From contig NZ_JAENIM010000042.1 in assembly GCF_016595495.1 (NCBI RefSeq), positions 62,001-126,000 of the forward strand: DNA of 64,000 nucleotides, given 5' to 3'. Below are positions 1-64,000 of the stretch, piece after piece. The position numbers and the translations under genes were made by a program. Below the pieces are notes generated by a model. That model saw only the letters and a program-made list of their open reading frames with translations. It did no database searches and was not told the origin of the DNA. Origin of the DNA: Persicirhabdus sediminis. Its GTDB lineage: Bacteria > Verrucomicrobiota > Verrucomicrobiia > Verrucomicrobiales > Akkermansiaceae. Each line of letters begins with the position of its first letter. Position 1 is the stretch's first letter.

Positions 1-1
1 T

Positions 2-484
2 GGGCCATTCAAAGGTGGCAAATATGGCCTTTGGGAAGCAGGCACATTAGTTCCTGGCGTGATCGAGTGGCCAGCCAAGATCAAAGCCGGCAGCACATCA
101 GCCGTGCCTACAGTACTAACTGACTACATGCCTACCGTCCTAGCAGCAGCTGGCATCCCAATGCCTAACGATCGCACATACGACGGCATCGACATCAACC
201 CTCTGCTAGAAGGTAAAATGACCGAACGCCCTGCGCCAATTCAATTTGCAGCTGGAGGCAGCCGCTCATTGATCAAAGGCAAATATAAGCTGTTCATCGA
301 GTCTAAGCGCAATGAGCAAAACATCATGCTATTCGACCTCGAGGCCGATCCGTATGAAGATAATAACATTGCCGCTAAGATGCCTGAGAAAGTTGAGAGC
401 ATGAAAGCAGAACTACTCAGCTGGTCAAAAGACGCCGAGGCCGACTACGAGCGCTCACTTTCCGAGTATAACGCAAAAAACTAG
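2..484 (+). CDS. Sulfatase, C-terminal part (5' end outside window)
   Basis: This is the last 160 residues of a sulfatase. The reading frame is open from base 2, so the start lies upstream of the window. The first residues (GPFKGGKYGLWEAG, then VPGVIEW) match the conserved central block of arylsulfatases of the alkaline phosphatase superfamily, usually written GPFRGGKG..EGG..VPGI..WP. They are followed by TDYMPTVLAAAGI, which is also typical, and by the C-terminal FDLEADPYEDNN element that closes many bacterial polysaccharide sulfatases. The catalytic formylglycine site (C/S-x-P-x-R) would lie in the missing N-terminal part, so the maturation type cannot be told. The substrate is probably a sulfated glycan, an inference from the glycan-active genes elsewhere in the window. 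The gene is convergent with gshF and their stop codons overlap in the sequence CTAG. Confidence 0.9.
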   Translation, partial: GPFKGGKYGLWEAGTLVPGVIEWPAKIKAGSTSAVPTVLTDYMPTVLAAAGIPMPNDRTYDGIDINPLLEGKMTERPAPIQFAAGGSRSLIKGKYKLFIESKRNEQNIMLFDLEADPYEDNNIAAKMPEKVESMKAELLSWSKDAEADYERSLSEYNAKN

Positions 485-2787
485 TACCCTAGGAAATCCA
501 TCATTTTCACATTCAGCTGGCGGTTTTTTCCCTGATAGGGGTGACAGTGAATGTGAATTGCTGGATTAAAATTCATCTCGATGATCGCATAGTTAGTCTC
601 ACTAGCTGGCTCATTGATATCGTCTATCATCATGTCCAGCCCGGTGATATTCACCCCCATCGCCGCAGCTGCACGCTCAGCAATTTCAAAATAGCTGGAG
701 TGAATATCATCAGTGAAGTCAATGCTGTCTCCACCAGTGCTGATGTTGGAGTTCTCTCGCAGATAGACTTTTTTATCAGCTGCAGGTACGCAGTGAAAAC
801 CTAATCCCTGGGCTTGCAAAAACATCTCCTCAGCTGGCCCAGCGGCAATTTTTTCTAGTGGTGTGCGGTAACCAACACCGCGCAGTGGGTCTAAATTCTT
901 TTCTTCTATCAGCTGAGAAATGGTGCTTTCTCCGTCGCCCAACACATTAGCAGGAACACGATGCAAGATGCCCTCCACCTTCCCATTGATAAGGAAAAAT
1001 CGGAATTCGCGGCCACTGATAAATGGCTCAACCAATACACTTTTATCTTCCGCAAAGGCCATTTCCAACGCCTGCTCGTAGTTCTGCCGGCTATCATTTT
1101 CCTTCAAAATTGATATGCCTAATCCAAAGTTTGTCGATTTGGGTTTCACCACAATTGCCTCACCTTGATAGATGGCAAAATCTACCTTAGCGCGAGCCAC
1201 ATCGTCATAGTCACCACCCTGCGGCACTCTGATACCCGCATCAGCTAACACCTTCTTGGTAACCACCTTATTCTCCATCATCAACACCGAGCTATAGGTA
1301 TCGTGTGATGTCTTAGTGGCCTGCTGCACGTATTCCACATGCCCAGCCTTTTCAAATTTCACAAAGTTCTCAGCCCGATCTATCAACTCAAATTTCACCC
1401 CACGCAAAACCGCCTCGCGCAACATCAACTGAGTGGAAAGTTCCATGTCCTGATAGGCATAAAAATTAAACCCCTGGGCCAAACTCTGAGCTCGAAAATC
1501 TTTAGCCCGCTGCAAGTTACTCGCCACGAATCCATGCTCGCGGATTTGCCTTTTTGTTAGCTCCAGCGGAGAAATTTGCCCGCCAGCTAGCTGGGCATGC
1601 AAATCAGCCAAGCTACTGCGGTATTCGCCAGCCAGCTCACCGTCATCGACGATCAAAGATTCTAACTCAGATAGAAAATCAACAACAAAGTCTTTTGCTC
1701 CATCGGCAAATGGCACGCCGTGATCATCTAGCAATTCACTATGAAACCCACAGCAAGCGGCGCGATATTGGTTTTGCACCGCCATCATTTGCTCGTCGGC
1801 GTCAAATTCCCTCGTCTCATCTTGCCCCATTGCCCACAGCATAAACAAATGCAAAAGGTGTAATGACTGCGGGCGAATGCCCACCTTTACACTTGGATCG
1901 AGGTCCAAAATCCTCAACTCCAAATGGGTCAGCTCTCCAGTCTTATGATCACACTTCAGGCGAATTGGGCTATAAAGTTCTTTTTCGTGAATCAACTTGC
2001 CCTGATCCACTAACGATCTAACTGAGCAATTGAGACCACTCTGGCTACTATAGTCCAAAATGAACTCTTCGTTGTTGCGGTAACCACACATGCTGGCTCG
2101 GATAGATACCGAATGCTCAGAGCCGCGGGCATCGCCACCGGTTTCAGGCATATCACAGCACATGCTCGCGTAGCTTTGGTGCGCGGCTGGAGCATTTCCT
2201 AACATCACCACCATCATCCAACGATAGCGCATCATATTGCGCAGTGCTCTCATGTACGCCCACGACTTAAACTCAGAAAAAGTTAGATCGTTCATCGCGA
2301 GGCGTTTTTGCATGCCACGAAGTAGCTGGTCCGACACACTGATATTCACATGAATGCCCGAAATCAGCTGCTTCCTTCTGCCATAGGTCTGTGCGAGAAA
2401 CTCACGGTACTCGGTGAGCGCGCGATGCTCGTCGTCAAATACTGCTAGAGGAATTTTGCTACCATCTTCAGGTAAGGCAGGCGGCATACTCTGAGGCCAC
2501 AGCAGCTCGTCAGTTAGATTCTCTACCACCACATCGTGGATCGTTTCCAAAAAACCTAATGCCTCACCCATGCTGCGCTGCGGAGGGGTAATCATTTCTA
2601 GCTGGCTCTCCGAAAAATCCACCGTGATGTAGGGATTGGCCAGCTTGTCGCCAAATGCCCTTGGATGTGGTGTGAGCGCCAAATTTCCAGCCTCATCAAC
2701 CCGCACGTGCTCCTTTTCCAGCCCGAATGCACCTTCTAGTAAATACGGCTGCGCCCACGGCTCAGCAAAAATTGATGACGACTTCAT
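481..2787 (-). CDS. gshF: Bifunctional glutamate-cysteine ligase / glutathione synthetase
   Basis: It makes glutathione in two ATP-dependent steps in the cytoplasm: gamma-glutamylcysteine from Glu and Cys, then addition of Gly. The N-terminal half (about 1-490) carries GshA-type sequence: FGLEKEHVRV near the start, DFSESQLEMITPP and the LLWPQSMPP block. The C-terminal part (about 500-768) is an ATP-grasp domain with VVVKPKSTNFGLGI and a late EMNFNPAIHIHCHP segment. A length near 768 residues is normal for GshF (GshAB). Two in-frame ATGs lie close together. An AGAAAGG ribosome-binding sequence sits only 1 base before the first (2793) but 7 bases before the second (2787), so the second is chosen. 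It is convergent with the sulfatase, whose stop it overlaps, and divergent from the DUF4870 gene. Confidence 0.95.
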   Translation of the reverse strand: MKSSSIFAEPWAQPYLLEGAFGLEKEHVRVDEAGNLALTPHPRAFGDKLANPYITVDFSESQLEMITPPQRSMGEALGFLETIHDVVVENLTDELLWPQSMPPALPEDGSKIPLAVFDDEHRALTEYREFLAQTYGRRKQLISGIHVNISVSDQLLRGMQKRLAMNDLTFSEFKSWAYMRALRNMMRYRWMMVVMLGNAPAAHQSYASMCCDMPETGGDARGSEHSVSIRASMCGYRNNEEFILDYSSQSGLNCSVRSLVDQGKLIHEKELYSPIRLKCDHKTGELTHLELRILDLDPSVKVGIRPQSLHLLHLFMLWAMGQDETREFDADEQMMAVQNQYRAACCGFHSELLDDHGVPFADGAKDFVVDFLSELESLIVDDGELAGEYRSSLADLHAQLAGGQISPLELTKRQIREHGFVASNLQRAKDFRAQSLAQGFNFYAYQDMELSTQLMLREAVLRGVKFELIDRAENFVKFEKAGHVEYVQQATKTSHDTYSSVLMMENKVVTKKVLADAGIRVPQGGDYDDVARAKVDFAIYQGEAIVVKPKSTNFGLGISILKENDSRQNYEQALEMAFAEDKSVLVEPFISGREFRFFLINGKVEGILHRVPANVLGDGESTISQLIEEKNLDPLRGVGYRTPLEKIAAGPAEEMFLQAQGLGFHCVPAADKKVYLRENSNISTGGDSIDFTDDIHSSYFEIAERAAAAMGVNITGLDMMIDDINEPASETNYAIIEMNFNPAIHIHCHPYQGKNRQLNVKMMDFLGY

Positions 2788-2879
2788 ATCCATACCTTTC
2801 TCTCATGAGAGGCAAATTTCAACGAATTGTTCCCCTGACAGCATAATTTATTGCCCTAGAGCAACTAAAATGGTCAACT

Positions 2880-3530
2880 ATGCCCATGAATAACGATGCA
2901 GACCCTTCGATTTCAGAGAGTTCAGACTCAAACATCCCAGAACCTCAAATCCCGAAACCGCAGATTCCAACTCCTCAAGTACCTACCCCTAGCGTGCCCA
3001 AACCTGAAGTTCCATTCAGTGCCACTAGCAAGCCAGCTGACAGTGCTGAGGACAGCCAGCTCGAAGCAGATTCATCAGCTCCAGCTACAGAGCCAGCTGA
3101 TTCTATCAACGAGCCAGAAACAGCCGAAAGCAAGCCTCCTAACATTCCAGAAAAACCAGCTGCCGCTGCGCCGCCAGAAATGCCGCAAACGCCAGCTAAC
3201 ACTGGCGAACCTAGCCCGCAAGATAGACAGCTGGCCATGCTGGCCCACCTCTCAGGCTTAGTCATCATGTTCCTTGGCCCCTTGCTCATCCCGCAGCTCA
3301 AGCCAGACATTCACCCGTACACTAACGAACACTGCAAAGAAGCGCTCAATTTCCAGCTAACCATATTAATTGCCTTTGTCGTTTCCTACATTGGTTTCTT
3401 CTTCTGCATTGGCGCCCTACTTCTACCAGCGGTCATTCTCATCGATATCATCTTCTGCATCATTGCTGCAATGAAGGCTAACGAAGGTCAGATGTATCGC
3501 TACCCAATGACCATTAGATTCATCAAGTAG
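2880..3530 (+). CDS. DUF4870-type membrane protein with proline-rich N-terminus
   Basis: 216 residues. Residues 1-115 are low complexity and rich in P, S, E and A. They include an iterated P-x-P-x-(I/V)-P pattern, probably an unstructured cytoplasmic tail. From about residue 117 it matches DUF4870: DRQLAMLAHLSGL, then a hydrophobic segment, the motif YTNEHCKEALNFQ (the usual form is H..EALNFQ), and two further membrane segments ending in a short polar tail. DUF4870 proteins are small membrane proteins related to the Tic20 fold; their molecular role is not settled. A second ATG two codons downstream is an alternative start. A strong terminator follows at 3546-3579. Confidence 0.85.
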   Translation: MPMNNDADPSISESSDSNIPEPQIPKPQIPTPQVPTPSVPKPEVPFSATSKPADSAEDSQLEADSSAPATEPADSINEPETAESKPPNIPEKPAAAAPPEMPQTPANTGEPSPQDRQLAMLAHLSGLVIMFLGPLLIPQLKPDIHPYTNEHCKEALNFQLTILIAFVVSYIGFFFCIGALLLPAVILIDIIFCIIAAMKANEGQMYRYPMTIRFIK

Positions 3531-3545
3531 ATCATTACTTTTCAA

Positions 3546-3579
3546 AAAAAGCGCGATGGATTGCTCCATCGCGCTTTTT
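3546..3579. terminator. Bidirectional Rho-independent terminator
   Basis: A perfect 15-bp stem (the core GCGCGATGGA pairs with TCCATCGCGC) with a 4-base loop TTGC. It is flanked by an A-run on the left and a T-run on the right, so it can stop transcripts from the DUF4870 gene (+) and from the old yellow enzyme gene (-), which converge here. Confidence 0.93.
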
Positions 3580-3597
3580 GTTTTCTAGCGAGAAAAT

Positions 3598-4653
3598 CTA
3601 TCGATTCATGGTTGGGTAATCCGTGTAACCTTTTGGTCCAGCTGCGTAGAAACGCTCTGGTTTGGCCTCGTTCAACTCGGCTCCAGCGGCAAATCGTTGC
3701 GCCAGATCAGGGTTGGCAATATAGGGAACACCAAAGGCTATAGCGTCTGCTTCACCAGATGATAGAGATTGATTGCCTAACTCGAAGGTGAACTTTTCGT
3801 TCGCAATGTAGACGCCACCAAACTTTTCTTTCAACTGCGGCCCCAACTCTGTTTTGCCATCATAATGCTCACGAGCACAGATAAAGGCGATGCCGCGCTC
3901 ACCCATTTGCTCGGCCACGTAGCTGAATGTTTCTAGTGGGTTATCGTCGCCCATATCGTGAGCGTCACAGCGTGGCGCAATGTGTAAACCAACGCGCTCC
4001 GCACCCCAAACAGAAATACAGGCGTCGACGACCTCTAACATCAAACGTGCACGATTTTCTAATGCCCCACCGTATTCATCATCACGCTGGTTGGTTGAAG
4101 TTTGCAGAAATTGATCTAGCAAATAACCGTTAGCGCCATGAACTTCCACGCCATCAAATCCAGCTAGCTTAGCATTTTCAGCGCCCTGACGGTAACATTC
4201 AACAATCTTTGGAATCTCGGCCAGCTCAAGCGCCCGTGGCGTTTCAAATGCCTTCTCTGGCCGCACCAGACTAACATGTCCAGCTGCTTGCACCGCACTT
4301 GGCGCCACTGGCAACTCACCATCTAGATAGATAGGGTCTGAGATGCGCCCGACATGCCACAGCTGGAGGAAAATTCTGCCACCAGCGGCATGCACTGCGT
4401 CAGAGACTAACTTCCAGCCAGCTACTTGCTCAGCCGACCAAATCCCTGGGGTATTAGGATATCCAACACCCTGCGGCGTTACGCTGCATGCCTCAGAAAT
4501 GATCAAGCCAGCGCCAGCTCGCTGCGCGTAGTATTCAGCCATCATCTCGTTAGCCACACGTCCTTCGCTGGCGCGGCAGCGCGTTAGCGGAGCCATGATG
4601 ATACGGTTAGGCAGCTCAAGCGCGCCAACTTTGATAGGATCAAGTAGTGTCAT
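3598..4653 (-). CDS. Old yellow enzyme family NADH:flavin oxidoreductase
   Basis: FMN-dependent ene-reductase of the OYE family; members reduce activated C=C bonds (2-cyclohexenone, N-ethylmaleimide, nitro-esters) with NAD(P)H. Family hallmarks are visible along about 351 residues: LPNRIIMAPLTRCRA near the N-terminus, GLIISEACSV, QLWHVGR, the catalytic/FMN block GVEVHGANGYLLDQFL, and STNQRDDEYGGALENRARL. The C-terminal half keeps the GDAIAFG-like phosphate-binding region (EADAIAFGVPYIANPDL). The start is placed at ATG 4653, which gives the normal family N-terminus; a GTG eight codons upstream (4677) is possible but neither has a clear ribosome-binding site. The physiological substrate cannot be told. 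Terminated by the shared hairpin at 3546-3579. Confidence 0.93.
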   Translation of the reverse strand: MTLLDPIKVGALELPNRIIMAPLTRCRASEGRVANEMMAEYYAQRAGAGLIISEACSVTPQGVGYPNTPGIWSAEQVAGWKLVSDAVHAAGGRIFLQLWHVGRISDPIYLDGELPVAPSAVQAAGHVSLVRPEKAFETPRALELAEIPKIVECYRQGAENAKLAGFDGVEVHGANGYLLDQFLQTSTNQRDDEYGGALENRARLMLEVVDACISVWGAERVGLHIAPRCDAHDMGDDNPLETFSYVAEQMGERGIAFICAREHYDGKTELGPQLKEKFGGVYIANEKFTFELGNQSLSSGEADAIAFGVPYIANPDLAQRFAAGAELNEAKPERFYAAGPKGYTDYPTMNR

Positions 4654-4725
4654 GATATTGTGATTATAAAATTTCACGCCAATAGAACACAGCTGGCGAA
4701 AAGGTCAAACCAGCTGGCTCCATAG

Positions 4726-5718
4726 TTATTTTTTCTCCACATCACCTGAATAGACACGCTGCCACTCAGATTTCATATCGACAACTACCCAGTCATTTTC
4801 TTTGGCAGCATCTAATGCCTTATCAAATTTACCTGAGCTGGATGGGTTTCTATCATAAGCGTACTCGCGCTCACCATCGGTATGTTTAACATAAAGACCA
4901 AAGCTAGGAGACTGACCGTCCGTGATCCACTGCATCATCGCCTGGTCACCATCGCTATTGCCAAAACAGGCAATCGGACGGCGGCCAATGAAGCGGTGAA
5001 TGCCAACAATCTTGCCTTCTTTATCATCATTGTGAGCAAGCTCAGGCTGCTTCACTAACACATACTTACCATCGCGCAGCTCAGCTTTGACATCGGTGTA
5101 AGAACCAATCACTTGTTCTGGCGGAATGCCATAAACTTCATTTGACCAAACTCGCATGAAATCTGCACCGCCACCAGAAACGATATAAACTTTGAAGTCA
5201 TTTTCGCGCAGGTAATCTAGCACCTCCAACATTGGCTGATAGGTGAGATCGGTATATTTGACCGCAAACTTAGGGTGCTGAGCTGAAGCCGCCCAGTTAG
5301 CTACGTTAGCAGCATACTCATCGGTAGTCATGCCACTGTGTGTGACTTTCAAAATCTCCATCAGCCCTTGTTTGCCGCCAGCTTTCACCTTAGCTAAATC
5401 ACCATCTATCACCGCTTTGATGATTTCACTTTTCTGCCACTCAGGATGATCCGCAGCTCGGCTCTTAATGTCGTCTATGGCGTAAAGCAGCTGGAATGGC
5501 AGTGGGTTTTCTGGCCACAATGTGCCGTCGTTATCAAACACGGCGATGCGGTCATAGGCCGGCACAAAGTCGTCTGATTTTTGATCTGTTACCTTGGTGA
5601 CAAACTCGATGATAGACTTTTTGCTAGGTGAGTCTTCAGTCCATGAAGGCAGCGAATCCGCTAGACTAGTAACTACTGAGGCTAGGGCAAATGTGGAGCT
5701 AATGAGGAATGATTTCAT
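4726..5718 (-). CDS. Secreted HAD-superfamily phosphatase
   Basis: 330 residues with a signal peptide (MKSFLISSTFALASVVTSLA). The HAD nucleophile motif FDNDGT is at about 61-66, with D62 as nucleophile and D64 as acid/base. Motif II lies in KVYIVSGGG, and the Mg-binding late motif is CFGNSDGDQAMMQW. The layout resembles phosphoserine-phosphatase-like HAD enzymes, but the export signal places it in the periplasm or at the surface, so a role in hydrolysing external phosphomonoesters is the likeliest inference. It is the last gene of a probable operon with the META/YbaY protein 27 bases upstream and the vWA protein before that. Confidence 0.88.
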   Translation of the reverse strand: MKSFLISSTFALASVVTSLADSLPSWTEDSPSKKSIIEFVTKVTDQKSDDFVPAYDRIAVFDNDGTLWPENPLPFQLLYAIDDIKSRAADHPEWQKSEIIKAVIDGDLAKVKAGGKQGLMEILKVTHSGMTTDEYAANVANWAASAQHPKFAVKYTDLTYQPMLEVLDYLRENDFKVYIVSGGGADFMRVWSNEVYGIPPEQVIGSYTDVKAELRDGKYVLVKQPELAHNDDKEGKIVGIHRFIGRRPIACFGNSDGDQAMMQWITDGQSPSFGLYVKHTDGEREYAYDRNPSSSGKFDKALDAAKENDWVVVDMKSEWQRVYSGDVEKK

Positions 5719-5745
5719 TGTAGGAGAGAATGTATTCTCCCCTAA

Positions 5746-6519
5746 CTATCTGGCAAGCTGCTTTAAAAGCAAGTTCACAGTTGAGCCATTTTCGTGTGTT
5801 AGCACGGGTGCCGCTGTGTCGCTGATGAATAACAAATTGCCGTCGAGCTCGATGCGAGCACGTACATTATAACGCATTGCTGGGTCAATTTTACTCGCAT
5901 CGTAGTTGAGCTCAAAGGCCATTGGAGGCGCTCCAGCAGCTTGTTCGATCTGGCTGATAACTGTGGCCGCCTTATCGGCGATAGAGACATCTTCGAGCAC
6001 CACTTTGAGAACTGCGCCAGCTGGCAGAGCAATGCGTTCACGGTAGCTTACTGTGCCCGTCACAGCTGGCATTTCAGCCTGATAGACTAGCAACTCAGCG
6101 GCAGAGTCATCTGACAAGACCAGCTGGTTAGCTTCGATTTTCCAGCTAGATACACGACCCAGCATCCCTGTATGTTGGCCCTCGATAGCCATCAGATGTT
6201 CAGGCCCCATCATGCGGGTGAGCATCAATGGGCCAAACTTAAGCTTCTGGCCGTCGAGCTCATAGGTGCCGCTAAAGCGGTTCACACCAGCTAGCCCGCC
6301 AAGGGTGGATTTTTCGGCATCAAAGAGGATTCTCGGAACGCGTGCCGGTTGGTCACCAGCCTGCAGGTCAATGGGCTCACCATTTATTTCCACCAGCTGC
6401 CATTGTGTGCCCTCTAGCGAAATAGCTGAGACCGCCTCCACCTTGTCTGAGTTCATTTCTTCAGCCATCAATATGCCACTAGTTAGTACCAGCGCACCGC
6501 ATAAAATCGATTTCATCAT
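5746..6519 (-). CDS. META-domain / YbaY-like fusion, exported
   Basis: About 257 residues from the chosen start (MMKSILCGALVLTSGILMAEE, a signal peptide). Residues about 35-150 match the META/HslJ domain: LEGTQWQLVEINGEP, then GLAGVNRFSGTYELDG, a small beta-domain linked to envelope stress and novobiocin resistance in E. coli HslJ. Residues about 155-257 match the YbaY family: VSYRERIALPAGAVLKVVLEDVS, then the FELNYD...YNVRARIE pattern. In E. coli these are separate envelope proteins; here they are joined in one chain. A longer reading frame begins at 6588 but would overlap the upstream vWA gene and put a polar stretch before the signal peptide, so the double ATG at 6519/6516 is preferred. 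No lipobox is visible. Confidence 0.85.
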   Translation of the reverse strand: MMKSILCGALVLTSGILMAEEMNSDKVEAVSAISLEGTQWQLVEINGEPIDLQAGDQPARVPRILFDAEKSTLGGLAGVNRFSGTYELDGQKLKFGPLMLTRMMGPEHLMAIEGQHTGMLGRVSSWKIEANQLVLSDDSAAELLVYQAEMPAVTGTVSYRERIALPAGAVLKVVLEDVSIADKAATVISQIEQAAGAPPMAFELNYDASKIDPAMRYNVRARIELDGNLLFISDTAAPVLTHENGSTVNLLLKQLAR

Positions 6520-6556
6520 GTGCCTACAGTAAGTGAATCTTAGTAAATGCAAACTG

Positions 6557-7762
6557 CTATTCTGCATCTTTATCAAATTTATACCCATGTGTTTCAGCCT
6601 GTTGTTTCACCGCGTCCACCACGGCATCACCTAATGTGTTAGCTTTATCCTCTTCCGCCATAGCTTTCATCTGCTCGGCGACAAACTTCTCACGCTCCTC
6701 ATTCAGCTGGCGTATTTTCTCTTGCACGGATTTTCTCTCTCCAGCCATTTTTGCAATCCATGCCTGACGTTCAGCTAAGTCCATCTTGCGCATTTCTTCT
6801 GGCAGTTCATCCTCTTTGATAGACTTCAACTCGAAACCCTCCTGCTGGCTGGCATCTACAAGATCCCAGGCAGAGTTAGAATAATTCAACGACGCCTTAG
6901 TCAAAGTTCTCTGCACTGCAGCGCCGCTCTCAGACAGCCTTTCAGCCTGCTGATCTTGGCGTAATTGCTGTGTCCTTTTATGTTTCGCTTGGCTGCCATA
7001 AGATAAATAGGTCTTATTGAGTGCGGCATTACATTTGAGGATTTCAGCATCCTGAGGAGCTTTGATATGCACCACCGCCTTGTCTTGATTGATAGACATG
7101 AATTTACCGCCACTCATTTCAGCGCCTTGTTTCCAGCCAGAACTAATGCCAACTGCTTCTGCTCCGCAGTGGATGGTATTGACGATGATTCCTTTTGCCG
7201 CAGCCCGCTCTACAGCATTCATCGGCTCAACTGGTCCCTGCGTGAAGGGTTCGTTGCCAGCTATGAAAATCGCTTTATAAACGTCAGCGGAGGCATCCCA
7301 TTTCAAATCCGAACTAGCGCGATCTATCACAGCTCCACAAAATTCAGCACCTCCATTAGTAGTCAGGCTAAATAAATCTTCACTGATTTGATCGAGGTCT
7401 CTACTAAGTGGCTGGATCTGACGCAACCAACGACCGTCCTTACTGAGCCCATCATTGCCATATTCGTAAAGCGCTACTTCAACAAAGGGAACCTTGCCAT
7501 CTTGGCTGGCATCATTGAAGACATTAACTACTTTCCACAGCTGGGTTTTAGCCTGAGCAATCAGACCGTCCATGCTGTTGCTGGTATCTAGCAAAATGGC
7601 GATTTGCACTTTGCTAGCTTGTTCAGCTGCTAGTGGCTTTCGCACGGTTTGCTGCTCAACTGCTCTATCACTAGCTGGCCGCGCTCCTTTTGCTTCAGCT
7701 GCCGTCACGCTGGCTAAACCAGCTAACAATGAGATCACACATAGATTGATTTTCTTTTTCAT
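6557..7762 (-). CDS. Exported von Willebrand factor A domain protein
   Basis: 401 residues with a signal peptide ending near AEA (about residue 24). A vWA domain spans about 50-240. Its metal-ion-dependent adhesion site is DTSNSMDG at about 59-66 (the DxSxS pattern), and the conserved threonine region is in LTTNGGAEFCGAVID. The C-terminal third is charged and helical (AERQAWIAKMAGERKSVQEKIRQ and onward) and probably a coiled coil. The role is likely metal-dependent protein binding in the periplasm, but the partner is unknown. It leads the probable operon vWA - META/YbaY - HAD, with 37 bases to the next start. Confidence 0.9.
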   Translation of the reverse strand: MKKKINLCVISLLAGLASVTAAEAKGARPASDRAVEQQTVRKPLAAEQASKVQIAILLDTSNSMDGLIAQAKTQLWKVVNVFNDASQDGKVPFVEVALYEYGNDGLSKDGRWLRQIQPLSRDLDQISEDLFSLTTNGGAEFCGAVIDRASSDLKWDASADVYKAIFIAGNEPFTQGPVEPMNAVERAAAKGIIVNTIHCGAEAVGISSGWKQGAEMSGGKFMSINQDKAVVHIKAPQDAEILKCNAALNKTYLSYGSQAKHKRTQQLRQDQQAERLSESGAAVQRTLTKASLNYSNSAWDLVDASQQEGFELKSIKEDELPEEMRKMDLAERQAWIAKMAGERKSVQEKIRQLNEEREKFVAEQMKAMAEEDKANTLGDAVVDAVKQQAETHGYKFDKDAE

Positions 7763-7852
7763 AACTTGTTCTTGGATTTACAAGATCAAGCTAAGTCAAA
7801 AATCAGCAGTGTTGTGTAAAGAGTCTGTAAAGGCCTCTCGCCGGCGAGATCT

Positions 7853-8290
7853 CTAGCGGTGGTAGGGTTCACCACGTTTGATGGTATGCACGCGGTAAAT
7901 TTGCTCCACTAACACCAATAGAGCTAACTCATGCATCATCGTCAGCGACGAGAGCCCCCAAATCATATCAGCGCGATCACGTAATGCCTGCGTATGGCCA
8001 TCTGATGCGCCTATCAGGTAGGCGACTCTCTTGGTGCCACGCATCTCCCATTTATTCACCCTGGTCACTAACTCACCGGTTGTGAGTGATTCACCACGCT
8101 CATCCATAGCGACACGGAGACAGCCCTCGCTTGCAGCTAACAAACGAGCTGAGACATCTTCACTGCTACCGTCTTTAATATGCTTGATTTCAAAGTTGCC
8201 GTAACGACGTAGCCGCTTCAAATACTCAGCAACTCCATCTTTGGCATAACTCAATGATGGTTTCCCGGCGGCGATGATCAAATGCTTCAC
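7853..8290 (-). CDS. rlmH: 23S rRNA (pseudouridine1915-N3)-methyltransferase RlmH
   Basis: 145 residues, the normal size for this SPOUT methyltransferase, which methylates pseudouridine 1915 in helix 69 of 23S rRNA using S-adenosylmethionine. The SAM-binding knot motif YLIGASDGH lies at about 91-99, and the C-terminus has the family signature [19 protein letters not shown]. Start ATG at 8290. A short GC-rich palindrome (7836-7849) follows the stop, but it has no T-run in the direction of transcription. Confidence 0.96.
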
Positions 8291-8805
8291 GCGCTAAGTA
8301 TGACAATTTCTCCCCTGCTAGCCAGCCCAATTGCATTTCGCAATCTAACTAAGACTGTGGAAAATAGATGTCATATAATTAGATAACAGAAACAAAACAC
8401 TCGTTAGACAGTGTTTACGGCTCTTGCAAAACGTTATACTAAACCGATTATTGAATTTCACCCCAGCATCATAGCGATCAATATAATGTATATCGATTCC
8501 ACATTGGACCGACAAAAGTACATTATATAGCACTCTTTCATCTTTAGTTAAGATTTCTAAATATTATAAAATAACTCGGTCAAAACACTACACAAGTGTT
8601 TGATACGACTACCGAAATATGATTTACTTAGGCACTTTCATACCTCTAATTAGATATTAATTCACAGTCCTTGGGATTGTTAATTCCCCCCCTCCTCCTA
8701 GCTAGTCACTGGGAGTACAAGTGCAACTCGGTTTCCAGCTGCGCTACACACACATACTGCCGATATAAAGGTATTTATTTCACGAAAAACACAACTAGCA
8801 AACCA
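8291..8805. other. Intergenic region upstream of the giant surface protein
   Basis: 515 bases without a convincing gene. It is AT-rich compared with its surroundings. A short open frame of 62 codons on the minus strand (8345-8533) has no recognisable features. The frame of the giant gene stays open upstream to 8671, but those residues (Cys-rich, irregular) precede a good signal peptide and are treated as leader DNA. A promoter for the giant gene must lie here, but no single -35/-10 pair stands out. Confidence 0.5.
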
Positions 8806-11800
8806 ATGAGAGAAAAAACAAGTAAGGCGACGATGGCACTTTGCCTAGCAGGGGCGTTGATAGCGCCCCATGCTCGGGCATTAGAAATCGCCGATGGCAC
8901 ACGTGCGGTGCTGGAAGAATCCAATACATCAGGTGATGACTTGAATATTATCAAAGCTGATGATTTGGATGCAAGTCTGCTATGCGGACTCACCATTAAA
9001 GGCGATGGCTACTACTATGCAGCCAACAATAGGGGCACTTCTGTGGGGCGGAGCTACGCGCAGAACTGCTATCTCGAAGTCATTCAGGGAGGATCTATTA
9101 AGACTGGCTATTTCTATATTGGTAGAGATCAAAATGCTCATAACAACTGGGCTGTGGTAGACGGCGAAGGGTCTGAAGTTAACATTACTAACAAAAGCAA
9201 CGGTCTACGTATCGGTGCAGGAAGTAGTTCTGAAAACTATATGATCATCCGTAACGGTGGCCGCGTTTCCGGTGGCGGTATCGTTAAGCTTGGTAAATCT
9301 GGGGTCACCGCAGGCAAGAACCGCATTGAAATGGATAATGGGACCTTGGTCACCTATCGTTTCCAGATCTATGCAGGTAATGACCTAGTGATGAAGGACT
9401 CCACTATTGAGGTAGATGGGGTAAGCACATCTTCGAACTGGGAAGAAAACGGCTGCCTATATTTTGAGCAAAACGAGCTATCTAACTACGATTTCTCAGG
9501 TAACAATACCATTGCTCTGCTGATTAACCCGGAGGAATTTGATCCTAACTTCAAGCTGTTTGCTGACATTGAAGGAATCAATTTCTACGACGAGTTTTCT
9601 TATTTCTGTAAGGATGACAATGGCGACATGCATCCGATTTCTTGGGACGGCAGTGGCTGGGTGGTACCAACTCACCGCGAGCTGGTTCTCAATAATGAAA
9701 ACAAAACCTACAGCTCAGCTACTGAGGTGGGTGAGGGCAAAAGATACCAATCCATTCTCATCACCGATGGTGGCTCGCTAGATTCTAGCAGCCATATTGG
9801 TTTGGTGGACGAAGGTGAGATTGTTGTTGATAATAGCACCTTAGCAGTGAATACGCTGACTACTGATGTGGGGTCTACTCTGAGCTTCAAAGGTGATACT
9901 CAGCTCATCATCAACTCGTATAAGATTGACGCTGAACCGATCACATTGTTAGGCGATATCGAATGTTCAACTCCGCCAGTGATTGAGCTGCGCTACGATC
10001 CTAACGATTCCTATTTTGGTGACATCAGAATTTTCTCAGCTGAAACTCCAGCTGCGACGATTGATAAGTTTGCCTCATCTGAAGTTAGGCTGAGAAGTTA
10101 TTACACTGATAGAACTTATTCTCTAAGCTACGTTGGCGATGGTGTATGGACGACCAATTCAGGTAGCATCTACGAGGACGATGCGATTGGGCTCACAAGC
10201 ATGAGCTATAAGAGCGTCAAAGTGGGCTGGGGAAGTGTTGGCATTAATACCCGGGTGAAGAACTGGGGGCCGCTAACAGGCGACTCTATCTACTATGAAA
10301 AAGGCATTGCTTGTCATGCTGACAGTGAAGTGGTGTATGAGATCGGTGGCGAATATGCCAAATTCAGAACGATCATTGCGACGCCTAACTCAAAGAGCGG
10401 AGCTGCTATGAACATGAAGATCTACGGTGACGACCAGCTGCTCTACGACAGTGGTGTGATGGCGCGCTACGACCTACAAGAAGTGGAGGTAGACGTGACT
10501 GGTGTGCAAGAGCTACGCTTAGTCGGCGAAGACGCTAAAAATGCAGCCAATGCATTCCATAGCTGGCTGGCGCCGCGCCTCCTTCTACCAGGTGAGTATT
10601 ACCACGAGTTTAACCATAATGATGGCAGCTCAGTTACCATCGACGACGATTACAACCGCTTTGGCGACATTATTATTTCAGGTGACGGCTCTGAGCTGAT
10701 TCTGGGTGATGGTAGCTTGAACGAAGTCAACGGCCAAACTCAGGTCGACAATAATGGCACGATCACCATCACCGATGGTGGCATTCTTAACCTCAATGAT
10801 ACTCTGTGGATTGGTTCAGATGCTGGTGGTGGTACGGTTGAGTTAGAAGACGGCAGACTGGTTGTCGACCGCGTGGGCATTACTGAGGGTAGTTCTCTGA
10901 ACCTCGGTGAAAACCAAACACTGGAATTTTTCCCTTATGATAGAAATGAAAACCCGCAAGATTGGGCAAACAACTCTAGCTTCCTACACATCAACGGTGA
11001 GATCAATCTCTCCGCTGGCAGCGCGATTCACCTCATCTATCCAAATAGCGACTCGATTCCTCTGGCAGTGAACCTGCTGCATTACGAGTCATCTACAAGC
11101 GCTTATGAAACGCTACAAGCGGCACCTATTTACGCCGTAGACGCCGAGACTGGCGAGCTCTACGAGTTGGTTTTCAACAAGGGTTTCTGGATTCGCCCAG
11201 GATTTTTACCCGAAGCCTTCGAGCTGCCATTCAAGGAAACTGGCAAGCGCACGGTAGCCTACATGGCTGAAGATGCCTTCTCACCTGAGCGCCTCGCAGA
11301 TGGTGAAGCGATTTACATCGAAAAATGTGGTGCTTGTCACGGCCACGGTGGTGCTGACATGCCAATGTTTGGTGAGGCATTTAATGATACCCGAGTGGTT
11401 TCTAGTACCAAGAAATTCTCTGGTCCACTTGGTGACCCAGAGGCAGGCGAAAAAGTATTTGAGTTCCTGCGCTACAACCACCCTGGACCATTCCAAAGCT
11501 TTGATGACTCATTCTTGCAGTCTGGCCCATTACAAAAACGTCCTGGTGTGCTCAACCCACATCTGAACCGCTCTGAAGACTTCTATGCGGCGTGGTCAGG
11601 CCACAAGTATCCGGTGATTGAGGATGTTCATTTTGACGAAAACAAATACGACAGAACTCAGCAGTTCTCATACAAGCGCAGGCTGACATGGAACGAATGG
11701 ATTCCACATTTCATTCCACCTAGCTACTCAGCAGACCCAATCGCAGCTCACATTGCTGAGAATGGTACAGGAAAATCATCTCTGAGTGACGCCGCGAAAT

Positions 11801-14800
11801 TATTCAAGAACCTGTACAACCCATTTGGTCAAGCATCTCCTAACTATGAGTTGATGGCAGAAGGAAACTGGGATTACGATACCTTATTCATCGCCCAGAT
11901 GTCGCAGGATAACTGGCTGCGTATTGCCACTTATGAAAACCAACTGCCTCGATGGGTAGACGGTCAGTGGGACAGACCTGGTAACTGGAACTTTGAACTG
12001 GGTTCAGCCATGGACCACGACGTCATCTACTACGGTACGCGTAGTGCTCACGTTGATATCGAGCGCAATGGCCGCAGACAATCAGCCTTCCAGAGAATGA
12101 AACACGGTTGGTGGGACTACAACTCAGGCATTTCTCCTGATAGGGATCCAGCCACTGGAGCTACCTCTGGCCCATGGGGCTGCTGGTGCCCAACATACGG
12201 CAAAGAAATGGAGCACTTCCACCAAACCGTACTCAGATACTTCTCTGTAAAAGGAACTGCTGCTAGCTACGCTAAAGACGGCTCCAAGTCACGCGATAGT
12301 AAGGCCTCACTTGGCTACAAACTGCATGATGATGAAGAGACTTACCTTGGCCGCCGCGCCGTGCTTGAGCACAGCGTTTATTACGACTGGAAAATCCTCA
12401 TTGGCAAGGGAGATGAAACCTCTCTGGTAGGCTGCCTCGCCTGTGATGGCTCTGGCTGTAAGTACTGTGAAGATGGCTACCTGCCTCTCGGCTCAGATTG
12501 GGTAGAATGTGGTCAATGTGGCGGAGAAGGCTGCGATCACTGTGACGGCATCGGTTACCTCGTTTCTGATGACACCTCTAGCGGCCCATTCTCAGACATG
12601 TATAATTATACAGCTAAGTTTGCCCAAGACCCTGCGGAAGAAAAGTTCATGCGCGCATTTGTCCAGCGCTGGGCACGTAATCCACTGCTGCACGGCGAGC
12701 TAGACAGACCAGCGTTGCTGTGTCGTGGCACCGGTCATGTCAAAGTTGGCCAAGAATACAAACTCTACATCATGCGCGCCATGCCCTATGATGGTGATGT
12801 TACCGTGTGGGCGATCAATATGCCATCTGGCGCGAAGTTATCTCGCGAGCCAGATAACATTGGCGAGTACGATTATTTTGTCCGCTGGACACCAACCATC
12901 AATGACATCGGCGAACACAAATTCCGCGTGAAAGCGAAAAGCGACGCGCATTATTCGCAACACGCCTTCCAAGATGTTACCATCAAAGTATCATTAGACG
13001 GACCAACTCCTGAGATTGATCCATTCGACGATCACCAAATCGTCTACAGCGGCCAGAGCTTTGCCCTGCCACTGACCATTTGCTCAGATTTCCGCGAGGA
13101 AATGGAAATGGAACTCGTTGGTTCAGTCGGTGAGATTGTACAAAACCACCGCAAAAAAGGTGGCCTGTACTGGCTCCGCGCTGAAGACAAACACGTAGGT
13201 GTTCACCAGCTGACATTCATCGCACGTAGCGCCTCCGGCTTGGAAAGCAAACGTAGCATGACTCTAGAAGTACGTGCAAACAGTGCCCCAAGTCTCAAAC
13301 TAGCTGAGCAGGGCCAAGGACCTGGTGGATTCAAAAACATCTTCCGCGCCCGCGCTGGTGAGAACCTAGTGGTTAAAACGCTGCTCAGCGAGCCAGATAA
13401 CGACGAAGTGCGTATCAACGTCACTTACGGATTCCCTGGCGAGTACGAGCTGAATGAAGAATCAGGCACTTACGACTTCACCATGGAGGTGACCGACAAG
13501 ATGGCGGCTGAATTCCCAGGACCAAACGTTCTCACCATCAATGCTGAAGACGAATGGGGCGTGAATACTCCACTTGTATTGCTTGTTTACTTTGAGCCAG
13601 CTGGCAGCAACCTCAATCACCACCCATGGGCGGTGACCGGTGGCGTACAATATGTAAACTCTGGCGATAAGGTGACTCTAGATGCATCAGCATCAGATGA
13701 TCCTGATGGCGACGAGATCTACTACAAATGGGCCTACTCTCAAGACGCTGGCAAACCATCTGTAAGCCTGTCATCAACCACAAGCGTGCAGCCAACCTTC
13801 ACCGCACCAAGCGTACAAGAGCCAACCACTCTGAAGTTTGCCCTCACCGTGACCGACAAACCTGGTGATAAAGATGAAAACGTTGCCCGCGTGATCGTCT
13901 ATCCAAAAGGCTGGGATCTGCCTGAAATCGACAACCCATCACACGGTGGAGAACCTGACGAGGACGATACGATTGAGCTCACTGATGCAGAATTCCTCTG
14001 CTACGAAGCTGAACACGGTATCTACCTAGGTGGCCGACTCAATGACATGGAGCACGCCAGTAACCAGCAAATGGTTTACTACCTCTCCGGTACCGACGGT
14101 CGCCTCATCTGGATGCCTCAGATCGAACAAGCTGGCCGCTACCTCGTCGTACTTGATTACGAGTTTGATAACCTGAGCAATACCAAAAGGGATGGAGCCA
14201 TCTACCACAATGACTCACTACTTGGTGAATTTGCCTTCAATAATATTCAAACCGTACCAAGCGGCAGTGCAGCACGTCAGACCAGTATCCGCGTAGGCAC
14301 CGTGACTACCATCCAGCCAGCTGCGGTGAACCCAACTCAGCAACGCTTCATCGCTGAGCTCAGTGAAGGTACCAATACCTTCGAACTCACCATGGCTTCT
14401 GGCCACGCGCTCAATATCGACAGGCTCGTACTCGTACCGCTTCCTGATGCGGAAGACATCTCGTACGCCATCACCATTCCTACCTCTGGCAGCCAGCCAG
14501 AAGTAGCTCCAATGCCAGCTGGCGTCACCTTCCTCAGTGATCTAGAAATGGCATCAGGGTCGAAGAATGGAGAAAATGCCTTTGGCATCGATCAGCAAAA
14601 TAACAACACAGGAGCCATCATCATTGCCGGCATCGAATACGAAAAAGGCATTGGCTGTAGAGCCAACTCAACCATGAACTACCAGCTCAATGGTGAGTAC
14701 TCTACCTTCGTCAGTGATTTTGCTAACCTCTCAGGACGCACAGATCGCTCCATGATCATTACCATCTACGGCGATGGCAAAGAGCTGTTCTATCAGGAAT

Positions 14801-15294
14801 CCATCTGCATCGTCGACCTGGTTCACCTCAACCTCGATGTATCCGGAGTCAATGAACTCAGCATTGTCACCAGTAGATCAAGCTCCACCGGTGGCGCCTA
14901 CGCCGCATGGGCGGGTGCTTACCTCACCAAAAACGACTACGCTGGCTGGGTTGCCGGCCAAGGCAATGTCGACAAGCCGCTCGGCTTGACCACTCCTGAC
15001 GACCTGCCATCAGGTGATCAGATCAGCTTCGACAAGTACGCCTTTGGCGACCACGGTGTGCATCACACATTGCGTCCAGACGGTACATGGGAAACCACAC
15101 ACATGAAGCGTGACAACGTCAGCTACACAACGGAGTATTCATTCGACCTCTCCAGCTGGCAGGCCGTTCCACAAGAACAGCTCAACGCCCAGTACTCATC
15201 CAGCTCAGCTGGTGAAAACATGGCTACCTTCACACTGCCGCCGCAAGACGAGCAGCCGAAGCTATTCATCCGCGTACACGCAGAAGAGGAATAA
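8806..15294 (+). CDS. Giant secreted multidomain protein: NPCBM, cytochrome c site, DnaJ-like Cys cluster, PKD, CBM6-like
   Basis: About 2162 residues from ATG 8806, chosen because a signal peptide follows at once (charged start, then ALCLAGALIAP, cleavage near ARA). Residues about 30-450 are repetitive beta-rich sequence with G-N-D turns, as in beta-helix surface proteins. An NPCBM-like carbohydrate-binding domain lies at about 462-594 and a second at about 1905-2044. A single c-type haem motif CGACH is at 841-845. A cysteine cluster at about 1210-1252 has two units of the form C-x2-C-x-G-x-G-C-x2-C, recalling the DnaJ zinc region. Ig-like stretches follow at about 1314-1600, a PKD-like domain (LDASASDDPDGD) at about 1604-1700 and a CBM6-like domain at about 1729-1880. 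No PEP-CTERM or LPXTG anchor is seen. It is probably a cell-surface glycan-binding protein with a redox centre; its catalytic role, if any, is unknown. Confidence 0.88.
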   Translation: MREKTSKATMALCLAGALIAPHARALEIADGTRAVLEESNTSGDDLNIIKADDLDASLLCGLTIKGDGYYYAANNRGTSVGRSYAQNCYLEVIQGGSIKTGYFYIGRDQNAHNNWAVVDGEGSEVNITNKSNGLRIGAGSSSENYMIIRNGGRVSGGGIVKLGKSGVTAGKNRIEMDNGTLVTYRFQIYAGNDLVMKDSTIEVDGVSTSSNWEENGCLYFEQNELSNYDFSGNNTIALLINPEEFDPNFKLFADIEGINFYDEFSYFCKDDNGDMHPISWDGSGWVVPTHRELVLNNENKTYSSATEVGEGKRYQSILITDGGSLDSSSHIGLVDEGEIVVDNSTLAVNTLTTDVGSTLSFKGDTQLIINSYKIDAEPITLLGDIECSTPPVIELRYDPNDSYFGDIRIFSAETPAATIDKFASSEVRLRSYYTDRTYSLSYVGDGVWTTNSGSIYEDDAIGLTSMSYKSVKVGWGSVGINTRVKNWGPLTGDSIYYEKGIACHADSEVVYEIGGEYAKFRTIIATPNSKSGAAMNMKIYGDDQLLYDSGVMARYDLQEVEVDVTGVQELRLVGEDAKNAANAFHSWLAPRLLLPGEYYHEFNHNDGSSVTIDDDYNRFGDIIISGDGSELILGDGSLNEVNGQTQVDNNGTITITDGGILNLNDTLWIGSDAGGGTVELEDGRLVVDRVGITEGSSLNLGENQTLEFFPYDRNENPQDWANNSSFLHINGEINLSAGSAIHLIYPNSDSIPLAVNLLHYESSTSAYETLQAAPIYAVDAETGELYELVFNKGFWIRPGFLPEAFELPFKETGKRTVAYMAEDAFSPERLADGEAIYIEKCGACHGHGGADMPMFGEAFNDTRVVSSTKKFSGPLGDPEAGEKVFEFLRYNHPGPFQSFDDSFLQSGPLQKRPGVLNPHLNRSEDFYAAWSGHKYPVIEDVHFDENKYDRTQQFSYKRRLTWNEWIPHFIPPSYSADPIAAHIAENGTGKSSLSDAAKLFKNLYNPFGQASPNYELMAEGNWDYDTLFIAQMSQDNWLRIATYENQLPRWVDGQWDRPGNWNFELGSAMDHDVIYYGTRSAHVDIERNGRRQSAFQRMKHGWWDYNSGISPDRDPATGATSGPWGCWCPTYGKEMEHFHQTVLRYFSVKGTAASYAKDGSKSRDSKASLGYKLHDDEETYLGRRAVLEHSVYYDWKILIGKGDETSLVGCLACDGSGCKYCEDGYLPLGSDWVECGQCGGEGCDHCDGIGYLVSDDTSSGPFSDMYNYTAKFAQDPAEEKFMRAFVQRWARNPLLHGELDRPALLCRGTGHVKVGQEYKLYIMRAMPYDGDVTVWAINMPSGAKLSREPDNIGEYDYFVRWTPTINDIGEHKFRVKAKSDAHYSQHAFQDVTIKVSLDGPTPEIDPFDDHQIVYSGQSFALPLTICSDFREEMEMELVGSVGEIVQNHRKKGGLYWLRAEDKHVGVHQLTFIARSASGLESKRSMTLEVRANSAPSLKLAEQGQGPGGFKNIFRARAGENLVVKTLLSEPDNDEVRINVTYGFPGEYELNEESGTYDFTMEVTDKMAAEFPGPNVLTINAEDEWGVNTPLVLLVYFEPAGSNLNHHPWAVTGGVQYVNSGDKVTLDASASDDPDGDEIYYKWAYSQDAGKPSVSLSSTTSVQPTFTAPSVQEPTTLKFALTVTDKPGDKDENVARVIVYPKGWDLPEIDNPSHGGEPDEDDTIELTDAEFLCYEAEHGIYLGGRLNDMEHASNQQMVYYLSGTDGRLIWMPQIEQAGRYLVVLDYEFDNLSNTKRDGAIYHNDSLLGEFAFNNIQTVPSGSAARQTSIRVGTVTTIQPAAVNPTQQRFIAELSEGTNTFELTMASGHALNIDRLVLVPLPDAEDISYAITIPTSGSQPEVAPMPAGVTFLSDLEMASGSKNGENAFGIDQQNNNTGAIIIAGIEYEKGIGCRANSTMNYQLNGEYSTFVSDFANLSGRTDRSMIITIYGDGKELFYQESICIVDLVHLNLDVSGVNELSIVTSRSSSTGGAYAAWAGAYLTKNDYAGWVAGQGNVDKPLGLTTPDDLPSGDQISFDKYAFGDHGVHHTLRPDGTWETTHMKRDNVSYTTEYSFDLSSWQAVPQEQLNAQYSSSSAGENMATFTLPPQDEQPKLFIRVHAEEE

Positions 15295-15470
15295 TAATCC
15301 CAAGAAGTAACACTCAAAATAGACTCATCAGCTCACCCAGCTCACAAAACCATGAGTCTAGTTTGATACTTCAGGAAACATAAGCTCACTAGATGAGCCG
15401 AACACAAACAAACTCAGCCCTTGATCTCGCCTCCATAGCAGATCAAGGGCTGAATCATTTCCACCCACTA

Positions 15471-15600
15471 GCCATTCCCAGCTAGCTCAAATTCCCAGCT
15501 AGTTTTCGTTCCTGCTGGTTTTCGTTTCCGTGAGCTCCCATCCCAGCTGATTTTGATTCCAGCCAGCTTTCATTCCAACTAGCTGGCTAGCCCGTAGGGC
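15471..15600. repeat. Degenerate tandem units of about 17 bp
   Basis: About seven imperfect units that each begin with a form of ATTCCCAGCT and most end in TTTTCG or similar; a working consensus is ATTCCCAGCTRGTTTTCG. Units vary in length (15-19 bases) and sequence. A shorter, more decayed run of the same units precedes the second long repeat at about 15955-16050. No coding capacity is seen. Confidence 0.6.
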
Positions 15601-15860
15601 TAATGGACTTTAGCCACGGGTCAGTGAGCCCAGCGAGCGCCACCCGTGGATAGCCATCCCCACAGGCAGGATTTCCCGAAGGGAAAATGGAAGCTCCAGC
15701 TGGCTGAAACACCCACAGAAAAACCCACTTTTCAGGCACGAAAAAGCGAGCAAACCCAATAACTACAAGAAACCCAATCGCACTCACAAAAAAATGCCGT
15801 GCATTATTTAGCCACGGAGTGGCGATCGTTCGCAGCCCTAGGCAACGCCTAGGGTGTGAG
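15577..15860. repeat. Long intergenic repeat, copy 1
   Basis: First of three near-identical non-coding copies. Shared landmarks in order: AACTAGCTGGCTAGCCCGTA, then an inverted repeat in which CCACGGGT pairs with ACCCGTGG across about 20 bases, then CAGGCAGGATTTCCCGAAGG, CTCCAGCTGGCTGAAACACC, and a conserved end ATGCCGTGCATTATTTAGCC. This copy keeps the longest right end (to about 15860). An extra 43 bases to its left are shared only with copy 2. Repeats of this general kind recur in planctomycete and verrucomicrobial genomes. Open frames read through them on the minus strand only because the repeat happens to lack stops there. Confidence 0.85.
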
Positions 15861-16038
15861 TTCCAGAAGCTGAGAAGCCACATCGTGGCGACCATTCACC
15901 AAACAACGCTGATAATGCCAATAAGCTCTCATTTCGGGTGAAAATGGCTTTGTCTCCCGCTGGTTTTCGTGCCCTCAGCCTCGTGGTTTCCACGAACTCC
16001 CATCCCAGCTGATTTTGATTCCAGCCAGCTTTCGTTCC

Positions 16039-16262
16039 AACTAGCTGGCTAGCCCGTAGGGCTAATGGACTTTAGCCACGGGTCAGCGAGCCCAGCGAGC
16101 GCCACCCGTGGATAGCCGTCCCCACAGGCAGGATTTCCCGAAGGGAAAATGGAAGCTCCAGCTGGCTGAAACACCCACAGAAAAACCCACTTTTCAGGCC
16201 CTAAAAAGCGAACAAACCCCATAACTACGATGAATCCAATCGCTCTCACCAAAAAATGCCGT
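16039..16262. repeat. Long intergenic repeat, copy 2
   Basis: Second copy, 462 bases from copy 1, with the same order of landmarks. It ends within the ATGCCGTGCATTATT segment, where copy 3 begins almost directly. The left flank (about 15996-16038) also matches the flank of copy 1, so copies 1 and 2 share a longer unit of about 267 bases. The spacer between copies 1 and 2 (15861-15995) holds only decayed short units. Confidence 0.85.
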
Positions 16263-16273
16263 GCATTATTTGC

Positions 16274-16546
16274 AACTAGCTGGCTAGCCCGTAGGGCTAA
16301 TGGACTTTAGCCACGGGTCAGCGAGCCCAGCGAGCGCCACCCGTGGATAGCCATCCCCACAGGCAGGATTTCCCGAAGGGAAAATGGAAGCTCCAGCTGG
16401 CTAAAACACCCACAGAAAAACCCACTTTTCAGGCCCTAAAAAGCGAGCAAACCCCATAACTACGATGAATCCAATCGCTCTCACCAAAAAATGCCGTGCA
16501 TTATTTAGCCAAGGAGTGGCGGTCGTTCGTAGCCCTAGGCAACGCC
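16274..16546. repeat. Long intergenic repeat, copy 3
   Basis: Third copy, starting 235 bases after copy 2 and nearly abutting it. It retains the right end GGAGTGGCGGTCGTTCG seen in copy 1 in slightly different form, and then the AGCCCTAGGCAACGCC tail. It lies just downstream of the pfkA terminator, so the three copies fill the gap between two genes without touching coding DNA. Confidence 0.85.
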
Positions 16547-16555
16547 AAAGCAAAA

Positions 16556-16585
16556 AAAAACCAGAGCCATGCGGCTCTGGTTTTT
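16556..16585. terminator. Rho-independent terminator after pfkA
   Basis: Stem CCAGAGCC / GGCTCTGG with loop ATGC, extended by A-T pairs, with a long A-run on the left that is the U-tract for the minus-strand pfkA transcript. A T-run on the right makes it usable in both directions. Confidence 0.92.
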
Positions 16586-16607
16586 GTTTTGTAAAAATAA
16601 GTCTAGC

Positions 16608-17570
16608 TTAGCGGCTGAGCGGTGTGCACAGGTCGAGCATAGTCTGGTCCATCTTAGGCTTCTTACCAGCCACATCGTGGATTGGAATACCACCAAATGA
16701 ACCACCTTTGTACACCATGATGTCGTTGGTGCCACCATCGAGCAGAGAATCCACAGCGTTCACTGCAAATTTGTATGCCATCAGACGGTCACGCACAGTA
16801 GGAGAACCACCACGCTGAATATGGCCAAGCACGGTAAGGCGCGCGTCCATGTTCAGAGTTTCGTTGATCCAACGTGTCAGGTAGTCACCCATGTTGCAGC
16901 CTTCAGCGACGATAGCGATGAGGAAGTTACGTCCCTCTTCGATCTCCACTCTGAGACGCTCCTGGATGCTGTCGAGGTCGTACTCGATTTCCGGTACCAG
17001 ACAAATCTCAGCTCCACTTGTCAGCGCACTTGCCATAGCAAGGTAACCACAGTGGCGTCCCATAGTCTCGATGACGAAACCACGGTTGAATGAGTTTGCT
17101 GTGTCACGAATACTGTCAACCGCTTCACGGATAACATTCATCGCAGTATCTACACCCAAGCAATAATCCGTACCAGCGATGTCGTTATCGATCGTTGCAG
17201 GAATACCAGCAAATGGGATTTTGAAGTCGTTGTAGAGGTCGTTAAGCGCACGGAACGAGCCGTCACCACCAATTACAATGAGCTTGTTGATGTTGCGCTC
17301 TTGTAGGTGCTTGTATGCTTGTTCACGGTACTTGTATTCAAAAAAGCGCTTTGAACGTGATGAGCGCAAGACTGTGCCGCCACGGTACATGATGCCAGAG
17401 ACATCTTCACGCTTAGCTTCAACGATTTTACCGTCGATCAGGCCTCGCAGACCATCGTATACCAAAAACGGTTTCAATCCCTTAGAGCGTGCATAATCAA
17501 CCGCGCACTTAATAGCGGGATTCATGCCTGCGGCATCGCCGCCAGATGTCATAATCGCAATTCCTTCCAT
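16608..17570 (-). CDS. pfkA: 6-phosphofructokinase
   Basis: 320 residues, the length of bacterial PfkA; phosphorylates fructose 6-phosphate to the 1,6-bisphosphate in glycolysis. Motifs: TSGGDAAGMN at the N-terminus (nucleotide site), GGDGS at 101-105, PATIDND at 124-130 with D128 as the expected catalytic base, ETMGRHCGYLA, and GHIQRGGSP. Glycine in GGDGS points to ATP as phosphoryl donor, since PPi-dependent enzymes have Asp here (GGDDT). The residue after P124 is Ala, where ATP enzymes usually have Gly and PPi enzymes Lys, so donor choice rests mainly on the first motif. Followed by a strong terminator at 16556-16585. Confidence 0.95.
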   Translation of the reverse strand: MEGIAIMTSGGDAAGMNPAIKCAVDYARSKGLKPFLVYDGLRGLIDGKIVEAKREDVSGIMYRGGTVLRSSRSKRFFEYKYREQAYKHLQERNINKLIVIGGDGSFRALNDLYNDFKIPFAGIPATIDNDIAGTDYCLGVDTAMNVIREAVDSIRDTANSFNRGFVIETMGRHCGYLAMASALTSGAEICLVPEIEYDLDSIQERLRVEIEEGRNFLIAIVAEGCNMGDYLTRWINETLNMDARLTVLGHIQRGGSPTVRDRLMAYKFAVNAVDSLLDGGTNDIMVYKGGSFGGIPIHDVAGKKPKMDQTMLDLCTPLSR

Positions 17571-17661
17571 ATCAAATAAGTATGAGTCAGGGATTCACAT
17601 AAAGCCTTTGGACCCTTTTGACAAGTCCACCCTGTGAAAAAAAAGAAGTGTAAAAGAGCTA

Positions 17662-17690
17662 TTGACACCAAGCCAGAATCCTATTACTAC
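17662..17690 (+). promoter_or_regulatory. Probable sigma-70 promoter of tRNA-Cys
   Basis: A perfect -35 TTGACA at 17662-17667, then a 17-base spacer and a weak -10 TACTAC at 17685-17690. The predicted start is a few bases before the tRNA 5' end. The spacing and position are right, but the -10 is poor. Confidence 0.5.
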
Positions 17691-17699
17691 ACGCCCAGC

Positions 17700-17773
17700 G
17701 GCGGAGTGGCCAAGTGGTAAGGCATCGGTTTGCAAAACCGACATCGCGGGTTCGATTCCCGCCTCCGCCTCCA
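17700..17773 (+). tRNA. tRNA-Cys (anticodon GCA)
   Basis: A complete cloverleaf can be drawn by eye. The acceptor GGCGGAG (17700-17706) pairs with CTCCGCC (17763-17769), followed by discriminator T and an encoded CCA. The anticodon stem is TCGGT/ACCGA with loop TTGCAAA, so the anticodon is GCA (cysteine). The T-arm is GCGGG-TTCGATT-CCCGC. It is a single gene with its own promoter and terminator. Confidence 0.97.
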
Positions 17774-17789
17774 AATTCGTTCTAAATCA

Positions 17790-17810
17790 AGCGCCTCTGG
17801 CGCTTTTTTT
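17790..17810 (+). terminator. Terminator of tRNA-Cys
   Basis: Stem AGCGCC / GGCGCT with loop TCT, followed by a run of seven T. Starts 17 bases after the tRNA CCA end. The following 270 bases, up to the end of the EamA gene, hold no supported feature. Confidence 0.92.
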
Positions 17811-18079
17811 GTGTCCGCGTCTCAGCTGATCACCTCTATTCTCACATTTCAGCTCGCCTAGATATCAAAAGCACTTTGGTGAAAACATGTGCATTTCTGC
17901 TAAATACAGTCGTTTCATCCTGTGTCATATTTCCCCCACCAGAAATCCTTCCCCTTCTGTATTTAAACACCCGATTACCCCCATCAGCAGGATTTGCAGC
18001 AGCCGAAGCAAAAAACGCACGACCCGTCAAAGCTACCAAGCCGCCGTGCAAAACCCACACTGCAAACATTATCATCCAG

Positions 18080-18988
18080 CTAGCTAGCCCGTCGCTGCAG
18101 CAGCACGATAGACAGCAAAACCAGCCCGCCACCTAGAGCTAGCTGCCAGCCGATAGATTCTCCATCAACAAAAAATGCCGACAAACAAACCGCACTCAGC
18201 GGAATCATAAATCGATAGCCAGCCAGCAAGTTGACAGGGAAGCGTGTAGTGAGCTCGTTCCACGTGGTAAACGCCAGCGCCGAAACCATAGACAGGTAAA
18301 AGGTAAACCCCCACACCTCTAGCGAAAATAGCTCGGCAAAACGCCCCCACGCTGGCCAGCCAGCTAGCGCCAGCATCAAACCACCCAGCAACAGCGCAAA
18401 ACCTGTAGCCGTGCGCGCGCCCATATGCTGCTGCACCCCCTTTTGTAAAACAATCACCGCCAGCGCGCCCGACAGCGTAGAGGCAGCAAAACACCCCAGC
18501 CCGTGAATCGGCGAGCCAGCACTCGCGCCCGGAGCATACACCGCCACGCTTACGCCCGCGGCACCAATCAACAGCGCCAGCCATTGTTTCCAGCTGGGTT
18601 TTGCCGACTTCAACATCAACGGCGCCAAAAGTACCCACCAAAATGTCCCGCTAGACGACATCAGCCCACCGAGCACACCGCTAGAAACCGCCAGCCCCCA
18701 GTAAAAAAAGAAATACTGCACCGCCGTCTGCAGACTAGCAAAGATCAGCAGATTACCAATCGGGGCCCCTTTTAGCTGCGCAAATGGTCGCCGAGCAATC
18801 AGCAAAACCAAGGTACCAGCCAGCGAAAAACGCACGCCAGCTAGCAAAAGCCTTTCCGCCGAGCCAGCTGAGATACCAGCAGCTTCCCAAACCGCGTAGA
18901 TTCCTTTAATGCCAGGAAAAGCGCTACCCCACAGTAAGGCGCAAAAGAGAACCACAAATGGCAAACTGCGCTTGGTGACCCATTTCAT
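18080..18988 (-). CDS. EamA-family (DMT superfamily) transporter
   Basis: 302 residues from the ATG chosen at 18988, with about ten hydrophobic segments and two internal EamA repeats, typical of the drug/metabolite transporter superfamily. The N-terminal block FVVLFCALLWGSAFPGIK is the usual EamA opening (W-G-x-x-F/P). The second repeat begins near the middle (CFAASTLSGALAVIVLQK). It is an inner-membrane transporter for a small metabolite or amino acid; the substrate cannot be told. An earlier in-frame ATG at 19009 would overlap the upstream gene by 17 bases; the chosen start leaves a 4-base gap, which suggests translational coupling with the small membrane protein gene before it. Confidence 0.9.
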   Translation of the reverse strand: MKWVTKRSLPFVVLFCALLWGSAFPGIKGIYAVWEAAGISAGSAERLLLAGVRFSLAGTLVLLIARRPFAQLKGAPIGNLLIFASLQTAVQYFFFYWGLAVSSGVLGGLMSSSGTFWWVLLAPLMLKSAKPSWKQWLALLIGAAGVSVAVYAPGASAGSPIHGLGCFAASTLSGALAVIVLQKGVQQHMGARTATGFALLLGGLMLALAGWPAWGRFAELFSLEVWGFTFYLSMVSALAFTTWNELTTRFPVNLLAGYRFMIPLSAVCLSAFFVDGESIGWQLALGGGLVLLSIVLLQRRAS

Positions 18989-18992
18989 GGCC

Positions 18993-19325
18993 TCACTCTT
19001 TATCCGCATTCAGCTGCTCATCTTCCAGAGCCACGCCATCTTCATCCAGCTGAGGTTTCCCCTCAGCATCCAGTCTCACGTAATCATTACCTTCACGGTT
19101 GCGGCGGATGCCATTGATGAGAAATACAAATGTCAGACCAAGGAAAAATAGCGACACCGCCATCAGCACCGGATTGGTCAAAATAGCCAACAGTGCCTTC
19201 GACCACTCACCGAGAAATCCTGGCAGATACGAAAATACCGCCACCAGACACAAGAGCACAAAAAACACCGTCACAATCAACGAGCCCTTAACAATCTGCC
19301 GCACAAAGTCTTTGTCCATAGTCAT
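18993..19325 (-). CDS. Small membrane protein of unknown function
   Basis: 110 residues with two clear transmembrane segments (about 15-35, LIVTVFFVLLCLVAVFSYL; about 45-70, containing PVLMAVSLFFLGLTFVFLING) and an acidic C-terminal tail (about 75-110, rich in D and E). No family is recognised. The very short gap to the EamA gene suggests one transcript. An alternative start two codons later (19319) is equally possible. Confidence 0.7.
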   Translation of the reverse strand: MTMDKDFVRQIVKGSLIVTVFFVLLCLVAVFSYLPGFLGEWSKALLAILTNPVLMAVSLFFLGLTFVFLINGIRRNREGNDYVRLDAEGKPQLDEDGVALEDEQLNADKE

Positions 19326-19414
19326 CTCGAGCCAGCTGACCCGTCACCACCAGTGCCACGGGTCCATCCCAATAGCAAGCGCATTCCAGCCAGCTCAAAC
19401 CTCCAACCAGCCAC

Positions 19415-19450
19415 AAAAAATGCGGCTCCCCCGAACAATGAGGAGCCGCA
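19415..19450 (-). terminator. Rho-independent terminator after the first beta-barrel gene
   Basis: Stem TGCGGCTCC / GGAGCCGCA with a 12-base loop. The six A on the left form the U-tract for the minus-strand transcript. A related hairpin stands in the same place after the paralogue (20357-20384). Confidence 0.88.
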
Positions 19451-19485
19451 ACAAGCGATTTGATCTTTGCTATTATCTCAGCCGA

Positions 19486-20298
19486 TTAGAAACCGAAGCC
19501 GAAACGAAGTGATCCACCAAACAGGGATACATCTTCGCCGCTAGCTGACCAGTTCTGAGCTTCTGCACCAAGGCGCACGTATGAAGGACAACCACGGAAG
19601 GCTAAGTAGTCGTACTGCAGACCGAGAGTACCTTCTGCGATGAAGAGTGACTCGCTTGAAGAAACGCTATATGGCTCGTCGAGATACGGATCGATTAGGT
19701 CATCTTCAGAGTAATTACCTTTGCGGTCATTGTCACCAAAGATCCATGATGCGCGAACACCTGCATAAACTGAGAAATTATTGCCAATTGGGCGTACTAA
19801 CTCAAGACCGAATGTCGGCCCCCAGCCAGAGAACTCTGAACTCGTATAATCTTCATAACCGCTATAACGATCATTCCAATAGCTGTCCAGTTCACCCCAA
19901 CGAATACCAGCTGAGTATTCACCCTGCCAAGCACCTAGCTCAAAATTATCAAAAAACTCAAGATCAGCGTATTTTGCATCCGCGTATGCTCGCTCTTCCC
20001 CACCACCGAATTCTGAATAAGACTGAAAGTCATCGGTACCGTTGAACTGAAAGTAAGTCAGGCGAACACCAAGGTTGCCAGCTTGTTTGTATGAAAGGTC
20101 TGCACGCCAAGCAAACTCATAGTCTTGCTCTGCGCCATAGTCACCGTCAACACCGTGAGCCTTCATGTAGAGAGCTTCGAGGCCGAGACCCCATGGACAA
20201 TCTGCTACTGGAGCGGTTGCCATTGGCATCACTTCGCCTGCGTTTGCGCTAACTGCCATGGCAGCTACGGCACCTAATGTAAGAAATTTTTTCATCAT
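19486..20298 (-). CDS. Outer-membrane beta-barrel protein, paralogue A
   Basis: 270 residues: signal peptide (FLTLGAVAAMAVSANA), then GEVMPMATAPVADCPWGLG and alternating aromatic/polar beta strands, ending in FGFGF, the terminal phenylalanine expected for an outer-membrane barrel. The length and W-G-x-x-x-G-L-E opening are like porin-type barrels of the Lpg1974/OmpL class, but that family link is an inference. It shares the first 60 and the last 60 residues almost identically with the neighbour at 20424-21260, while the central loops differ in sequence and length. So the pair arose by tandem duplication, with later divergence of the surface loops. A terminator follows. Confidence 0.85.
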   Translation of the reverse strand: MMKKFLTLGAVAAMAVSANAGEVMPMATAPVADCPWGLGLEALYMKAHGVDGDYGAEQDYEFAWRADLSYKQAGNLGVRLTYFQFNGTDDFQSYSEFGGGEERAYADAKYADLEFFDNFELGAWQGEYSAGIRWGELDSYWNDRYSGYEDYTSSEFSGWGPTFGLELVRPIGNNFSVYAGVRASWIFGDNDRKGNYSEDDLIDPYLDEPYSVSSSESLFIAEGTLGLQYDYLAFRGCPSYVRLGAEAQNWSASGEDVSLFGGSLRFGFGF

Positions 20299-20356
20299 GT
20301 ATTTTGTATTAAAATTTTTGGAGAGTAATTATGTAAATAGAAACTAGCTAGCTGAA

Positions 20357-20384
20357 TGGCTCCCCCAGAACGATGGAGGAGCCA
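20357..20384 (-). repeat. Decayed copy of the downstream hairpin
   Basis: Stem TGGCTCC / GGAGCCA, the counterpart of the terminator at 19415-19450. Flanking words (ACAAGCGAT, GATTAGAAACCGAAGCCG) are also shared, so the duplication included the 3' flank. This copy has lost the U-tract, so readthrough from paralogue B into paralogue A is possible. Confidence 0.7.
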
Positions 20385-20423
20385 CAAACAAGCGATATGA
20401 TCTATGCTATTAAATCGGGGTGA

Positions 20424-21260
20424 TTAGAAACCGAAGCCGAAACGAAGTGATCCACCAAACAGGGATACATCTTCGCCGCTAGCGGACCAGTTCTGCGCTT
20501 CTGCACCAAGGCGCACGTAGGAAGGACAACCGCGGAAGGCGAGATAGTCATACTGCAGGCCAAGTGTACCTTCAGCGATGAAGAGTGACTCGCTTGAAGA
20601 ATAAGAGTCTTCATATTCATTTCTAATAGACTCGCCGCCTACAGTTGCCTCATCAACGTCGTTATCTCCAAACAGCCATGATGCTCGTACACCGGCATAT
20701 ACAGAGAAATTGCTACCAATTGGTCGAACCAGCTCTAAACCAAATGTTGGCCCCCAACCTGAAAACTCAGACTGCCTGGCTTCTTCATAGATTCCAAAGC
20801 CGTCCGTTTCTGTATAACCATATTCAGAATTAAGTTCGCCCCAACGAATACCAGCGGAATATTCACCCTGCCATGCTCCTAATTCAAAAGTATCAAAAAA
20901 CTCAAGGTCTCCGTACTGAACGTCAACATCAGAGTATTCAGAGCCTGTATAAAAATCATCTGTAAAATCAGCAGTGTCATCTGACCCTTCAAACCAGAAG
21001 TAAGTAAAACGGATACCGAGGTTATCAGCTTGTTTGTAGGAAAGATCCGCACGCCAAGCAAACTCATAGTCTTGCTCTGCATAACGACCGTCAACACCAT
21101 GGGCTTTCATGTAGAGAGCTTCGAGACCGAGGCCCCATGGGCAATCTGCTACTGGTGCCGCTGCCATTGGCATTACTTCGCCAGCTTGTGTTGTGGCTAC
21201 AAGCGCTGCAGAAGCCGCGATTGCACACCCGATAGATTTGATAGTATTTTGTGTTTTCAT
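20424..21260 (-). CDS. Outer-membrane beta-barrel protein, paralogue B
   Basis: 278 residues, same architecture as its neighbour: signal peptide ending ATTQA, GEVMPMAAAPVADCPWGLG, beta-barrel strands and C-terminal FGFGF. The C-terminal 60 residues are essentially the same as in paralogue A, and the middle (about residues 75-110 and 140-200) is rich in D, E, Y and S and differs. The strand pattern suggests an 8- to 12-stranded barrel. Substrate or ligand unknown. The 3' hairpin after it is degenerate, so B and A may be co-transcribed. Confidence 0.85.
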   Translation of the reverse strand: MKTQNTIKSIGCAIAASAALVATTQAGEVMPMAAAPVADCPWGLGLEALYMKAHGVDGRYAEQDYEFAWRADLSYKQADNLGIRFTYFWFEGSDDTADFTDDFYTGSEYSDVDVQYGDLEFFDTFELGAWQGEYSAGIRWGELNSEYGYTETDGFGIYEEARQSEFSGWGPTFGLELVRPIGSNFSVYAGVRASWLFGDNDVDEATVGGESIRNEYEDSYSSSESLFIAEGTLGLQYDYLAFRGCPSYVRLGAEAQNWSASGEDVSLFGGSLRFGFGF

Positions 21261-21432
21261 AATACGGCGTAAAAACTAACGTTTTATCTGCTTGATCGTC
21301 AATAACTTTTTCCATTTACCTTAAACTAATCTGTAAGATCTTTCTAACCAGAGTACATTTTCCGCCTTGCCCGTAGCTATGGCAATGCATGCGATTTCAG
21401 GACTTGCCAAGAATCGCGAAAATGCTTAACTC

Positions 21433-23433
21433 ATGCGAGTTATCATGCCAGACGAGCCCATCAACGAGATCGAAGAAGAAGTGTACGAGGAGAGCCTCGG
21501 TGAGATGTACTCCGACTACTTTTTGGACTACGCAAGTTATGTTATTTTAGAGCGCGCCGTGCCTCATTTGGGTGACGGTTTGAAGCCCGTTCAACGACGC
21601 ATCTTGCACTCCATGAAAGAGCTCGATGACGGTCGCTATAACAAGGTGGCCAACGTGGTGGGCAATACCATGAAATACCACCCACACGGTGACGCATCGA
21701 TTGGTGATGCCATGGTCCAGCTGGGGCAAAAAGACCTTCTCATTGATACCCAGGGTAACTGGGGAAATACACTCACTGGCGACCCAGCTGCGGCGCCACG
21801 ATACATTGAAGCCCGCCTCACCCCCTTTGCGCTTGAGGTTGCCTTCAACCCAAAAACCACCAAATGGACACGCAGCTACGACGGCCGCAACAAAGAGCCC
21901 GTCACCCTGCCGATGAAGTTTCCACTACTGCTTGCTCAAGGGGTAGAAGGCATCGCCGTGGGATTGGCCTGTAAAATCCTCCCGCACAACTTTAACGAGC
22001 TGATTGACGCCTGCATCGCCGCACTGCGCAACCAGCCAATCAACATCGTGCCCGACTTCCCAACTGGCGGGCTCATGGACGCCAGCGACTACCGCGACGG
22101 CCTGCGTTCACGCGGCAGCAAAATCCGCGTTCGTGCGCGCATCGAGGTAGCTTCAGCCAAGCTTCTGCGTATCGACGAGATTCCATTTGCCACCACCACT
22201 GGCGGACTCATCGACAGCATCGTCTCAGCCAACGAGAAAAACAAAATCAAGATCGCCCGCGTGGAGGACAATACCGCCGCCAAAGCGGAAATTCTTGTCC
22301 ACCTGCCAGCTGGCACCGACGCCGAAACCATCCGCGAAGCGCTCTACGCCTTCACTGATTGCGAACTCAGCATCTCCCCCAATGCCGGCGTCATCACCGG
22401 CGACAAACCCAAATTCATGGGCGTCAGCGAGATCCTCAAGGCCAGCGCCGAAGAGACCAAGGAATTACTCCGCATCGAGCTGGAAATCCGTCTCGCTGAG
22501 CTGATGGAAAAATGGCACTTCAGCTCATTGGAGAAAATTTTCATCGAAAACCGCATCTACCGCGACATCGAAGAATGTGAGACATGGGAAGCCGTCATCG
22601 AAGCCATCGACACCGGCCTCGAACCTCACAAGAAAAAGCTCAAGCGCGAAGTCACCGAGGACGACATCGTGCGCCTCACTGAGATCCGCATCAAACGCAT
22701 CTCTAAATTCGACAGCTTCAAGGCCGACTCCATCATCAAAGCGCTGGAAAATGATATCGATCAGGTTGAGAAAAACCTGCGCAGCCTCACCCGCTTTGCC
22801 ATCAACTACTTCAAGAGTTTGCAGAAAAAGTACGGCAAAGGACGCGAGCGCCGCACCGAGATCACCGAGTTCTCCGTGGTCAAGCGCACGCAAGTCGCCG
22901 CCGCTACCGAGACACTTTTCCTCGACCGCAAAAATGGCTTTGCTGGCTGGGGTCTGAAAAAGGAAGAATCCATCGACAAATGCTCACGCATGGATGACAT
23001 CATCACCATGCTGCCTACAGGCAAAGTCACAGTTTCTAAAATTTCAGAGAAAGCCTTTGTTGGCCAGCGCCCAGTCTACTTCAACATCTTCCGCAAAGAC
23101 GAAGAGAAAATCTTCTCCGTGATGTACCGTGACGGTCGCCAAGGCACCGTGTACGCCAAACGCTTCCGCATGGGCGGCGTCACCCGCGACAAAGAATACG
23201 ACCTTACACTGGGCTCCCCAGGGTCGCGAATTCTCTACTTTGCCGTGCACGACAGCGAGCAAGACAGCAACGATAACGAAGTCATCGTTCACCTCAAACC
23301 ACTACTGCGCCTGCGCAACCTCGACCGCACATTCAAGTGGGAAGACATCGCCATCAAAGGTCGCAGCGTCAAAGGCAACATCGTTAGCAAACAACCGGTC
23401 GACCGCATCGTGCGCGCACCCAAAAGCGAATAA
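21433..23433 (+). CDS. parC: Type IIA topoisomerase subunit A (ParC/GyrA-like, short form)
   Basis: 666 residues. This is the DNA-cleaving subunit of a type IIA topoisomerase. The N-terminal winged-helix region has YASYVILERAVPHLGDGLKPVQRR and the quinolone-resistance region KYHPHGDASIGDAMV. The active-site tyrosine is Y124 in APRYIEARLT. The coiled-coil follows at about 350-450, and the C-terminal part is much reduced compared with GyrA. The GyrA-box (QRRGGKG) needed for DNA wrapping is absent, so ParC (topoisomerase IV) is the better call. No parE lies in this window. The start is ATG 21433; ATG 21445 is an alternative, and neither has a clear ribosome-binding site. Confidence 0.9.
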   Translation: MRVIMPDEPINEIEEEVYEESLGEMYSDYFLDYASYVILERAVPHLGDGLKPVQRRILHSMKELDDGRYNKVANVVGNTMKYHPHGDASIGDAMVQLGQKDLLIDTQGNWGNTLTGDPAAAPRYIEARLTPFALEVAFNPKTTKWTRSYDGRNKEPVTLPMKFPLLLAQGVEGIAVGLACKILPHNFNELIDACIAALRNQPINIVPDFPTGGLMDASDYRDGLRSRGSKIRVRARIEVASAKLLRIDEIPFATTTGGLIDSIVSANEKNKIKIARVEDNTAAKAEILVHLPAGTDAETIREALYAFTDCELSISPNAGVITGDKPKFMGVSEILKASAEETKELLRIELEIRLAELMEKWHFSSLEKIFIENRIYRDIEECETWEAVIEAIDTGLEPHKKKLKREVTEDDIVRLTEIRIKRISKFDSFKADSIIKALENDIDQVEKNLRSLTRFAINYFKSLQKKYGKGRERRTEITEFSVVKRTQVAAATETLFLDRKNGFAGWGLKKEESIDKCSRMDDIITMLPTGKVTVSKISEKAFVGQRPVYFNIFRKDEEKIFSVMYRDGRQGTVYAKRFRMGGVTRDKEYDLTLGSPGSRILYFAVHDSEQDSNDNEVIVHLKPLLRLRNLDRTFKWEDIAIKGRSVKGNIVSKQPVDRIVRAPKSE

Positions 23434-23514
23434 TCCAGCCAGCTGGAAATAAACCTCTCTCACAGATTGAGAAAAACCATTGCCGCTAGAGCCATCTAGC
23501 GGCATATTCATTTC

Positions 23515-23940
23515 ATGCTAAAATGGGCAACATGCCAACTGCTCCTAGCTGGCCTAGCCGCCAGCTGGTGCGTGGCCGACGAGCTGGACACATCCATTGC
23601 TCGCGGTGAAAAAATCTACCAGCAAGAATGTCTCGAGTGCCACATGGACGACGGTACCGGCGTGCCAGAAGTATTTCCCCATCTAGCTGGCTCAGCTACT
23701 TTTGCCAAATCCGCCGACCGCATCATCGACTCGATACTCGCCGGCAACGAAGGCCAGCTAGTGCTCGACGGTCAGAACTACACCGGGCTGATGCTTCCCG
23801 TGCCGCTTGAGAATGCGGAAATTCTCGACCTGCTGCGCTACATCTACGCCAGCTGGTACCCGCAGAGCAAAGTGAAGTTAGACGTGAAAATGATCCAGCT
23901 GCGGCGCGCTCTAGCAGCAGAGAAAAAACAAGAGCCGTGA
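23515..23940 (+). CDS. Exported monohaem cytochrome c
   Basis: 141 residues: a signal peptide (about 1-21), then one haem-binding motif CLECH at about 39-43 and a likely distal methionine in GLMLPV, an arrangement typical of class I cytochromes c that carry electrons in the periplasm. The segment ILDLLRYIYASWYPQ matches the C-terminal helix of small cytochromes c that partner oxidases or alcohol dehydrogenases. The last bases of the gene overlap the hairpin that terminates the convergent regulator gene. Confidence 0.9.
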   Translation: MLKWATCQLLLAGLAASWCVADELDTSIARGEKIYQQECLECHMDDGTGVPEVFPHLAGSATFAKSADRIIDSILAGNEGQLVLDGQNYTGLMLPVPLENAEILDLLRYIYASWYPQSKVKLDVKMIQLRRALAAEKKQEP

Positions 23941-23962
23941 CCCATCAAGTCACGGCTCTAGC
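23923..23962 (-). terminator. Terminator of the PocR-AraC gene, overlapping the cytochrome c 3' end
   Basis: A perfect 10-bp stem AGAGCCGTGA / TCACGGCTCT with a loop CCCATCAAG... of about 12 bases. On the minus strand the hairpin is followed by TGTTTTTTC. The left arm contains the end of the cytochrome c coding sequence and its TGA stop. Confidence 0.85.
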
Positions 23963-24012
23963 CAAATTTGTCTAGCATCTAGCTGGAGCCAGCTAGACGC
24001 TGCTAGGTTTCC

Positions 24013-24939
24013 CTATGCTTCTTTTTTGATGTTCTCCTGGCGATAGGCGCTTGGAGACATTTCCATCAGCTTGGAGAAGCTACGGTTAAACTGTGATAGT
24101 GACTGGAAGCCCACCTGATACGCCACTTCAGAGATGCGTGCGTTAGGCTTCAGGAGTTCCTTCTTTGCCCACATGATACGAGCATAGTTCACGTAGTTAG
24201 TGAAAGTCATACCAGTGGCATCCTTAAACTTACGGCAGAAGTGAGACTCACTCATGCCAGCCTCTCTAGCTACAGTAGCTAGGTGGAGAACTTGATCTAG
24301 GTTAGAGTGGATGAACTTACGCGCGCGAGTGATCGCTTGCGGCTCACTGTTGGATGAAGCCACTGCCAGCTCATCAGCTAGGCGAGTTAGCTCTTTAGCG
24401 AAGTGACCGAGCAGCTGGACAATGCTATTGTAGCGCTCAGGATCTATCGCCTGCGTCTGCAGATAGGTCTCACGCAGCTTGGCAGTTTCTTCTTCGTTGA
24501 ATGGGTTTTTTCCAAACTTCCCAAGAGTTTCGTTGAAATCAGCCTCGGTTGGCGTGCGTTGGAAAACTTGACCAGTTTTCAAGTAGGCGATCACCTGTGG
24601 TCCTAGATAAACAGGAATGGCAGTCGCCATCATGCCAGCAAAGCACTTACATGATGATGGTCCTTCTACCTCAGAGCGTTTCATCAGATCGACGTTACAC
24701 TCTCGGCATGCTTGGCAAGCTTCCTCACAAGCGTTGATACGCTCACAAAATTCACTCTGGTTGCGGTGATGAGATCTCAATCCCCAATCACTCGGGTCAA
24801 AGCTCTTCAAGCGCAAGGGCAAGCCCGTTGCGGAACGAAATGCATCTTTGTAAGATTGCATTTGTTCTGAGTCCCTAAGACGTTCAAAGAGCTTCGATTT
24901 AAGCTCCTCCTTTGTACTCTCAGCTGCGGTATTCGACAT
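24013..24939 (-). CDS. AraC-family regulator with PocR sensory domain
   Basis: 308 residues. The N-terminal half (about 20-190) matches the PocR ligand-binding domain, with its cysteine set CERINACEEACQACRECN and CKCFAGM; such domains are thought to bind small molecules or metals. The C-terminal 100 residues are an AraC-type double helix-turn-helix (VAREAGMSESHFCRKFK and ISEVAYQVGFQSLSQFNRSF). It lies 13 bases downstream of the copper ATPase gene on the same strand, so it is probably co-transcribed with it and may regulate it. The inducer is unknown; copper or oxygen is an inference from the neighbour only. Confidence 0.93.
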   Translation of the reverse strand: MSNTAAESTKEELKSKLFERLRDSEQMQSYKDAFRSATGLPLRLKSFDPSDWGLRSHHRNQSEFCERINACEEACQACRECNVDLMKRSEVEGPSSCKCFAGMMATAIPVYLGPQVIAYLKTGQVFQRTPTEADFNETLGKFGKNPFNEEETAKLRETYLQTQAIDPERYNSIVQLLGHFAKELTRLADELAVASSNSEPQAITRARKFIHSNLDQVLHLATVAREAGMSESHFCRKFKDATGMTFTNYVNYARIMWAKKELLKPNARISEVAYQVGFQSLSQFNRSFSKLMEMSPSAYRQENIKKEA

Positions 24940-24952
24940 AAGCGTTAGTAAA

Positions 24953-27361
24953 CTAGGCTGAATTAGTTATTTTGGCAACCCCTCGCTGCTTCAAGGCGAT
25001 GGTAACAATCAATAATGTCACAACTGAGCTCAATGGCATCAGCACGGCGGCCAAGAGCGGGGTCATGTGGCCTAGTAAGCACACCACCACCGCACATAAG
25101 TTATAAACCAACGCAAAAGTGAAGGCTGTCATCACAGCCCTCTTGCGTAGTTTCGACACAACAAACAAATTCTCTAAAAACCTCAGCCCAGTGGCTAAGA
25201 AATAAAAATCGGCAATCGACTCAACCAGCCCACTTCCAGTAGCTGGAGAACCATTCACAGTAGCTGCTTCAAAAGCTAGTGTATCATTGGCTCCGTCTCC
25301 TAAATACAGCACGCCGCCATCTAGCTGGCGTACTTTTTCGGCCTTCTGCGTAGGGTTGAGCCCCGCGTAGGCGTACTCTGGCTGGATGCCTAGCATCTCA
25401 GCGGCGTGGCTCACCTTGTCAGATCTATCGCCAGAAAAGATATGCAATTTCATGCCCCACTTGCGCAGCACCCCTAAGGTTCGCTCGGCGGATGGTCTTA
25501 GTGACTCTTCAAACTCGAAGCGCTCAACGAGCTGGCCTTCATGCCGCAATTCACAATGCGGACGCAATGAACTTTCCTGATCACCAGCAGGCAATTCATC
25601 GACTTGCCCGTCCCAGCCACTTCTACCGAGTGACCATAGGGAGCTATTGGCGTCATTCATTCGTATACCTAGCGCAGGCACCTCTTCTGTTTGTTCATTA
25701 TCACGCAAATACGACTGCCCGTGCGCTCCCATAGCCTCAAGAATTGAGCGTGATAATGGATGGTACGACTGCGAGCACAGTCTAGCCAGCGCCTCGCGTT
25801 CATTCTGCTGTAATCTCTGCAGCTTGTCGGCCTCGAGCAACTCAGGTCGCTCGCGAGTTAGAGTGCCTGTTTTATCAAAAGCAATGTGCTGGATGGCATG
25901 CAAGCGCGGCCAAAAATCTCTGCGGCGAATGAAAACACCCAAGCGACGCATGTGCGCACCAGCTAGCTCGTCAGCCATCGGCACCGCCACGCCCAGCGCA
26001 CACGGGCAGGAAATCACAAAAACCGAAATCATCACCTGCAGGCCATGCAAAACAGAATCGTACCAGCTCCACCACAGGCCGCCAGAAATACCAATCAGCA
26101 AAACCGCCAACAAATACACCTTCAAAATCTTCTCCAAACGCGGTGATCGAGAATCCGCTGGGCTCGCATTGACCAAGCGCTGCAACATCGACTCAGCCCA
26201 CGGTTCTTGCGCGCGCAAATCCAGTTCGTGTTGGCTCAGCGAAATCGCTCCCGCAGGCACAGATGCCCCCGCTTGTAGCTCCACTGGCTCAGCCTCACCA
26301 TTAATCCACTCTAGGGAAACCGTAGCTCGTTCATTCTGCAGCAATGATTTTACCGGATTCGTCTGGCCAGCTAGCAGGACAAATCGATGATCCTTTTTCA
26401 GCTCCTCAAGCGCCAGCATCGCGTCACCGCTTTTTACCGTCAGCGGGATCGGCGACTGCTCCATCAGGCGATTGCGGTTCTTTTCCGCCGCCGCTGTCTG
26501 CAGATAACGGCCAATCATCATCAGAAAGATAAAAGTCGCTACAAAATCAAAATAAATCAACCGGTGGTGGTCGACAAACCAACCAATAATCGACCCCGTA
26601 TAAGCGGTCACAATGCCCAGCGCAATTGGCAAATCCATGTGCAAATTGCCCGCCCGCAGGCTAATCACTGCGCGGCGAATAAACCACGATCCACCAATCA
26701 ACATCGCCAAAGTGGCCGATAAAAAAGTGATCAGCTCAAAAATACGCGCAAACTCAAAATCAGCTGGCATATCTAGGTACTTCGGCAGCGAGAAAACCAT
26801 CGCATTCATCGCAAAAGCACCACACAGCCCGACGCGGCCACCCAAAGATTCAGCCACCATGCCTCTAGCCGCATGCGGCAATCCCAGCTGGTAACCAAAA
26901 CTTTGCATCTCCTTAGCAAAGGCCAGCAAATCACACGCTCCCTTGCTCCACAGCAGCTTCACCTTGCCAGAGCTGGGGAAAACATCCGCCCGCAGCGCGC
27001 CATCAACTCGCAAAAATAATTTTTCAATCAGCCACACACATCCGATGCATGACAAACCTTGCACGGAAAAATCCTGCGACGCCTTTTCGTGTGCCGCATC
27101 ACTCTCTGCAGCGGCCACGCGTTCCTCCAGCCAGGCGTAATCTTGCGGTGCAAACGGCTGATTATTAACCGGCGTGCTCGAAATCCCCTGCTTCAGCTGG
27201 TAAAATTGATCCAAGCCTTCGTCGTGGATCAGCTGATACACGAACTCGCAACCCTTACAGCAAAAGGTTTCATCCTCCGCCGTTGGCGTGAATTCTGTGC
27301 TGCAATGTGGGCAGAGCGCCATGCGCGGCACCATAGGCAAAACGTCCTCATTGGCAAGCAT
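24953..27361 (-). CDS. ccoI: CcoI/FixI-type copper-transporting P-type ATPase
   Basis: 802 residues. P1B-type ATPase that exports Cu(I) across the inner membrane, in this subfamily mainly to supply cbb3-type oxidase assembly. An N-terminal cysteine-rich module (C17, C20, C34, C35, C38) typical of FixI/CcoI precedes a heavy-metal-associated domain with GLSCIGCVW (C105, C108). Membrane helices follow, with the intramembrane CPC motif at 452-454 in CPCALGVAVP, the phosphorylation site DKTGTLT with D496, and the hinge GDGANDTLAFEA. Eight transmembrane helices are expected. No cbb3 oxidase genes are in the window. The start could be a few codons later (M10 or M14). Confidence 0.93.
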   Translation of the reverse strand: MLANEDVLPMVPRMALCPHCSTEFTPTAEDETFCCKGCEFVYQLIHDEGLDQFYQLKQGISSTPVNNQPFAPQDYAWLEERVAAAESDAAHEKASQDFSVQGLSCIGCVWLIEKLFLRVDGALRADVFPSSGKVKLLWSKGACDLLAFAKEMQSFGYQLGLPHAARGMVAESLGGRVGLCGAFAMNAMVFSLPKYLDMPADFEFARIFELITFLSATLAMLIGGSWFIRRAVISLRAGNLHMDLPIALGIVTAYTGSIIGWFVDHHRLIYFDFVATFIFLMMIGRYLQTAAAEKNRNRLMEQSPIPLTVKSGDAMLALEELKKDHRFVLLAGQTNPVKSLLQNERATVSLEWINGEAEPVELQAGASVPAGAISLSQHELDLRAQEPWAESMLQRLVNASPADSRSPRLEKILKVYLLAVLLIGISGGLWWSWYDSVLHGLQVMISVFVISCPCALGVAVPMADELAGAHMRRLGVFIRRRDFWPRLHAIQHIAFDKTGTLTRERPELLEADKLQRLQQNEREALARLCSQSYHPLSRSILEAMGAHGQSYLRDNEQTEEVPALGIRMNDANSSLWSLGRSGWDGQVDELPAGDQESSLRPHCELRHEGQLVERFEFEESLRPSAERTLGVLRKWGMKLHIFSGDRSDKVSHAAEMLGIQPEYAYAGLNPTQKAEKVRQLDGGVLYLGDGANDTLAFEAATVNGSPATGSGLVESIADFYFLATGLRFLENLFVVSKLRKRAVMTAFTFALVYNLCAVVVCLLGHMTPLLAAVLMPLSSVVTLLIVTIALKQRGVAKITNSA

Positions 27362-27561
27362 ACTGCGTCCATTTCACTATTTTTTCCGCACTTCTTATTT
27401 AATTAGTTTCTAGCGCAGATTACTTATGAAACCAAGATCCCCCTGCAACCGTATACAAAACCCGCCCTGAGCGCCAAATTCATTTCAATCGTTCATTTGA
27501 ACTATTAATTTAAATCATGCCATCTCTTTGACATCGAGAGAATTAGGCGCACTTTCACATC

Positions 27562-28251
27562 ATGTTCGCAATCAAGCCCTTGTCCGCAATAGCACTGACC
27601 GCCTCACTCATGCTCAGTGGTCTAGCCACACCAACGAGCGCAGCCGAACCAGCTGCCACCAGTGAGCAAAAACCATCCATCGAGTTCGCCAATGAATACT
27701 TCTATAATGACGCTGGTGAGTTTCAGGAAGAAAAAGCCAAAGACGCCATCATGGCCCTGCTCAAATATCACAACTATCCCATTTTTGATGGTATCAGAGA
27801 GCGCATCTTTGTCATGGACTACAAAGCTGGCCGATTTGCCGAAGTTGGACTTTCAGGCATCATGTACGCCAACCATCAGGTCAACCAATACATGCTGCTG
27901 GATATTTTCCTCCTTCCCAACCAAATGCTCGCCGAACACTGGCACGTCGATGGTGAAGAAACTCCAGCCAAACGCGAAGGCTGGCTAGTTAGAAACGGCA
28001 TCAGCTACATCGCCGGCATTGGCGAAGACAACATGGCTGATTTCCCTGAAGTCAAAATCCCACAGATCCACTGGGATGGCAAAGTTTCCGCCAAGCACAT
28101 CGTCAAAGGTGAGCCCGGCAGCTTCACCGACCTCGCTGAAATCCTCTCACGCCACTGGCAAATGGCTGGCCCTGAAGGTGCCATCATTACCGAAGTCGCT
28201 AACTACGCTGATGGCGCTGCCGTCAGACGCTCAGATCCTAAAATGAACTAA
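27562..28251 (+). CDS. Exported cupin-like protein
   Basis: 229 residues with a signal peptide (about 1-28). The central segment LLPNQMLAEHWHVDGEETPA followed by KREGWLVRNG has the H-W-H-x(n)-E pattern of a cupin metal site and resembles sequences of the D-lyxose isomerase-like cupins. No second motif is obvious. Enzymatic activity is uncertain; a secreted metal-binding sugar-modifying protein is the best inference. A strong terminator follows at 28281-28313. Confidence 0.7.
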   Translation: MFAIKPLSAIALTASLMLSGLATPTSAAEPAATSEQKPSIEFANEYFYNDAGEFQEEKAKDAIMALLKYHNYPIFDGIRERIFVMDYKAGRFAEVGLSGIMYANHQVNQYMLLDIFLLPNQMLAEHWHVDGEETPAKREGWLVRNGISYIAGIGEDNMADFPEVKIPQIHWDGKVSAKHIVKGEPGSFTDLAEILSRHWQMAGPEGAIITEVANYADGAAVRRSDPKMN

Positions 28252-28280
28252 GCTAGAATCGTCAGACATTTTCATAAGCG

Positions 28281-28313
28281 CCGCGATCCAGCTAGCTGGA
28301 TCGCGGTATTTTT
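28281..28313 (+). terminator. Rho-independent terminator
   Basis: A near-perfect palindrome CCGCGATCCAG-CTAG-CTGGATCGCGG followed by TATTTTTTG. The stem contains the AGCTGG/CCAGCT word. The 240 bases after it, up to maf, hold no supported feature. Confidence 0.92.
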
Positions 28314-28556
28314 TGTCTCGCCCAACTAGCAGATCCTTCTTGCCAAGAAGTAAACTTTGACTAATACGAGTAACAAGTCTGACCAATTCAGAGAGATCTC
28401 GCCCGCTGAAAGATCAATCACCCCCAAAACCACCATGTCTCTTTTGTCATTCAGCCGCCACGCCAGCATCAACCAAATCGTTTATCTAAAGTTTTCCTGT
28501 CAGTCCACACAGGAAACCCTTGACGATTAGATGATTCCAGCTATTCCATAACATAC

Positions 28557-29141
28557 ATGGCTTTACAACTTCAGACCAAACTAATTCTAGCATCTGCATC
28601 GCCTCGGCGACGCGAGATCCTAGCTGAAGCTGGCTACCACTTTTCCATCATGCCCTCACCGGCGGAAGAGATTCACGACGCCTCCATCCCACTGGAAGAA
28701 CTGTGCGAACTCAACGCCAAAGCTAAAGCCAAGGCCATTGCCCTAGATCACCGCGACGCCTGTGTCATTGGTTCAGACACCTTAGTCTGCCTCGACGGCC
28801 AGCCGCTCGGCAAACCAGCGAGCAGAGAAGAAGCCATTGCCACCCTGCAAAAGCTCTCTGGCCGCACTCACCAAGTTTGTACCGGTGTCTGCGTCATCGC
28901 CGATAACATGGTGAAATGCTTCCACTGCATCTCTGAAGTCGTCTTTAAGGAACTCGATCTCGCAACCATCGAAGAATACATCAGCAAAGTCAACGTCATG
29001 GACAAAGCTGGATCATATGCCGTACAAGAACGCGGTGAAATGATCATTAAAGAATTCCGCGGTGACTTCCAAAATATCGTCGGCCTCCCTATCAAGTACC
29101 TCGAGTTTGTATTGCAGAGATTCGGTATTGAACACCGATAG
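28557..29141 (+). CDS. maf: Maf-family nucleotide pyrophosphatase
   Basis: 194 residues, normal for Maf proteins, which hydrolyse non-canonical or pyrimidine nucleoside triphosphates (dTTP/UTP type) to monophosphates and so keep them out of nucleic acids. Motifs: LASASPRRREIL at the N-terminus, GSDTLV, GRTHQVCTGV, and DKAGSYAVQE and NIVGLP at the C-terminal side. The lack of an arginine-rich RKLPQ-type insert fits the dTTP/UTP branch, but that assignment is tentative. It starts a run of three same-strand genes (maf, lipid kinase, SanA-like). Confidence 0.94.
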   Translation: MALQLQTKLILASASPRRREILAEAGYHFSIMPSPAEEIHDASIPLEELCELNAKAKAKAIALDHRDACVIGSDTLVCLDGQPLGKPASREEAIATLQKLSGRTHQVCTGVCVIADNMVKCFHCISEVVFKELDLATIEEYISKVNVMDKAGSYAVQERGEMIIKEFRGDFQNIVGLPIKYLEFVLQRFGIEHR

Positions 29142-29162
29142 ATTTCGAGGCAAGCTGCCGCC

Positions 29163-30131
29163 ATGGAGACGTCCATCCCCGTGCCTAACCGCATCCCTCT
29201 GTTATTCAATCCTAACGCCCGCAGCCAACGAGGCAGGAAAACACTCCGCTTCCTCATGGCTAACGCGCAGCGTTTCGCCCTCTACGCCACTCGCGATGTC
29301 GACGACGCGCGCCAGCTGGCTCAAAAATTAGCTAACGACGGCGAACCCATCGTCTGTGCCGCCGGTGGTGATGGCACACTCAATGCCGTCGTCCAAGGGC
29401 TCGCTGGAAGCAGCTGTGTGCTCGGTGTGCTGCCAGCGGGAACCATGAATGTTTTTGCCCGCGAGCTAGGCATTCCCTACAACAGCCTATCAAAAGCATT
29501 AGAGATCATCCAAGATGGCAACGTTAGGGAGGTGGACCTCTTTGAAGCCAACCAAAAACCATTCCTGCAAATGGCTGGCGTTGGTTTTGATGCCAAGGTG
29601 ATAGAAGAAACTAGCTCAGGATCAAAAAATCTAATTGGCCCATTTGCCTACCTCGGCCCAGCCGTCAGAGTGCTGGGACAACAACCGCCAAAGGTCACCG
29701 TGACCTGCGCCGACGGCCGCGTCGAAGAAGGTGTTTGTATGCTAGCTGGTAATGGATCGCTGTACGGCGGTCAGGTCAAATTGTTCCGCAAAGCTGACAA
29801 TGATGACGGCCTGCTAGACGCCCTCATTTTCAAACATTCCGGCATCCCATTCATCCGCGACTCGCTGTTAGGACTAGCCACAGGCGCGCTCGATACCGAG
29901 AAATCATCCATCACCTACCTGCAATCAGAAAGTTTCACCATCGAGAGTGACGCGCAGCTGCCACTACAAGTAGATGGCGAGTATGCTGGCCGCGCCAGCA
30001 CCTTCAAACTCTGTCCAACTGGACGCAAACTACGCGTATTGGCCCCTAGCTGCGTGAAAGAAAATTGGCTACAAAATATCATTCGTGAGATCGTCAAACG
30101 ATCACCGCGGCACAACAAAATCACCAGCTAA
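29163..30131 (+). CDS. Diacylglycerol kinase-family lipid kinase
   Basis: 322 residues. The catalytic fold of the DAGK/YegS family is clear: a start like IPLLFNPNA, the glycine-rich AAGGDGTLNAVVQGL at about 72-87, GVLPAGTMNVFARELG and a later QVDGEYA segment that closes the family. Such enzymes phosphorylate diacylglycerol or related lipids with ATP at the inner membrane. The stop and the next start overlap in TAATG, so translation is probably coupled to the SanA-like gene. It starts 21 bases after the maf stop. Confidence 0.93.
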   Translation: METSIPVPNRIPLLFNPNARSQRGRKTLRFLMANAQRFALYATRDVDDARQLAQKLANDGEPIVCAAGGDGTLNAVVQGLAGSSCVLGVLPAGTMNVFARELGIPYNSLSKALEIIQDGNVREVDLFEANQKPFLQMAGVGFDAKVIEETSSGSKNLIGPFAYLGPAVRVLGQQPPKVTVTCADGRVEEGVCMLAGNGSLYGGQVKLFRKADNDDGLLDALIFKHSGIPFIRDSLLGLATGALDTEKSSITYLQSESFTIESDAQLPLQVDGEYAGRASTFKLCPTGRKLRVLAPSCVKENWLQNIIREIVKRSPRHNKITS

Positions 30132-30823
30132 TGAGCAACAAGAAGATCTCACCTAACGCGCATGCCAACTGGCAGTTCTACCTCGCCGCGGGCGCCATGG
30201 CAGCTGGCTGTGCCACGCTCATCGCCAGCTCGATTTTACTCGGCTGCAACGAGCTCGCCACCAATGCTGGCGCGGGCAAACTGTACAGCGACAGCGCTAG
30301 CATCCCGCACCGCCAAGTCGGCGTCGTGCTCGGCTGTTCAGCTAAAATTGGCCAACGTAACAACCAGTATTTCATCCGCCGCATTGATGCCGCCAGCCAG
30401 CTCTATCACGCAGGCAAAGTAGACTGTCTGATTGTATCTGGCGACAACAGCCGCCACGATTACGATGAGCCAGCTGACATGAAGCAGGCGCTCATAGAAA
30501 AAGGCGTGCCTGCTGAAAAAATTGTCTGCGACTACGCTGGCCTGCGCACACTCGACTCGATTGTGCGTGCAAAAAAAGTCTTTGGTCAGGATTCCTTCAC
30601 GGTGATCTCACAGCAATTCCAAAACGAGAGGTCCGCCTACATTGCCCAAGCTCACAATATTGACTTAATAGGCTTCAATGCAGCTGGAGTCCACGGGCGA
30701 GTCGCCCGCCATACTGATCGCAGAGAATTTCTCGCACGGACCAAAATGTGGTTAGATGTGCAATTTTTCAATACCTCGCCAAAATACCTTGGACCCTTGG
30801 AGACTTTACCTATTGATAGTTAG
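30131..30823 (+). CDS. SanA/YdcF-like envelope protein (DUF218)
   Basis: 230 residues with one N-terminal membrane segment (about 17-38) and a DUF218 domain: GVVLGCSAK, the conserved SGDNSRHDYDEPADMK, KGVPAEKIVCDYAGLRTLDS and VISQQFQNERS. Proteins of this type (SanA in E. coli) sit in the inner membrane facing the periplasm and affect envelope barrier function and vancomycin resistance; the reaction is unknown. The start overlaps the preceding stop by one base. Confidence 0.9.
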   Translation: MSNKKISPNAHANWQFYLAAGAMAAGCATLIASSILLGCNELATNAGAGKLYSDSASIPHRQVGVVLGCSAKIGQRNNQYFIRRIDAASQLYHAGKVDCLIVSGDNSRHDYDEPADMKQALIEKGVPAEKIVCDYAGLRTLDSIVRAKKVFGQDSFTVISQQFQNERSAYIAQAHNIDLIGFNAAGVHGRVARHTDRREFLARTKMWLDVQFFNTSPKYLGPLETLPIDS

Positions 30824-30984
30824 CCAGCTAACTACCACCCACAAACTAACACCTTCAAAATTCTAGCTAGGACGAGCACTCACACAGACCTTCACTAGTG
30901 TTAAACCACTTAACTATTCCGCTTGCACGGTAAGCTGTAAATGTTTCACGCGTATTAATTGTAACGATTATAACGCTCTCAAAC

Positions 30985-33144
30985 ATGAACATCAAACTCA
31001 CCTGCACAACGCTAGCTCTGACCGCAGCTACTGCCAGCCAAGTCAGCGCTGGCGAGCCGATCAAGCTGGAAAACGGCCAACTCAGCCGCGAATTCTCCAC
31101 CATTGAAGATACTTTCAAAAGCTCCGCCATCGTCAATAAGATCAATGGGGAGACTCTCAAGCTTAATGATGTTAGCGAATTCCGCCTGCGCATCAGCGAT
31201 GACGTCGCCAGCAAAGCACCTGACACTTGGCTCAGCTCCAATGACTTCAAAGTCATCGACATCAAAAAAGCGAGTGCTGAAAATATTATCGTCTCGTTGC
31301 AGCACCCTGGCACTCAGCTGGAAGCTGAACTTAGCTACACATTAGACTCAGCTGCTCACTACGGTCGCAAGCAACTCAAGCTAACTAATGGCGGCAAAAA
31401 ACCTGTCACGGTAGAAGTTATCGAGCTGGAGTCATTTTCTAATAAAGACAACTATCAGCCGTACAAGATTCACGAAATCAACGTCGCCGGCAAGTGGAGC
31501 CCAGGCATTGGCCAGCCACTCTACACTAAAAAATCAGCGATGTTCTTTGGCGTAGAATTCCCAGCTTCTAGAAATACTGTGAGCTCAGAGCAGCTCTCAT
31601 CTGCTTACTACTGGGGATTTGCCCTAGAACCAAAACAGAGCCTAACCACTCACCCTTCCGTGTTTGGTGTGGGCGACGACGGTGAGTTCATCCAAGAAGC
31701 ATTCTTCAGCTACATTGACGACATCCGCGCACAGCCGCTCCGAGTGCAAATCCAGTATAACAGCTGGTTTGATGACGGCCGCGGGGTAAGCCGTGAGTCA
31801 TTTGAGGAAAAGGTCACTAAGATCAACGAAGAGCTGGTTAACAAGCGTAAGCTGAAACCACTCAATGCCTACGTCATCGATGATGGTTGGCAAGATTCAT
31901 CTCAAAAAGCAGCTAGCGACTGGAACAAACAATTCTGGCCAGTTAACAGCAAATTCGACCCTGACTTTGCCTCCACGAAGAAGCTGCTAGCTGACAAAGA
32001 ATCTCAGTTAGGTTTATGGCTCAGCCCAGCCAGTATTTTTGGTGCTAAGAAAATGCCACCAATTCTTGAAAAGGCAGGATACGAGCGTCTCGACATGACC
32101 ATGTCACTAGCTGGCCCTAAATACATGGACGAGCTGGAAAAACGACTAGTGGACCTTGCTTCCCAAGGCGTTACCTACTTCAAGTTAGATGGTCTCTTTG
32201 GTCACCTGAAAGTTCGCAACGTTGAACTTAAGCCTAACCGCGGCGTACCAATTCCTAACCTTGAAGGACTGCTTACCGACGACATCACCCCAGGATCTCC
32301 TAAGCTCGACACTCCTGAATTTGACGAGCTGAAGATGTACTACGTTTCAGCTGGTACAGCACGCTTCATCGAGACCACCAAGGCGATGCGCGAAGTGAAC
32401 CCTGAGCTCTTCATCGCTATTACAAACTCTGCTTACCTCAGCCCGTGGTGGTTGCAGTACATTGATGTGATTTGGCTGATCAACTCAGGAGATTCAGCCG
32501 GCGGATCTGACCGCCTTCCTCAGCTGAGATACCGCGATGGCATCTACTACGAGATCTGGGAGAAAGAAAATACCCAGTTCCCAATGTGCTCAATTTTCAA
32601 CCACGATCCAAAGAAAACGGATACTGGCGAAAGCAGAGAAGAATTCCGCGACTACCTGCTCATGCACATGAGCCGTGGCTCAGTATTCATCGAGCTCTAC
32701 CTCAAAACCATGAAGCTCTCAGACGCAGACTGGGACGTGCTTGCTGACAGCCTCCAGTGGGCCCACAATAATGCCCAATACTTCAGCGGTGTACGCATGC
32801 ACGGTGGTGATCCATTTGGTGACATCGACCCAACTCTATCTGCCATGGCACGTTCCCGCCAAATGCGCCAGGAAACTGAAATCACTGGTCGTGTTTACGG
32901 CTACTCAGCATGGAACAAAGACGGTGGCTATTTCTCAGTCCTCAACCCAAGCTCCAAAGATCAGACATACACCGTCACCCTAGACAGAAAACTGGGCCTG
33001 CGCCCAGACGTCAAAGGCGACTACAAAGTCACCATCGTTACCGACCAAAGCGCATCAACATTGCCAGCTACTGTGAAGTACGGTGATGAGCTCAAAATCG
33101 ACCTCAAGAGCCGCGAGTTCCTCCTCTTGGAATTTGCTAAGTAA
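30985..33144 (+). CDS. Secreted alpha-galactosidase-like glycoside hydrolase (clan GH-D, GH36-like)
   Basis: 719 residues with a signal peptide (about 1-22). Residues 25-260 form a beta-sandwich; the TIM barrel follows with NAYVIDDGWQD, GLWLSPASIF and YFKLDGLFGH, where D402 is the expected nucleophile. LFIAITNSAYLSPWWLQY and an all-beta C-terminus close it. The DDGW and K-x-D motifs are those of alpha-galactosidases and relatives of GH36/GH27. Exported to degrade alpha-linked galactose-containing glycans is the likely role; the linkage and substrate are not decidable from sequence. A terminator follows. Confidence 0.85.
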   Translation: MNIKLTCTTLALTAATASQVSAGEPIKLENGQLSREFSTIEDTFKSSAIVNKINGETLKLNDVSEFRLRISDDVASKAPDTWLSSNDFKVIDIKKASAENIIVSLQHPGTQLEAELSYTLDSAAHYGRKQLKLTNGGKKPVTVEVIELESFSNKDNYQPYKIHEINVAGKWSPGIGQPLYTKKSAMFFGVEFPASRNTVSSEQLSSAYYWGFALEPKQSLTTHPSVFGVGDDGEFIQEAFFSYIDDIRAQPLRVQIQYNSWFDDGRGVSRESFEEKVTKINEELVNKRKLKPLNAYVIDDGWQDSSQKAASDWNKQFWPVNSKFDPDFASTKKLLADKESQLGLWLSPASIFGAKKMPPILEKAGYERLDMTMSLAGPKYMDELEKRLVDLASQGVTYFKLDGLFGHLKVRNVELKPNRGVPIPNLEGLLTDDITPGSPKLDTPEFDELKMYYVSAGTARFIETTKAMREVNPELFIAITNSAYLSPWWLQYIDVIWLINSGDSAGGSDRLPQLRYRDGIYYEIWEKENTQFPMCSIFNHDPKKTDTGESREEFRDYLLMHMSRGSVFIELYLKTMKLSDADWDVLADSLQWAHNNAQYFSGVRMHGGDPFGDIDPTLSAMARSRQMRQETEITGRVYGYSAWNKDGGYFSVLNPSSKDQTYTVTLDRKLGLRPDVKGDYKVTIVTDQSASTLPATVKYGDELKIDLKSREFLLLEFAK

Positions 33145-33175
33145 TCGATAGCGACAATATCTAAACCTCATCTAC

Positions 33176-33213
33176 AGCACTCCATTGGCCATGCCAGTGG
33201 GGTGCTTTTTTTT
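33176..33213 (+). terminator. Rho-independent terminator
   Basis: A 13-bp stem with two G-U pairs (AGCACTCCATTGG / CCAGTGGGGTGCT), loop CCATG, followed by eight T. Terminates the alpha-galactosidase-like gene. Confidence 0.9.
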
Positions 33214-33245
33214 GCCTTATCTTTAAGCCGTCGCGCTAGCTAGCC

Positions 33246-33878
33246 TCACTCCAGCTGCGCTGGCATGGCTGGCGGCAGTGATGGTGGTTTCTGCAGGTAG
33301 CGCTCGTACAAGCCGTAACCGAGCGCACGTGTAGAGCTGTAATCCACCGCGTAGCCAATCACCCCACCAATCACCGGAATTGCCTGCAGCAGCAACTTCG
33401 GTGAATAACGCATCACCAACTTCAACGCCGCCTTGGCACCAAATTTTCCAGCTGACTGCACACCCGAAATGATGGCAAATTGCTGCAGTTTAAAATTTTC
33501 CGTATCCGTCTCAATGCCACCGCGCCGGCGCGCCAGAAATTCCACCAGCCGCGTCTGAATGCGGATCGAACCAAAGACATCCAGCGGCAGCGCCACAGGC
33601 AAAGTCAGCAAACCACCAAAACCTGTCACAAATCCAAGCACGCCACTGATCTTCGCCTCTTGGCGGATCACCTGGCGTACCGCTGCATCCGCATCCACAC
33701 CACCGCCAAGCAACTTGGTATAACGCGCTTCCAAGGCCTCCGCATCACCGAGCAGCACGCGCCCTAGCCAGTTCTTGAACCAGAAAAAGGCCACCACCAT
33801 GAGCACAAACAAAATCACCCAGACCACCGCACAAGCAATCAGCGCCCAGATGACAAAATCCCAAAAACCAAACTCCAT
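33246..33878 (-). CDS. EcsC-family protein with membrane anchor
   Basis: 210 residues from ATG 33878. One N-terminal membrane segment (about 8-33), a charged linker, then a domain with GFVTGFGGLLTLPVALPLDV and IRIQTRLVEFLARR that matches EcsC-family proteins. These are membrane-associated and of unknown biochemistry; EcsC in Bacillus is linked to an ABC transporter operon. A longer frame starting at 33926 would add an unusual sequence with no ribosome-binding site, so the later ATG is preferred. Confidence 0.8.
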   Translation of the reverse strand: MEFGFWDFVIWALIACAVVWVILFVLMVVAFFWFKNWLGRVLLGDAEALEARYTKLLGGGVDADAAVRQVIRQEAKISGVLGFVTGFGGLLTLPVALPLDVFGSIRIQTRLVEFLARRRGGIETDTENFKLQQFAIISGVQSAGKFGAKAALKLVMRYSPKLLLQAIPVIGGVIGYAVDYSSTRALGYGLYERYLQKPPSLPPAMPAQLE

Positions 33879-34038
33879 AACCCAGCTATAACAAATTTCT
33901 CCCAGCTGACAACCACCCAAGGTCATTTGTCATCCATGAAGCTGGTAGGGAATCGTTAGGCGCATCACACCCGACCCAACAGACTCGCGACAAGTTTATT
34001 GACAAAAGAAGCTAGAGCTAGAGGATTAAAAACTGTTT

Positions 34039-35052
34039 ATGATAGTTAGGAAAAAGCATAACTTCGTCGCCTTCGCGATGCTAGCTCTAGGCATGCAAAT
34101 GATGGTTTCCTGTAAAGCGGCTGCTCCTAAATTAGAAGTAAATGTACAGGTTGTAGACGAAGATGGTCAAGTCATTGAGGCAGCAAACGTTGCTCTCGCT
34201 GGTGTGATAGGAAGTAAGCCAAATCTAGGAGGAGGATTTGCACAAAACGTTTATGACAAAACCAACAAGTTAACAGATGCGACGGGGCGAGCAACTGTCT
34301 CTGTTCACTCTTTGAGTACTGAGTACGGGCTAGATGTTAAAAAGGACGGTTACTATGAGGTAACAGTAGCGAAGCCGCGTAGCAAACCTGTCAGTGGGAA
34401 ATGGGAAGTCAGCGAAAACTTAGTAGAGGTAGTTTTGAAGAAGAAAAAAAATCCCATTCCCATGCATAAGAAGCGGTTTGAGGGATACTTTGTAGAATTG
34501 AATAAGCCAATGAGCATTGACCTTTTAGTCGGAGATTGGGTCGCACCTCATGGGGAAGGCAAAGTTGCCGACCTAACTTTCACGGTGCAGAAGCCAGATT
34601 CTGCCAAATATGATTTTGATGCTACTCTACTCGTCGAGATGAATGGAGGGGAACTGGATGCATTGATTGAGTTCCCTGAAGATAACACTCATAGCGCTTT
34701 TAAAGGGCCATATGAAGTCCATGATGGCAATTGGGTCCCGAGCTTCAATTGGGTCAATGAAATCGTTCAGGATGAAAGAGGTATTAACGTTCAAAGCATC
34801 GATTTCCAACAAGACAGGCTATGGGGCTTGCGCCTGCGAACTATGGCGGATGAACAAGGCAACTTGATCCAAGCGAATTACGGCAAGATGAGTGATATCG
34901 AGTTTTATGGTTCCGTAAAATCTAAACGCAAAGGTGTGTCATTCATCAGGTTTACCTATTATTACAATCCAACAGTAAATGATAGAAATGTGGAATTTGA
35001 TTCTAGCAAAAACCTCTATATCGAAAAACCACGGGGCATCCGTAAACCTTAG
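34039..35052 (+). CDS. Putative lipoprotein of unknown family
   Basis: 337 residues. A signal-like N-terminus ending MMVSCKA could be a lipobox (the position before Cys is Ser, the -3 residue Met, so it is weak). Residues about 30-120 resemble a carboxypeptidase-regulatory-like or Ig-like beta domain (VNVQVVDEDGQVIEAANVAL, then TDATGRATVSVHSL). The remainder is beta-rich with no recognised family. It lacks the AGCTGG/CCAGCT word found in almost every kilobase around it and has a more AT-rich codon choice, both consistent with recent acquisition. Confidence 0.75.
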   Translation: MIVRKKHNFVAFAMLALGMQMMVSCKAAAPKLEVNVQVVDEDGQVIEAANVALAGVIGSKPNLGGGFAQNVYDKTNKLTDATGRATVSVHSLSTEYGLDVKKDGYYEVTVAKPRSKPVSGKWEVSENLVEVVLKKKKNPIPMHKKRFEGYFVELNKPMSIDLLVGDWVAPHGEGKVADLTFTVQKPDSAKYDFDATLLVEMNGGELDALIEFPEDNTHSAFKGPYEVHDGNWVPSFNWVNEIVQDERGINVQSIDFQQDRLWGLRLRTMADEQGNLIQANYGKMSDIEFYGSVKSKRKGVSFIRFTYYYNPTVNDRNVEFDSSKNLYIEKPRGIRKP

Positions 35053-35114
35053 TTAAGAAAAATCTCGTACATTTTTCAGCTACAATGAGCTCGCTCCCCC
35101 CAAAAGCATGACAA

Positions 35115-35240
35115 ATGATGTCAGGCATTTTTTATTAGGAAAATCCACAAACCCTTATAAATAAAGGATCCTCACCCAATTCCCGCTCTAAAATTTCGGG
35201 TTTTTCCGGGTTTTCCCCGTGGGCTCCAATCCCGCCCATC
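35115..35240. repeat. 126-bp direct repeat, copy 1
   Basis: First of two direct copies with no insertions or deletions between them: 108 of 126 positions match by hand alignment. It starts ATGATGTCAGGCATTTTTT and contains AAATAAAGGAT and TTTCGGGTTTTTCC. On the minus strand the copies have similar open frames, but the differences are mostly amino-acid changing and this copy ends in an early stop. Confidence 0.85.
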
Positions 35241-35330
35241 TAGCTAGCTGGAGATTCCACTTCCTCATCCGCGGGGCCAACGAGTCAGCAATTCTACAAG
35301 ATACTGCTGCAAGCGCAGGCAACAAGCCAG

Positions 35331-35456
35331 ATGATGTCAGGCATTTTTTCTTCAATAAACCCACGAACCCTCATAAATAAAGGATCTACACCCAATTTAC
35401 GCTCTGTAATTTCGGGTTTTTCCGAGTTTTCCCCGAGGGCACCAATCACGCCCATC
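35331..35456. repeat. 126-bp direct repeat, copy 2
   Basis: Second copy, 216 bases after the first and the same length. A 64-codon open frame on the minus strand (35294-35488) runs through it, but its counterpart in copy 1 is truncated, so it is not called as a gene. The spacer of about 90 bases is not repeated. Confidence 0.85.
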
Positions 35457-35547
35457 CAGCCAACTGCTGTTTCCACATCGGCTAGCAACTAAGCACCGAG
35501 CTGGCCCCCTGCGATGCGCACTTGCAGGCCGGCATTATAAGTAAAAT

Positions 35548-35581
35548 TTTGTTAAGAAACCCTAACTTGTTTCTTAACAAA
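35548..35581. repeat. Perfect 13-bp inverted repeat near rpsI
   Basis: TTTGTTAAGAAAC and GTTTCTTAACAAA, with an 8-base loop, just outside the rpsI terminator. The arms are AT-rich. It might extend the terminator or be a protein site. Confidence 0.6.
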
Positions 35582-35582
35582 C

Positions 35583-35623
35583 AAAAAAAAAGCGTGCCTC
35601 CCAGTGGAAGAAGACACGCTTTT
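35583..35623 (-). terminator. Rho-independent terminator after rpsI
   Basis: Stem AAGCGTG / CACGCTT around an 18-base loop, with a run of A on the left that is the U-tract for the minus-strand rplM-rpsI transcript. Confidence 0.87.
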
Positions 35624-35644
35624 CGAAATGTTGCGGATGTCGCA

Positions 35645-36042
<398 letters not shown>

Positions 36043-36062
36043 GATAATTAAAATAGTTTAGG

Positions 36063-36494
36063 TTAGGCGATTTCGAAAACTTCTGGATTCTGTGCCTCGT
36101 GTGCGTGCTCAGCGCCACAGTAAACTTTAAGTTTGCTGTACTGAACTTTGCCCAACTTGTTGTGAGGAATCATGCCTTTGATAGCACGCTCAAGGATAAG
36201 TTCTGGCTTACGCGCACGAACTTTCTTTGGAGTTTCTACCTTTTGGTTACCTACATACCCTGTGTAACGAGTGTAGATCTTATCAGTCTCTTTGTTACCA
36301 GTGAAGATAGCCTTGTCCGCGTTGATGATGACTACATAGTCACCACAGTCAACGTGGCTTGTGAAAATTGGCTTATGCTTACCGCGTAAAAGAGTTGCTG
36401 CCTGTACAGCTACCTGACCGACTACCTTATCGGCAGCGTCGATCACATACCACTTACGCTCTACGTCTTGAGCTTTTGCTGAAAAAGTCTTCAT
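36063..36494 (-). CDS. rplM: 50S ribosomal protein L13
   Basis: 143 residues, normal for L13, an early-assembly large-subunit protein. Motifs: KWYVIDAADKVVGQ, AATLLRGKHKP, the block YTRYTGYVGN and KGMIPHNKLG. It has a strong AAGGAG ribosome-binding site at 36500-36505. First gene of the rplM-rpsI operon. Confidence 0.97.
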   Translation of the reverse strand: MKTFSAKAQDVERKWYVIDAADKVVGQVAVQAATLLRGKHKPIFTSHVDCGDYVVIINADKAIFTGNKETDKIYTRYTGYVGNQKVETPKKVRARKPELILERAIKGMIPHNKLGKVQYSKLKVYCGAEHAHEAQNPEVFEIA

Positions 36495-36512
36495 GTGTTC
36501 TCCTTAGATTGT

Positions 36513-36539
36513 CGCCCAGTTTATAAAACCCCCTGGGCG
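36513..36539 (-). promoter_or_regulatory. Possible leader hairpin of rplM-rpsI mRNA
   Basis: CGCCCAG and CTGGGCG pair across 13 bases, just upstream of the rplM ribosome-binding site on the minus strand. L13 operons in some bacteria carry autoregulatory leaders; whether this hairpin is one is an inference. Confidence 0.4.
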
Positions 36540-36686
36540 GGGAAAGGGCGGGCAAACTAGGAACCGATCTGTGATCTGTCAATGCAAATCTCAGGTAGTT
36601 TTTTAAAAAAATTCCATTTTCCGCCCCGCGGACGCAAAATATTCACTGAATTGACATTTTTTCAAGCCTAGATCATTCTATCAATC

Positions 36687-37523
36687 GTGAATCAAGCACC
36701 CGACCCCGAAGCCAACACGCCAATCAAGCAACGCTTGTGGGAAATTGTTTTTGAAGCAGAAACACCAGCTGGCAGGGCATTCGACGTCATTTTGATGTGG
36801 CTCATCGGTTTCAGCGTGCTCACCGTGATGCTAGAAAGCATCCCCTCGATAAATGCAAAATATTCCACCCTGATCCACGGGCTGGAGTGGTTTTTCACCA
36901 TTGCTTTCACTCTTGAGTACGCATTGCGCATCTGGCTGGTGCGCCGTCCGTCTCGATATATTTTTAGTTTTTATGGCGTTGTTGACCTACTTTCCTGCCT
37001 GCCTACCTATCTAGCGCTGCTGGATCCTACCCACAGCAGCTTTGCCGTGATCCGCGTTTTGCGTCTACTGCGCATGTTCCGGGTGATGAAAATGGTCCAC
37101 CACATCCGCGGCGCCAATACGCTGATGAGAGGCCTGCGCTCGGCGGCACCTAAGATCACCGTATTCTTCACCTCCGTGCTGCTGCTCTCCATCGTCGCCG
37201 GCACCATCATTTATTTTATAGAAAGTGGTGTTGAAGACACCAAGTTCACCAGCATCCCCATCAGCGTCTATTACGCCATCGTCTCCATCACCACCGTCGG
37301 CTATGGCGACATCACCGCCGTCACTGCCTTAGGGAAAATTTTCACCACCCTACTTATATTGACCGGTTACGCCATCATTGCCGTGCCCACCGGCATCGTC
37401 ACCAGCGAGATGATCAATGCCCACAAACAAGATGAAACCACAGATGCCTGCCCAAGCTGCGGCGTCCACGGCCACCTCATCGATGCCAAATTCTGCCGCC
37501 GCTGCGGTGAGAAGCTGGATTAA
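36687..37523 (+). CDS. Voltage-gated potassium channel-type ion transporter with C-terminal zinc ribbon
   Basis: 278 residues with a GTG start. Six-helix Kv-like architecture: S1-S3 at about 30-115, an S4-like segment VIRVLRLLRMFRVMKM with regularly spaced arginines, a pore helix and the selectivity filter TVGYGD at 203-208, and S6 after it. The filter predicts K+ selectivity; voltage gating is inferred from S4. The cytoplasmic tail ends in a four-cysteine module (C255, C258, C270, C273; CPSC...CRRCG) that looks like a zinc ribbon, which is not usual for small bacterial Kv channels. Confidence 0.92.
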   Translation: MNQAPDPEANTPIKQRLWEIVFEAETPAGRAFDVILMWLIGFSVLTVMLESIPSINAKYSTLIHGLEWFFTIAFTLEYALRIWLVRRPSRYIFSFYGVVDLLSCLPTYLALLDPTHSSFAVIRVLRLLRMFRVMKMVHHIRGANTLMRGLRSAAPKITVFFTSVLLLSIVAGTIIYFIESGVEDTKFTSIPISVYYAIVSITTVGYGDITAVTALGKIFTTLLILTGYAIIAVPTGIVTSEMINAHKQDETTDACPSCGVHGHLIDAKFCRRCGEKLD

Positions 37524-37634
37524 ACTCCTCCGCCATAAAGCCAGCCAGCGAGTCCTGCCGAGAAAGCGCTGTCACAGATGCAAGATCTCACTTCGCTGAG
37601 CCAGCCGCATGATCTAGCCAGCTCGGCCTCATCT

Positions 37635-38615
37635 TCACAGCCGTTTACGAATGACTGCTCCACCTGAGGCCTCAGCTACTTTAGTCAATATAGCGCTAGG
37701 CGACCTGCGAACGCTATGCAGGTAAAGCTTCACCTTATGCTCAGTCAGCAGCTTGTGGAGCTCTTTCAAGCTACTCTCGCTCATATCGTCATCGAGGTCG
37801 CAGAACCAATAAATCGAGTCCGCTTGGTAATTCAGAATTAACGCTTTGATCAGAGATAGGCAGTCTCGCTGGTTACAAACATAGGACAGGTAAACTTTTT
37901 CAATCGGGAAATTCTTGCAGTGAATTGCTGGACTGAATGGATAGGCTACCAAATTAGGATCTGAGAAAAACCACTCCGCATCATTTATCCCGCTGCTCGG
38001 GCTGCGGCCATTTTCACTCCACACATAGCTCGAATAATAATTTGCACCCAGCCGACAGCCACTCACCTCAAAGTAATAGACTGCAGGGAAATGTTGATAG
38101 ATTTCCTCTTTCACCTCCTCAATATACTTTTCCATGCTCGGGCTATTATCCACCACCAGCCCTAGCCGGCGCGCCTGGATGGGCATGCCAAAAACTTCTT
38201 CATCAACCACCTGTGCTTTGAGATGGCTGCGATCAGGCATCTTCTTGTCAGCGTGTGGCGCCTCCGCCTGCAATAACATCTCGTGCACCCGCTTGAGGTC
38301 TTTCATATAGGCCTGAGCGTGCTCTTCATGGCTTTTGCTACTCAGCCGCCCTTCTAAAAACTTCTCTTGCTCGCGCTCCTGTTTTCTATCCAGTGGCGGC
38401 TTAAAATATTCATAATTAAGCTCAACATTCACCCCAACCTCCCGCAGGTTTGCCTGTCGTTTGCGGAAGTCTTCTTTGAAATAATCCACCATTTGCATGG
38501 TGCGCCTAGCCATCGACTCTTTTGTCCATTTGCCAGAACTCTCTTTAGCAAAAGTGCTAGCTAGCGACATCAACAAAACAGCTAACACCACCGTTACAAT
38601 CCTCGAAGAAAACAT
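37635..38615 (-). CDS. Exported vWA-like protein
   Basis: 326 residues from ATG 38615, which gives a signal peptide (MFSSRIVTVVLAVLLMSLAS...). About 30-130 is charged and helical (many K, E, R), perhaps coiled coil. From about 150 a vWA-like fold is suggested by LGLVVDNSPSMEK, a MIDAS of the DxSxS type (here DNSPS), and a strand IYWFCDLDDDMSESS. Two cysteine pairs (CRLG, CNQRDC) are present. Function unknown; the arrangement resembles exported vWA proteins that act with other envelope proteins. It stands alone, with no obvious operon partner. Confidence 0.75.
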   Translation of the reverse strand: MFSSRIVTVVLAVLLMSLASTFAKESSGKWTKESMARRTMQMVDYFKEDFRKRQANLREVGVNVELNYEYFKPPLDRKQEREQEKFLEGRLSSKSHEEHAQAYMKDLKRVHEMLLQAEAPHADKKMPDRSHLKAQVVDEEVFGMPIQARRLGLVVDNSPSMEKYIEEVKEEIYQHFPAVYYFEVSGCRLGANYYSSYVWSENGRSPSSGINDAEWFFSDPNLVAYPFSPAIHCKNFPIEKVYLSYVCNQRDCLSLIKALILNYQADSIYWFCDLDDDMSESSLKELHKLLTEHKVKLYLHSVRRSPSAILTKVAEASGGAVIRKRL

Positions 38616-38711
38616 AGCTAACAAACTGAGCAGAGCACACCATGGCGTCAAGAATCATCTTAACTCCAAGCACGCCACCAGCCACACCACAAAACCTAGC
38701 TAGAAATTAAC

Positions 38712-39581
38712 CTAGCTAGAAATACCCAGCGGGAAATCTCGCCACAGTTGGTCGACCAGCTCAGCTGGCTTCACGCCGGAGTCACGCAGGCTGCGTAGGC
38801 TTTTTGATTCGTCACGTTTGGCCAGCCGCTTGCCATTTTCATCCACCACCAGCGCGTGGTGCAGGTACACCGGCTCAGCTAGCTGGAGAAGATGTTGTAA
38901 AATCCGGTGCACGTGGGTCGATGCCATCAGGTCCTCACCGCGGGTGACATGAGTGATCCGCTGGGCAGCATCATCCACCACCACAGCCAGATGGTACGAG
39001 GTGGCAATGTCTTTGCGCGCCAGCACCACATCACCTAGCAAATCCGGCTGCACCACCACCACTCCGTAGCGCAGGTCGGTGAAACTCAGTTCGCCATCAG
39101 CCAGCCAGCTAGATTTTACTTTTTCAATATCCAGCCGCCAGCAATGCTCGTCGCCAGCGGCCAATTTCTCCGCCACCACATCCGCAGCTAGCCGCTTGCA
39201 GATACCTGGGTAATGGACGCCCTCAGGGCCGTGTGGCGCATTGCCCATCGCCGCCACTTCCAGCTGGATCTCCTTGCGGGTGCAAAAACACGGATACACC
39301 ACACCTAGCTCCTTGAGCTGGTCCAATGCCGCGCCGTATTCGCCCAGACGGTCTAGCTGACGCATCGGCGCTGGCTCACGCTGCCAGTTGCACCCCAGCC
39401 AGCTGAGGTCCTCTTCTATCGCCTCGTAGTACGGCTCACGCACACGCGTACGGTCGATGTCCTCATAGCGCAGCAAAAACTCACCACCGCCATCCACCGC
39501 CACCTTCTGCGCCACCATAGCCGCATAGGCATGACCGAGGTGCAAATATCCCGTTGGTGATGGAGCAAAGCGTGTGCGCAT
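38712..39581 (-). CDS. gluQ: Glutamyl-Q tRNA(Asp) synthetase
   Basis: 289 residues, matching the length of GluQRS (YadB), a paralogue of glutamyl-tRNA synthetase without the anticodon-binding domain. It attaches glutamate to the queuosine base of tRNA(Asp). Motifs: the HIGH-type RFAPSPTGYLHLGHA at the N-terminus, the KMSKS-like KRLAKRDES near the C-terminus, and zinc ligands CFC...Y..C in the middle (PCFCTRKE and HYPGIC). It is single and has no obvious operon neighbours. Confidence 0.95.
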   Translation of the reverse strand: MRTRFAPSPTGYLHLGHAYAAMVAQKVAVDGGGEFLLRYEDIDRTRVREPYYEAIEEDLSWLGCNWQREPAPMRQLDRLGEYGAALDQLKELGVVYPCFCTRKEIQLEVAAMGNAPHGPEGVHYPGICKRLAADVVAEKLAAGDEHCWRLDIEKVKSSWLADGELSFTDLRYGVVVVQPDLLGDVVLARKDIATSYHLAVVVDDAAQRITHVTRGEDLMASTHVHRILQHLLQLAEPVYLHHALVVDENGKRLAKRDESKSLRSLRDSGVKPAELVDQLWRDFPLGISS

Positions 39582-39705
39582 GCCCCATGCATAGAAAATC
39601 CAGCCAGCCAGCGCAACCCACGAAATTCAGCAAGTCATCAGCTCAGCCACTAGCCAGCGTGCCTTGGCCAACACGAAATCATAAATCAGCTGGTTTGAAT
39701 AGAAT

Positions 39706-39737
39706 TTGACCAACTCCCTATTTTAGCTAAAATAGGG
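39706..39737 (+). promoter_or_regulatory. Toxin-antitoxin promoter with overlapping palindromic operator
   Basis: -35 TTGACC at 39706-39711 and -10 TAAAAT at 39728-39733 with a 16-base spacer. A perfect 22-bp palindrome at 39716-39737 (CCCTATTTTAG with CTAAAATAGGG) covers the -10. It is 15 bases before the antitoxin start, exactly where Phd-type antitoxins bind to repress their own operon. Confidence 0.82.
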
Positions 39738-39751
39738 ATAACCCGCAAATC

Positions 39752-40009
39752 ATGGAAACTATCGCAGCTACAGAAGCATCAAATCGTTTTGGCAAGCTAC
39801 TAGATCTTGCCCGCCAAGAGCCTGTAACTATTGAAAAGAAGGGCCGACAAGTCGCTGTCATTCTCTCGGTTGAAGAATATAACAGGATGGAAAATACCAT
39901 CGAAGATCTCCAAGATCAAAGGCTCAAGGAAAGCATTGCCGACATGGAAGCTGGCAGAGTTGAGCCAGCAGCCGAGGTATTTGCTTCGCTCAAAGAACGC
40001 TATAAGTAA
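39752..40009 (+). CDS. Phd/YefM-family antitoxin
   Basis: 85 residues. N-terminal METIAATEASNRFGKLLDLA and the segment VTIEKKGRQVAVILSVEEY match the Phd/YefM DNA-binding domain; the C-terminal part is acidic and probably binds the toxin. It is the first gene of a two-gene operon; its stop overlaps the start of the toxin gene (TAATG). Confidence 0.93.
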   Translation: METIAATEASNRFGKLLDLARQEPVTIEKKGRQVAVILSVEEYNRMENTIEDLQDQRLKESIADMEAGRVEPAAEVFASLKERYK

Positions 40010-40326
40010 TGAAATACAGGGTTCTGCTCACCAAGAGGTTTGCGACGAGCTTGCAGGAAATGGGCGATTACATTGCGGCTGATAATGCACAACGTGCTAT
40101 TTCGTGGCTAGCTGAAGTTGAGGCCAAGGTGATGAAATTGGACTATTTTCCTGAATCCCACCCCTACGCCAGAGAAAACGAAGACCACGCCATCGAGTTG
40201 CGCCAGCTGGTATTCGGCAGGGGCAGATATAAATACAGGGTTATTTTTACAGTTAAAGAGAGCGATGTGATCGCCCTCGACATCAGACATGCCGCACGAG
40301 AAGGACATCCCCCACAATCTCTTTAG
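40009..40326 (+). CDS. RelE/ParE-superfamily toxin
   Basis: 105 residues. The N-terminal MKYRVLLTKRFATSLQEM and the C-terminal strand block GRGRYKYRVIFTV...VIALDIRH match the RelE/ParE fold. The usual RelE-type cleavage residues cannot be placed with confidence, so both a ribosome-dependent mRNA endonuclease (RelE) and a gyrase-inhibiting ParE-type role remain possible. Translationally coupled to the antitoxin. Confidence 0.92.
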   Translation: MKYRVLLTKRFATSLQEMGDYIAADNAQRAISWLAEVEAKVMKLDYFPESHPYARENEDHAIELRQLVFGRGRYKYRVIFTVKESDVIALDIRHAAREGHPPQSL

Positions 40327-40452
40327 AGGATCTTTGGGGGGAAGGCTATAGTTCTAGAACCGCTGCAAATAGCTACCCCAGCTGGAATTTTCCATCGCAG
40401 CTGAGCGCAAGAATCGGGTGGTTGGCCACCGCGCCTGTGCTAAGCTAGGCGC

Positions 40453-41304
40453 ATGAACCACTACGCGCTCATCGAGCGGCTCATCCTCTGGCTAGGCCAG
40501 CACCGCGACCAACAACCATCTCTGAAAGAAATGGCTACAGTTGCTGGGCTCAGTGAGTTTCATTTCCACCGCCTGTTCTCCGAGTGGGCAGGCATCACCC
40601 CAAAGGGCTTTCTCCAATGCCTCAATCACCAACACGCTAGGCGGCTGCTAGAATCTGGCCAGCCAGTCTTGCAGACCTCGCTCGACCTCGGGCTCTCTGG
40701 CCCCAGCCGGCTGCACGACCTCTGCCTAACTATCGAAGCCGCCACCCCAGGAGAAATCAAATCCGCGGGCGCTGGCTGGACGATTCGCTACGGCAGCGCA
40801 CTCACGCCATTTGGTCACGCGTTGATTTGCCAAAACCACCGCGGCATCTGCCACCTCGGGTTTTATTCGCAGGGGGAAATGGTCGACGCACTCGCCGAAG
40901 CCCAAGCCAGCTGGCCACGAGCGCAGTTCCAGCTAGACCAACAACTCGCCAGCAAGCTAGCCAAACAAATCTTTCTAGCCAAACCAGCCAGCCAGCTCGA
41001 CCAGCCACATCCTAACAAACCACTACAAGCCTACGTCAAAGGCACCGCGCTGCAGCTCAAAGTCTGGCGTGCGCTGCTCACCATCCCCGCTGGCCAGCTC
41101 GCCAGCTACGGAGAAATTGCCTCCGCCATCGGCAATCCAAAAGCCGCTAGAGCGGTCGGCACCGCCATCGGTCGCAACCCTATCAGCTACCTCATCCCCT
41201 GCCACCGCGTCATCCAGCAATCCGGCGCCATTGGCGGCTACCGGTGGCAGCCAGAGCGCAAACAAGCGATGATCGCCTACGAAACCTGCCCGCCAACTGA
41301 ATGA
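40453..41304 (+). CDS. AraC helix-turn-helix / O6-alkylguanine-DNA alkyltransferase fusion
   Basis: 283 residues. The N-terminal 100 residues match an AraC-type helix-turn-helix (MATVAGLSEFHFHRLFSEWAG). The C-terminal domain (about 190-280) is an Ogt-type methyltransferase with the active-site IPCHRVI, C250, and the YGEIASAIG DNA-binding part. Together they are like the C-terminal two thirds of E. coli Ada, but the Ada N-terminal domain with its zinc-bound phosphotriester cysteine is absent. It repairs O6-methylguanine; whether it still senses alkylation by self-methylation is doubtful. Confidence 0.92.
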   Translation: MNHYALIERLILWLGQHRDQQPSLKEMATVAGLSEFHFHRLFSEWAGITPKGFLQCLNHQHARRLLESGQPVLQTSLDLGLSGPSRLHDLCLTIEAATPGEIKSAGAGWTIRYGSALTPFGHALICQNHRGICHLGFYSQGEMVDALAEAQASWPRAQFQLDQQLASKLAKQIFLAKPASQLDQPHPNKPLQAYVKGTALQLKVWRALLTIPAGQLASYGEIASAIGNPKAARAVGTAIGRNPISYLIPCHRVIQQSGAIGGYRWQPERKQAMIAYETCPPTE

Positions 41305-41308
41305 CATG

Positions 41309-42064
41309 TTAGTCACTAGCAGCCTTGGCTTCTTCCAGCTGATTGGATTCGTAGACCACGATGATAGAGCCGAAGTTATTGTTGGGTTTGGCTAGCTCAT
41401 CGCGACCGTACAATTGAGAAATATCACCATCCAAAAACAACGCATGATCACAGCCACGGCTTTTGAAAAACTCGGCAAATTCGTACAAGTTAGGCAACTG
41501 CTCGCTATGGCGCTTGGTGATCGCAAACACCACATCACCAGCGGCATTCACACCTACGCCATTGCGCAATAAACGCGAACTTGATTCAGCACGAAACTTT
41601 GCATGGATTTTGCCGCTCTCTAGCAACAACGGCCCCGACTGCACCGCACAGCGAACGCCATCTTTATATTTTACATAAGCTTGCGCATTCACCACCTTAG
41701 CGCCATCAGCCCCAATGAGGAACACGCCGTTAGGCTTGAGATAGAAATTCCCCTTCCCTGCAGATAAATTCAGTGGCCGCATCAACTTGCCACACTGTAC
41801 CATCAGCCCAGAAGGCACTCCGCCCGGCTCGTAAATGCCTCCATTCATCATGAAGGCCACTTGTCGCTCTGGCCTATCAGCCAGCTTAAATACTTGCGAA
41901 AACTGGCGCATGATCTGCCCATCATTATTTTTCCAGAACAGATCAACATCAGCGGGTGGAACAGTTAGCACCTGATATTCGACCTCCTTGAAAACAACTT
42001 CTTCCAGCTCAACAGCTAAGGAAAACGAGCAACTGAGACACAGGCATGACAAAATTCCCTTCAT
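41309..42064 (-). CDS. Exported phosphodiester glycosidase-like protein (DUF2233/NAGPA family)
   Basis: 251 residues with a short signal peptide (about 1-17). The NAGPA/DUF2233 pattern is visible: MMNGGIYEPGGVPSGLMV, NFYLKPNGVFLI, VQSGPLLL, NGVGVNAAGDVVFAI and the late GCDHALFLDGDISQLYG. Family members remove N-acetylglucosamine linked by a phosphodiester or act on related cell-envelope structures; the substrate here is unknown. It is convergent with the AraC-Ogt gene, 4 bases apart. Confidence 0.9.
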   Translation of the reverse strand: MKGILSCLCLSCSFSLAVELEEVVFKEVEYQVLTVPPADVDLFWKNNDGQIMRQFSQVFKLADRPERQVAFMMNGGIYEPGGVPSGLMVQCGKLMRPLNLSAGKGNFYLKPNGVFLIGADGAKVVNAQAYVKYKDGVRCAVQSGPLLLESGKIHAKFRAESSSRLLRNGVGVNAAGDVVFAITKRHSEQLPNLYEFAEFFKSRGCDHALFLDGDISQLYGRDELAKPNNNFGSIIVVYESNQLEEAKAASD

Positions 42065-42122
42065 CCCAGCATCCTAACACCCCATAGATAGTGCGGCAAA
42101 CACTATCTACCAACCCTCCACT

Positions 42123-43109
42123 CTATGGCTTCGCTGGAGCAGCGCCAGCTGGCTTGGGCAGCGTGCACAAGATGAATGTCTCGCGCACTTTCGTGAGATT
42201 GCGCAGCGGCACTAACAAACCGCGAGCTGATTTATCAAACTTCTCCTGAGAGCTAGCTGCCTCCATGTTATTAAACAGACCATTAAACATCCTGAAGCTA
42301 ATCATGATGCGTGGTTTCATCAGCGGCACCATCTCTTCTGGCATCGTTTCTAAGTGACCGTGAGCATTTTTGAATTCTTGCTGCCAGCCAGCGACCATTT
42401 TGCTAGGCAGCCAATGACCATCTAGCTGAGTGAATGAAATCGTCTGAGCTGAGTCACTCAGTAGGCCAGTCATCGTCAACGTCGTTAGCGTATTTCCAGC
42501 TGGATCCTTCGCATTTGTATTGCTCGCCGACTGCACTTTCACTTTGGCCAGCCGTTCAGATAGAGACTCGATACCCAAAAACTCAGCTAGCGCATCGATA
42601 TCCTGTAACAGCAGCGACAATGTGCCAGCGCTCACCGTGGCGCCATCAAACTCAGCCAACTTCTCAAGGCTAGTTAGTTCGCTTTGATTCAATGTATGTA
42701 ACAGCCGGCGTACCCGAGGCAAGAGCTCGGCCAGCTGTTTTTTTCGCTCAGCTGATTGATCTCCTAACTTAGAATTCAGAATGAATGTTTCTTGCTCAGC
42801 AATCACCACTTCCAAGCGTGCTAACAATCGGAACATCTCGTCATAGGCCTCGGCGTCCATCTGCCCAGCAAAACTCCTAACAAAGTGGTTAATGTCAGCT
42901 TGATAATTAGCTGGAAATGCCTGCCAGAGCACCTCGCCTTGAGCATTGCCCAAGCCATCCACCAACTGCTTAACTGCTTCAGCTGCCGAGGCGGGTTCGC
43001 CAGCATCTCCCGTGTCCGCATACTCAGCGGTGGCCACATTAAACGAGGCTATCAGGCTGGCGCAGGCGATAGCCCACTGTTTTGTCATGAAAAGATTGGC
43101 CACATTCAT
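42123..43109 (-). CDS. Exported protein of unknown family, downstream of SCO
   Basis: 328 residues from ATG 43109, chosen because a signal peptide follows (ending near ATA) and because the start lies 13 bases after the SCO stop; a longer frame to 43211 would overlap the SCO gene. The mature part is mostly alpha-helical with many charged residues (RLLARLEVVIAEQ, AERKKQLAELLPRVRRLL) and no recognised domain. Probably co-transcribed with the SCO protein. Confidence 0.75.
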   Translation of the reverse strand: MNVANLFMTKQWAIACASLIASFNVATAEYADTGDAGEPASAAEAVKQLVDGLGNAQGEVLWQAFPANYQADINHFVRSFAGQMDAEAYDEMFRLLARLEVVIAEQETFILNSKLGDQSAERKKQLAELLPRVRRLLHTLNQSELTSLEKLAEFDGATVSAGTLSLLLQDIDALAEFLGIESLSERLAKVKVQSASNTNAKDPAGNTLTTLTMTGLLSDSAQTISFTQLDGHWLPSKMVAGWQQEFKNAHGHLETMPEEMVPLMKPRIMISFRMFNGLFNNMEAASSQEKFDKSARGLLVPLRNLTKVRETFILCTLPKPAGAAPAKP

Positions 43110-43122
43110 GTCGATCACAGCG

Positions 43123-44001
43123 CTATTTTTGTAATTTTTTAGCCTCAGCAATAAACTGATCGACCGACCAATCTGGCCCTTCTTCGAGGTAGGCAATCTT
43201 GCCGTCAGCATCGACTAGCAAAGTTGTTAGTGTATGGTTAATGGTGCCATTTTCCTTCATTGCTAGAATACCAAACAGAAAGCGCAAGTCGTCGACTAAC
43301 TGCTCGTTAGTCCACGTCATAAAATGGTAATTTGGCTCTTCAATTTTGTATGCCTGAGCGTATGCGGCCATGATGCTAGGCGAGTCATACTCGGGATCAA
43401 ATGTCACGGTCACGATGTCCAGCTGGCCAGCTTTTTGCTCGCGCCAGCTATCTTGGAGTTCCGCCATTTTGCGGGTCGACTGCGGACACATCGTCGGCGC
43501 AGCACAGCGCGTAAAGATGAAATTAAGCATATACGGCCTCCCTTTCAGCTGCGAGATTAGCCGATAATTGCCACGCTGATCAATCGCGCCAAACTCGGGC
43601 ACACTATCACCAACGCCTAAGGTGGTTAATGTCAGCCGCTCGTTAGCTAGCTTATTCAATGATTCGTTATCTTGATTCGCTTGCTCAGCCAATGGCCCGT
43701 CTAGCGGAAAGACTTTCTTCAGATGCCAGCTAGAATCGTAATGCGATGCCTCAGCACGAATCTCGCGACCTACATATCCCATTGCGTAGTCAGCATAACT
43801 CACTTTGACATCCGTCACTTGCCCTTTAGCCAGCTTGCCTCCTGGCTCTAGCACCGCCACCTTGAGCAGCCGGCTTTCACCTTTTGCCAGTACACGCGCC
43901 CGCAGCTGCTCGGCGGCGAGAAGATTACCTACAAAGGTGCAGGCCACAGCGATTGATACGATCCATCCAGCTCTCACAGCCCGCTTTATAACGAATATCA
44001 A
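43123..44001 (-). CDS. SCO1/SenC-family protein
   Basis: 292 residues with an N-terminal membrane/signal segment (about 10-29). The C-terminal two thirds is a thioredoxin-like SCO fold: GNYRLISQLKGRPYMLNFIFTRC...C, with the copper-binding cysteines in the form CX5C (CAAPTMC) and the partner histidine in NHTLTTLLVD. SCO proteins deliver copper to the CuA site of cytochrome c oxidase or protect against oxidants. The usual motif is CX3C; a wider spacing is known in other members of the family. An N-terminal domain of about 100 residues before it is not recognised. Confidence 0.88.
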   Translation of the reverse strand: MIFVIKRAVRAGWIVSIAVACTFVGNLLAAEQLRARVLAKGESRLLKVAVLEPGGKLAKGQVTDVKVSYADYAMGYVGREIRAEASHYDSSWHLKKVFPLDGPLAEQANQDNESLNKLANERLTLTTLGVGDSVPEFGAIDQRGNYRLISQLKGRPYMLNFIFTRCAAPTMCPQSTRKMAELQDSWREQKAGQLDIVTVTFDPEYDSPSIMAAYAQAYKIEEPNYHFMTWTNEQLVDDLRFLFGILAMKENGTINHTLTTLLVDADGKIAYLEEGPDWSVDQFIAEAKKLQK

Positions 44002-44025
44002 TCATTCGACTCAAGCAATTAAACA

Positions 44026-44049
44026 GCTCAGAGCAAAATCGCTCTGAGC
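44026..44049 (-). terminator. Probable terminator after beta-galactosidase
   Basis: Stem GCTCAGAGC / GCTCTGAGC with loop AAAATC between the beta-galactosidase stop and the start of the SCO gene. The T-tract on the minus strand is weak (TGTTTAATTG). Confidence 0.65.
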
Positions 44050-44069
44050 CGATAGGTCTAGCTAACAAC

Positions 44070-47309
<3,240 letters not shown>

Positions 47310-47489
47310 CTAAAGATAAACGCAAACCGTCATCTTGCCATCTGCGAGCTGCTGAAGGCTACATCGAAATAGGCTCAAACCACAGCTAGAAACAATACGA
47401 TATCATTAGAAATGGCATCTAACTTCTAACACTATCAGACAAAAAACAGCCGCTACCCTCACAAACATCTAGCCAGCAATCAACAAGCA

Positions 47490-49754
47490 CTATGGCGTAG
47501 CTAGCACATCCACTTTCCAGCGGAAAAAGCGCGCATCCAGATCCAAATCTACTTTAATGCGGATTTTGCCATCCACCACTTCGGCGACACCTGAATTTGC
47601 CCACAGCTCTAGGTCTTGAGAATATTGCCCCCGGAGCTCCACGCCCATGGTGGCTAGGTTCCCCGAAAATGGCGACTCGAGAACCAAATAACCGTCTTCG
47701 ACGTATGGTTTCAGAACCGTGCCGGTATCAAATGCATTGGTGGGATCTAGGCCTAAAGCAAACTCCAGACCGTTGCCCAGGCCGTCACCGTCGTCGTCGT
47801 CGCTGAAACTATCAATGCCTGAAAAATCAGCTTCTTTCCATGCTTCCCAGCCAACAAGCGCGCCATCAGGCACCACGGTGAGCATCGGCCCGTATGGGTA
47901 CCAGTAATTGCCCATGCGAGTGCGTTTGCGCAAGATGTACTGCACGCCGTCCTGCAAGCTGCCACCAGCTGAAGAACTATCAAAGCTGACAACTGAGGCG
48001 TCTCCTGAATATGAGGTTGTTCCCTGAGGAACCAGCTGCTTGCTGTTGCTAAGGCTGATATTATCAAGAAAAGCGCCATTGATGTTTGCTGTCTCTGCAG
48101 GGAAACAGAAACTCTCGGTCTTATGAATCCTGAAGCGGATTAAAACTGGCTCTCCTATATACTCCACTGGAATGGCCACCGATCTCTGAATAAACGAGCC
48201 ATCGGTGATGGTCCACTGCCTAGTAGCTTCAATATACTCAGAGCTACCCGCATAATCGGCGATCGACTCCCATTTCGCGTATCCAGCGGAAATTTCTACT
48301 GATAATACCGCGGTCGGCATCATGTAAGCGCGACGTAATTTGAATGATAAGGTCGCGCCACTCTGCGGAATCATGGTTCTTTCAAAACCAAACATCTCCG
48401 AATTACGACTGTAGCGGCTAAATCCGAGCCGATAGGACCTACTCCCGTTCGCAGCTAACCAGTTCGAGGTAAGCGTATATTCAGAGCCTGTGCCGTCCCA
48501 TAAATTTACAGTGGAACCACCCTCAGCGTTCCATGTCTGTGACAAAGCTCCAATTTGGGTCACTTGGAATTCGTGCTCCTCAGCATCATCAACTGACTCA
48601 AATGTGTATCTCGCGCCACTGACTGGTGGAATTTGGGTACCCGCTAATGATTGATCTTCACCCAACCCGTCGACATTAAACACTGTAACCTTGTAGCTGT
48701 AGGCCTCAGCCACTCCCCCTATTAATATATTAGAAACGGTAACGTGATATTCGGCATCTTCCGCTACTGAGTTACTGACACCATCAAGTTTCCAAACGAT
48801 GCTATTATCTCCTTTGAAAACATTTGGATCCGCATCAGTAATGGTCAGAGACATTGGATTGCCGTCCTGATCTGTCACTGAGACCGCAGCGGCAGAGAAA
48901 TCGGCTCCCCAACGACCCAGCGACCAATGAGTTGGGACTAGTTTATCAGGAAAATACCCTTGATTAGGCCATGGAACAAATTGTTGACTAACATCAAGTT
49001 TCTCCTCTTGGCGTTGGAAAATATATAATGCATTAGCGGCATACCTCAAAACTGAGCCTTCCACGCTGTCAATGGTATCGCCTGTCGCCATGGTGGTTGC
49101 TCTAGTATATAAGATCCAGCGTCGGTGGCCAGCTGAAGCATCAAAGGTTGCCAAAGAATCAGGATCATTCTCCCTCATGTAGGCGTCCATAGCACCAGGC
49201 CCATACAAACCAACAGACAGGTTACTATATTGGGCGCCATTCCAACCAGCGAAAGTGAACTTTGGCCAACTCGAAGATGGGTTGTGACTCGTATTGTTGC
49301 CCGCCGACATCATAAATGCGGCGCGCTGGGCGGCGGCTTGTTTGGTAGTGGCGGCTCCTGGATAGAAGGTATCGGCATCACTGCCAGCCACGGTATGGGT
49401 ACTGGAGAAATCAATGTTAGCTGGCACACCAGCCATGGCGCGGTAAAAGTTCACCCGGCGCTGCACGTCATCTTTGAGTGCCTGTGTGGTAGAGCCGTGG
49501 TTATTGCCGCTGTAGCTGCCACCGTACCAATCGTTACTGCGTGTTTTGTAGGCTTCAGACTCGGCGTACACGCTGTGGTAGAAACTCGCTACATCATTGC
49601 GGCTGGTGGTATCGACGGTAAATCCGCTCACAGCAGATGCATTTCCTGGTCCTGGCTGCCATGCAAACACGGGCGCAAAAAAAGCCAGCATCGCCATGAG
49701 TGATATGGAAATGATGGTTGTAGGGGTATTACATCTTGTCGCTGGGATCGGCAA
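47490..49754 (-). CDS. Secreted CAP-domain protein with calcium-binding C-terminus
   Basis: 754 residues with a signal peptide (about 1-31). The CAP/SCP-like domain (about 60-290) contains AGHRRWILYTRA, the conserved H-R-R-W-I-L motif. A central beta-sandwich region follows (about 330-600), then a short repeat DDDDGDGLGNGLEFALGLDP like thrombospondin type 3 or dockerin calcium loops, and a C-terminal domain. CAP proteins are widely secreted and may act in adhesion or enzyme inhibition; the role here is unknown. Confidence 0.85.
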   Translation of the reverse strand: MPIPATRCNTPTTIISISLMAMLAFFAPVFAWQPGPGNASAVSGFTVDTTSRNDVASFYHSVYAESEAYKTRSNDWYGGSYSGNNHGSTTQALKDDVQRRVNFYRAMAGVPANIDFSSTHTVAGSDADTFYPGAATTKQAAAQRAAFMMSAGNNTSHNPSSSWPKFTFAGWNGAQYSNLSVGLYGPGAMDAYMRENDPDSLATFDASAGHRRWILYTRATTMATGDTIDSVEGSVLRYAANALYIFQRQEEKLDVSQQFVPWPNQGYFPDKLVPTHWSLGRWGADFSAAAVSVTDQDGNPMSLTITDADPNVFKGDNSIVWKLDGVSNSVAEDAEYHVTVSNILIGGVAEAYSYKVTVFNVDGLGEDQSLAGTQIPPVSGARYTFESVDDAEEHEFQVTQIGALSQTWNAEGGSTVNLWDGTGSEYTLTSNWLAANGSRSYRLGFSRYSRNSEMFGFERTMIPQSGATLSFKLRRAYMMPTAVLSVEISAGYAKWESIADYAGSSEYIEATRQWTITDGSFIQRSVAIPVEYIGEPVLIRFRIHKTESFCFPAETANINGAFLDNISLSNSKQLVPQGTTSYSGDASVVSFDSSSAGGSLQDGVQYILRKRTRMGNYWYPYGPMLTVVPDGALVGWEAWKEADFSGIDSFSDDDDGDGLGNGLEFALGLDPTNAFDTGTVLKPYVEDGYLVLESPFSGNLATMGVELRGQYSQDLELWANSGVAEVVDGKIRIKVDLDLDARFFRWKVDVLATP

Positions 49755-49923
49755 AGGTGTAAATGCGTTCTTGGGGGATGTTTTGTGTACTACAGGTGTA
49801 CCAAAGAACCCTCAGGAAACAAGCGTTTTCAATCATCTAGCAAAAACGGTTTAATCAACAATGCGCGACATTTAATTTGATCAAATCTAGCGTCAATCTC
49901 GACAATCTCTTACTAGCCAACGA

Positions 49924-50655
49924 CTAAGCTCGACTCAGCTGTTCATTTCTGACAACGGAGAGACAGAACATGGTGGCTGTCTCCACACGTAAAATAATTT
50001 CTCCCAGGCTGATGGGAGTGAAACCTGCAGCAAAAGCAGCTGCATATTCGTGGCTGGAAAAATCGCCTTCAGGGCCGACGAGGATAGCTACTTTTCCTTT
50101 ACCAGACCACGCTTCCACCACTTGTTTGAGCGGCTGTGATTGGTCTGAGATGGCGGCGATGATTTCAAGTTCGCCAGCTTGGTGCTCGGCCAGCCAGCTG
50201 GCAAACCCGAGCGTGGGCAATATTTGAGGCAGGCGGTTTTGCCCGCATTGTTTGCACGCTTCTAGGGCGATGCGCTGCCACTTGGCCTGTTTTTTAGCAA
50301 TGGCATCGGCGCGCGCCACGGTGTGCTCAGTGATCAGCGGCTGGATGCTGGCAACGCCGAGTTCAACGGCTTTTTGCACAATCAACTCCATGTTGCCAGA
50401 CTTCGGCACCGCTTGGTAAAGCACCATTTCTGATGCGGGTTGTGGGTCATCCCGCAGCTGGTCGAGCTGCAGGGCGACTTCACTTTTCGAGGTTTTCAGC
50501 ACAGTACACACCGCGCATTTTCCCTCACCATCAAATACCTCTACCTGCTGACCGACTTGGGTGCGCATCACGCGCACACAATGTTTGGCCTCCTCACCAC
50601 GGATGGCGAGATTGGCCTCATTCCAGTCAGCTGGGCAGATGTAATAACGGTTCAC
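49924..50655 (-). CDS. rsmE: 16S rRNA (uracil1498-N3)-methyltransferase
   Basis: 243 residues, normal for RsmE, a SPOUT methyltransferase acting on U1498 of 16S rRNA. Motifs: an N-terminal PUA-like part (HCVRVMRTQVGQQVEVFDG), KSGNMELIVQKAVELGV, and the C-terminal knot LVGPEGDFSSHEY...LGEIILRVETA. It starts 3 bases after the dnaJ stop and is the last gene of the grpE-dnaJ-rsmE operon. Confidence 0.96.
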   Translation of the reverse strand: MNRYYICPADWNEANLAIRGEEAKHCVRVMRTQVGQQVEVFDGEGKCAVCTVLKTSKSEVALQLDQLRDDPQPASEMVLYQAVPKSGNMELIVQKAVELGVASIQPLITEHTVARADAIAKKQAKWQRIALEACKQCGQNRLPQILPTLGFASWLAEHQAGELEIIAAISDQSQPLKQVVEAWSGKGKVAILVGPEGDFSSHEYAAAFAAGFTPISLGEIILRVETATMFCLSVVRNEQLSRA

Positions 50656-50658
50656 AAC

Positions 50659-51819
50659 TTATTCTGCGTCGGTGAAGAATCGCTTCGCTTTTTCAAAGAA
50701 GGATTCTTGAATTGGGTTGTTCTTCTGGCCAGTAGATTCAGAGAACTCAGTGAGTTTCTTTTTCTGCTCAGAGTTGAGTTTGATTGGCACTTCAATCTGA
50801 ACTTCTACGTTGAGATCACCTTTGACAGATGATCCCAGATCAGTGATGCCGCGGCCACGCAGGCGGAAAACCGTACCACCTTGGGTGCCAGCTGGAATCT
50901 TGATGGATGCCTTGCCAGAAAGTGTAGGCACTTCCAGCTCACCACCGAGCGCTGCAGTAGCAAATGGCACTGGCAGCTCGCAGTAGAGGTTTGGTCCTTC
51001 GCGGTCAAATACCTCGTGCTGCTTGACGTGGATGAATACGTACAGATCACCAGAATGACCTCCGCGCATGCCTGCATCACCATTGCCGGTAGAACGCAGG
51101 CGTGTGCCTGAGCTTACGCCAGCTGGAATGCGGATTTTGATGCGTGATGACTGCTCGCGGCGACCGTCACCGTGACAGTCAGAACATGGATCGCTGATCA
51201 CTTGGCCAGCTCCGTGACACTCTGGGCAGGTGGTCTGCTGGACAAAGATGCCAGCTTGGCGAGTAACTACGCCAGATCCGCCACAGCTCGTACACGGCTT
51301 GCTGCCTTTATTGCTCTTGGAACCAGTGGTTTTACAAGTTTTGCAAGGTTCGAGTTTTTCCAGCTCGAGCTCTTTTTCCACACCCTCGGCAGCTTCTTCT
51401 AGAGAAATCTCGAGGTCGTAGCGCAGATCGCTGCCTGGCTTGCGGCCATCAGGTCGGCGCTGGCGTCCACCACCAAAGATGTCTTCAAATCCACCGCCGC
51501 CACCAAAGGCGCCGCCGAATACTTGTGAGAAGATGTCTGAGGCATCGTGGAAACCACCAAAGCCGCCGCGACCACCGCCGCCGCCACCATTTTCAAAGGC
51601 ATCGTGACCGTAGCGATCGTAAGCTGCGCGCTTGTCTTCATCACTGAGCACCTCGTAGGCGTGGCTCAGCTCTTTAAATTTCTCTTCAGCCTCAGCATCA
51701 CCCGGGTTTTTGTCGGGGTGAAATTTCACCGCAAGCTTGCGGTAGGCTTTTTTCATTTCAGCAGCGCTGGCATCGCGGGACACGCCCAGCACTTCGTAAA
51801 AATCTCTGTTGTTGGACAT
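50659..51819 (-). CDS. dnaJ: Chaperone DnaJ
   Basis: 386 residues, a full-length type I DnaJ (Hsp40) that stimulates DnaK. The J domain has HPD at 34-36 (KFHPDKNPG). A G/F-rich segment (about 75-130), the zinc region with four CxxCxGxG repeats (about 158-225), and the C-terminal substrate-binding domains follow. Second gene of the operon, 5 bases after grpE. Confidence 0.97.
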
Positions 51820-51824
51820 GATGA

Positions 51825-52433
51825 TTATTCGCTTTTCTCTGTGTCTTCAGCTGGGGATTCTTCAGCAGGGCCAGTGGAGACCGCTACGTTCGTTGGGCGC
51901 AGCAGGCGCTCGCCCACTTTGTATCCCTTGCGCACGGTGCGGATGATGTGGCCTTTTTCCACGCTGTCGCTAGCTTCTTGCAGCAGACCTTCGTGGATTT
52001 TTGGATCAAACTCAGCACCATCAGCGACGACGATTTCTTCGACGTTCTGGCTGGCGAGGAAACTTTCAATTTGTTGCAGCACCATGTTCATGCCCATGTA
52101 GAGCATGGATCCCTGCTCTTTTTCGGCAGCCATCATGCCCATGTTGAAATTATCAAGAACTGGCAGCAATTCTTCAAGCAGGCGCATGTTGCCGTAGCGT
52201 ACTGCATCTTGCTTTTCGCGAGCCATACGCTTGCGGAAGTTTTCCAGCTCAGCCGTGGCGCGAACCGCTTTATCTTTCCATTGTGCGGCTTCTTGCTCCA
52301 GCTGCTCCCATGGGTCGAGCTCTTCAGCTGCAGCGGCTTGCTCGGTGGTCTCCTGAGCCTCTTCGTTCTCAGCTGGAAGATCATCTACAAGCTCCTCATT
52401 CTCTTTTGCAGTTTCAGATGTGTTCTCTTGCAT
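51825..52433 (-). CDS. grpE: Nucleotide exchange factor GrpE
   Basis: 202 residues from ATG 52433. GrpE releases ADP from DnaK. An acidic N-terminus ([18 protein letters not shown]...), a long coiled coil with [20 protein letters not shown], and the C-terminal four-stranded beta domain ([28 protein letters not shown]) are as in the family. An earlier ATG at 52454 would add seven residues of no known use. Confidence 0.94.
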
Positions 52434-52547
52434 GGCGCAACTCATAGCCAGCATGAGCGAGAGGTCAACTGCAGAGCTTCCAAAATATCATCAAATCAAT
52501 CGGACCGCTTGACAAAGCGATGCAATTTTAGCACCTAAACATTTGCT

Positions 52548-52958
52548 TTGCCTGCACTCACCCAGCATTTTGGTAAATTTTGCACCCTACTAGCGATCCT
52601 AGGCGTACTCGATGCGCACTTGTTGATCGCCCAATGTTGGGCGTGGACGCAGATGCTTGCGGACCGCAGTGACCGCGGCATCGAGCTCGCTATCGACTCC
52701 ACCTTCAATGGCGAGCACCCCTGTGCGCTTTGTTTGCAAATCAAAGCGGCCAAGGTGGAAAAAGACGAACAGCAACCGATTTCGGTACGCAGCGAAGTCT
52801 TCCAGCTGGCTGGTTTTTGTACCCCATCTGAGATGACACGCGCCATGCAAGTTTCCCCACCACCACATCGCCAGCTCAAGCTGGAGCTATGGCAACCGCT
52901 CACCCCAGCGGGTTTCATCAGCACACCTATCTCACCACCGCCACAGGTGAATTCTTGA
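52548..52958 (+). CDS. Small exported protein with CxxC motif, putative metal-related
   Basis: 136 residues, starting with TTG; the frame is closed by a stop nine bases upstream, and no ATG gives an adequate N-terminus. Hydrophobic segment at about 11-30 (signal or anchor). The family-like block AQCWAWTQMLADRSDR, then STFNGEHPCALCLQIKAAK with HPCALC resembles a group of small proteins often found near copper genes in verrucomicrobia; this is a resemblance, not a verified family. The C-terminus is proline-rich. The next gene codes for a Met/His-rich outer-membrane protein. Confidence 0.65.
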   Translation: MPALTQHFGKFCTLLAILGVLDAHLLIAQCWAWTQMLADRSDRGIELAIDSTFNGEHPCALCLQIKAAKVEKDEQQPISVRSEVFQLAGFCTPSEMTRAMQVSPPPHRQLKLELWQPLTPAGFISTPISPPPQVNS

Positions 52959-53171
52959 TCACCATACGCATGATTTGTCCATGCGTGCATTCATCCTAGC
53001 GGCAGCTGGCTCCATCGCCTGCGTCAGCTAGCTAGTGGATTTGCTGGAATTTCCAGCGCATCTCACTTGCGGGCTCAATGTGCCCGTCCTCCCCCCCTTT
53101 GCGGCTAGTCCGCTACGATTGCCGCCTGTCACTTCTACAGGCCAACTATTGATCAAGAATCTTACAACACG

Positions 53172-54218
53172 ATGAAACAATTTTCACTTATCACCACCAC
53201 TATCATTGCCACTGCAGCCAGCTCATTTGCCGGAGAAACTGTCAGCCAAGTCGCCAAAGAAAGCTCATGCGCGACTCATTGCCCATGCGGCACACACGCA
53301 CGCCCAGACTACCATGCCCCTATCGGCGTAATGGCAGACCACGTGCACAACAAAGGCACTTTGATGGCCTCCTACCGATACATGTACATGAGCATGCAGC
53401 GCAGCTACGACGGCAGCTCACAGATTTCCGATAGCGAAGTGCTGGAAAACTACATGATGACACCCACCGACATGGACATGCAAATGCACATGATCGGCCT
53501 CATGTACTCACTCACTGACAGCTTCACGCTCGGGCTGATGGCCAACTACAAAGACAGCGAGATGAATATGACCATGCGCGGCATGATGGGCATGCCAGCC
53601 ACCACATCCAGCTCGTCAGTGTCAGGTGTGGGCGATACCACCATTTCTGCCCTCTATCAGGCCTACGCTGAAAAAAATGCCCGCCTCGTGCTTGGTCTCG
53701 GGCTTTCTATGCCCACTGGCAGCATCGACGAAACCTTAGACAACGGACTGCACGTGCCCTACACCATGCAGCTGGGATCTGGCACATGGGACATCAAACC
53801 TACCGCCACTTGGGTGCAGCTCTACGATAAATGGTCCTACGGTGCTCAGCTCACCGCCACCATCAGAACGGGCTCCAACGACAATGGCTACGACCTCGGC
53901 AACCGCGCTGAAGGAAGCCTGTGGGCAGCGTACTTGGTGAACGAAAAAACCTCTATTTCCACCCGCCTGATTGCCTCCTCATGGGGCAATGTGAATGGTG
54001 AATCTCAGGACATGGCACCACCGAGCATGACTCCAGCTACCGATACTCACCTGCGCGGTGGCCAGCGCCTCGATCTCGCCCTCGGTGTCAACTACATGCT
54101 GCCAATCAACAGAGCTAGACTGGCGCTAGAAATTGGTGGCCCTGTCTACCAAGACCTAGACGGACCTCAGCTAGGATCCGAGTGGTTCACCACTCTGGGG
54201 ATCAAAAAATCTTGGTAA
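53172..54218 (+). CDS. Met- and His-rich outer-membrane beta-barrel protein
   Basis: 348 residues with a signal peptide (about 1-20). After it comes a short Cys/His segment (SSCATHCPCGTHARPDYHAP), then the block APIGVMADHVHNKGTLMASY and long strands rich in methionine (YMYMSMQ, MDMQMHMIGLMYSL, EMNMTMRGMMGMP). The C-terminal Trp is as expected for an outer-membrane barrel. Similar proteins in proteobacteria are annotated as transporters or as MetA-like (phenol degradation) outer-membrane proteins and often lie in copper clusters. Metal binding is an inference. Terminator at 54252-54281. Confidence 0.75.
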   Translation: MKQFSLITTTIIATAASSFAGETVSQVAKESSCATHCPCGTHARPDYHAPIGVMADHVHNKGTLMASYRYMYMSMQRSYDGSSQISDSEVLENYMMTPTDMDMQMHMIGLMYSLTDSFTLGLMANYKDSEMNMTMRGMMGMPATTSSSSVSGVGDTTISALYQAYAEKNARLVLGLGLSMPTGSIDETLDNGLHVPYTMQLGSGTWDIKPTATWVQLYDKWSYGAQLTATIRTGSNDNGYDLGNRAEGSLWAAYLVNEKTSISTRLIASSWGNVNGESQDMAPPSMTPATDTHLRGGQRLDLALGVNYMLPINRARLALEIGGPVYQDLDGPQLGSEWFTTLGIKKSW

Positions 54219-54251
54219 ATTCAGCCAGCCAGAAACCCTCTTTTCTCATTC

Positions 54252-54281
54252 AGCCCCAAACAATTGCTTGGGGCTTTTTTG
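54252..54281 (+). terminator. Rho-independent terminator
   Basis: Stem AGCCCCAA / TTGGGGCT with an 8-base loop, followed by six T and a G. Confidence 0.92.
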
Positions 54282-54371
54282 TCTCGCTAGAAAACAGTCG
54301 TCTGACAACTAACTGTTAAATTCATGCGTTTATTCGTGACATCTAGCAATCACTGTCTACATTTTGTCTAC

Positions 54372-55286
54372 ATGAAGCGCCCACTTTTGATATTCACCCT
54401 TTGTTGTCCAAGTTTTGCCGCCGCCGAAGTAGAAAATACAACTGGCATGGCGGACGAATATTTCCTCAAAAGAGATGATCTGAATGCGCCATCTGCCTAC
54501 CTTCAGTTTGGTTGGTCTGGGGATTCTGATTTCAAAAGCTCGGACGCGCGTATCAGCTATACCCGCCTGACCATGCGCACCGCGCTCTACAAACCCGTCC
54601 AACTGACTGACAATCTGCGTTTGCTACCAACTTTACGCTACGAAAGCACCTGGTTTGACCTCGATGGCATTGATGCGCTGAATGACGTCAACGTGCACAC
54701 CTTGGCCTTTAGCTTCAACTTTTTCTATAACCAGCCGGGCAGCAAATGGTCATTCATCGCCACCGCAACACCGGGCATTTCATCAGACTTTTCAGACGTC
54801 AATGGCGATGATTTTTACATCAACGGACTGGTGGGCGCAAAATACCGCTGGAATGACGATTTCTCACTTTTGATTGGCGCCGGTAGCGTGCGCCGCTTGG
54901 GTGGCCAGCTGCTTTTACCAGCAATTGGTTTTGAATGGCGCCCAAGTGATTGCACTTATGTCTCACTGCGCGGGCCGGTATTCACCGCAGCGTGGCAGCC
55001 CCATGAAGACTGGATTATTCGCGCCATGGTTCTCCCAGGTGGTGGTGTATGGAACGTCAAAGATAAAGAAACCAGCGCCAGCTACGACATCAAACAAAGT
55101 AACTTCCAAGGCGGTTTGCTGGTAGAGCGACGCCTCAGCCAGCACGTCTGGCTGACCGCGTGGGGCGGCCTGACCTTCGCCAACGAAGTGGAAATTGAAA
55201 CCGCTAGCGGTGGCAATACCGTGTTTGAAGACGACATCGAAAATGGCTGGTTTGTCTACACCGGCCTGCGTGTAGCCGTTTGGTAA
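54372..55286 (+). CDS. Outer-membrane beta-barrel protein, DUF6268-like
   Basis: 304 residues from ATG 54372, chosen because a signal peptide (MKRPLLIFTLCCPSFAAA) follows; a longer frame starts at 54324 but would add a polar stretch. Alternating beta strands with aromatic girdles (YLQFGWSGDSDF, WFDLDGIDALNDV, FYINGLVGAKYRW) and a C-terminal VAVW fit an outer-membrane barrel; the family name is tentative. It stands in the same orientation as the Met-rich barrel but behind its terminator. Confidence 0.8.
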   Translation: MKRPLLIFTLCCPSFAAAEVENTTGMADEYFLKRDDLNAPSAYLQFGWSGDSDFKSSDARISYTRLTMRTALYKPVQLTDNLRLLPTLRYESTWFDLDGIDALNDVNVHTLAFSFNFFYNQPGSKWSFIATATPGISSDFSDVNGDDFYINGLVGAKYRWNDDFSLLIGAGSVRRLGGQLLLPAIGFEWRPSDCTYVSLRGPVFTAAWQPHEDWIIRAMVLPGGGVWNVKDKETSASYDIKQSNFQGGLLVERRLSQHVWLTAWGGLTFANEVEIETASGGNTVFEDDIENGWFVYTGLRVAVW

Positions 55287-55304
55287 TCACGCGCCAGCTA
55301 GCTG

Positions 55305-55709
55305 CTACCAGTTGGTTGTACGGTTTGGTTCGTGCCCCTCAATATCGCATGTTAAAACCGAATCATTTGGTAGCGGCACAATAGATTCAAAGGTATAATT
55401 TCCATTACTTGGGCAAACTGGGCGGAATGGAAGATACTTGCCGTCGCCGTAGATTGCATCCTCATCAATGGGTGTTTCACCATCAGCTGGCACGTTATTC
55501 ACATTCTGCCAAGAGCGTGTCGCCTGCTGAACCATACGGATATTCAAGATGCAGTTCGCCTGGTCCGCTCCGTCTTTATATTTGACCCCGCTGATAAACA
55601 ATACGCTAATCAGCGATAGTATCACCAAGATGACAACAGTCAGCTCAACCAATGTCATTCCTCGTGCCATTGCCAGCTCCCCGCAAGATGAGAATTTACC
55701 CAGCGGCAT
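55305..55709 (-). CDS. Type II pseudopilin, copy A
   Basis: 134 residues from ATG 55709, chosen because GAGGT stands 6 bases before it; a longer frame to 55802 has no such site. The prepilin motif is MARGMTLVELTVVI: cleavage after the Gly (as in G-x-T-L-x-E), then a hydrophobic helix that forms the pilus core. The mature part has CILNIRMVQQATRSWQNVNN and a C-terminus ending TCDIEGHEPNRTTNW. Exported by a type II or type IV pilus system; no such system is in the window. It is a paralogue of the gene at 56194-56592. Confidence 0.85.
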   Translation of the reverse strand: MPLGKFSSCGELAMARGMTLVELTVVILVILSLISVLFISGVKYKDGADQANCILNIRMVQQATRSWQNVNNVPADGETPIDEDAIYGDGKYLPFRPVCPSNGNYTFESIVPLPNDSVLTCDIEGHEPNRTTNW

Positions 55710-56193
55710 ATCTACCTCAGCGTCGCCCATTTCTCGTTGGCTAGCTCGCTTTGATTTATCTGTCTCTCTCGCTTGAAACCACAACATTATCTTTCCCATC
55801 ATCGATTCGCTTTTTTTATCACAATTAACTCAAAGTTCATCGATGAAAACGTGTCATCAGCTAAGCTCATTTGTTAAAATGTTTTAATTAACACCCTCGT
55901 GAAACGTTTGACAATCAAAGCTCTACTCAGCTCATAGAGAAGAAATTACCTGCTTAAATATAAGCAACAAACGTCCAACTAGATATAAACCTAGTTGGAC
56001 AAATTCGTGAAACAAGCACTAAATTCGTTATGAAACCTAGCTTTTCACCAATCTGAAACACAGATAAAGATTGGCCAGCTGGCTCATAGATGGTGTAGAG
56101 AAGGAAGAATACAGGGGAACAAATATAGTGAAATGGCGGTGGGAGCGCACGTGACAGTAGCGCTCCTCCAGCCCATGAATGAAATCTTGGCGG
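55710..56193. other. Intergenic region between the pseudopilin genes
   Basis: About 480 bases. An open frame that would extend pseudopilin A upstream to 55802 lies inside and is not supported. Otherwise AT-rich sequence with no recognised gene, repeat or terminator. Confidence 0.5.
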
Positions 56194-56592
56194 TTACCAG
56201 CCTACGGAATCCTCAGGTTCGTGGCCGTCGATATCGCAGTCGACTACAAGGCTGCCAACTACGGGCACAGCTACCGCAAAGGTGTAGCTACCATTAGCTG
56301 GGCAACTTGGCCGCACTGGCAAAAATTTACCATCGCCATAAACTTCATCTTCATCGATAGCGGTCACACCATCAGCTGGGACGTTGTTCACATTTTGCCA
56401 TGATCGTACAGACTGCTGCACGGTTCGAATATTCAAGATACAGTTAGCGCGGTCGGCACCTTCTTTATAGGCGCGACCAGCCATAAATAGAACTGAGATC
56501 AAAGTGAGCATTACAACAATAACTACGGTAAGCTCAATCAAGGTGATGCCGCGGGCTACACGACCAGTTGGGGGGACAGGAGGGGTATACAT
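56194..56592 (-). CDS. Type II pseudopilin, copy B
   Basis: 132 residues. Prepilin motif VARGITLIELTVVI, cleaved after Gly, then the pilin helix. The mature region has CILNIRTVQQSVRSWQNVNN and CDIDGHEPEDSVGW, strongly similar to copy A, including the shared segments NVNNVPADG and DEDxxYGDGK. Tandem paralogue of copy A in the same orientation, with about 480 bases between them. Confidence 0.87.
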   Translation of the reverse strand: MYTPPVPPTGRVARGITLIELTVVIVVMLTLISVLFMAGRAYKEGADRANCILNIRTVQQSVRSWQNVNNVPADGVTAIDEDEVYGDGKFLPVRPSCPANGSYTFAVAVPVVGSLVVDCDIDGHEPEDSVGW

Positions 56593-56812
56593 ATGGTTTT
56601 AGGGGTTGTATAAGCAAAGTAAACAGACACTTGCATGAAGTCGAGGAAGAATTAGTACGACAACCCATTTCTGGCAACTCATTTCACCCATTCAAGCCAG
56701 CCGCAACACACTATCAATCAACTCATTAGAAAAACCATAATTACCAATCCATTACCCCACGGGGGCTAACAGCATCGAACATTGTATGAAAAGTTGTTCA
56801 CCCCTTGGTCGC

Positions 56813-56853
56813 AAAAAAAAATCGTCCAGCTGGAAAAAATTCCGGCTGGACGA
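56813..56853 (-). terminator. Rho-independent terminator
   Basis: Stem ATCGTCCAGC / GCTGGACGAT, with a run of A on the left that is the U-tract for the minus-strand propeller gene. The AGCTGG word occurs in the loop-proximal left arm. Confidence 0.9.
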
Positions 56854-56878
56854 TTAAATGAGTTAAGAAACCTACAGA

Positions 56879-57778
56879 TTACTTAAGTGACTTCATCAAT
56901 GGGTTTGCCGCTGGCACAACAGTAACAAAGGCTACACGCTTGTACTGTGGGAATGTCCACTTGTGTACCACTTTTTTGTCGCGGGAGATCTCAATGAAGT
57001 TTGGCTCCTCGCTGCTGTGGTAGAGCGCGAGCAAGTAGTTATCACCGTCAAGCACGGTAAAGCTAGTAATCGGACAATCTTTAATCTTGGCGTCTTTAGA
57101 GAGGGAAAACTCCCAAACGACTTTCCAGTCTTTATCGTATTCTTGCAGTTTGCCGCGTGAGGATACGAGGGTATGGCCATTGGCGAGTCGCTCGCCACGA
57201 GTTACGGATGGCAAATTCTTCACCTCTGAAATAATTTCGCCTTCAGGGGTATACTCGCGCAGTGTTTTCATGAACAACACAGGAACTAAGTAATTACCTT
57301 CTGGAGTGATCGAGCAATAACGAAACTGACCGTGTTTTTTGAACTCGATGCCCTGAAGCGAAGTTTCCTTGAGGACTTCGCCAGCTGAGTTGATCTCGGC
57401 AAATTTAGAATGCCCCTCGTTACCGATCAAAAATCGATCGTCACCAAGTTTCATCGCAAAGCAGTTTTGCGTATCTTTTGGCACCTTGTATTGCCAAATA
57501 TTTTTACCGTCGAGGCCGAGCATATGAGCGCCATCCTGGGTACCCACTAGCACAGAGCCATCATCCTGCAGCTCAAACAACTGCGGGTGAACCAGCTTAT
57601 CTTTATTGGTCCAAACAATTTCTCCAGCTGGAGTAGATACAGCAATCTCGTCTCGCTGATCACCTGCATGGACGGAGAAAATAAATCCGCTGCCAGCTGG
57701 CAGCTTGCCAGCATAATCTTCGGCTGCTCCGGCTACACCAATGGTAGCTAGAGCTAGTATTCCTAATAAGGTCTTCAT
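56879..57778 (-). CDS. Exported beta-propeller protein
   Basis: 299 residues with a signal peptide (about 1-19). Seven or so repeats of about 40 residues with the pattern G(E/D)xxW/Y: GEIVWTN, GKNIWQY, GEVLKET, GEIISEV, KVVWEFSL. This resembles PQQ/quinoprotein-like and arylsulfotransferase-type propellers. No catalytic residues are evident, so a binding or scaffold role is likely. It lies directly after the relic of the SUMF1 fusion and before the array of such genes. Confidence 0.82.
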   Translation of the reverse strand: MKTLLGILALATIGVAGAAEDYAGKLPAGSGFIFSVHAGDQRDEIAVSTPAGEIVWTNKDKLVHPQLFELQDDGSVLVGTQDGAHMLGLDGKNIWQYKVPKDTQNCFAMKLGDDRFLIGNEGHSKFAEINSAGEVLKETSLQGIEFKKHGQFRYCSITPEGNYLVPVLFMKTLREYTPEGEIISEVKNLPSVTRGERLANGHTLVSSRGKLQEYDKDWKVVWEFSLSKDAKIKDCPITSFTVLDGDNYLLALYHSSEEPNFIEISRDKKVVHKWTFPQYKRVAFVTVVPAANPLMKSLK

Positions 57779-57799
57779 AACGCCACCAGAAATTACCTA

Positions 57800-57907
57800 T
57801 TATTCGTCAATAATCACGCGGAATCCGACATTAAATATCATTTGGAAGCTCGGATAAGTTAAATGGTAATCGGAAGTCTCGCTAAGTGGGCAAACGAGCC
57901 ATGATCT
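57800..57907 (-). pseudogene. C-terminal relic of a propeller-cytochrome-SUMF1 fusion gene
   Basis: The minus strand reads, up to a TAA at 57800-57802, a segment that keeps the spacing of the SUMF1 C-terminus of the next two genes: SW, then 13 residues, then YPSFQ, then NVGFRVI and an acidic end. The residues between differ and the usual RGGSW start is replaced, so this is a decayed fragment. No reading frame continues it upstream. Confidence 0.75.
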
Positions 57908-58241
57908 AGCTGCCAGCTGCATCCACACACCCGCCTGAAACTTAGCCTTTTAGCAAATTTCAGGCCTGAGTGATTACGAAAATGTATTCACAAAACAAAG
58001 TGCTGACATGCCTCACCATTGTTCATGAGATCGCCTTCTATTTTCCCACTTTGGTATGCACAAAATGACCGTCCTTTTACTGATTTATCAGCTGGAAAGA
58101 AATGCTGGCGTATTGTTCCGCCAGCTTATCTGGCACATTTGTAAAATCAGCAAGCTAGAGAGGCAAAGCCGCACCCACACGCACGGCATCCGCAAGCACT
58201 CGCGATTCAAAAAAACCTCCATATCACGGTTCGGCATGAAT
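57908..58241. other. Intergenic region between the relic and the array
   Basis: About 330 bases with no supported gene. A weak 8-bp hairpin (GCCTGAAA / TTTCAGGC, 57933-57965) has no T-tract. No further similarity to the fusion genes could be seen by eye. Confidence 0.5.
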
Positions 58242-58275
58242 AAAAAAACCCTAGCCACATAGAGTGACTAGGGTT
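58242..58275 (-). terminator. Terminator of the complete fusion gene
   Basis: Stem AACCCTAG / CTAGGGTT around a 13-base loop; seven A on the left give the U-tract for the minus-strand transcript. Confidence 0.9.
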
Positions 58276-58308
58276 GTGTGAATTTTTTGTAGCTAGGTAG
58301 CTAGCGTT

Positions 58309-61300
58309 CTATTCCTCAACAATCACGCGGAAGCCAACATTGAATACCTGCTGGAAGCTTGGGTAAGCTAAGCGGTAGCTAGATGTTGAACGGTGCGGGC
58401 GATCGCGCCATGAACCACCACGTACTACCATGTCACTACCAACTTGCTCAGTGGCGTGGCCATCTTGCAGTGGGTATGGCTGGTAGATGGAGCGAGTCCA
58501 TTCTGCAACGTTACCGTGCATGTCGTAGAGACCCCATGGGTTGGCTTTGTACTTACCACCTTCGTTGTGGAGAAAGTAACCATCATCTACTGACTTGTCA
58601 GCTGGGATGTAGGCCTCGTACTTAGTTGGATCTTCCAATGTGATAACACCGAAGTATTTGAATTCGCCCTTAGTTGATGTGTCCGTAGCGTACTGCTCGG
58701 TAGCTTTATCAGCTAAGTTAGCAAACTTGCTGAAATCACTGCCATACTCGCCAAACGAGAATGGTGTGGAAGTACCAGCGCGGCTTGCCCACTCCCACTG
58801 CACTTCGCTAGGCAGAGTGACCTTTTTGCCAGTCTTTTCAGACAACCACTTACAGAAAGCCATAGCTTCGTCCCAGCTTACACGAACGGCGGCGCGAGGG
58901 TCGTCGTTGACGTCAAAGCCAGTTTCACCAAATTGGTAACCTACACGGTGCTCGTGGCGGCTGTGGTGATCAGGATTGAACTTACGTAGCTGTTCGTTGC
59001 TGATTTCCATTTCTGCCATCCAGAACCCTTTGTCTACCTTCTGCTTGTGCATTGGCAGTTCGTCGAGTGCACCATCAGCTGAGCCCATTACAAACTCACC
59101 AGCTGGGATGTAAACTAACTTGATGCTCATGCCGTCGCCGAGGTCCAGAGTGATTGGCTCTTTGCTGTCGTCAGAGATCTTCGCAGCAAACTCCATTTTA
59201 CCTTTAGCACGCTGTGCGATTTCAGCTGAGTTATCTGGCTTGATTGGCTCGATTTTTTCAACCTTCACATCTTGATCAGCAGAGACAAAGTGATCTCTCT
59301 TCAGGCCATGGTGCTCGATCATTTCTTTTGATCTCACCATCGCACGCTTCACAGCGGCTTCAGCTCTGAGACCTTCGACAATGCGCAGGCGGACACCGTG
59401 GTATGGTGTGTTCATGTCCATCCACTCGTAGAGGCGAGACCATTCATCTTGGTCGAGCTCAACACCGTGGTGACCTTTTTTCAGCATCTGTACGAGCTCA
59501 GTCGTATTTGCGCTGAATTCTTTCGGCGTCAATACGTGCATATCACTCTCGATACCTGGGCCACGTGACATCTTGAACATCTCAAAGTAACCTTTGGAGA
59601 AGGCACCACCACCATTTTGTGGCTTAAGCTGGCCACCAAAACGTGTGGACCAATCTTCAATCATATCAGAGCCAAGGTATGGGATTGGCTTACCTTTGTA
59701 ATCAGCACGCAATGTTTCATAGCGGCCGTCAGCTGGTTTGCCGTCGTGACAAGCCATACAGTGTTGATCAACGATTGGCTGAATTTCAGTATCGTAGTCG
59801 AAGTTGTGACCGCGACCATTCCATGGCTTGATCTCATTTGGCTCTTTCAGTGAAGCCAGTGTGCGCTGTGGCACTGGGGTATCAGCGGCACTTTCGTGAC
59901 AACCAATACAAGAAACACGCTCACCTGGCTGACCGACCATCCATGTACGCATCAACTGCAGCGCTTGGCCGTCTTCATCCAATGGCTGAAGGAAAACTGG
60001 TGTCATCGCTGGGATGTTGAAGTGTGCGGAGCCGTCTTCGTAAACAGGAACGGTACCTAGGACACGTTTGATGTCCCAAGGGCCATCTGCACCCAATGTA
60101 CCAACGTTACCACCACTACCAGCACTGTAGTTTAACTTCTTAGGATCTGAGCTACTTGGAGCGAATTCGTAAGTAACCACACGGAGTGATTTTACTTCAC
60201 CTTTTGGCAAGCCAGCAAGGCCTGGACCTTGGTAAACATCTTGGATGAATACGCTAGCATCTTCGGCTCCCTCGACAATGCGCGATGGGCGCATCTTAGG
60301 ACGCTCACGAGATTTCAAGGCTACTGGCTCAAAGCTAGCTAGACCTTCAGTTTCGTGAAGTAGAATTTGGTTGTCGAAAGTATCAACCAAGTAGATGCCC
60401 CAAAGTGAGTCTGCATTTGGCTTCATCGCAGTGAGGAAATATTTTCCTGCACCAAGATCAGTACCACTCTGCGCCACTGGATGTGGATGCACGTTTTGTG
60501 GCCACATTCCGTCGCCCTGACGGTCTTTTACTTCTGGCTCAACTTTGATGCCACGACCTGGGATTTCCTGGATCACGCCGTCAGCTTCATGTTCGCCGAG
60601 TGTGCGGTCAACTAGCAGCATGCGGCCAGTTCTTGAGAACCCGTGGTGACCTGTAGCAATACCAACAACTTTGCTGGAGCTACCTGGCACTGGCGTCGCA
60701 TAGAAGAATGACGCTGGGAAATAAGAGTTGGAGAACATGAATGAACGCTGGTTGGAACCATCTGGATTCATGCTCATAAGAACGCGGTTGTTGGAGTGCA
60801 CCATATCGCTGTACTCCCAGCGCAGATAAATCACGCGACCGTCATTCAGCACGGTTGGGCACCAGCTGCTGTCTTGGTCAAATGACAACTGGCGAGTTTT
60901 GCCAGTCTTTGGTGAATATCTGAAAAGGCTAGCCATACGTGGGCCACCATTAATACATGGCATTCCCAAGAATGTGGCGGTAGATGTGAAAATGATATCG
61001 CCATCTGGAAGGTAACAAGCGTCAAAGTGGTCAACATCAGCACCTTCCTCGTTAGTGGTCACTTGCCTTGTTTTTCCTGTAGCAAGGTCCAGCTCATAGA
61101 GTCTGAATGAGCTCTCTTCGTTAACAGAAGTGTAGAGCACTCTCTTGCCGTCGAAATCAAGATCGATGTCGGAAACCAATATGTCTTTGTTTGGCTTGTA
61201 GACCGTCTCCAGCTCAGGCTTGGACTTGAAGTTTTTCAACTTCATGATCTCATTACCTTTGCTGTCTCTGTATGCACTGTGCATAGAGAAGGCATTGTTT

Positions 61301-62115
61301 CTGGTAAAACCAAGACGCTGCCCCATGGCTGATCTTGCCGCGCCACCGAGGTTACGGCGAACAAACAAGATGTCATCGAAGTCCAAGGCTGGGTTCGCAA
61401 ATAAAGCTTCACGCTTCAGCTCCTGCAGCTGCTTGTTTTTCTCTTGAAGGTCAGAAATCGCTTCTACTTTCGCCAGCTTGGCGAGGAATCCTTTAGCTTC
61501 GTACTCATTCGGGAAAGTTTGAGCGAGGTCGTCGATAGCAAGTTTCAGCGAGGTGATCTGCTGGCCTACAGAAAAGGCATTGCGGCGCTCTTCAAATGGT
61601 ACTTTAGAATCTACAGCTTTAGGTGGATCAGCAGGCTTGCTTGATAAAATGCGGAAATGCACAGCGCCATCTTTACCCGTCTCTGGGTTCAGGCCGCTCA
61701 AGCCACTCAGGCTTACTGCCTCAGCTGGAGCGATCCATCGCATCACGGTTCTAGCTGGTGTCAGCATGGCACCTTTTGGCGCAAAGCTCAGCTTATCCTG
61801 CCACTTGCTCTCTTGGCCTTCAGGGGTGATAAGCACCTTCAAGTCACTTGAGTTAAGCGTGGTGGATTTCCCCGCTGCATCCTGCCAGCTGAGTTCAGTC
61901 CATACCGCTTGGTCGTTTTTCGAAGTCTTACCTACAGAGTAGACCTCAAGGAATACTGCTTTGGATGGTGTTACTTTAGCCTGCCAGCTAAATAACCCAT
62001 CTTCTGCCAAAATCACTGGCGATTCATACAGCGCGCTGCTCTGTGGACTGGCCGACACAGAGGCTACCGCACCGAGCATCGCCCCGCACATACTAACTAA
62101 GGAATATTTCATCAT
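58309..62115 (-). CDS. Propeller / dihaem cytochrome c / SUMF1 fusion protein (complete copy)
   Basis: 1268 residues with a signal peptide (about 1-22). N-terminal beta-sandwich to about 300; from about 315 a TolB-like propeller with DIDLDFDGKRVLYTS, DACYLPDGDIIFTST and SSWCPTVLNDGRVIYL, like hydrazine synthase alpha-subunit (HzsA)-related proteins. Two c-type haem motifs, CIGCH at 736-740 and CMACH at 786-790. From about 987 to the end, a SUMF1/EgtB/PvdO-type domain (LVYIPAGEFVMGSADG, LPSEVQWEWASRAGT, PWGLYDMHGNVAEWT, VVRGGSWRDRPHRS). The cysteine pair that binds copper in aerobic formylglycine-generating enzymes is absent. Likely an exported redox protein; the reaction is unknown. Confidence 0.9.
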   Translation of the reverse strand: MMKYSLVSMCGAMLGAVASVSASPQSSALYESPVILAEDGLFSWQAKVTPSKAVFLEVYSVGKTSKNDQAVWTELSWQDAAGKSTTLNSSDLKVLITPEGQESKWQDKLSFAPKGAMLTPARTVMRWIAPAEAVSLSGLSGLNPETGKDGAVHFRILSSKPADPPKAVDSKVPFEERRNAFSVGQQITSLKLAIDDLAQTFPNEYEAKGFLAKLAKVEAISDLQEKNKQLQELKREALFANPALDFDDILFVRRNLGGAARSAMGQRLGFTRNNAFSMHSAYRDSKGNEIMKLKNFKSKPELETVYKPNKDILVSDIDLDFDGKRVLYTSVNEESSFRLYELDLATGKTRQVTTNEEGADVDHFDACYLPDGDIIFTSTATFLGMPCINGGPRMASLFRYSPKTGKTRQLSFDQDSSWCPTVLNDGRVIYLRWEYSDMVHSNNRVLMSMNPDGSNQRSFMFSNSYFPASFFYATPVPGSSSKVVGIATGHHGFSRTGRMLLVDRTLGEHEADGVIQEIPGRGIKVEPEVKDRQGDGMWPQNVHPHPVAQSGTDLGAGKYFLTAMKPNADSLWGIYLVDTFDNQILLHETEGLASFEPVALKSRERPKMRPSRIVEGAEDASVFIQDVYQGPGLAGLPKGEVKSLRVVTYEFAPSSSDPKKLNYSAGSGGNVGTLGADGPWDIKRVLGTVPVYEDGSAHFNIPAMTPVFLQPLDEDGQALQLMRTWMVGQPGERVSCIGCHESAADTPVPQRTLASLKEPNEIKPWNGRGHNFDYDTEIQPIVDQHCMACHDGKPADGRYETLRADYKGKPIPYLGSDMIEDWSTRFGGQLKPQNGGGAFSKGYFEMFKMSRGPGIESDMHVLTPKEFSANTTELVQMLKKGHHGVELDQDEWSRLYEWMDMNTPYHGVRLRIVEGLRAEAAVKRAMVRSKEMIEHHGLKRDHFVSADQDVKVEKIEPIKPDNSAEIAQRAKGKMEFAAKISDDSKEPITLDLGDGMSIKLVYIPAGEFVMGSADGALDELPMHKQKVDKGFWMAEMEISNEQLRKFNPDHHSRHEHRVGYQFGETGFDVNDDPRAAVRVSWDEAMAFCKWLSEKTGKKVTLPSEVQWEWASRAGTSTPFSFGEYGSDFSKFANLADKATEQYATDTSTKGEFKYFGVITLEDPTKYEAYIPADKSVDDGYFLHNEGGKYKANPWGLYDMHGNVAEWTRSIYQPYPLQDGHATEQVGSDMVVRGGSWRDRPHRSTSSYRLAYPSFQQVFNVGFRVIVEE

Positions 62116-62427
62116 TGTTTGAGTTAAGCATGCGATAGAATCAAAAAACCTTCAGCCCGGAATCAGGGGCAACTTGGGAAGCTGAGGCCAATAACACACT
62201 GATAGGAATCCATTCCGTCGCATTGTTAACCTTGAATACCCTATGATGATCGATTGTTTTTCATCAAAAATGCAATAAAGCGCATATCTCACTATATACA
62301 TGGCCTATTTTATGGCCTCATCACCTCGCCACCAATCTATTTCATATACGAAACTCCTTGAGACTCTAGGCTTCCAAGGAATCACCTACTTTTTCCTCCT
62401 ATAAAAAGAAAACATGCCAGTAAAAAC
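62116..62427. other. Intergenic region between the two fusion genes
   Basis: About 310 bases with no gene. It must contain the promoter of the complete copy. A weak candidate on the minus strand (TTGATG then TAGGGT, spacing 18, at about 62240) is not strong enough to call. No repeat of the fusion genes is found here. Confidence 0.4.
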
Positions 62428-62463
62428 AAAAAAACTCTAGCTGCAAGAGAGCAGCTAGAGTTT
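62428..62463 (-). terminator. Terminator of the second fusion gene
   Basis: A perfect 13-bp stem AAACTCTAGCTGC / GCAGCTAGAGTTT with loop AAGAGA; the A-run on the left forms the U-tract on the minus strand. Confidence 0.92.
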
Positions 62464-62497
62464 GCCAATATTCATCGTGGCAGATGAACACAATGCT

Positions 62498-64000
62498 CTA
62501 ATCTTCCACAATCACGCGGAAACCAACATTATACACTTTCTGGAAAGATGGATAATTGACACGGAAACTAGAAGTAGCTCGGTGCGGGCGATCGCGCCAT
62601 GATCCCCCTCTAACCACCATATTTTCACCGGCTTGCTCGGTCACGTGACCATCTTGCAGCGGATACGGCTGATAGATGGAGCGAGTCCACTCAGCCACAT
62701 TACCGTGCATATCGTAGAGCCCCCATGGGTTTGCCTTATACTCACCACTCTTGGTGTGCAGGAAATGACCATCATCTACTGATTTATCAGCTGGAATGTA
62801 GGCCTCGTATTCGTTCGGGTTGGCTAGGGTATAGATACCGAAGTAGCTGTGCTCACCCTTACTAGAGGTGTCGGTAGCGTACTGCTCAGTCGCTTTATCA
62901 GCTAAGTTAGCAAATTTACCAAAATCGCTACCAGCCTTGCCAAACCAGAACGGTGTGGCGGTGCCAGCGCGGCTTGCCCACTCCCACTGCACTTCGCTAG
63001 GCAGGGTGACTTTTTTGCCAGTTTTCTCTGACAGCCACTTACAGAAATCCATAGCTTCATTCCAGCTGACACGAACAGCGGCGCGAGCGTCGTCATCCAC
63101 GTCAAAGCCAGTTTCACCAAACTGATAACCTACACGGTGCTCGTGACGGCTGTTGTGGTCAGGGTTGAACTTACGTAGCTGTTCGTTGCTGATTTCCATT
63201 TCAGCCATCCAGAATCCTTTTGCAATACGCTGTTTGTGCATTGGCAACTCGTCGAGATCACCATCAGCTGAGCCCATAACAAACTCACCAGCTGGGATGT
63301 AGACTAGCTTGATGGACATGCCACCACCTAGGTCAAGTGAGATTGGCTGCTTGCGTTCCGCTGCAATTTTAGCAGAAAACTCGATCTCGCCATCGCGGCG
63401 GACTTTTTCCACCATTGAGACATCAGGCATCTTCACCTTCACCTCGGCAATAGTTGAGGTCTGGCCAGTAGATACAAAATGCGCCTCAGGCAGGCCGTAT
63501 TTCTCTTTCATCTCTTGCGAGCGACGGATCGCCCGTTCCACTGGAGCTTTGTTGGTGTAACCTTCAACCACACGAATACGGTCACCATGATATGGCGTAT
63601 TCATATCAATCCACTCGTAAATGCGCAGCCATTCCTCAGAATCTAGCTCCACCCCGTAGTGGCCTTTTTTCAGCATCTGTACCAGCTCAGTGGTATCCGC
63701 GCTAAATTCCTTAGGTGTGAGCACATTCATATCACTCTCGATTCCCGGACCACGAGTCATCTTAAAGAGCTCAAAGTAACCTTTAGAAAACTTACCACCA
63801 CCGCGGCCAGCGTGCAGGCTGCCGCCGTAGCGCAGTCTAAATCCTTCCAACAAATCTGTGCCTAAGTATGGGATAGGCTTATCCTGATAATCAGCGCGGC
63901 GGCTGGTATAGCGACCGTCAGCTGGCTGACCATCGTGGCAGCCCATGCAGTGCTGGTTTACAATCGGCTGAATCTCGGTATCGTAATCGAAATTCACACC
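62498..64000 (-). CDS. Propeller / cytochrome c / SUMF1 fusion protein (partial; 5' end outside window)
   Basis: 501 residues, the C-terminal part of a second copy. The frame stays open to the last base of the window, so the start lies outside; the internal GTG at 63997 is not a start. It contains one haem motif CMGCH (the second of the complete copy, with M-G in place of M-A) and a full SUMF1 domain strongly similar to that of the neighbour (VYIPAGEFVMGSADGDL, VVRGGSWRDRPHRAT). Again no cysteines where copper-dependent formylglycine-generating enzymes have them. Same strand and order as its neighbour, so a tandem duplication. Confidence 0.9.
   Translation of the reverse strand, partial: GVNFDYDTEIQPIVNQHCMGCHDGQPADGRYTSRRADYQDKPIPYLGTDLLEGFRLRYGGSLHAGRGGGKFSKGYFELFKMTRGPGIESDMNVLTPKEFSADTTELVQMLKKGHYGVELDSEEWLRIYEWIDMNTPYHGDRIRVVEGYTNKAPVERAIRRSQEMKEKYGLPEAHFVSTGQTSTIAEVKVKMPDVSMVEKVRRDGEIEFSAKIAAERKQPISLDLGGGMSIKLVYIPAGEFVMGSADGDLDELPMHKQRIAKGFWMAEMEISNEQLRKFNPDHNSRHEHRVGYQFGETGFDVDDDARAAVRVSWNEAMDFCKWLSEKTGKKVTLPSEVQWEWASRAGTATPFWFGKAGSDFGKFANLADKATEQYATDTSSKGEHSYFGIYTLANPNEYEAYIPADKSVDDGHFLHTKSGEYKANPWGLYDMHGNVAEWTRSIYQPYPLQDGHVTEQAGENMVVRGGSWRDRPHRATSSFRVNYPSFQKVYNVGFRVIVED

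Follow-up and report, generated by a model that had tools for sequence, protein, structure and literature searches.

The window (the whole 64,000-nucleotide stretch of Persicirhabdus sediminis DNA that was analysed) contains a gene for a 2162-residue protein, referred to here as paralogue A. Three further paralogues, B, C, and D (1709–1946 amino acids), are encoded in the same genome, which gives four giant secreted proteins in total. Translation of paralogue A from the ATG at 8806 yields a clean Sec signal peptide (MREKTSKATMALCLAGALIAPHARA), and this start was preferred over the alternative, an in-frame TTG at 8671; the coordinates and residue numbers given for paralogue A are correct if this ATG is the start. 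The N termini of paralogues B–D are also signal-peptide-like. The gene and its features are arranged as follows.

8806..15294, + strand: whole gene, 2162 amino acids, paralogue A
8806..8880, + strand: Sec signal peptide, residues 1–25, with an AxA-type end (HARA), read from the sequence
8881..10170, + strand: N-terminal beta-repeat-like region, residues 26–455, poorly conserved
10192..10581, + strand: NPCBM domain, residues 463–592 (Pfam PF08305, E 8e-46 over two stretches)
11266..11520, + strand: cytochrome-c-like region, residues 821–905 (PF13442, ccoP, hhalign)
11326..11340, + strand: haem attachment site CGACH, residues 841–845 (CxxCH invariant in A–D)
11365..11367, + strand: Met854 (MFG), invariant in A–D; an uncertain candidate for the distal haem ligand, the role being inferred
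11479..11481, + strand: His892 (NHPGPF), invariant in A–D, 47 residues past the haem His; likewise an uncertain, inferred candidate for the distal ligand
11521..12420, + strand: unrecognised core, residues 906–1205 (no match in Pfam, NCBIfam, or solved structures)
12433..12543, + strand: cysteine module, residues 1210–1246, two CxxCxGxGCxxC units 25 residues apart (CLACDGSGCKYC...CGQCGGEGCDHC)
12706..13605, + strand: Ig/cadherin-like linker modules of He_PIG/Big_9 type, residues 1301–1600 (profile matches)
13648..13899, + strand: PKD domain, residues 1615–1698 (Pfam PF22352, E 4e-11)
13993..14445, + strand: CBM6/CBM35-like module, residues 1730–1880, assigned by eye
14488..14940, + strand: second NPCBM-like module, residues ∼1895–2045, approximate boundaries (second PF08305 stretch; alignment with B–D)
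14983..15291, + strand: C-terminal tail, residues 2060–2162, with the final pattern S.DL..W ... F.R.

Modules of glycan-binding type and Ig/PKD spacers flank the haem, core, and cysteine part on both sides. A sequence-only reading of this DNA had described a giant exported chain with NPCBM, CBM6-like, and PKD modules. The signal peptide and the profile matches listed above bear out the exported chain and its NPCBM and PKD domains, whereas the CBM6-like module is recognisable by eye, and one of the paralogues matches CBM_35 weakly (E 0.003). Absent from that reading were the three paralogues and the ∼300-residue unrecognised core that lies between the two motifs. Over residues 30–780, paralogue A is only 20–25% identical to paralogues B–D, in which F5/8-type C (discoidin) domains take the place of the beta-repeat-like region. 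The S.DL..W ... F.R. ending was also seen in the LPMO-chitinase of this genome and in two other inspected proteins; the resemblance was not significant by HMM. Paralogues B and C are encoded in tandem, and A and D each lie alone among unrelated genes. The four genes showed no linkage to LPMO or respiratory genes, a search for a shared upstream motif gave nothing convincing, and a defence-system library gave no match.

Residues 821–905 are the most conserved part of the family, with 72–91% identity and 54 of 85 columns invariant among paralogues A–D. The CGACH haem site that had been placed at residues 841–845 is exactly positioned, and its CxxCH is kept in all three paralogues. Pfam PF13442 (cytochrome c, cbb3 subunit III type) matched residues 829–870 with E values of 4e-5 to 1.6e-4, a partial match that scored 24.3 bits against a cut-off of 27 with the core query and 27.7 bits in the genome search. 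The family shares with these cytochromes the N-terminal helix pattern G..IY...C..CH; unlike in them, the alignment is limited to profile positions 2–43 of 68, which cover the first helix and CxxCH, and ends after ∼40 residues, such that the C-terminal half of the fold, with its Met ligand and final helix, is unrecognised. One paralogue matched NCBIfam ccoP (E 7e-5), and hhalign of the haem region against the genome's own cytochromes gave an E value of 5.7e-8 over 26 columns. When a distal ligand was sought by alignment to the other cytochromes of the genome, two alignments disagreed and no ligand was identified. The genome encodes further c-type cytochromes and also a maturation system, in which ResB (E 1e-19) adjoins a CcsA-type protein (PF01578, E 4e-23). 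The cytochrome c homology around CxxCH, together with this ResB-CcsA pair, supports the earlier prediction of a c-type haem site.

The second motif had been described as two CxxCxGxGCxxC units ∼370 residues past the haem. This holds for paralogue A, in which they follow 369 residues later, and the second unit is intact in all four proteins, but the first reads CxxCxGxxxxCxxC in B and C and is absent from D. Paralogue A therefore has four CxxC knuckles, three with the full CxxCxGxG, and D has two; the absence of one complete unit, and no more, from a single paralogue is as expected of independent metal sites. Positions that separate the cysteines have diverged (dN 0.5–0.6), with the Cys and Gly skeleton kept. 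A tight DNA pattern for the module occurred five times genome-wide, every time within the four family genes (reversed control, 0), and the cysteine pattern arose in 0 of 20,000 shuffles of protein A. Across the phylum it was present in 11 of 388 genomes, this one included, a level comparable with the reversed control, and the others inspected were not convincing relatives. A search of solved structures with the cysteine module alone gave no match.

Between the two motifs, the core contains 72 columns invariant in A–D and is rich in Trp, His, and acidic residues, with a lone invariant cysteine, Cys1126. Searches of Pfam and NCBIfam with it returned nothing at E ≤ 10, and no solved structure matched it beyond chance; AlphaFold2 run without an alignment on 514 and 141 residues gave mean pLDDT values of 31 and 35 and no usable structure model. 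Both CxxCH and the cysteine units are kept across the three diverged paralogues despite silent sites at or near saturation, and dN in the haem region is 0.05–0.20, as compared with 0.15–1.26 elsewhere. Given that CxxCH is invariant, that the second cysteine unit is intact, that the cysteine motif is confined to these genes, that the haem region is the most conserved, and that ResB-CcsA is present, it is likely that the family carries a c-type haem domain and that the cysteine module is functional and maintained by selection.

The earlier reading had called for a search for this architecture in related genomes. Apart from the three paralogues in the same genome, the searches did not detect it: overlapping samples of 289 and 388 phylum genomes and 244 family genomes yielded no homologue, nor did two pattern scans of genome contigs, a scan of viral contigs, or plasmids. 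The weak matches in phylum genomes were mostly to the Ig-like stretch, and other phylum genomes hold stretches related to the Ig/cadherin-like linker of paralogue A. The best reading of these searches is that the family is lineage-restricted.

The cysteine cluster had been termed DnaJ-like, a description that holds as a resemblance only. The module shares CxxCxGxG knuckles with the DnaJ cysteine-rich domain (PF00684) and its stand-alone relatives BSD2/ZnJ2, LQY1, and CYO1 (PMC5818400, PMC3800646), with four CxxC knuckles and eight cysteines in paralogue A. In contrast to DnaJ, the knuckles abut in pairs with a different spacing, and the module is exported together with a haem site and has no J domain. 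Membership of PF00684 was rejected (14.7 bits as compared with a cut-off of 32.7, E 0.037); genome-wide, true DnaJ alone passes.

The suggested novelty of a redox-active glycan-binding protein does not hold, because precedents exist in Cbp2D of Cellvibrio japonicus and in PSCyt proteins of the PVC group that carry NPCBM or CBM6; the present genome also encodes a protein that combines cytochrome c with PA14. PSCyt1–3 and PSD1–5 of Verrucomicrobia and Planctomycetes are of unknown function, with a suggested role in carbohydrate metabolism, and like the present family include multi-domain chains in which a c-type haem domain is combined with NPCBM, CBM6, PA14, or F5/8 modules (PMC5615132). Membership of these families was rejected, there being no Pfam match in the four proteins and none at E ≤ 10 on the core; as a positive control, protein L066 of the same genome matched PSCyt1, PSCyt3, and PSD2–5.

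Cbp2D comprises CBM2, FN3, YceI/X158, and the X183 and X132 c-type haem domains, and its CjX183 haem domain reduces AA10 LPMOs (PMC8981238); growth on insoluble cellulose requires cbp2D (PMC12542752). The present family shares with Cbp2D a glycan-binding module joined to a c-type haem site in one secreted chain, as expected of a Cbp2D-type LPMO reductase, as well as a single CXXCH per haem domain and an organism with an AA10 LPMO. It differs in its CBM families, its unrelated core, and its DnaJ-like cysteines, which are not in the published domain list of Cbp2D, and Pfam detected the YceI-like X158 quinone domain in none of the four proteins; for the haem domains, the comparison was with generic cytochrome profiles. 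A sugar-binding haem protein in general is already known, but the particular family with its unrecognised core turned up in none of the other genomes searched. The single AA10 LPMO of the genome is fused to CBM2 and GH18 (an LPMO-chitinase), and of 388 sampled genomes of the phylum only 8 have AA10. The co-occurrence of LPMO and family is one case, recognised post hoc; in the seven other LPMO-bearing genomes the family was not seen.

These observations can be accommodated in the following model, to which a probability of about one-half is assigned: the four paralogues are secreted, multi-modular cytochromes of c type that are bound to glycans, contain a metal-cysteine module with a structural role, and may take part in the oxidation of polysaccharides outside the cell. 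After Sec export, ResB-CcsA (System II) would attach one haem per chain, and the NPCBM, F5/8, and CBM6-like modules would anchor the protein on extracellular glycans. The paralogues may be suited to different glycans, because their glycan-binding parts vary most. Each four-cysteine unit would bind a single metal ion, most probably zinc in a structural role, and brace the end of the core. Electrons would pass via the haem, with the core or a partner enzyme on one side and either the respiratory chain or an extracellular oxidase on the other; by analogy with Cbp2D, an LPMO is a hypothetical candidate for this partner.

It is possible, although on balance unlikely, that the core is itself a haem-dependent enzyme, such as an oxidase, dehydrogenase, or peroxidase whose substrate is the bound glycan. 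The cytochrome-like segment would then provide the cofactor site, the cysteine module would be a structural brace, and no LPMO would take part. The invariant columns of the core include many Trp, His, Asp, and Arg residues, with Met854, His892, His942, His968, and Cys1126 all invariant, and haem region and core always occur together, the cytochrome fold appearing incomplete as if completed by the core. However, the searches revealed similarity to no known enzyme, modelling gave nothing usable, and conservation is lower in the core than in the haem region.

The cysteines, lying outside the cytoplasm, could alternatively form disulfides instead of a metal site. That they act as disulfides or as a thiol-disulfide exchange site, with electrons passing between cysteines and haem, fits their even numbers (eight or four), CxxC pairing, and exported location, and LQY1 and CYO1, DnaJ-type zinc-finger proteins of thylakoid membranes, have PDI-like activity (PMC3800646). 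This is nevertheless quite improbable, as the conserved xGxG that follows each CxxC is typical of metal knuckles and not of thioredoxin-type sites, conservation within the module is limited to Cys and Gly, and no thioredoxin fold was matched in Pfam. A decidedly doubtful variant of the glycan-anchored redox protein would have the c-type haem, together with one or two metal-cysteine sites of rubredoxin-like character, relay electrons with an unrecognised catalytic core, for extracellular polysaccharide oxidation, with the four paralogues directed to different glycans.

Adhesion or glycan-binding modules fill most of the chain, and the neighbourhood is without redox metabolism genes, consistent with a large surface adhesin or biofilm protein bearing discoidin, NPCBM, and PKD domains, in which the haem region and the cysteine module would have a structural role or be vestiges. 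Such a protein is very improbable, since no other segment is as constrained as the haem region, contrary to what is expected of a vestige. Functionless chance motifs are hardly credible and were rejected, as far as sequence allows, on the shuffles, the genome-wide confinement, and the retention of both motifs by all four paralogues although their silent sites are saturated. This holds even though 0.6% of shuffled versions of this long protein contain CxxCH by chance and, elsewhere in the phylum, the cysteine pattern is at the reversed-control level.

Few routes by which bacteria supply electrons to extracellular polysaccharide-oxidising enzymes have been characterised, Cbp2D being one of them. 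If Verrucomicrobia had a second design, unrelated to Cbp2D and equipped with its own core domain and an integral cysteine module, this would point to more than one origin of glycan-bound cytochromes and would provide a defined protein for testing; should the core prove catalytic, it would constitute a new enzyme family.

Gene A, which encodes the window protein bearing a haem site and a cysteine cluster, occupies an open frame at window 8671-15294, for which ATG 8806 is the preferred start. Translation from there yields a protein of 2162 residues that opens with a Sec signal peptide and follows the numbering of the sequence-only reading. That reading had placed CGACH and the cysteine cluster in one exported chain, and both were confirmed. 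Its NPCBM and PKD modules were confirmed by Pfam, with weaker support for a CBM6-like module. Three further genes in the same genome were related to A (47-53% identity over a 567-residue query).

Haem motif CGACH of A: residues 841-845, window 11326-11340
Cysteine cluster of A: residues 1210-1246, window 12433-12543
Paralogue B: contig C39, 1939 aa, in tandem with C
Paralogue C: contig C39, 1946 aa, in tandem with B, gap of 310 bases
Paralogue D: contig C21, 1709 aa

A NusG/KOW antiterminator-like gene (L008:7350-7943, -) lies a short distance downstream of D. When the architecture was sought in related genomes, as had been proposed, no member of the family was found outside the source genome, whether in two phylum samples of 289 and 388 genomes, in 244 genomes of the taxonomic family (the samples overlap), in two genome_contigs scans, in one viral_contigs scan or in plasmids, the contig scans relying on a short exact peptide pattern that distant relatives may escape. 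The A-D family is apparently restricted to one lineage, in four copies.

CxxCH was unchanged in all four proteins. The second cysteine unit, CxxCxGxGCxxC, retained its four cysteines and both glycines throughout; the first was exact in A, CxxCxGxxxxCxxC in B and C, and absent from D. A DNA pattern for CxxCxGxGCxxC gave five matches genome-wide, all within the A-D genes, and none in the control. Silent sites between paralogues were at or near saturation. The dN of the haem region (806-905) was the lowest of all regions, at 0.05 (B-C), 0.19 (A-B) and 0.20 (A-D), against 0.37-1.23 for the C-terminal glycan-binding modules; that of the cysteine region was 0.5-0.6, its Cys/Gly skeleton nonetheless being retained. 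As read from the sequences, this is how a haem site under strong constraint, and a small metal-type site amid freely varying residues, would look.

Similarity of A-D to cytochrome c went no further than the first helix and CxxCH, as seen in a PF13442 match on the core sequence (profile positions 2-43, E 4e-5), an NCBIfam ccoP match in one paralogue (E 7e-5) and a one-profile hhalign comparison with nine cytochromes of the same genome (E 5.7e-8 over 26 columns). The final helix was placed differently by global and multiple alignments. Either of the invariant residues His892 and Met854, 47 and 9 residues past the haem His, respectively, could be the distal ligand. The source cell can probably mature c-type cytochromes via System II, since ResB and CcsA-type genes adjoin each other (L055:9462-12639).

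Further genes with cytochrome c domains or CxxCH motifs were also observed. At window 23515-23940 (+), a gene for gyrase/topoisomerase IV subunit A (21433-23433) is followed immediately by one for a small, exported cytochrome c (CLECH), and L067:1276-2871 (+) encodes a further glycan-type cytochrome with cytochrome c and PA14 domains. Matches to the hydrazine synthase alpha middle domain (E 1.3e-32) and to an FGE-sulfatase domain (E 1.3e-36) were found in an exported 1268-aa protein (window 58309-62115, -), which also has two CxxCH motifs.

Residues 906-1205 had no match in Pfam, NCBIfam or solved structures, and single-sequence AlphaFold2 models (mean pLDDT 31 and 35) were unusable, so that structure adds nothing to the case. 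The cysteine cluster, previously called DnaJ-like, resembles that of DnaJ but scores below the family threshold (14.7 against 32.7 bits). In DnaJ the CxxCxGxG knuckles are set apart from one another, whereas those of A-D abut in pairs, with four thiolates per pair. The presence of two pairs in A and of exactly one in D points to a single metal for each pair. Zinc would be the default candidate, as in DnaJ and ZnJ2 (PMC5818400), the alternatives being iron in its place or disulphides in place of metal.

Modules of glycan-binding type flank the redox core on both sides and are the parts in which the paralogues differ most. Among characterised proteins, Cbp2D of Cellvibrio comes nearest in design: it joins CBM2 to c-type haem domains, and one of these domains, CjX183, reduces AA10 lytic polysaccharide monooxygenases (LPMOs) (PMC8981238); growth on insoluble cellulose requires cbp2D (PMC12542752). 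The genome holds a single AA10 LPMO (L054:6249-9704, -), in one chain with Calx-beta, CBM2 and GH18 chitinase domains, whose mature form would start with His (SAHGTVADP); AA10 occurs in 8 of 388 sampled phylum genomes. Given this precedent and the LPMO in the same genome, A-D may serve an LPMO, but the co-occurrence is a single post hoc coincidence, and against such a role stand the lack of linkage between the A-D and LPMO genes and the failure to find the family in the other seven LPMO genomes of that sample. The main rival is that the core is itself catalytic. The tail pattern S.[DS]L..W ... F.R of A-D also ends the L054 protein and those of window 47490-49697 (-) and L007:16059-18098 (+), a likeness not significant by HMM that could possibly mark a shared secretion or surface tail.

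Membership of A-D in the planctomycete-type PSCyt/PSD families was rejected, there being no match, while another protein of the same genome, at L066:1932-5363 (+), matches PSCyt1, PSCyt3 and PSD2-5 strongly; the latter frame starts with a zinc-ribbon-like cysteine segment without a signal peptide, which may come from the start codon chosen or from a fusion. A redox-active glycan-binding protein, earlier thought new, is not, because verrucomicrobial c-type haem domains joined to NPCBM, CBM6 and F5/8 modules are on record (PMC5615132). The novelty lies in the family, with its recurrent haem, unrecognised core and abutting CxxCxGxG module.
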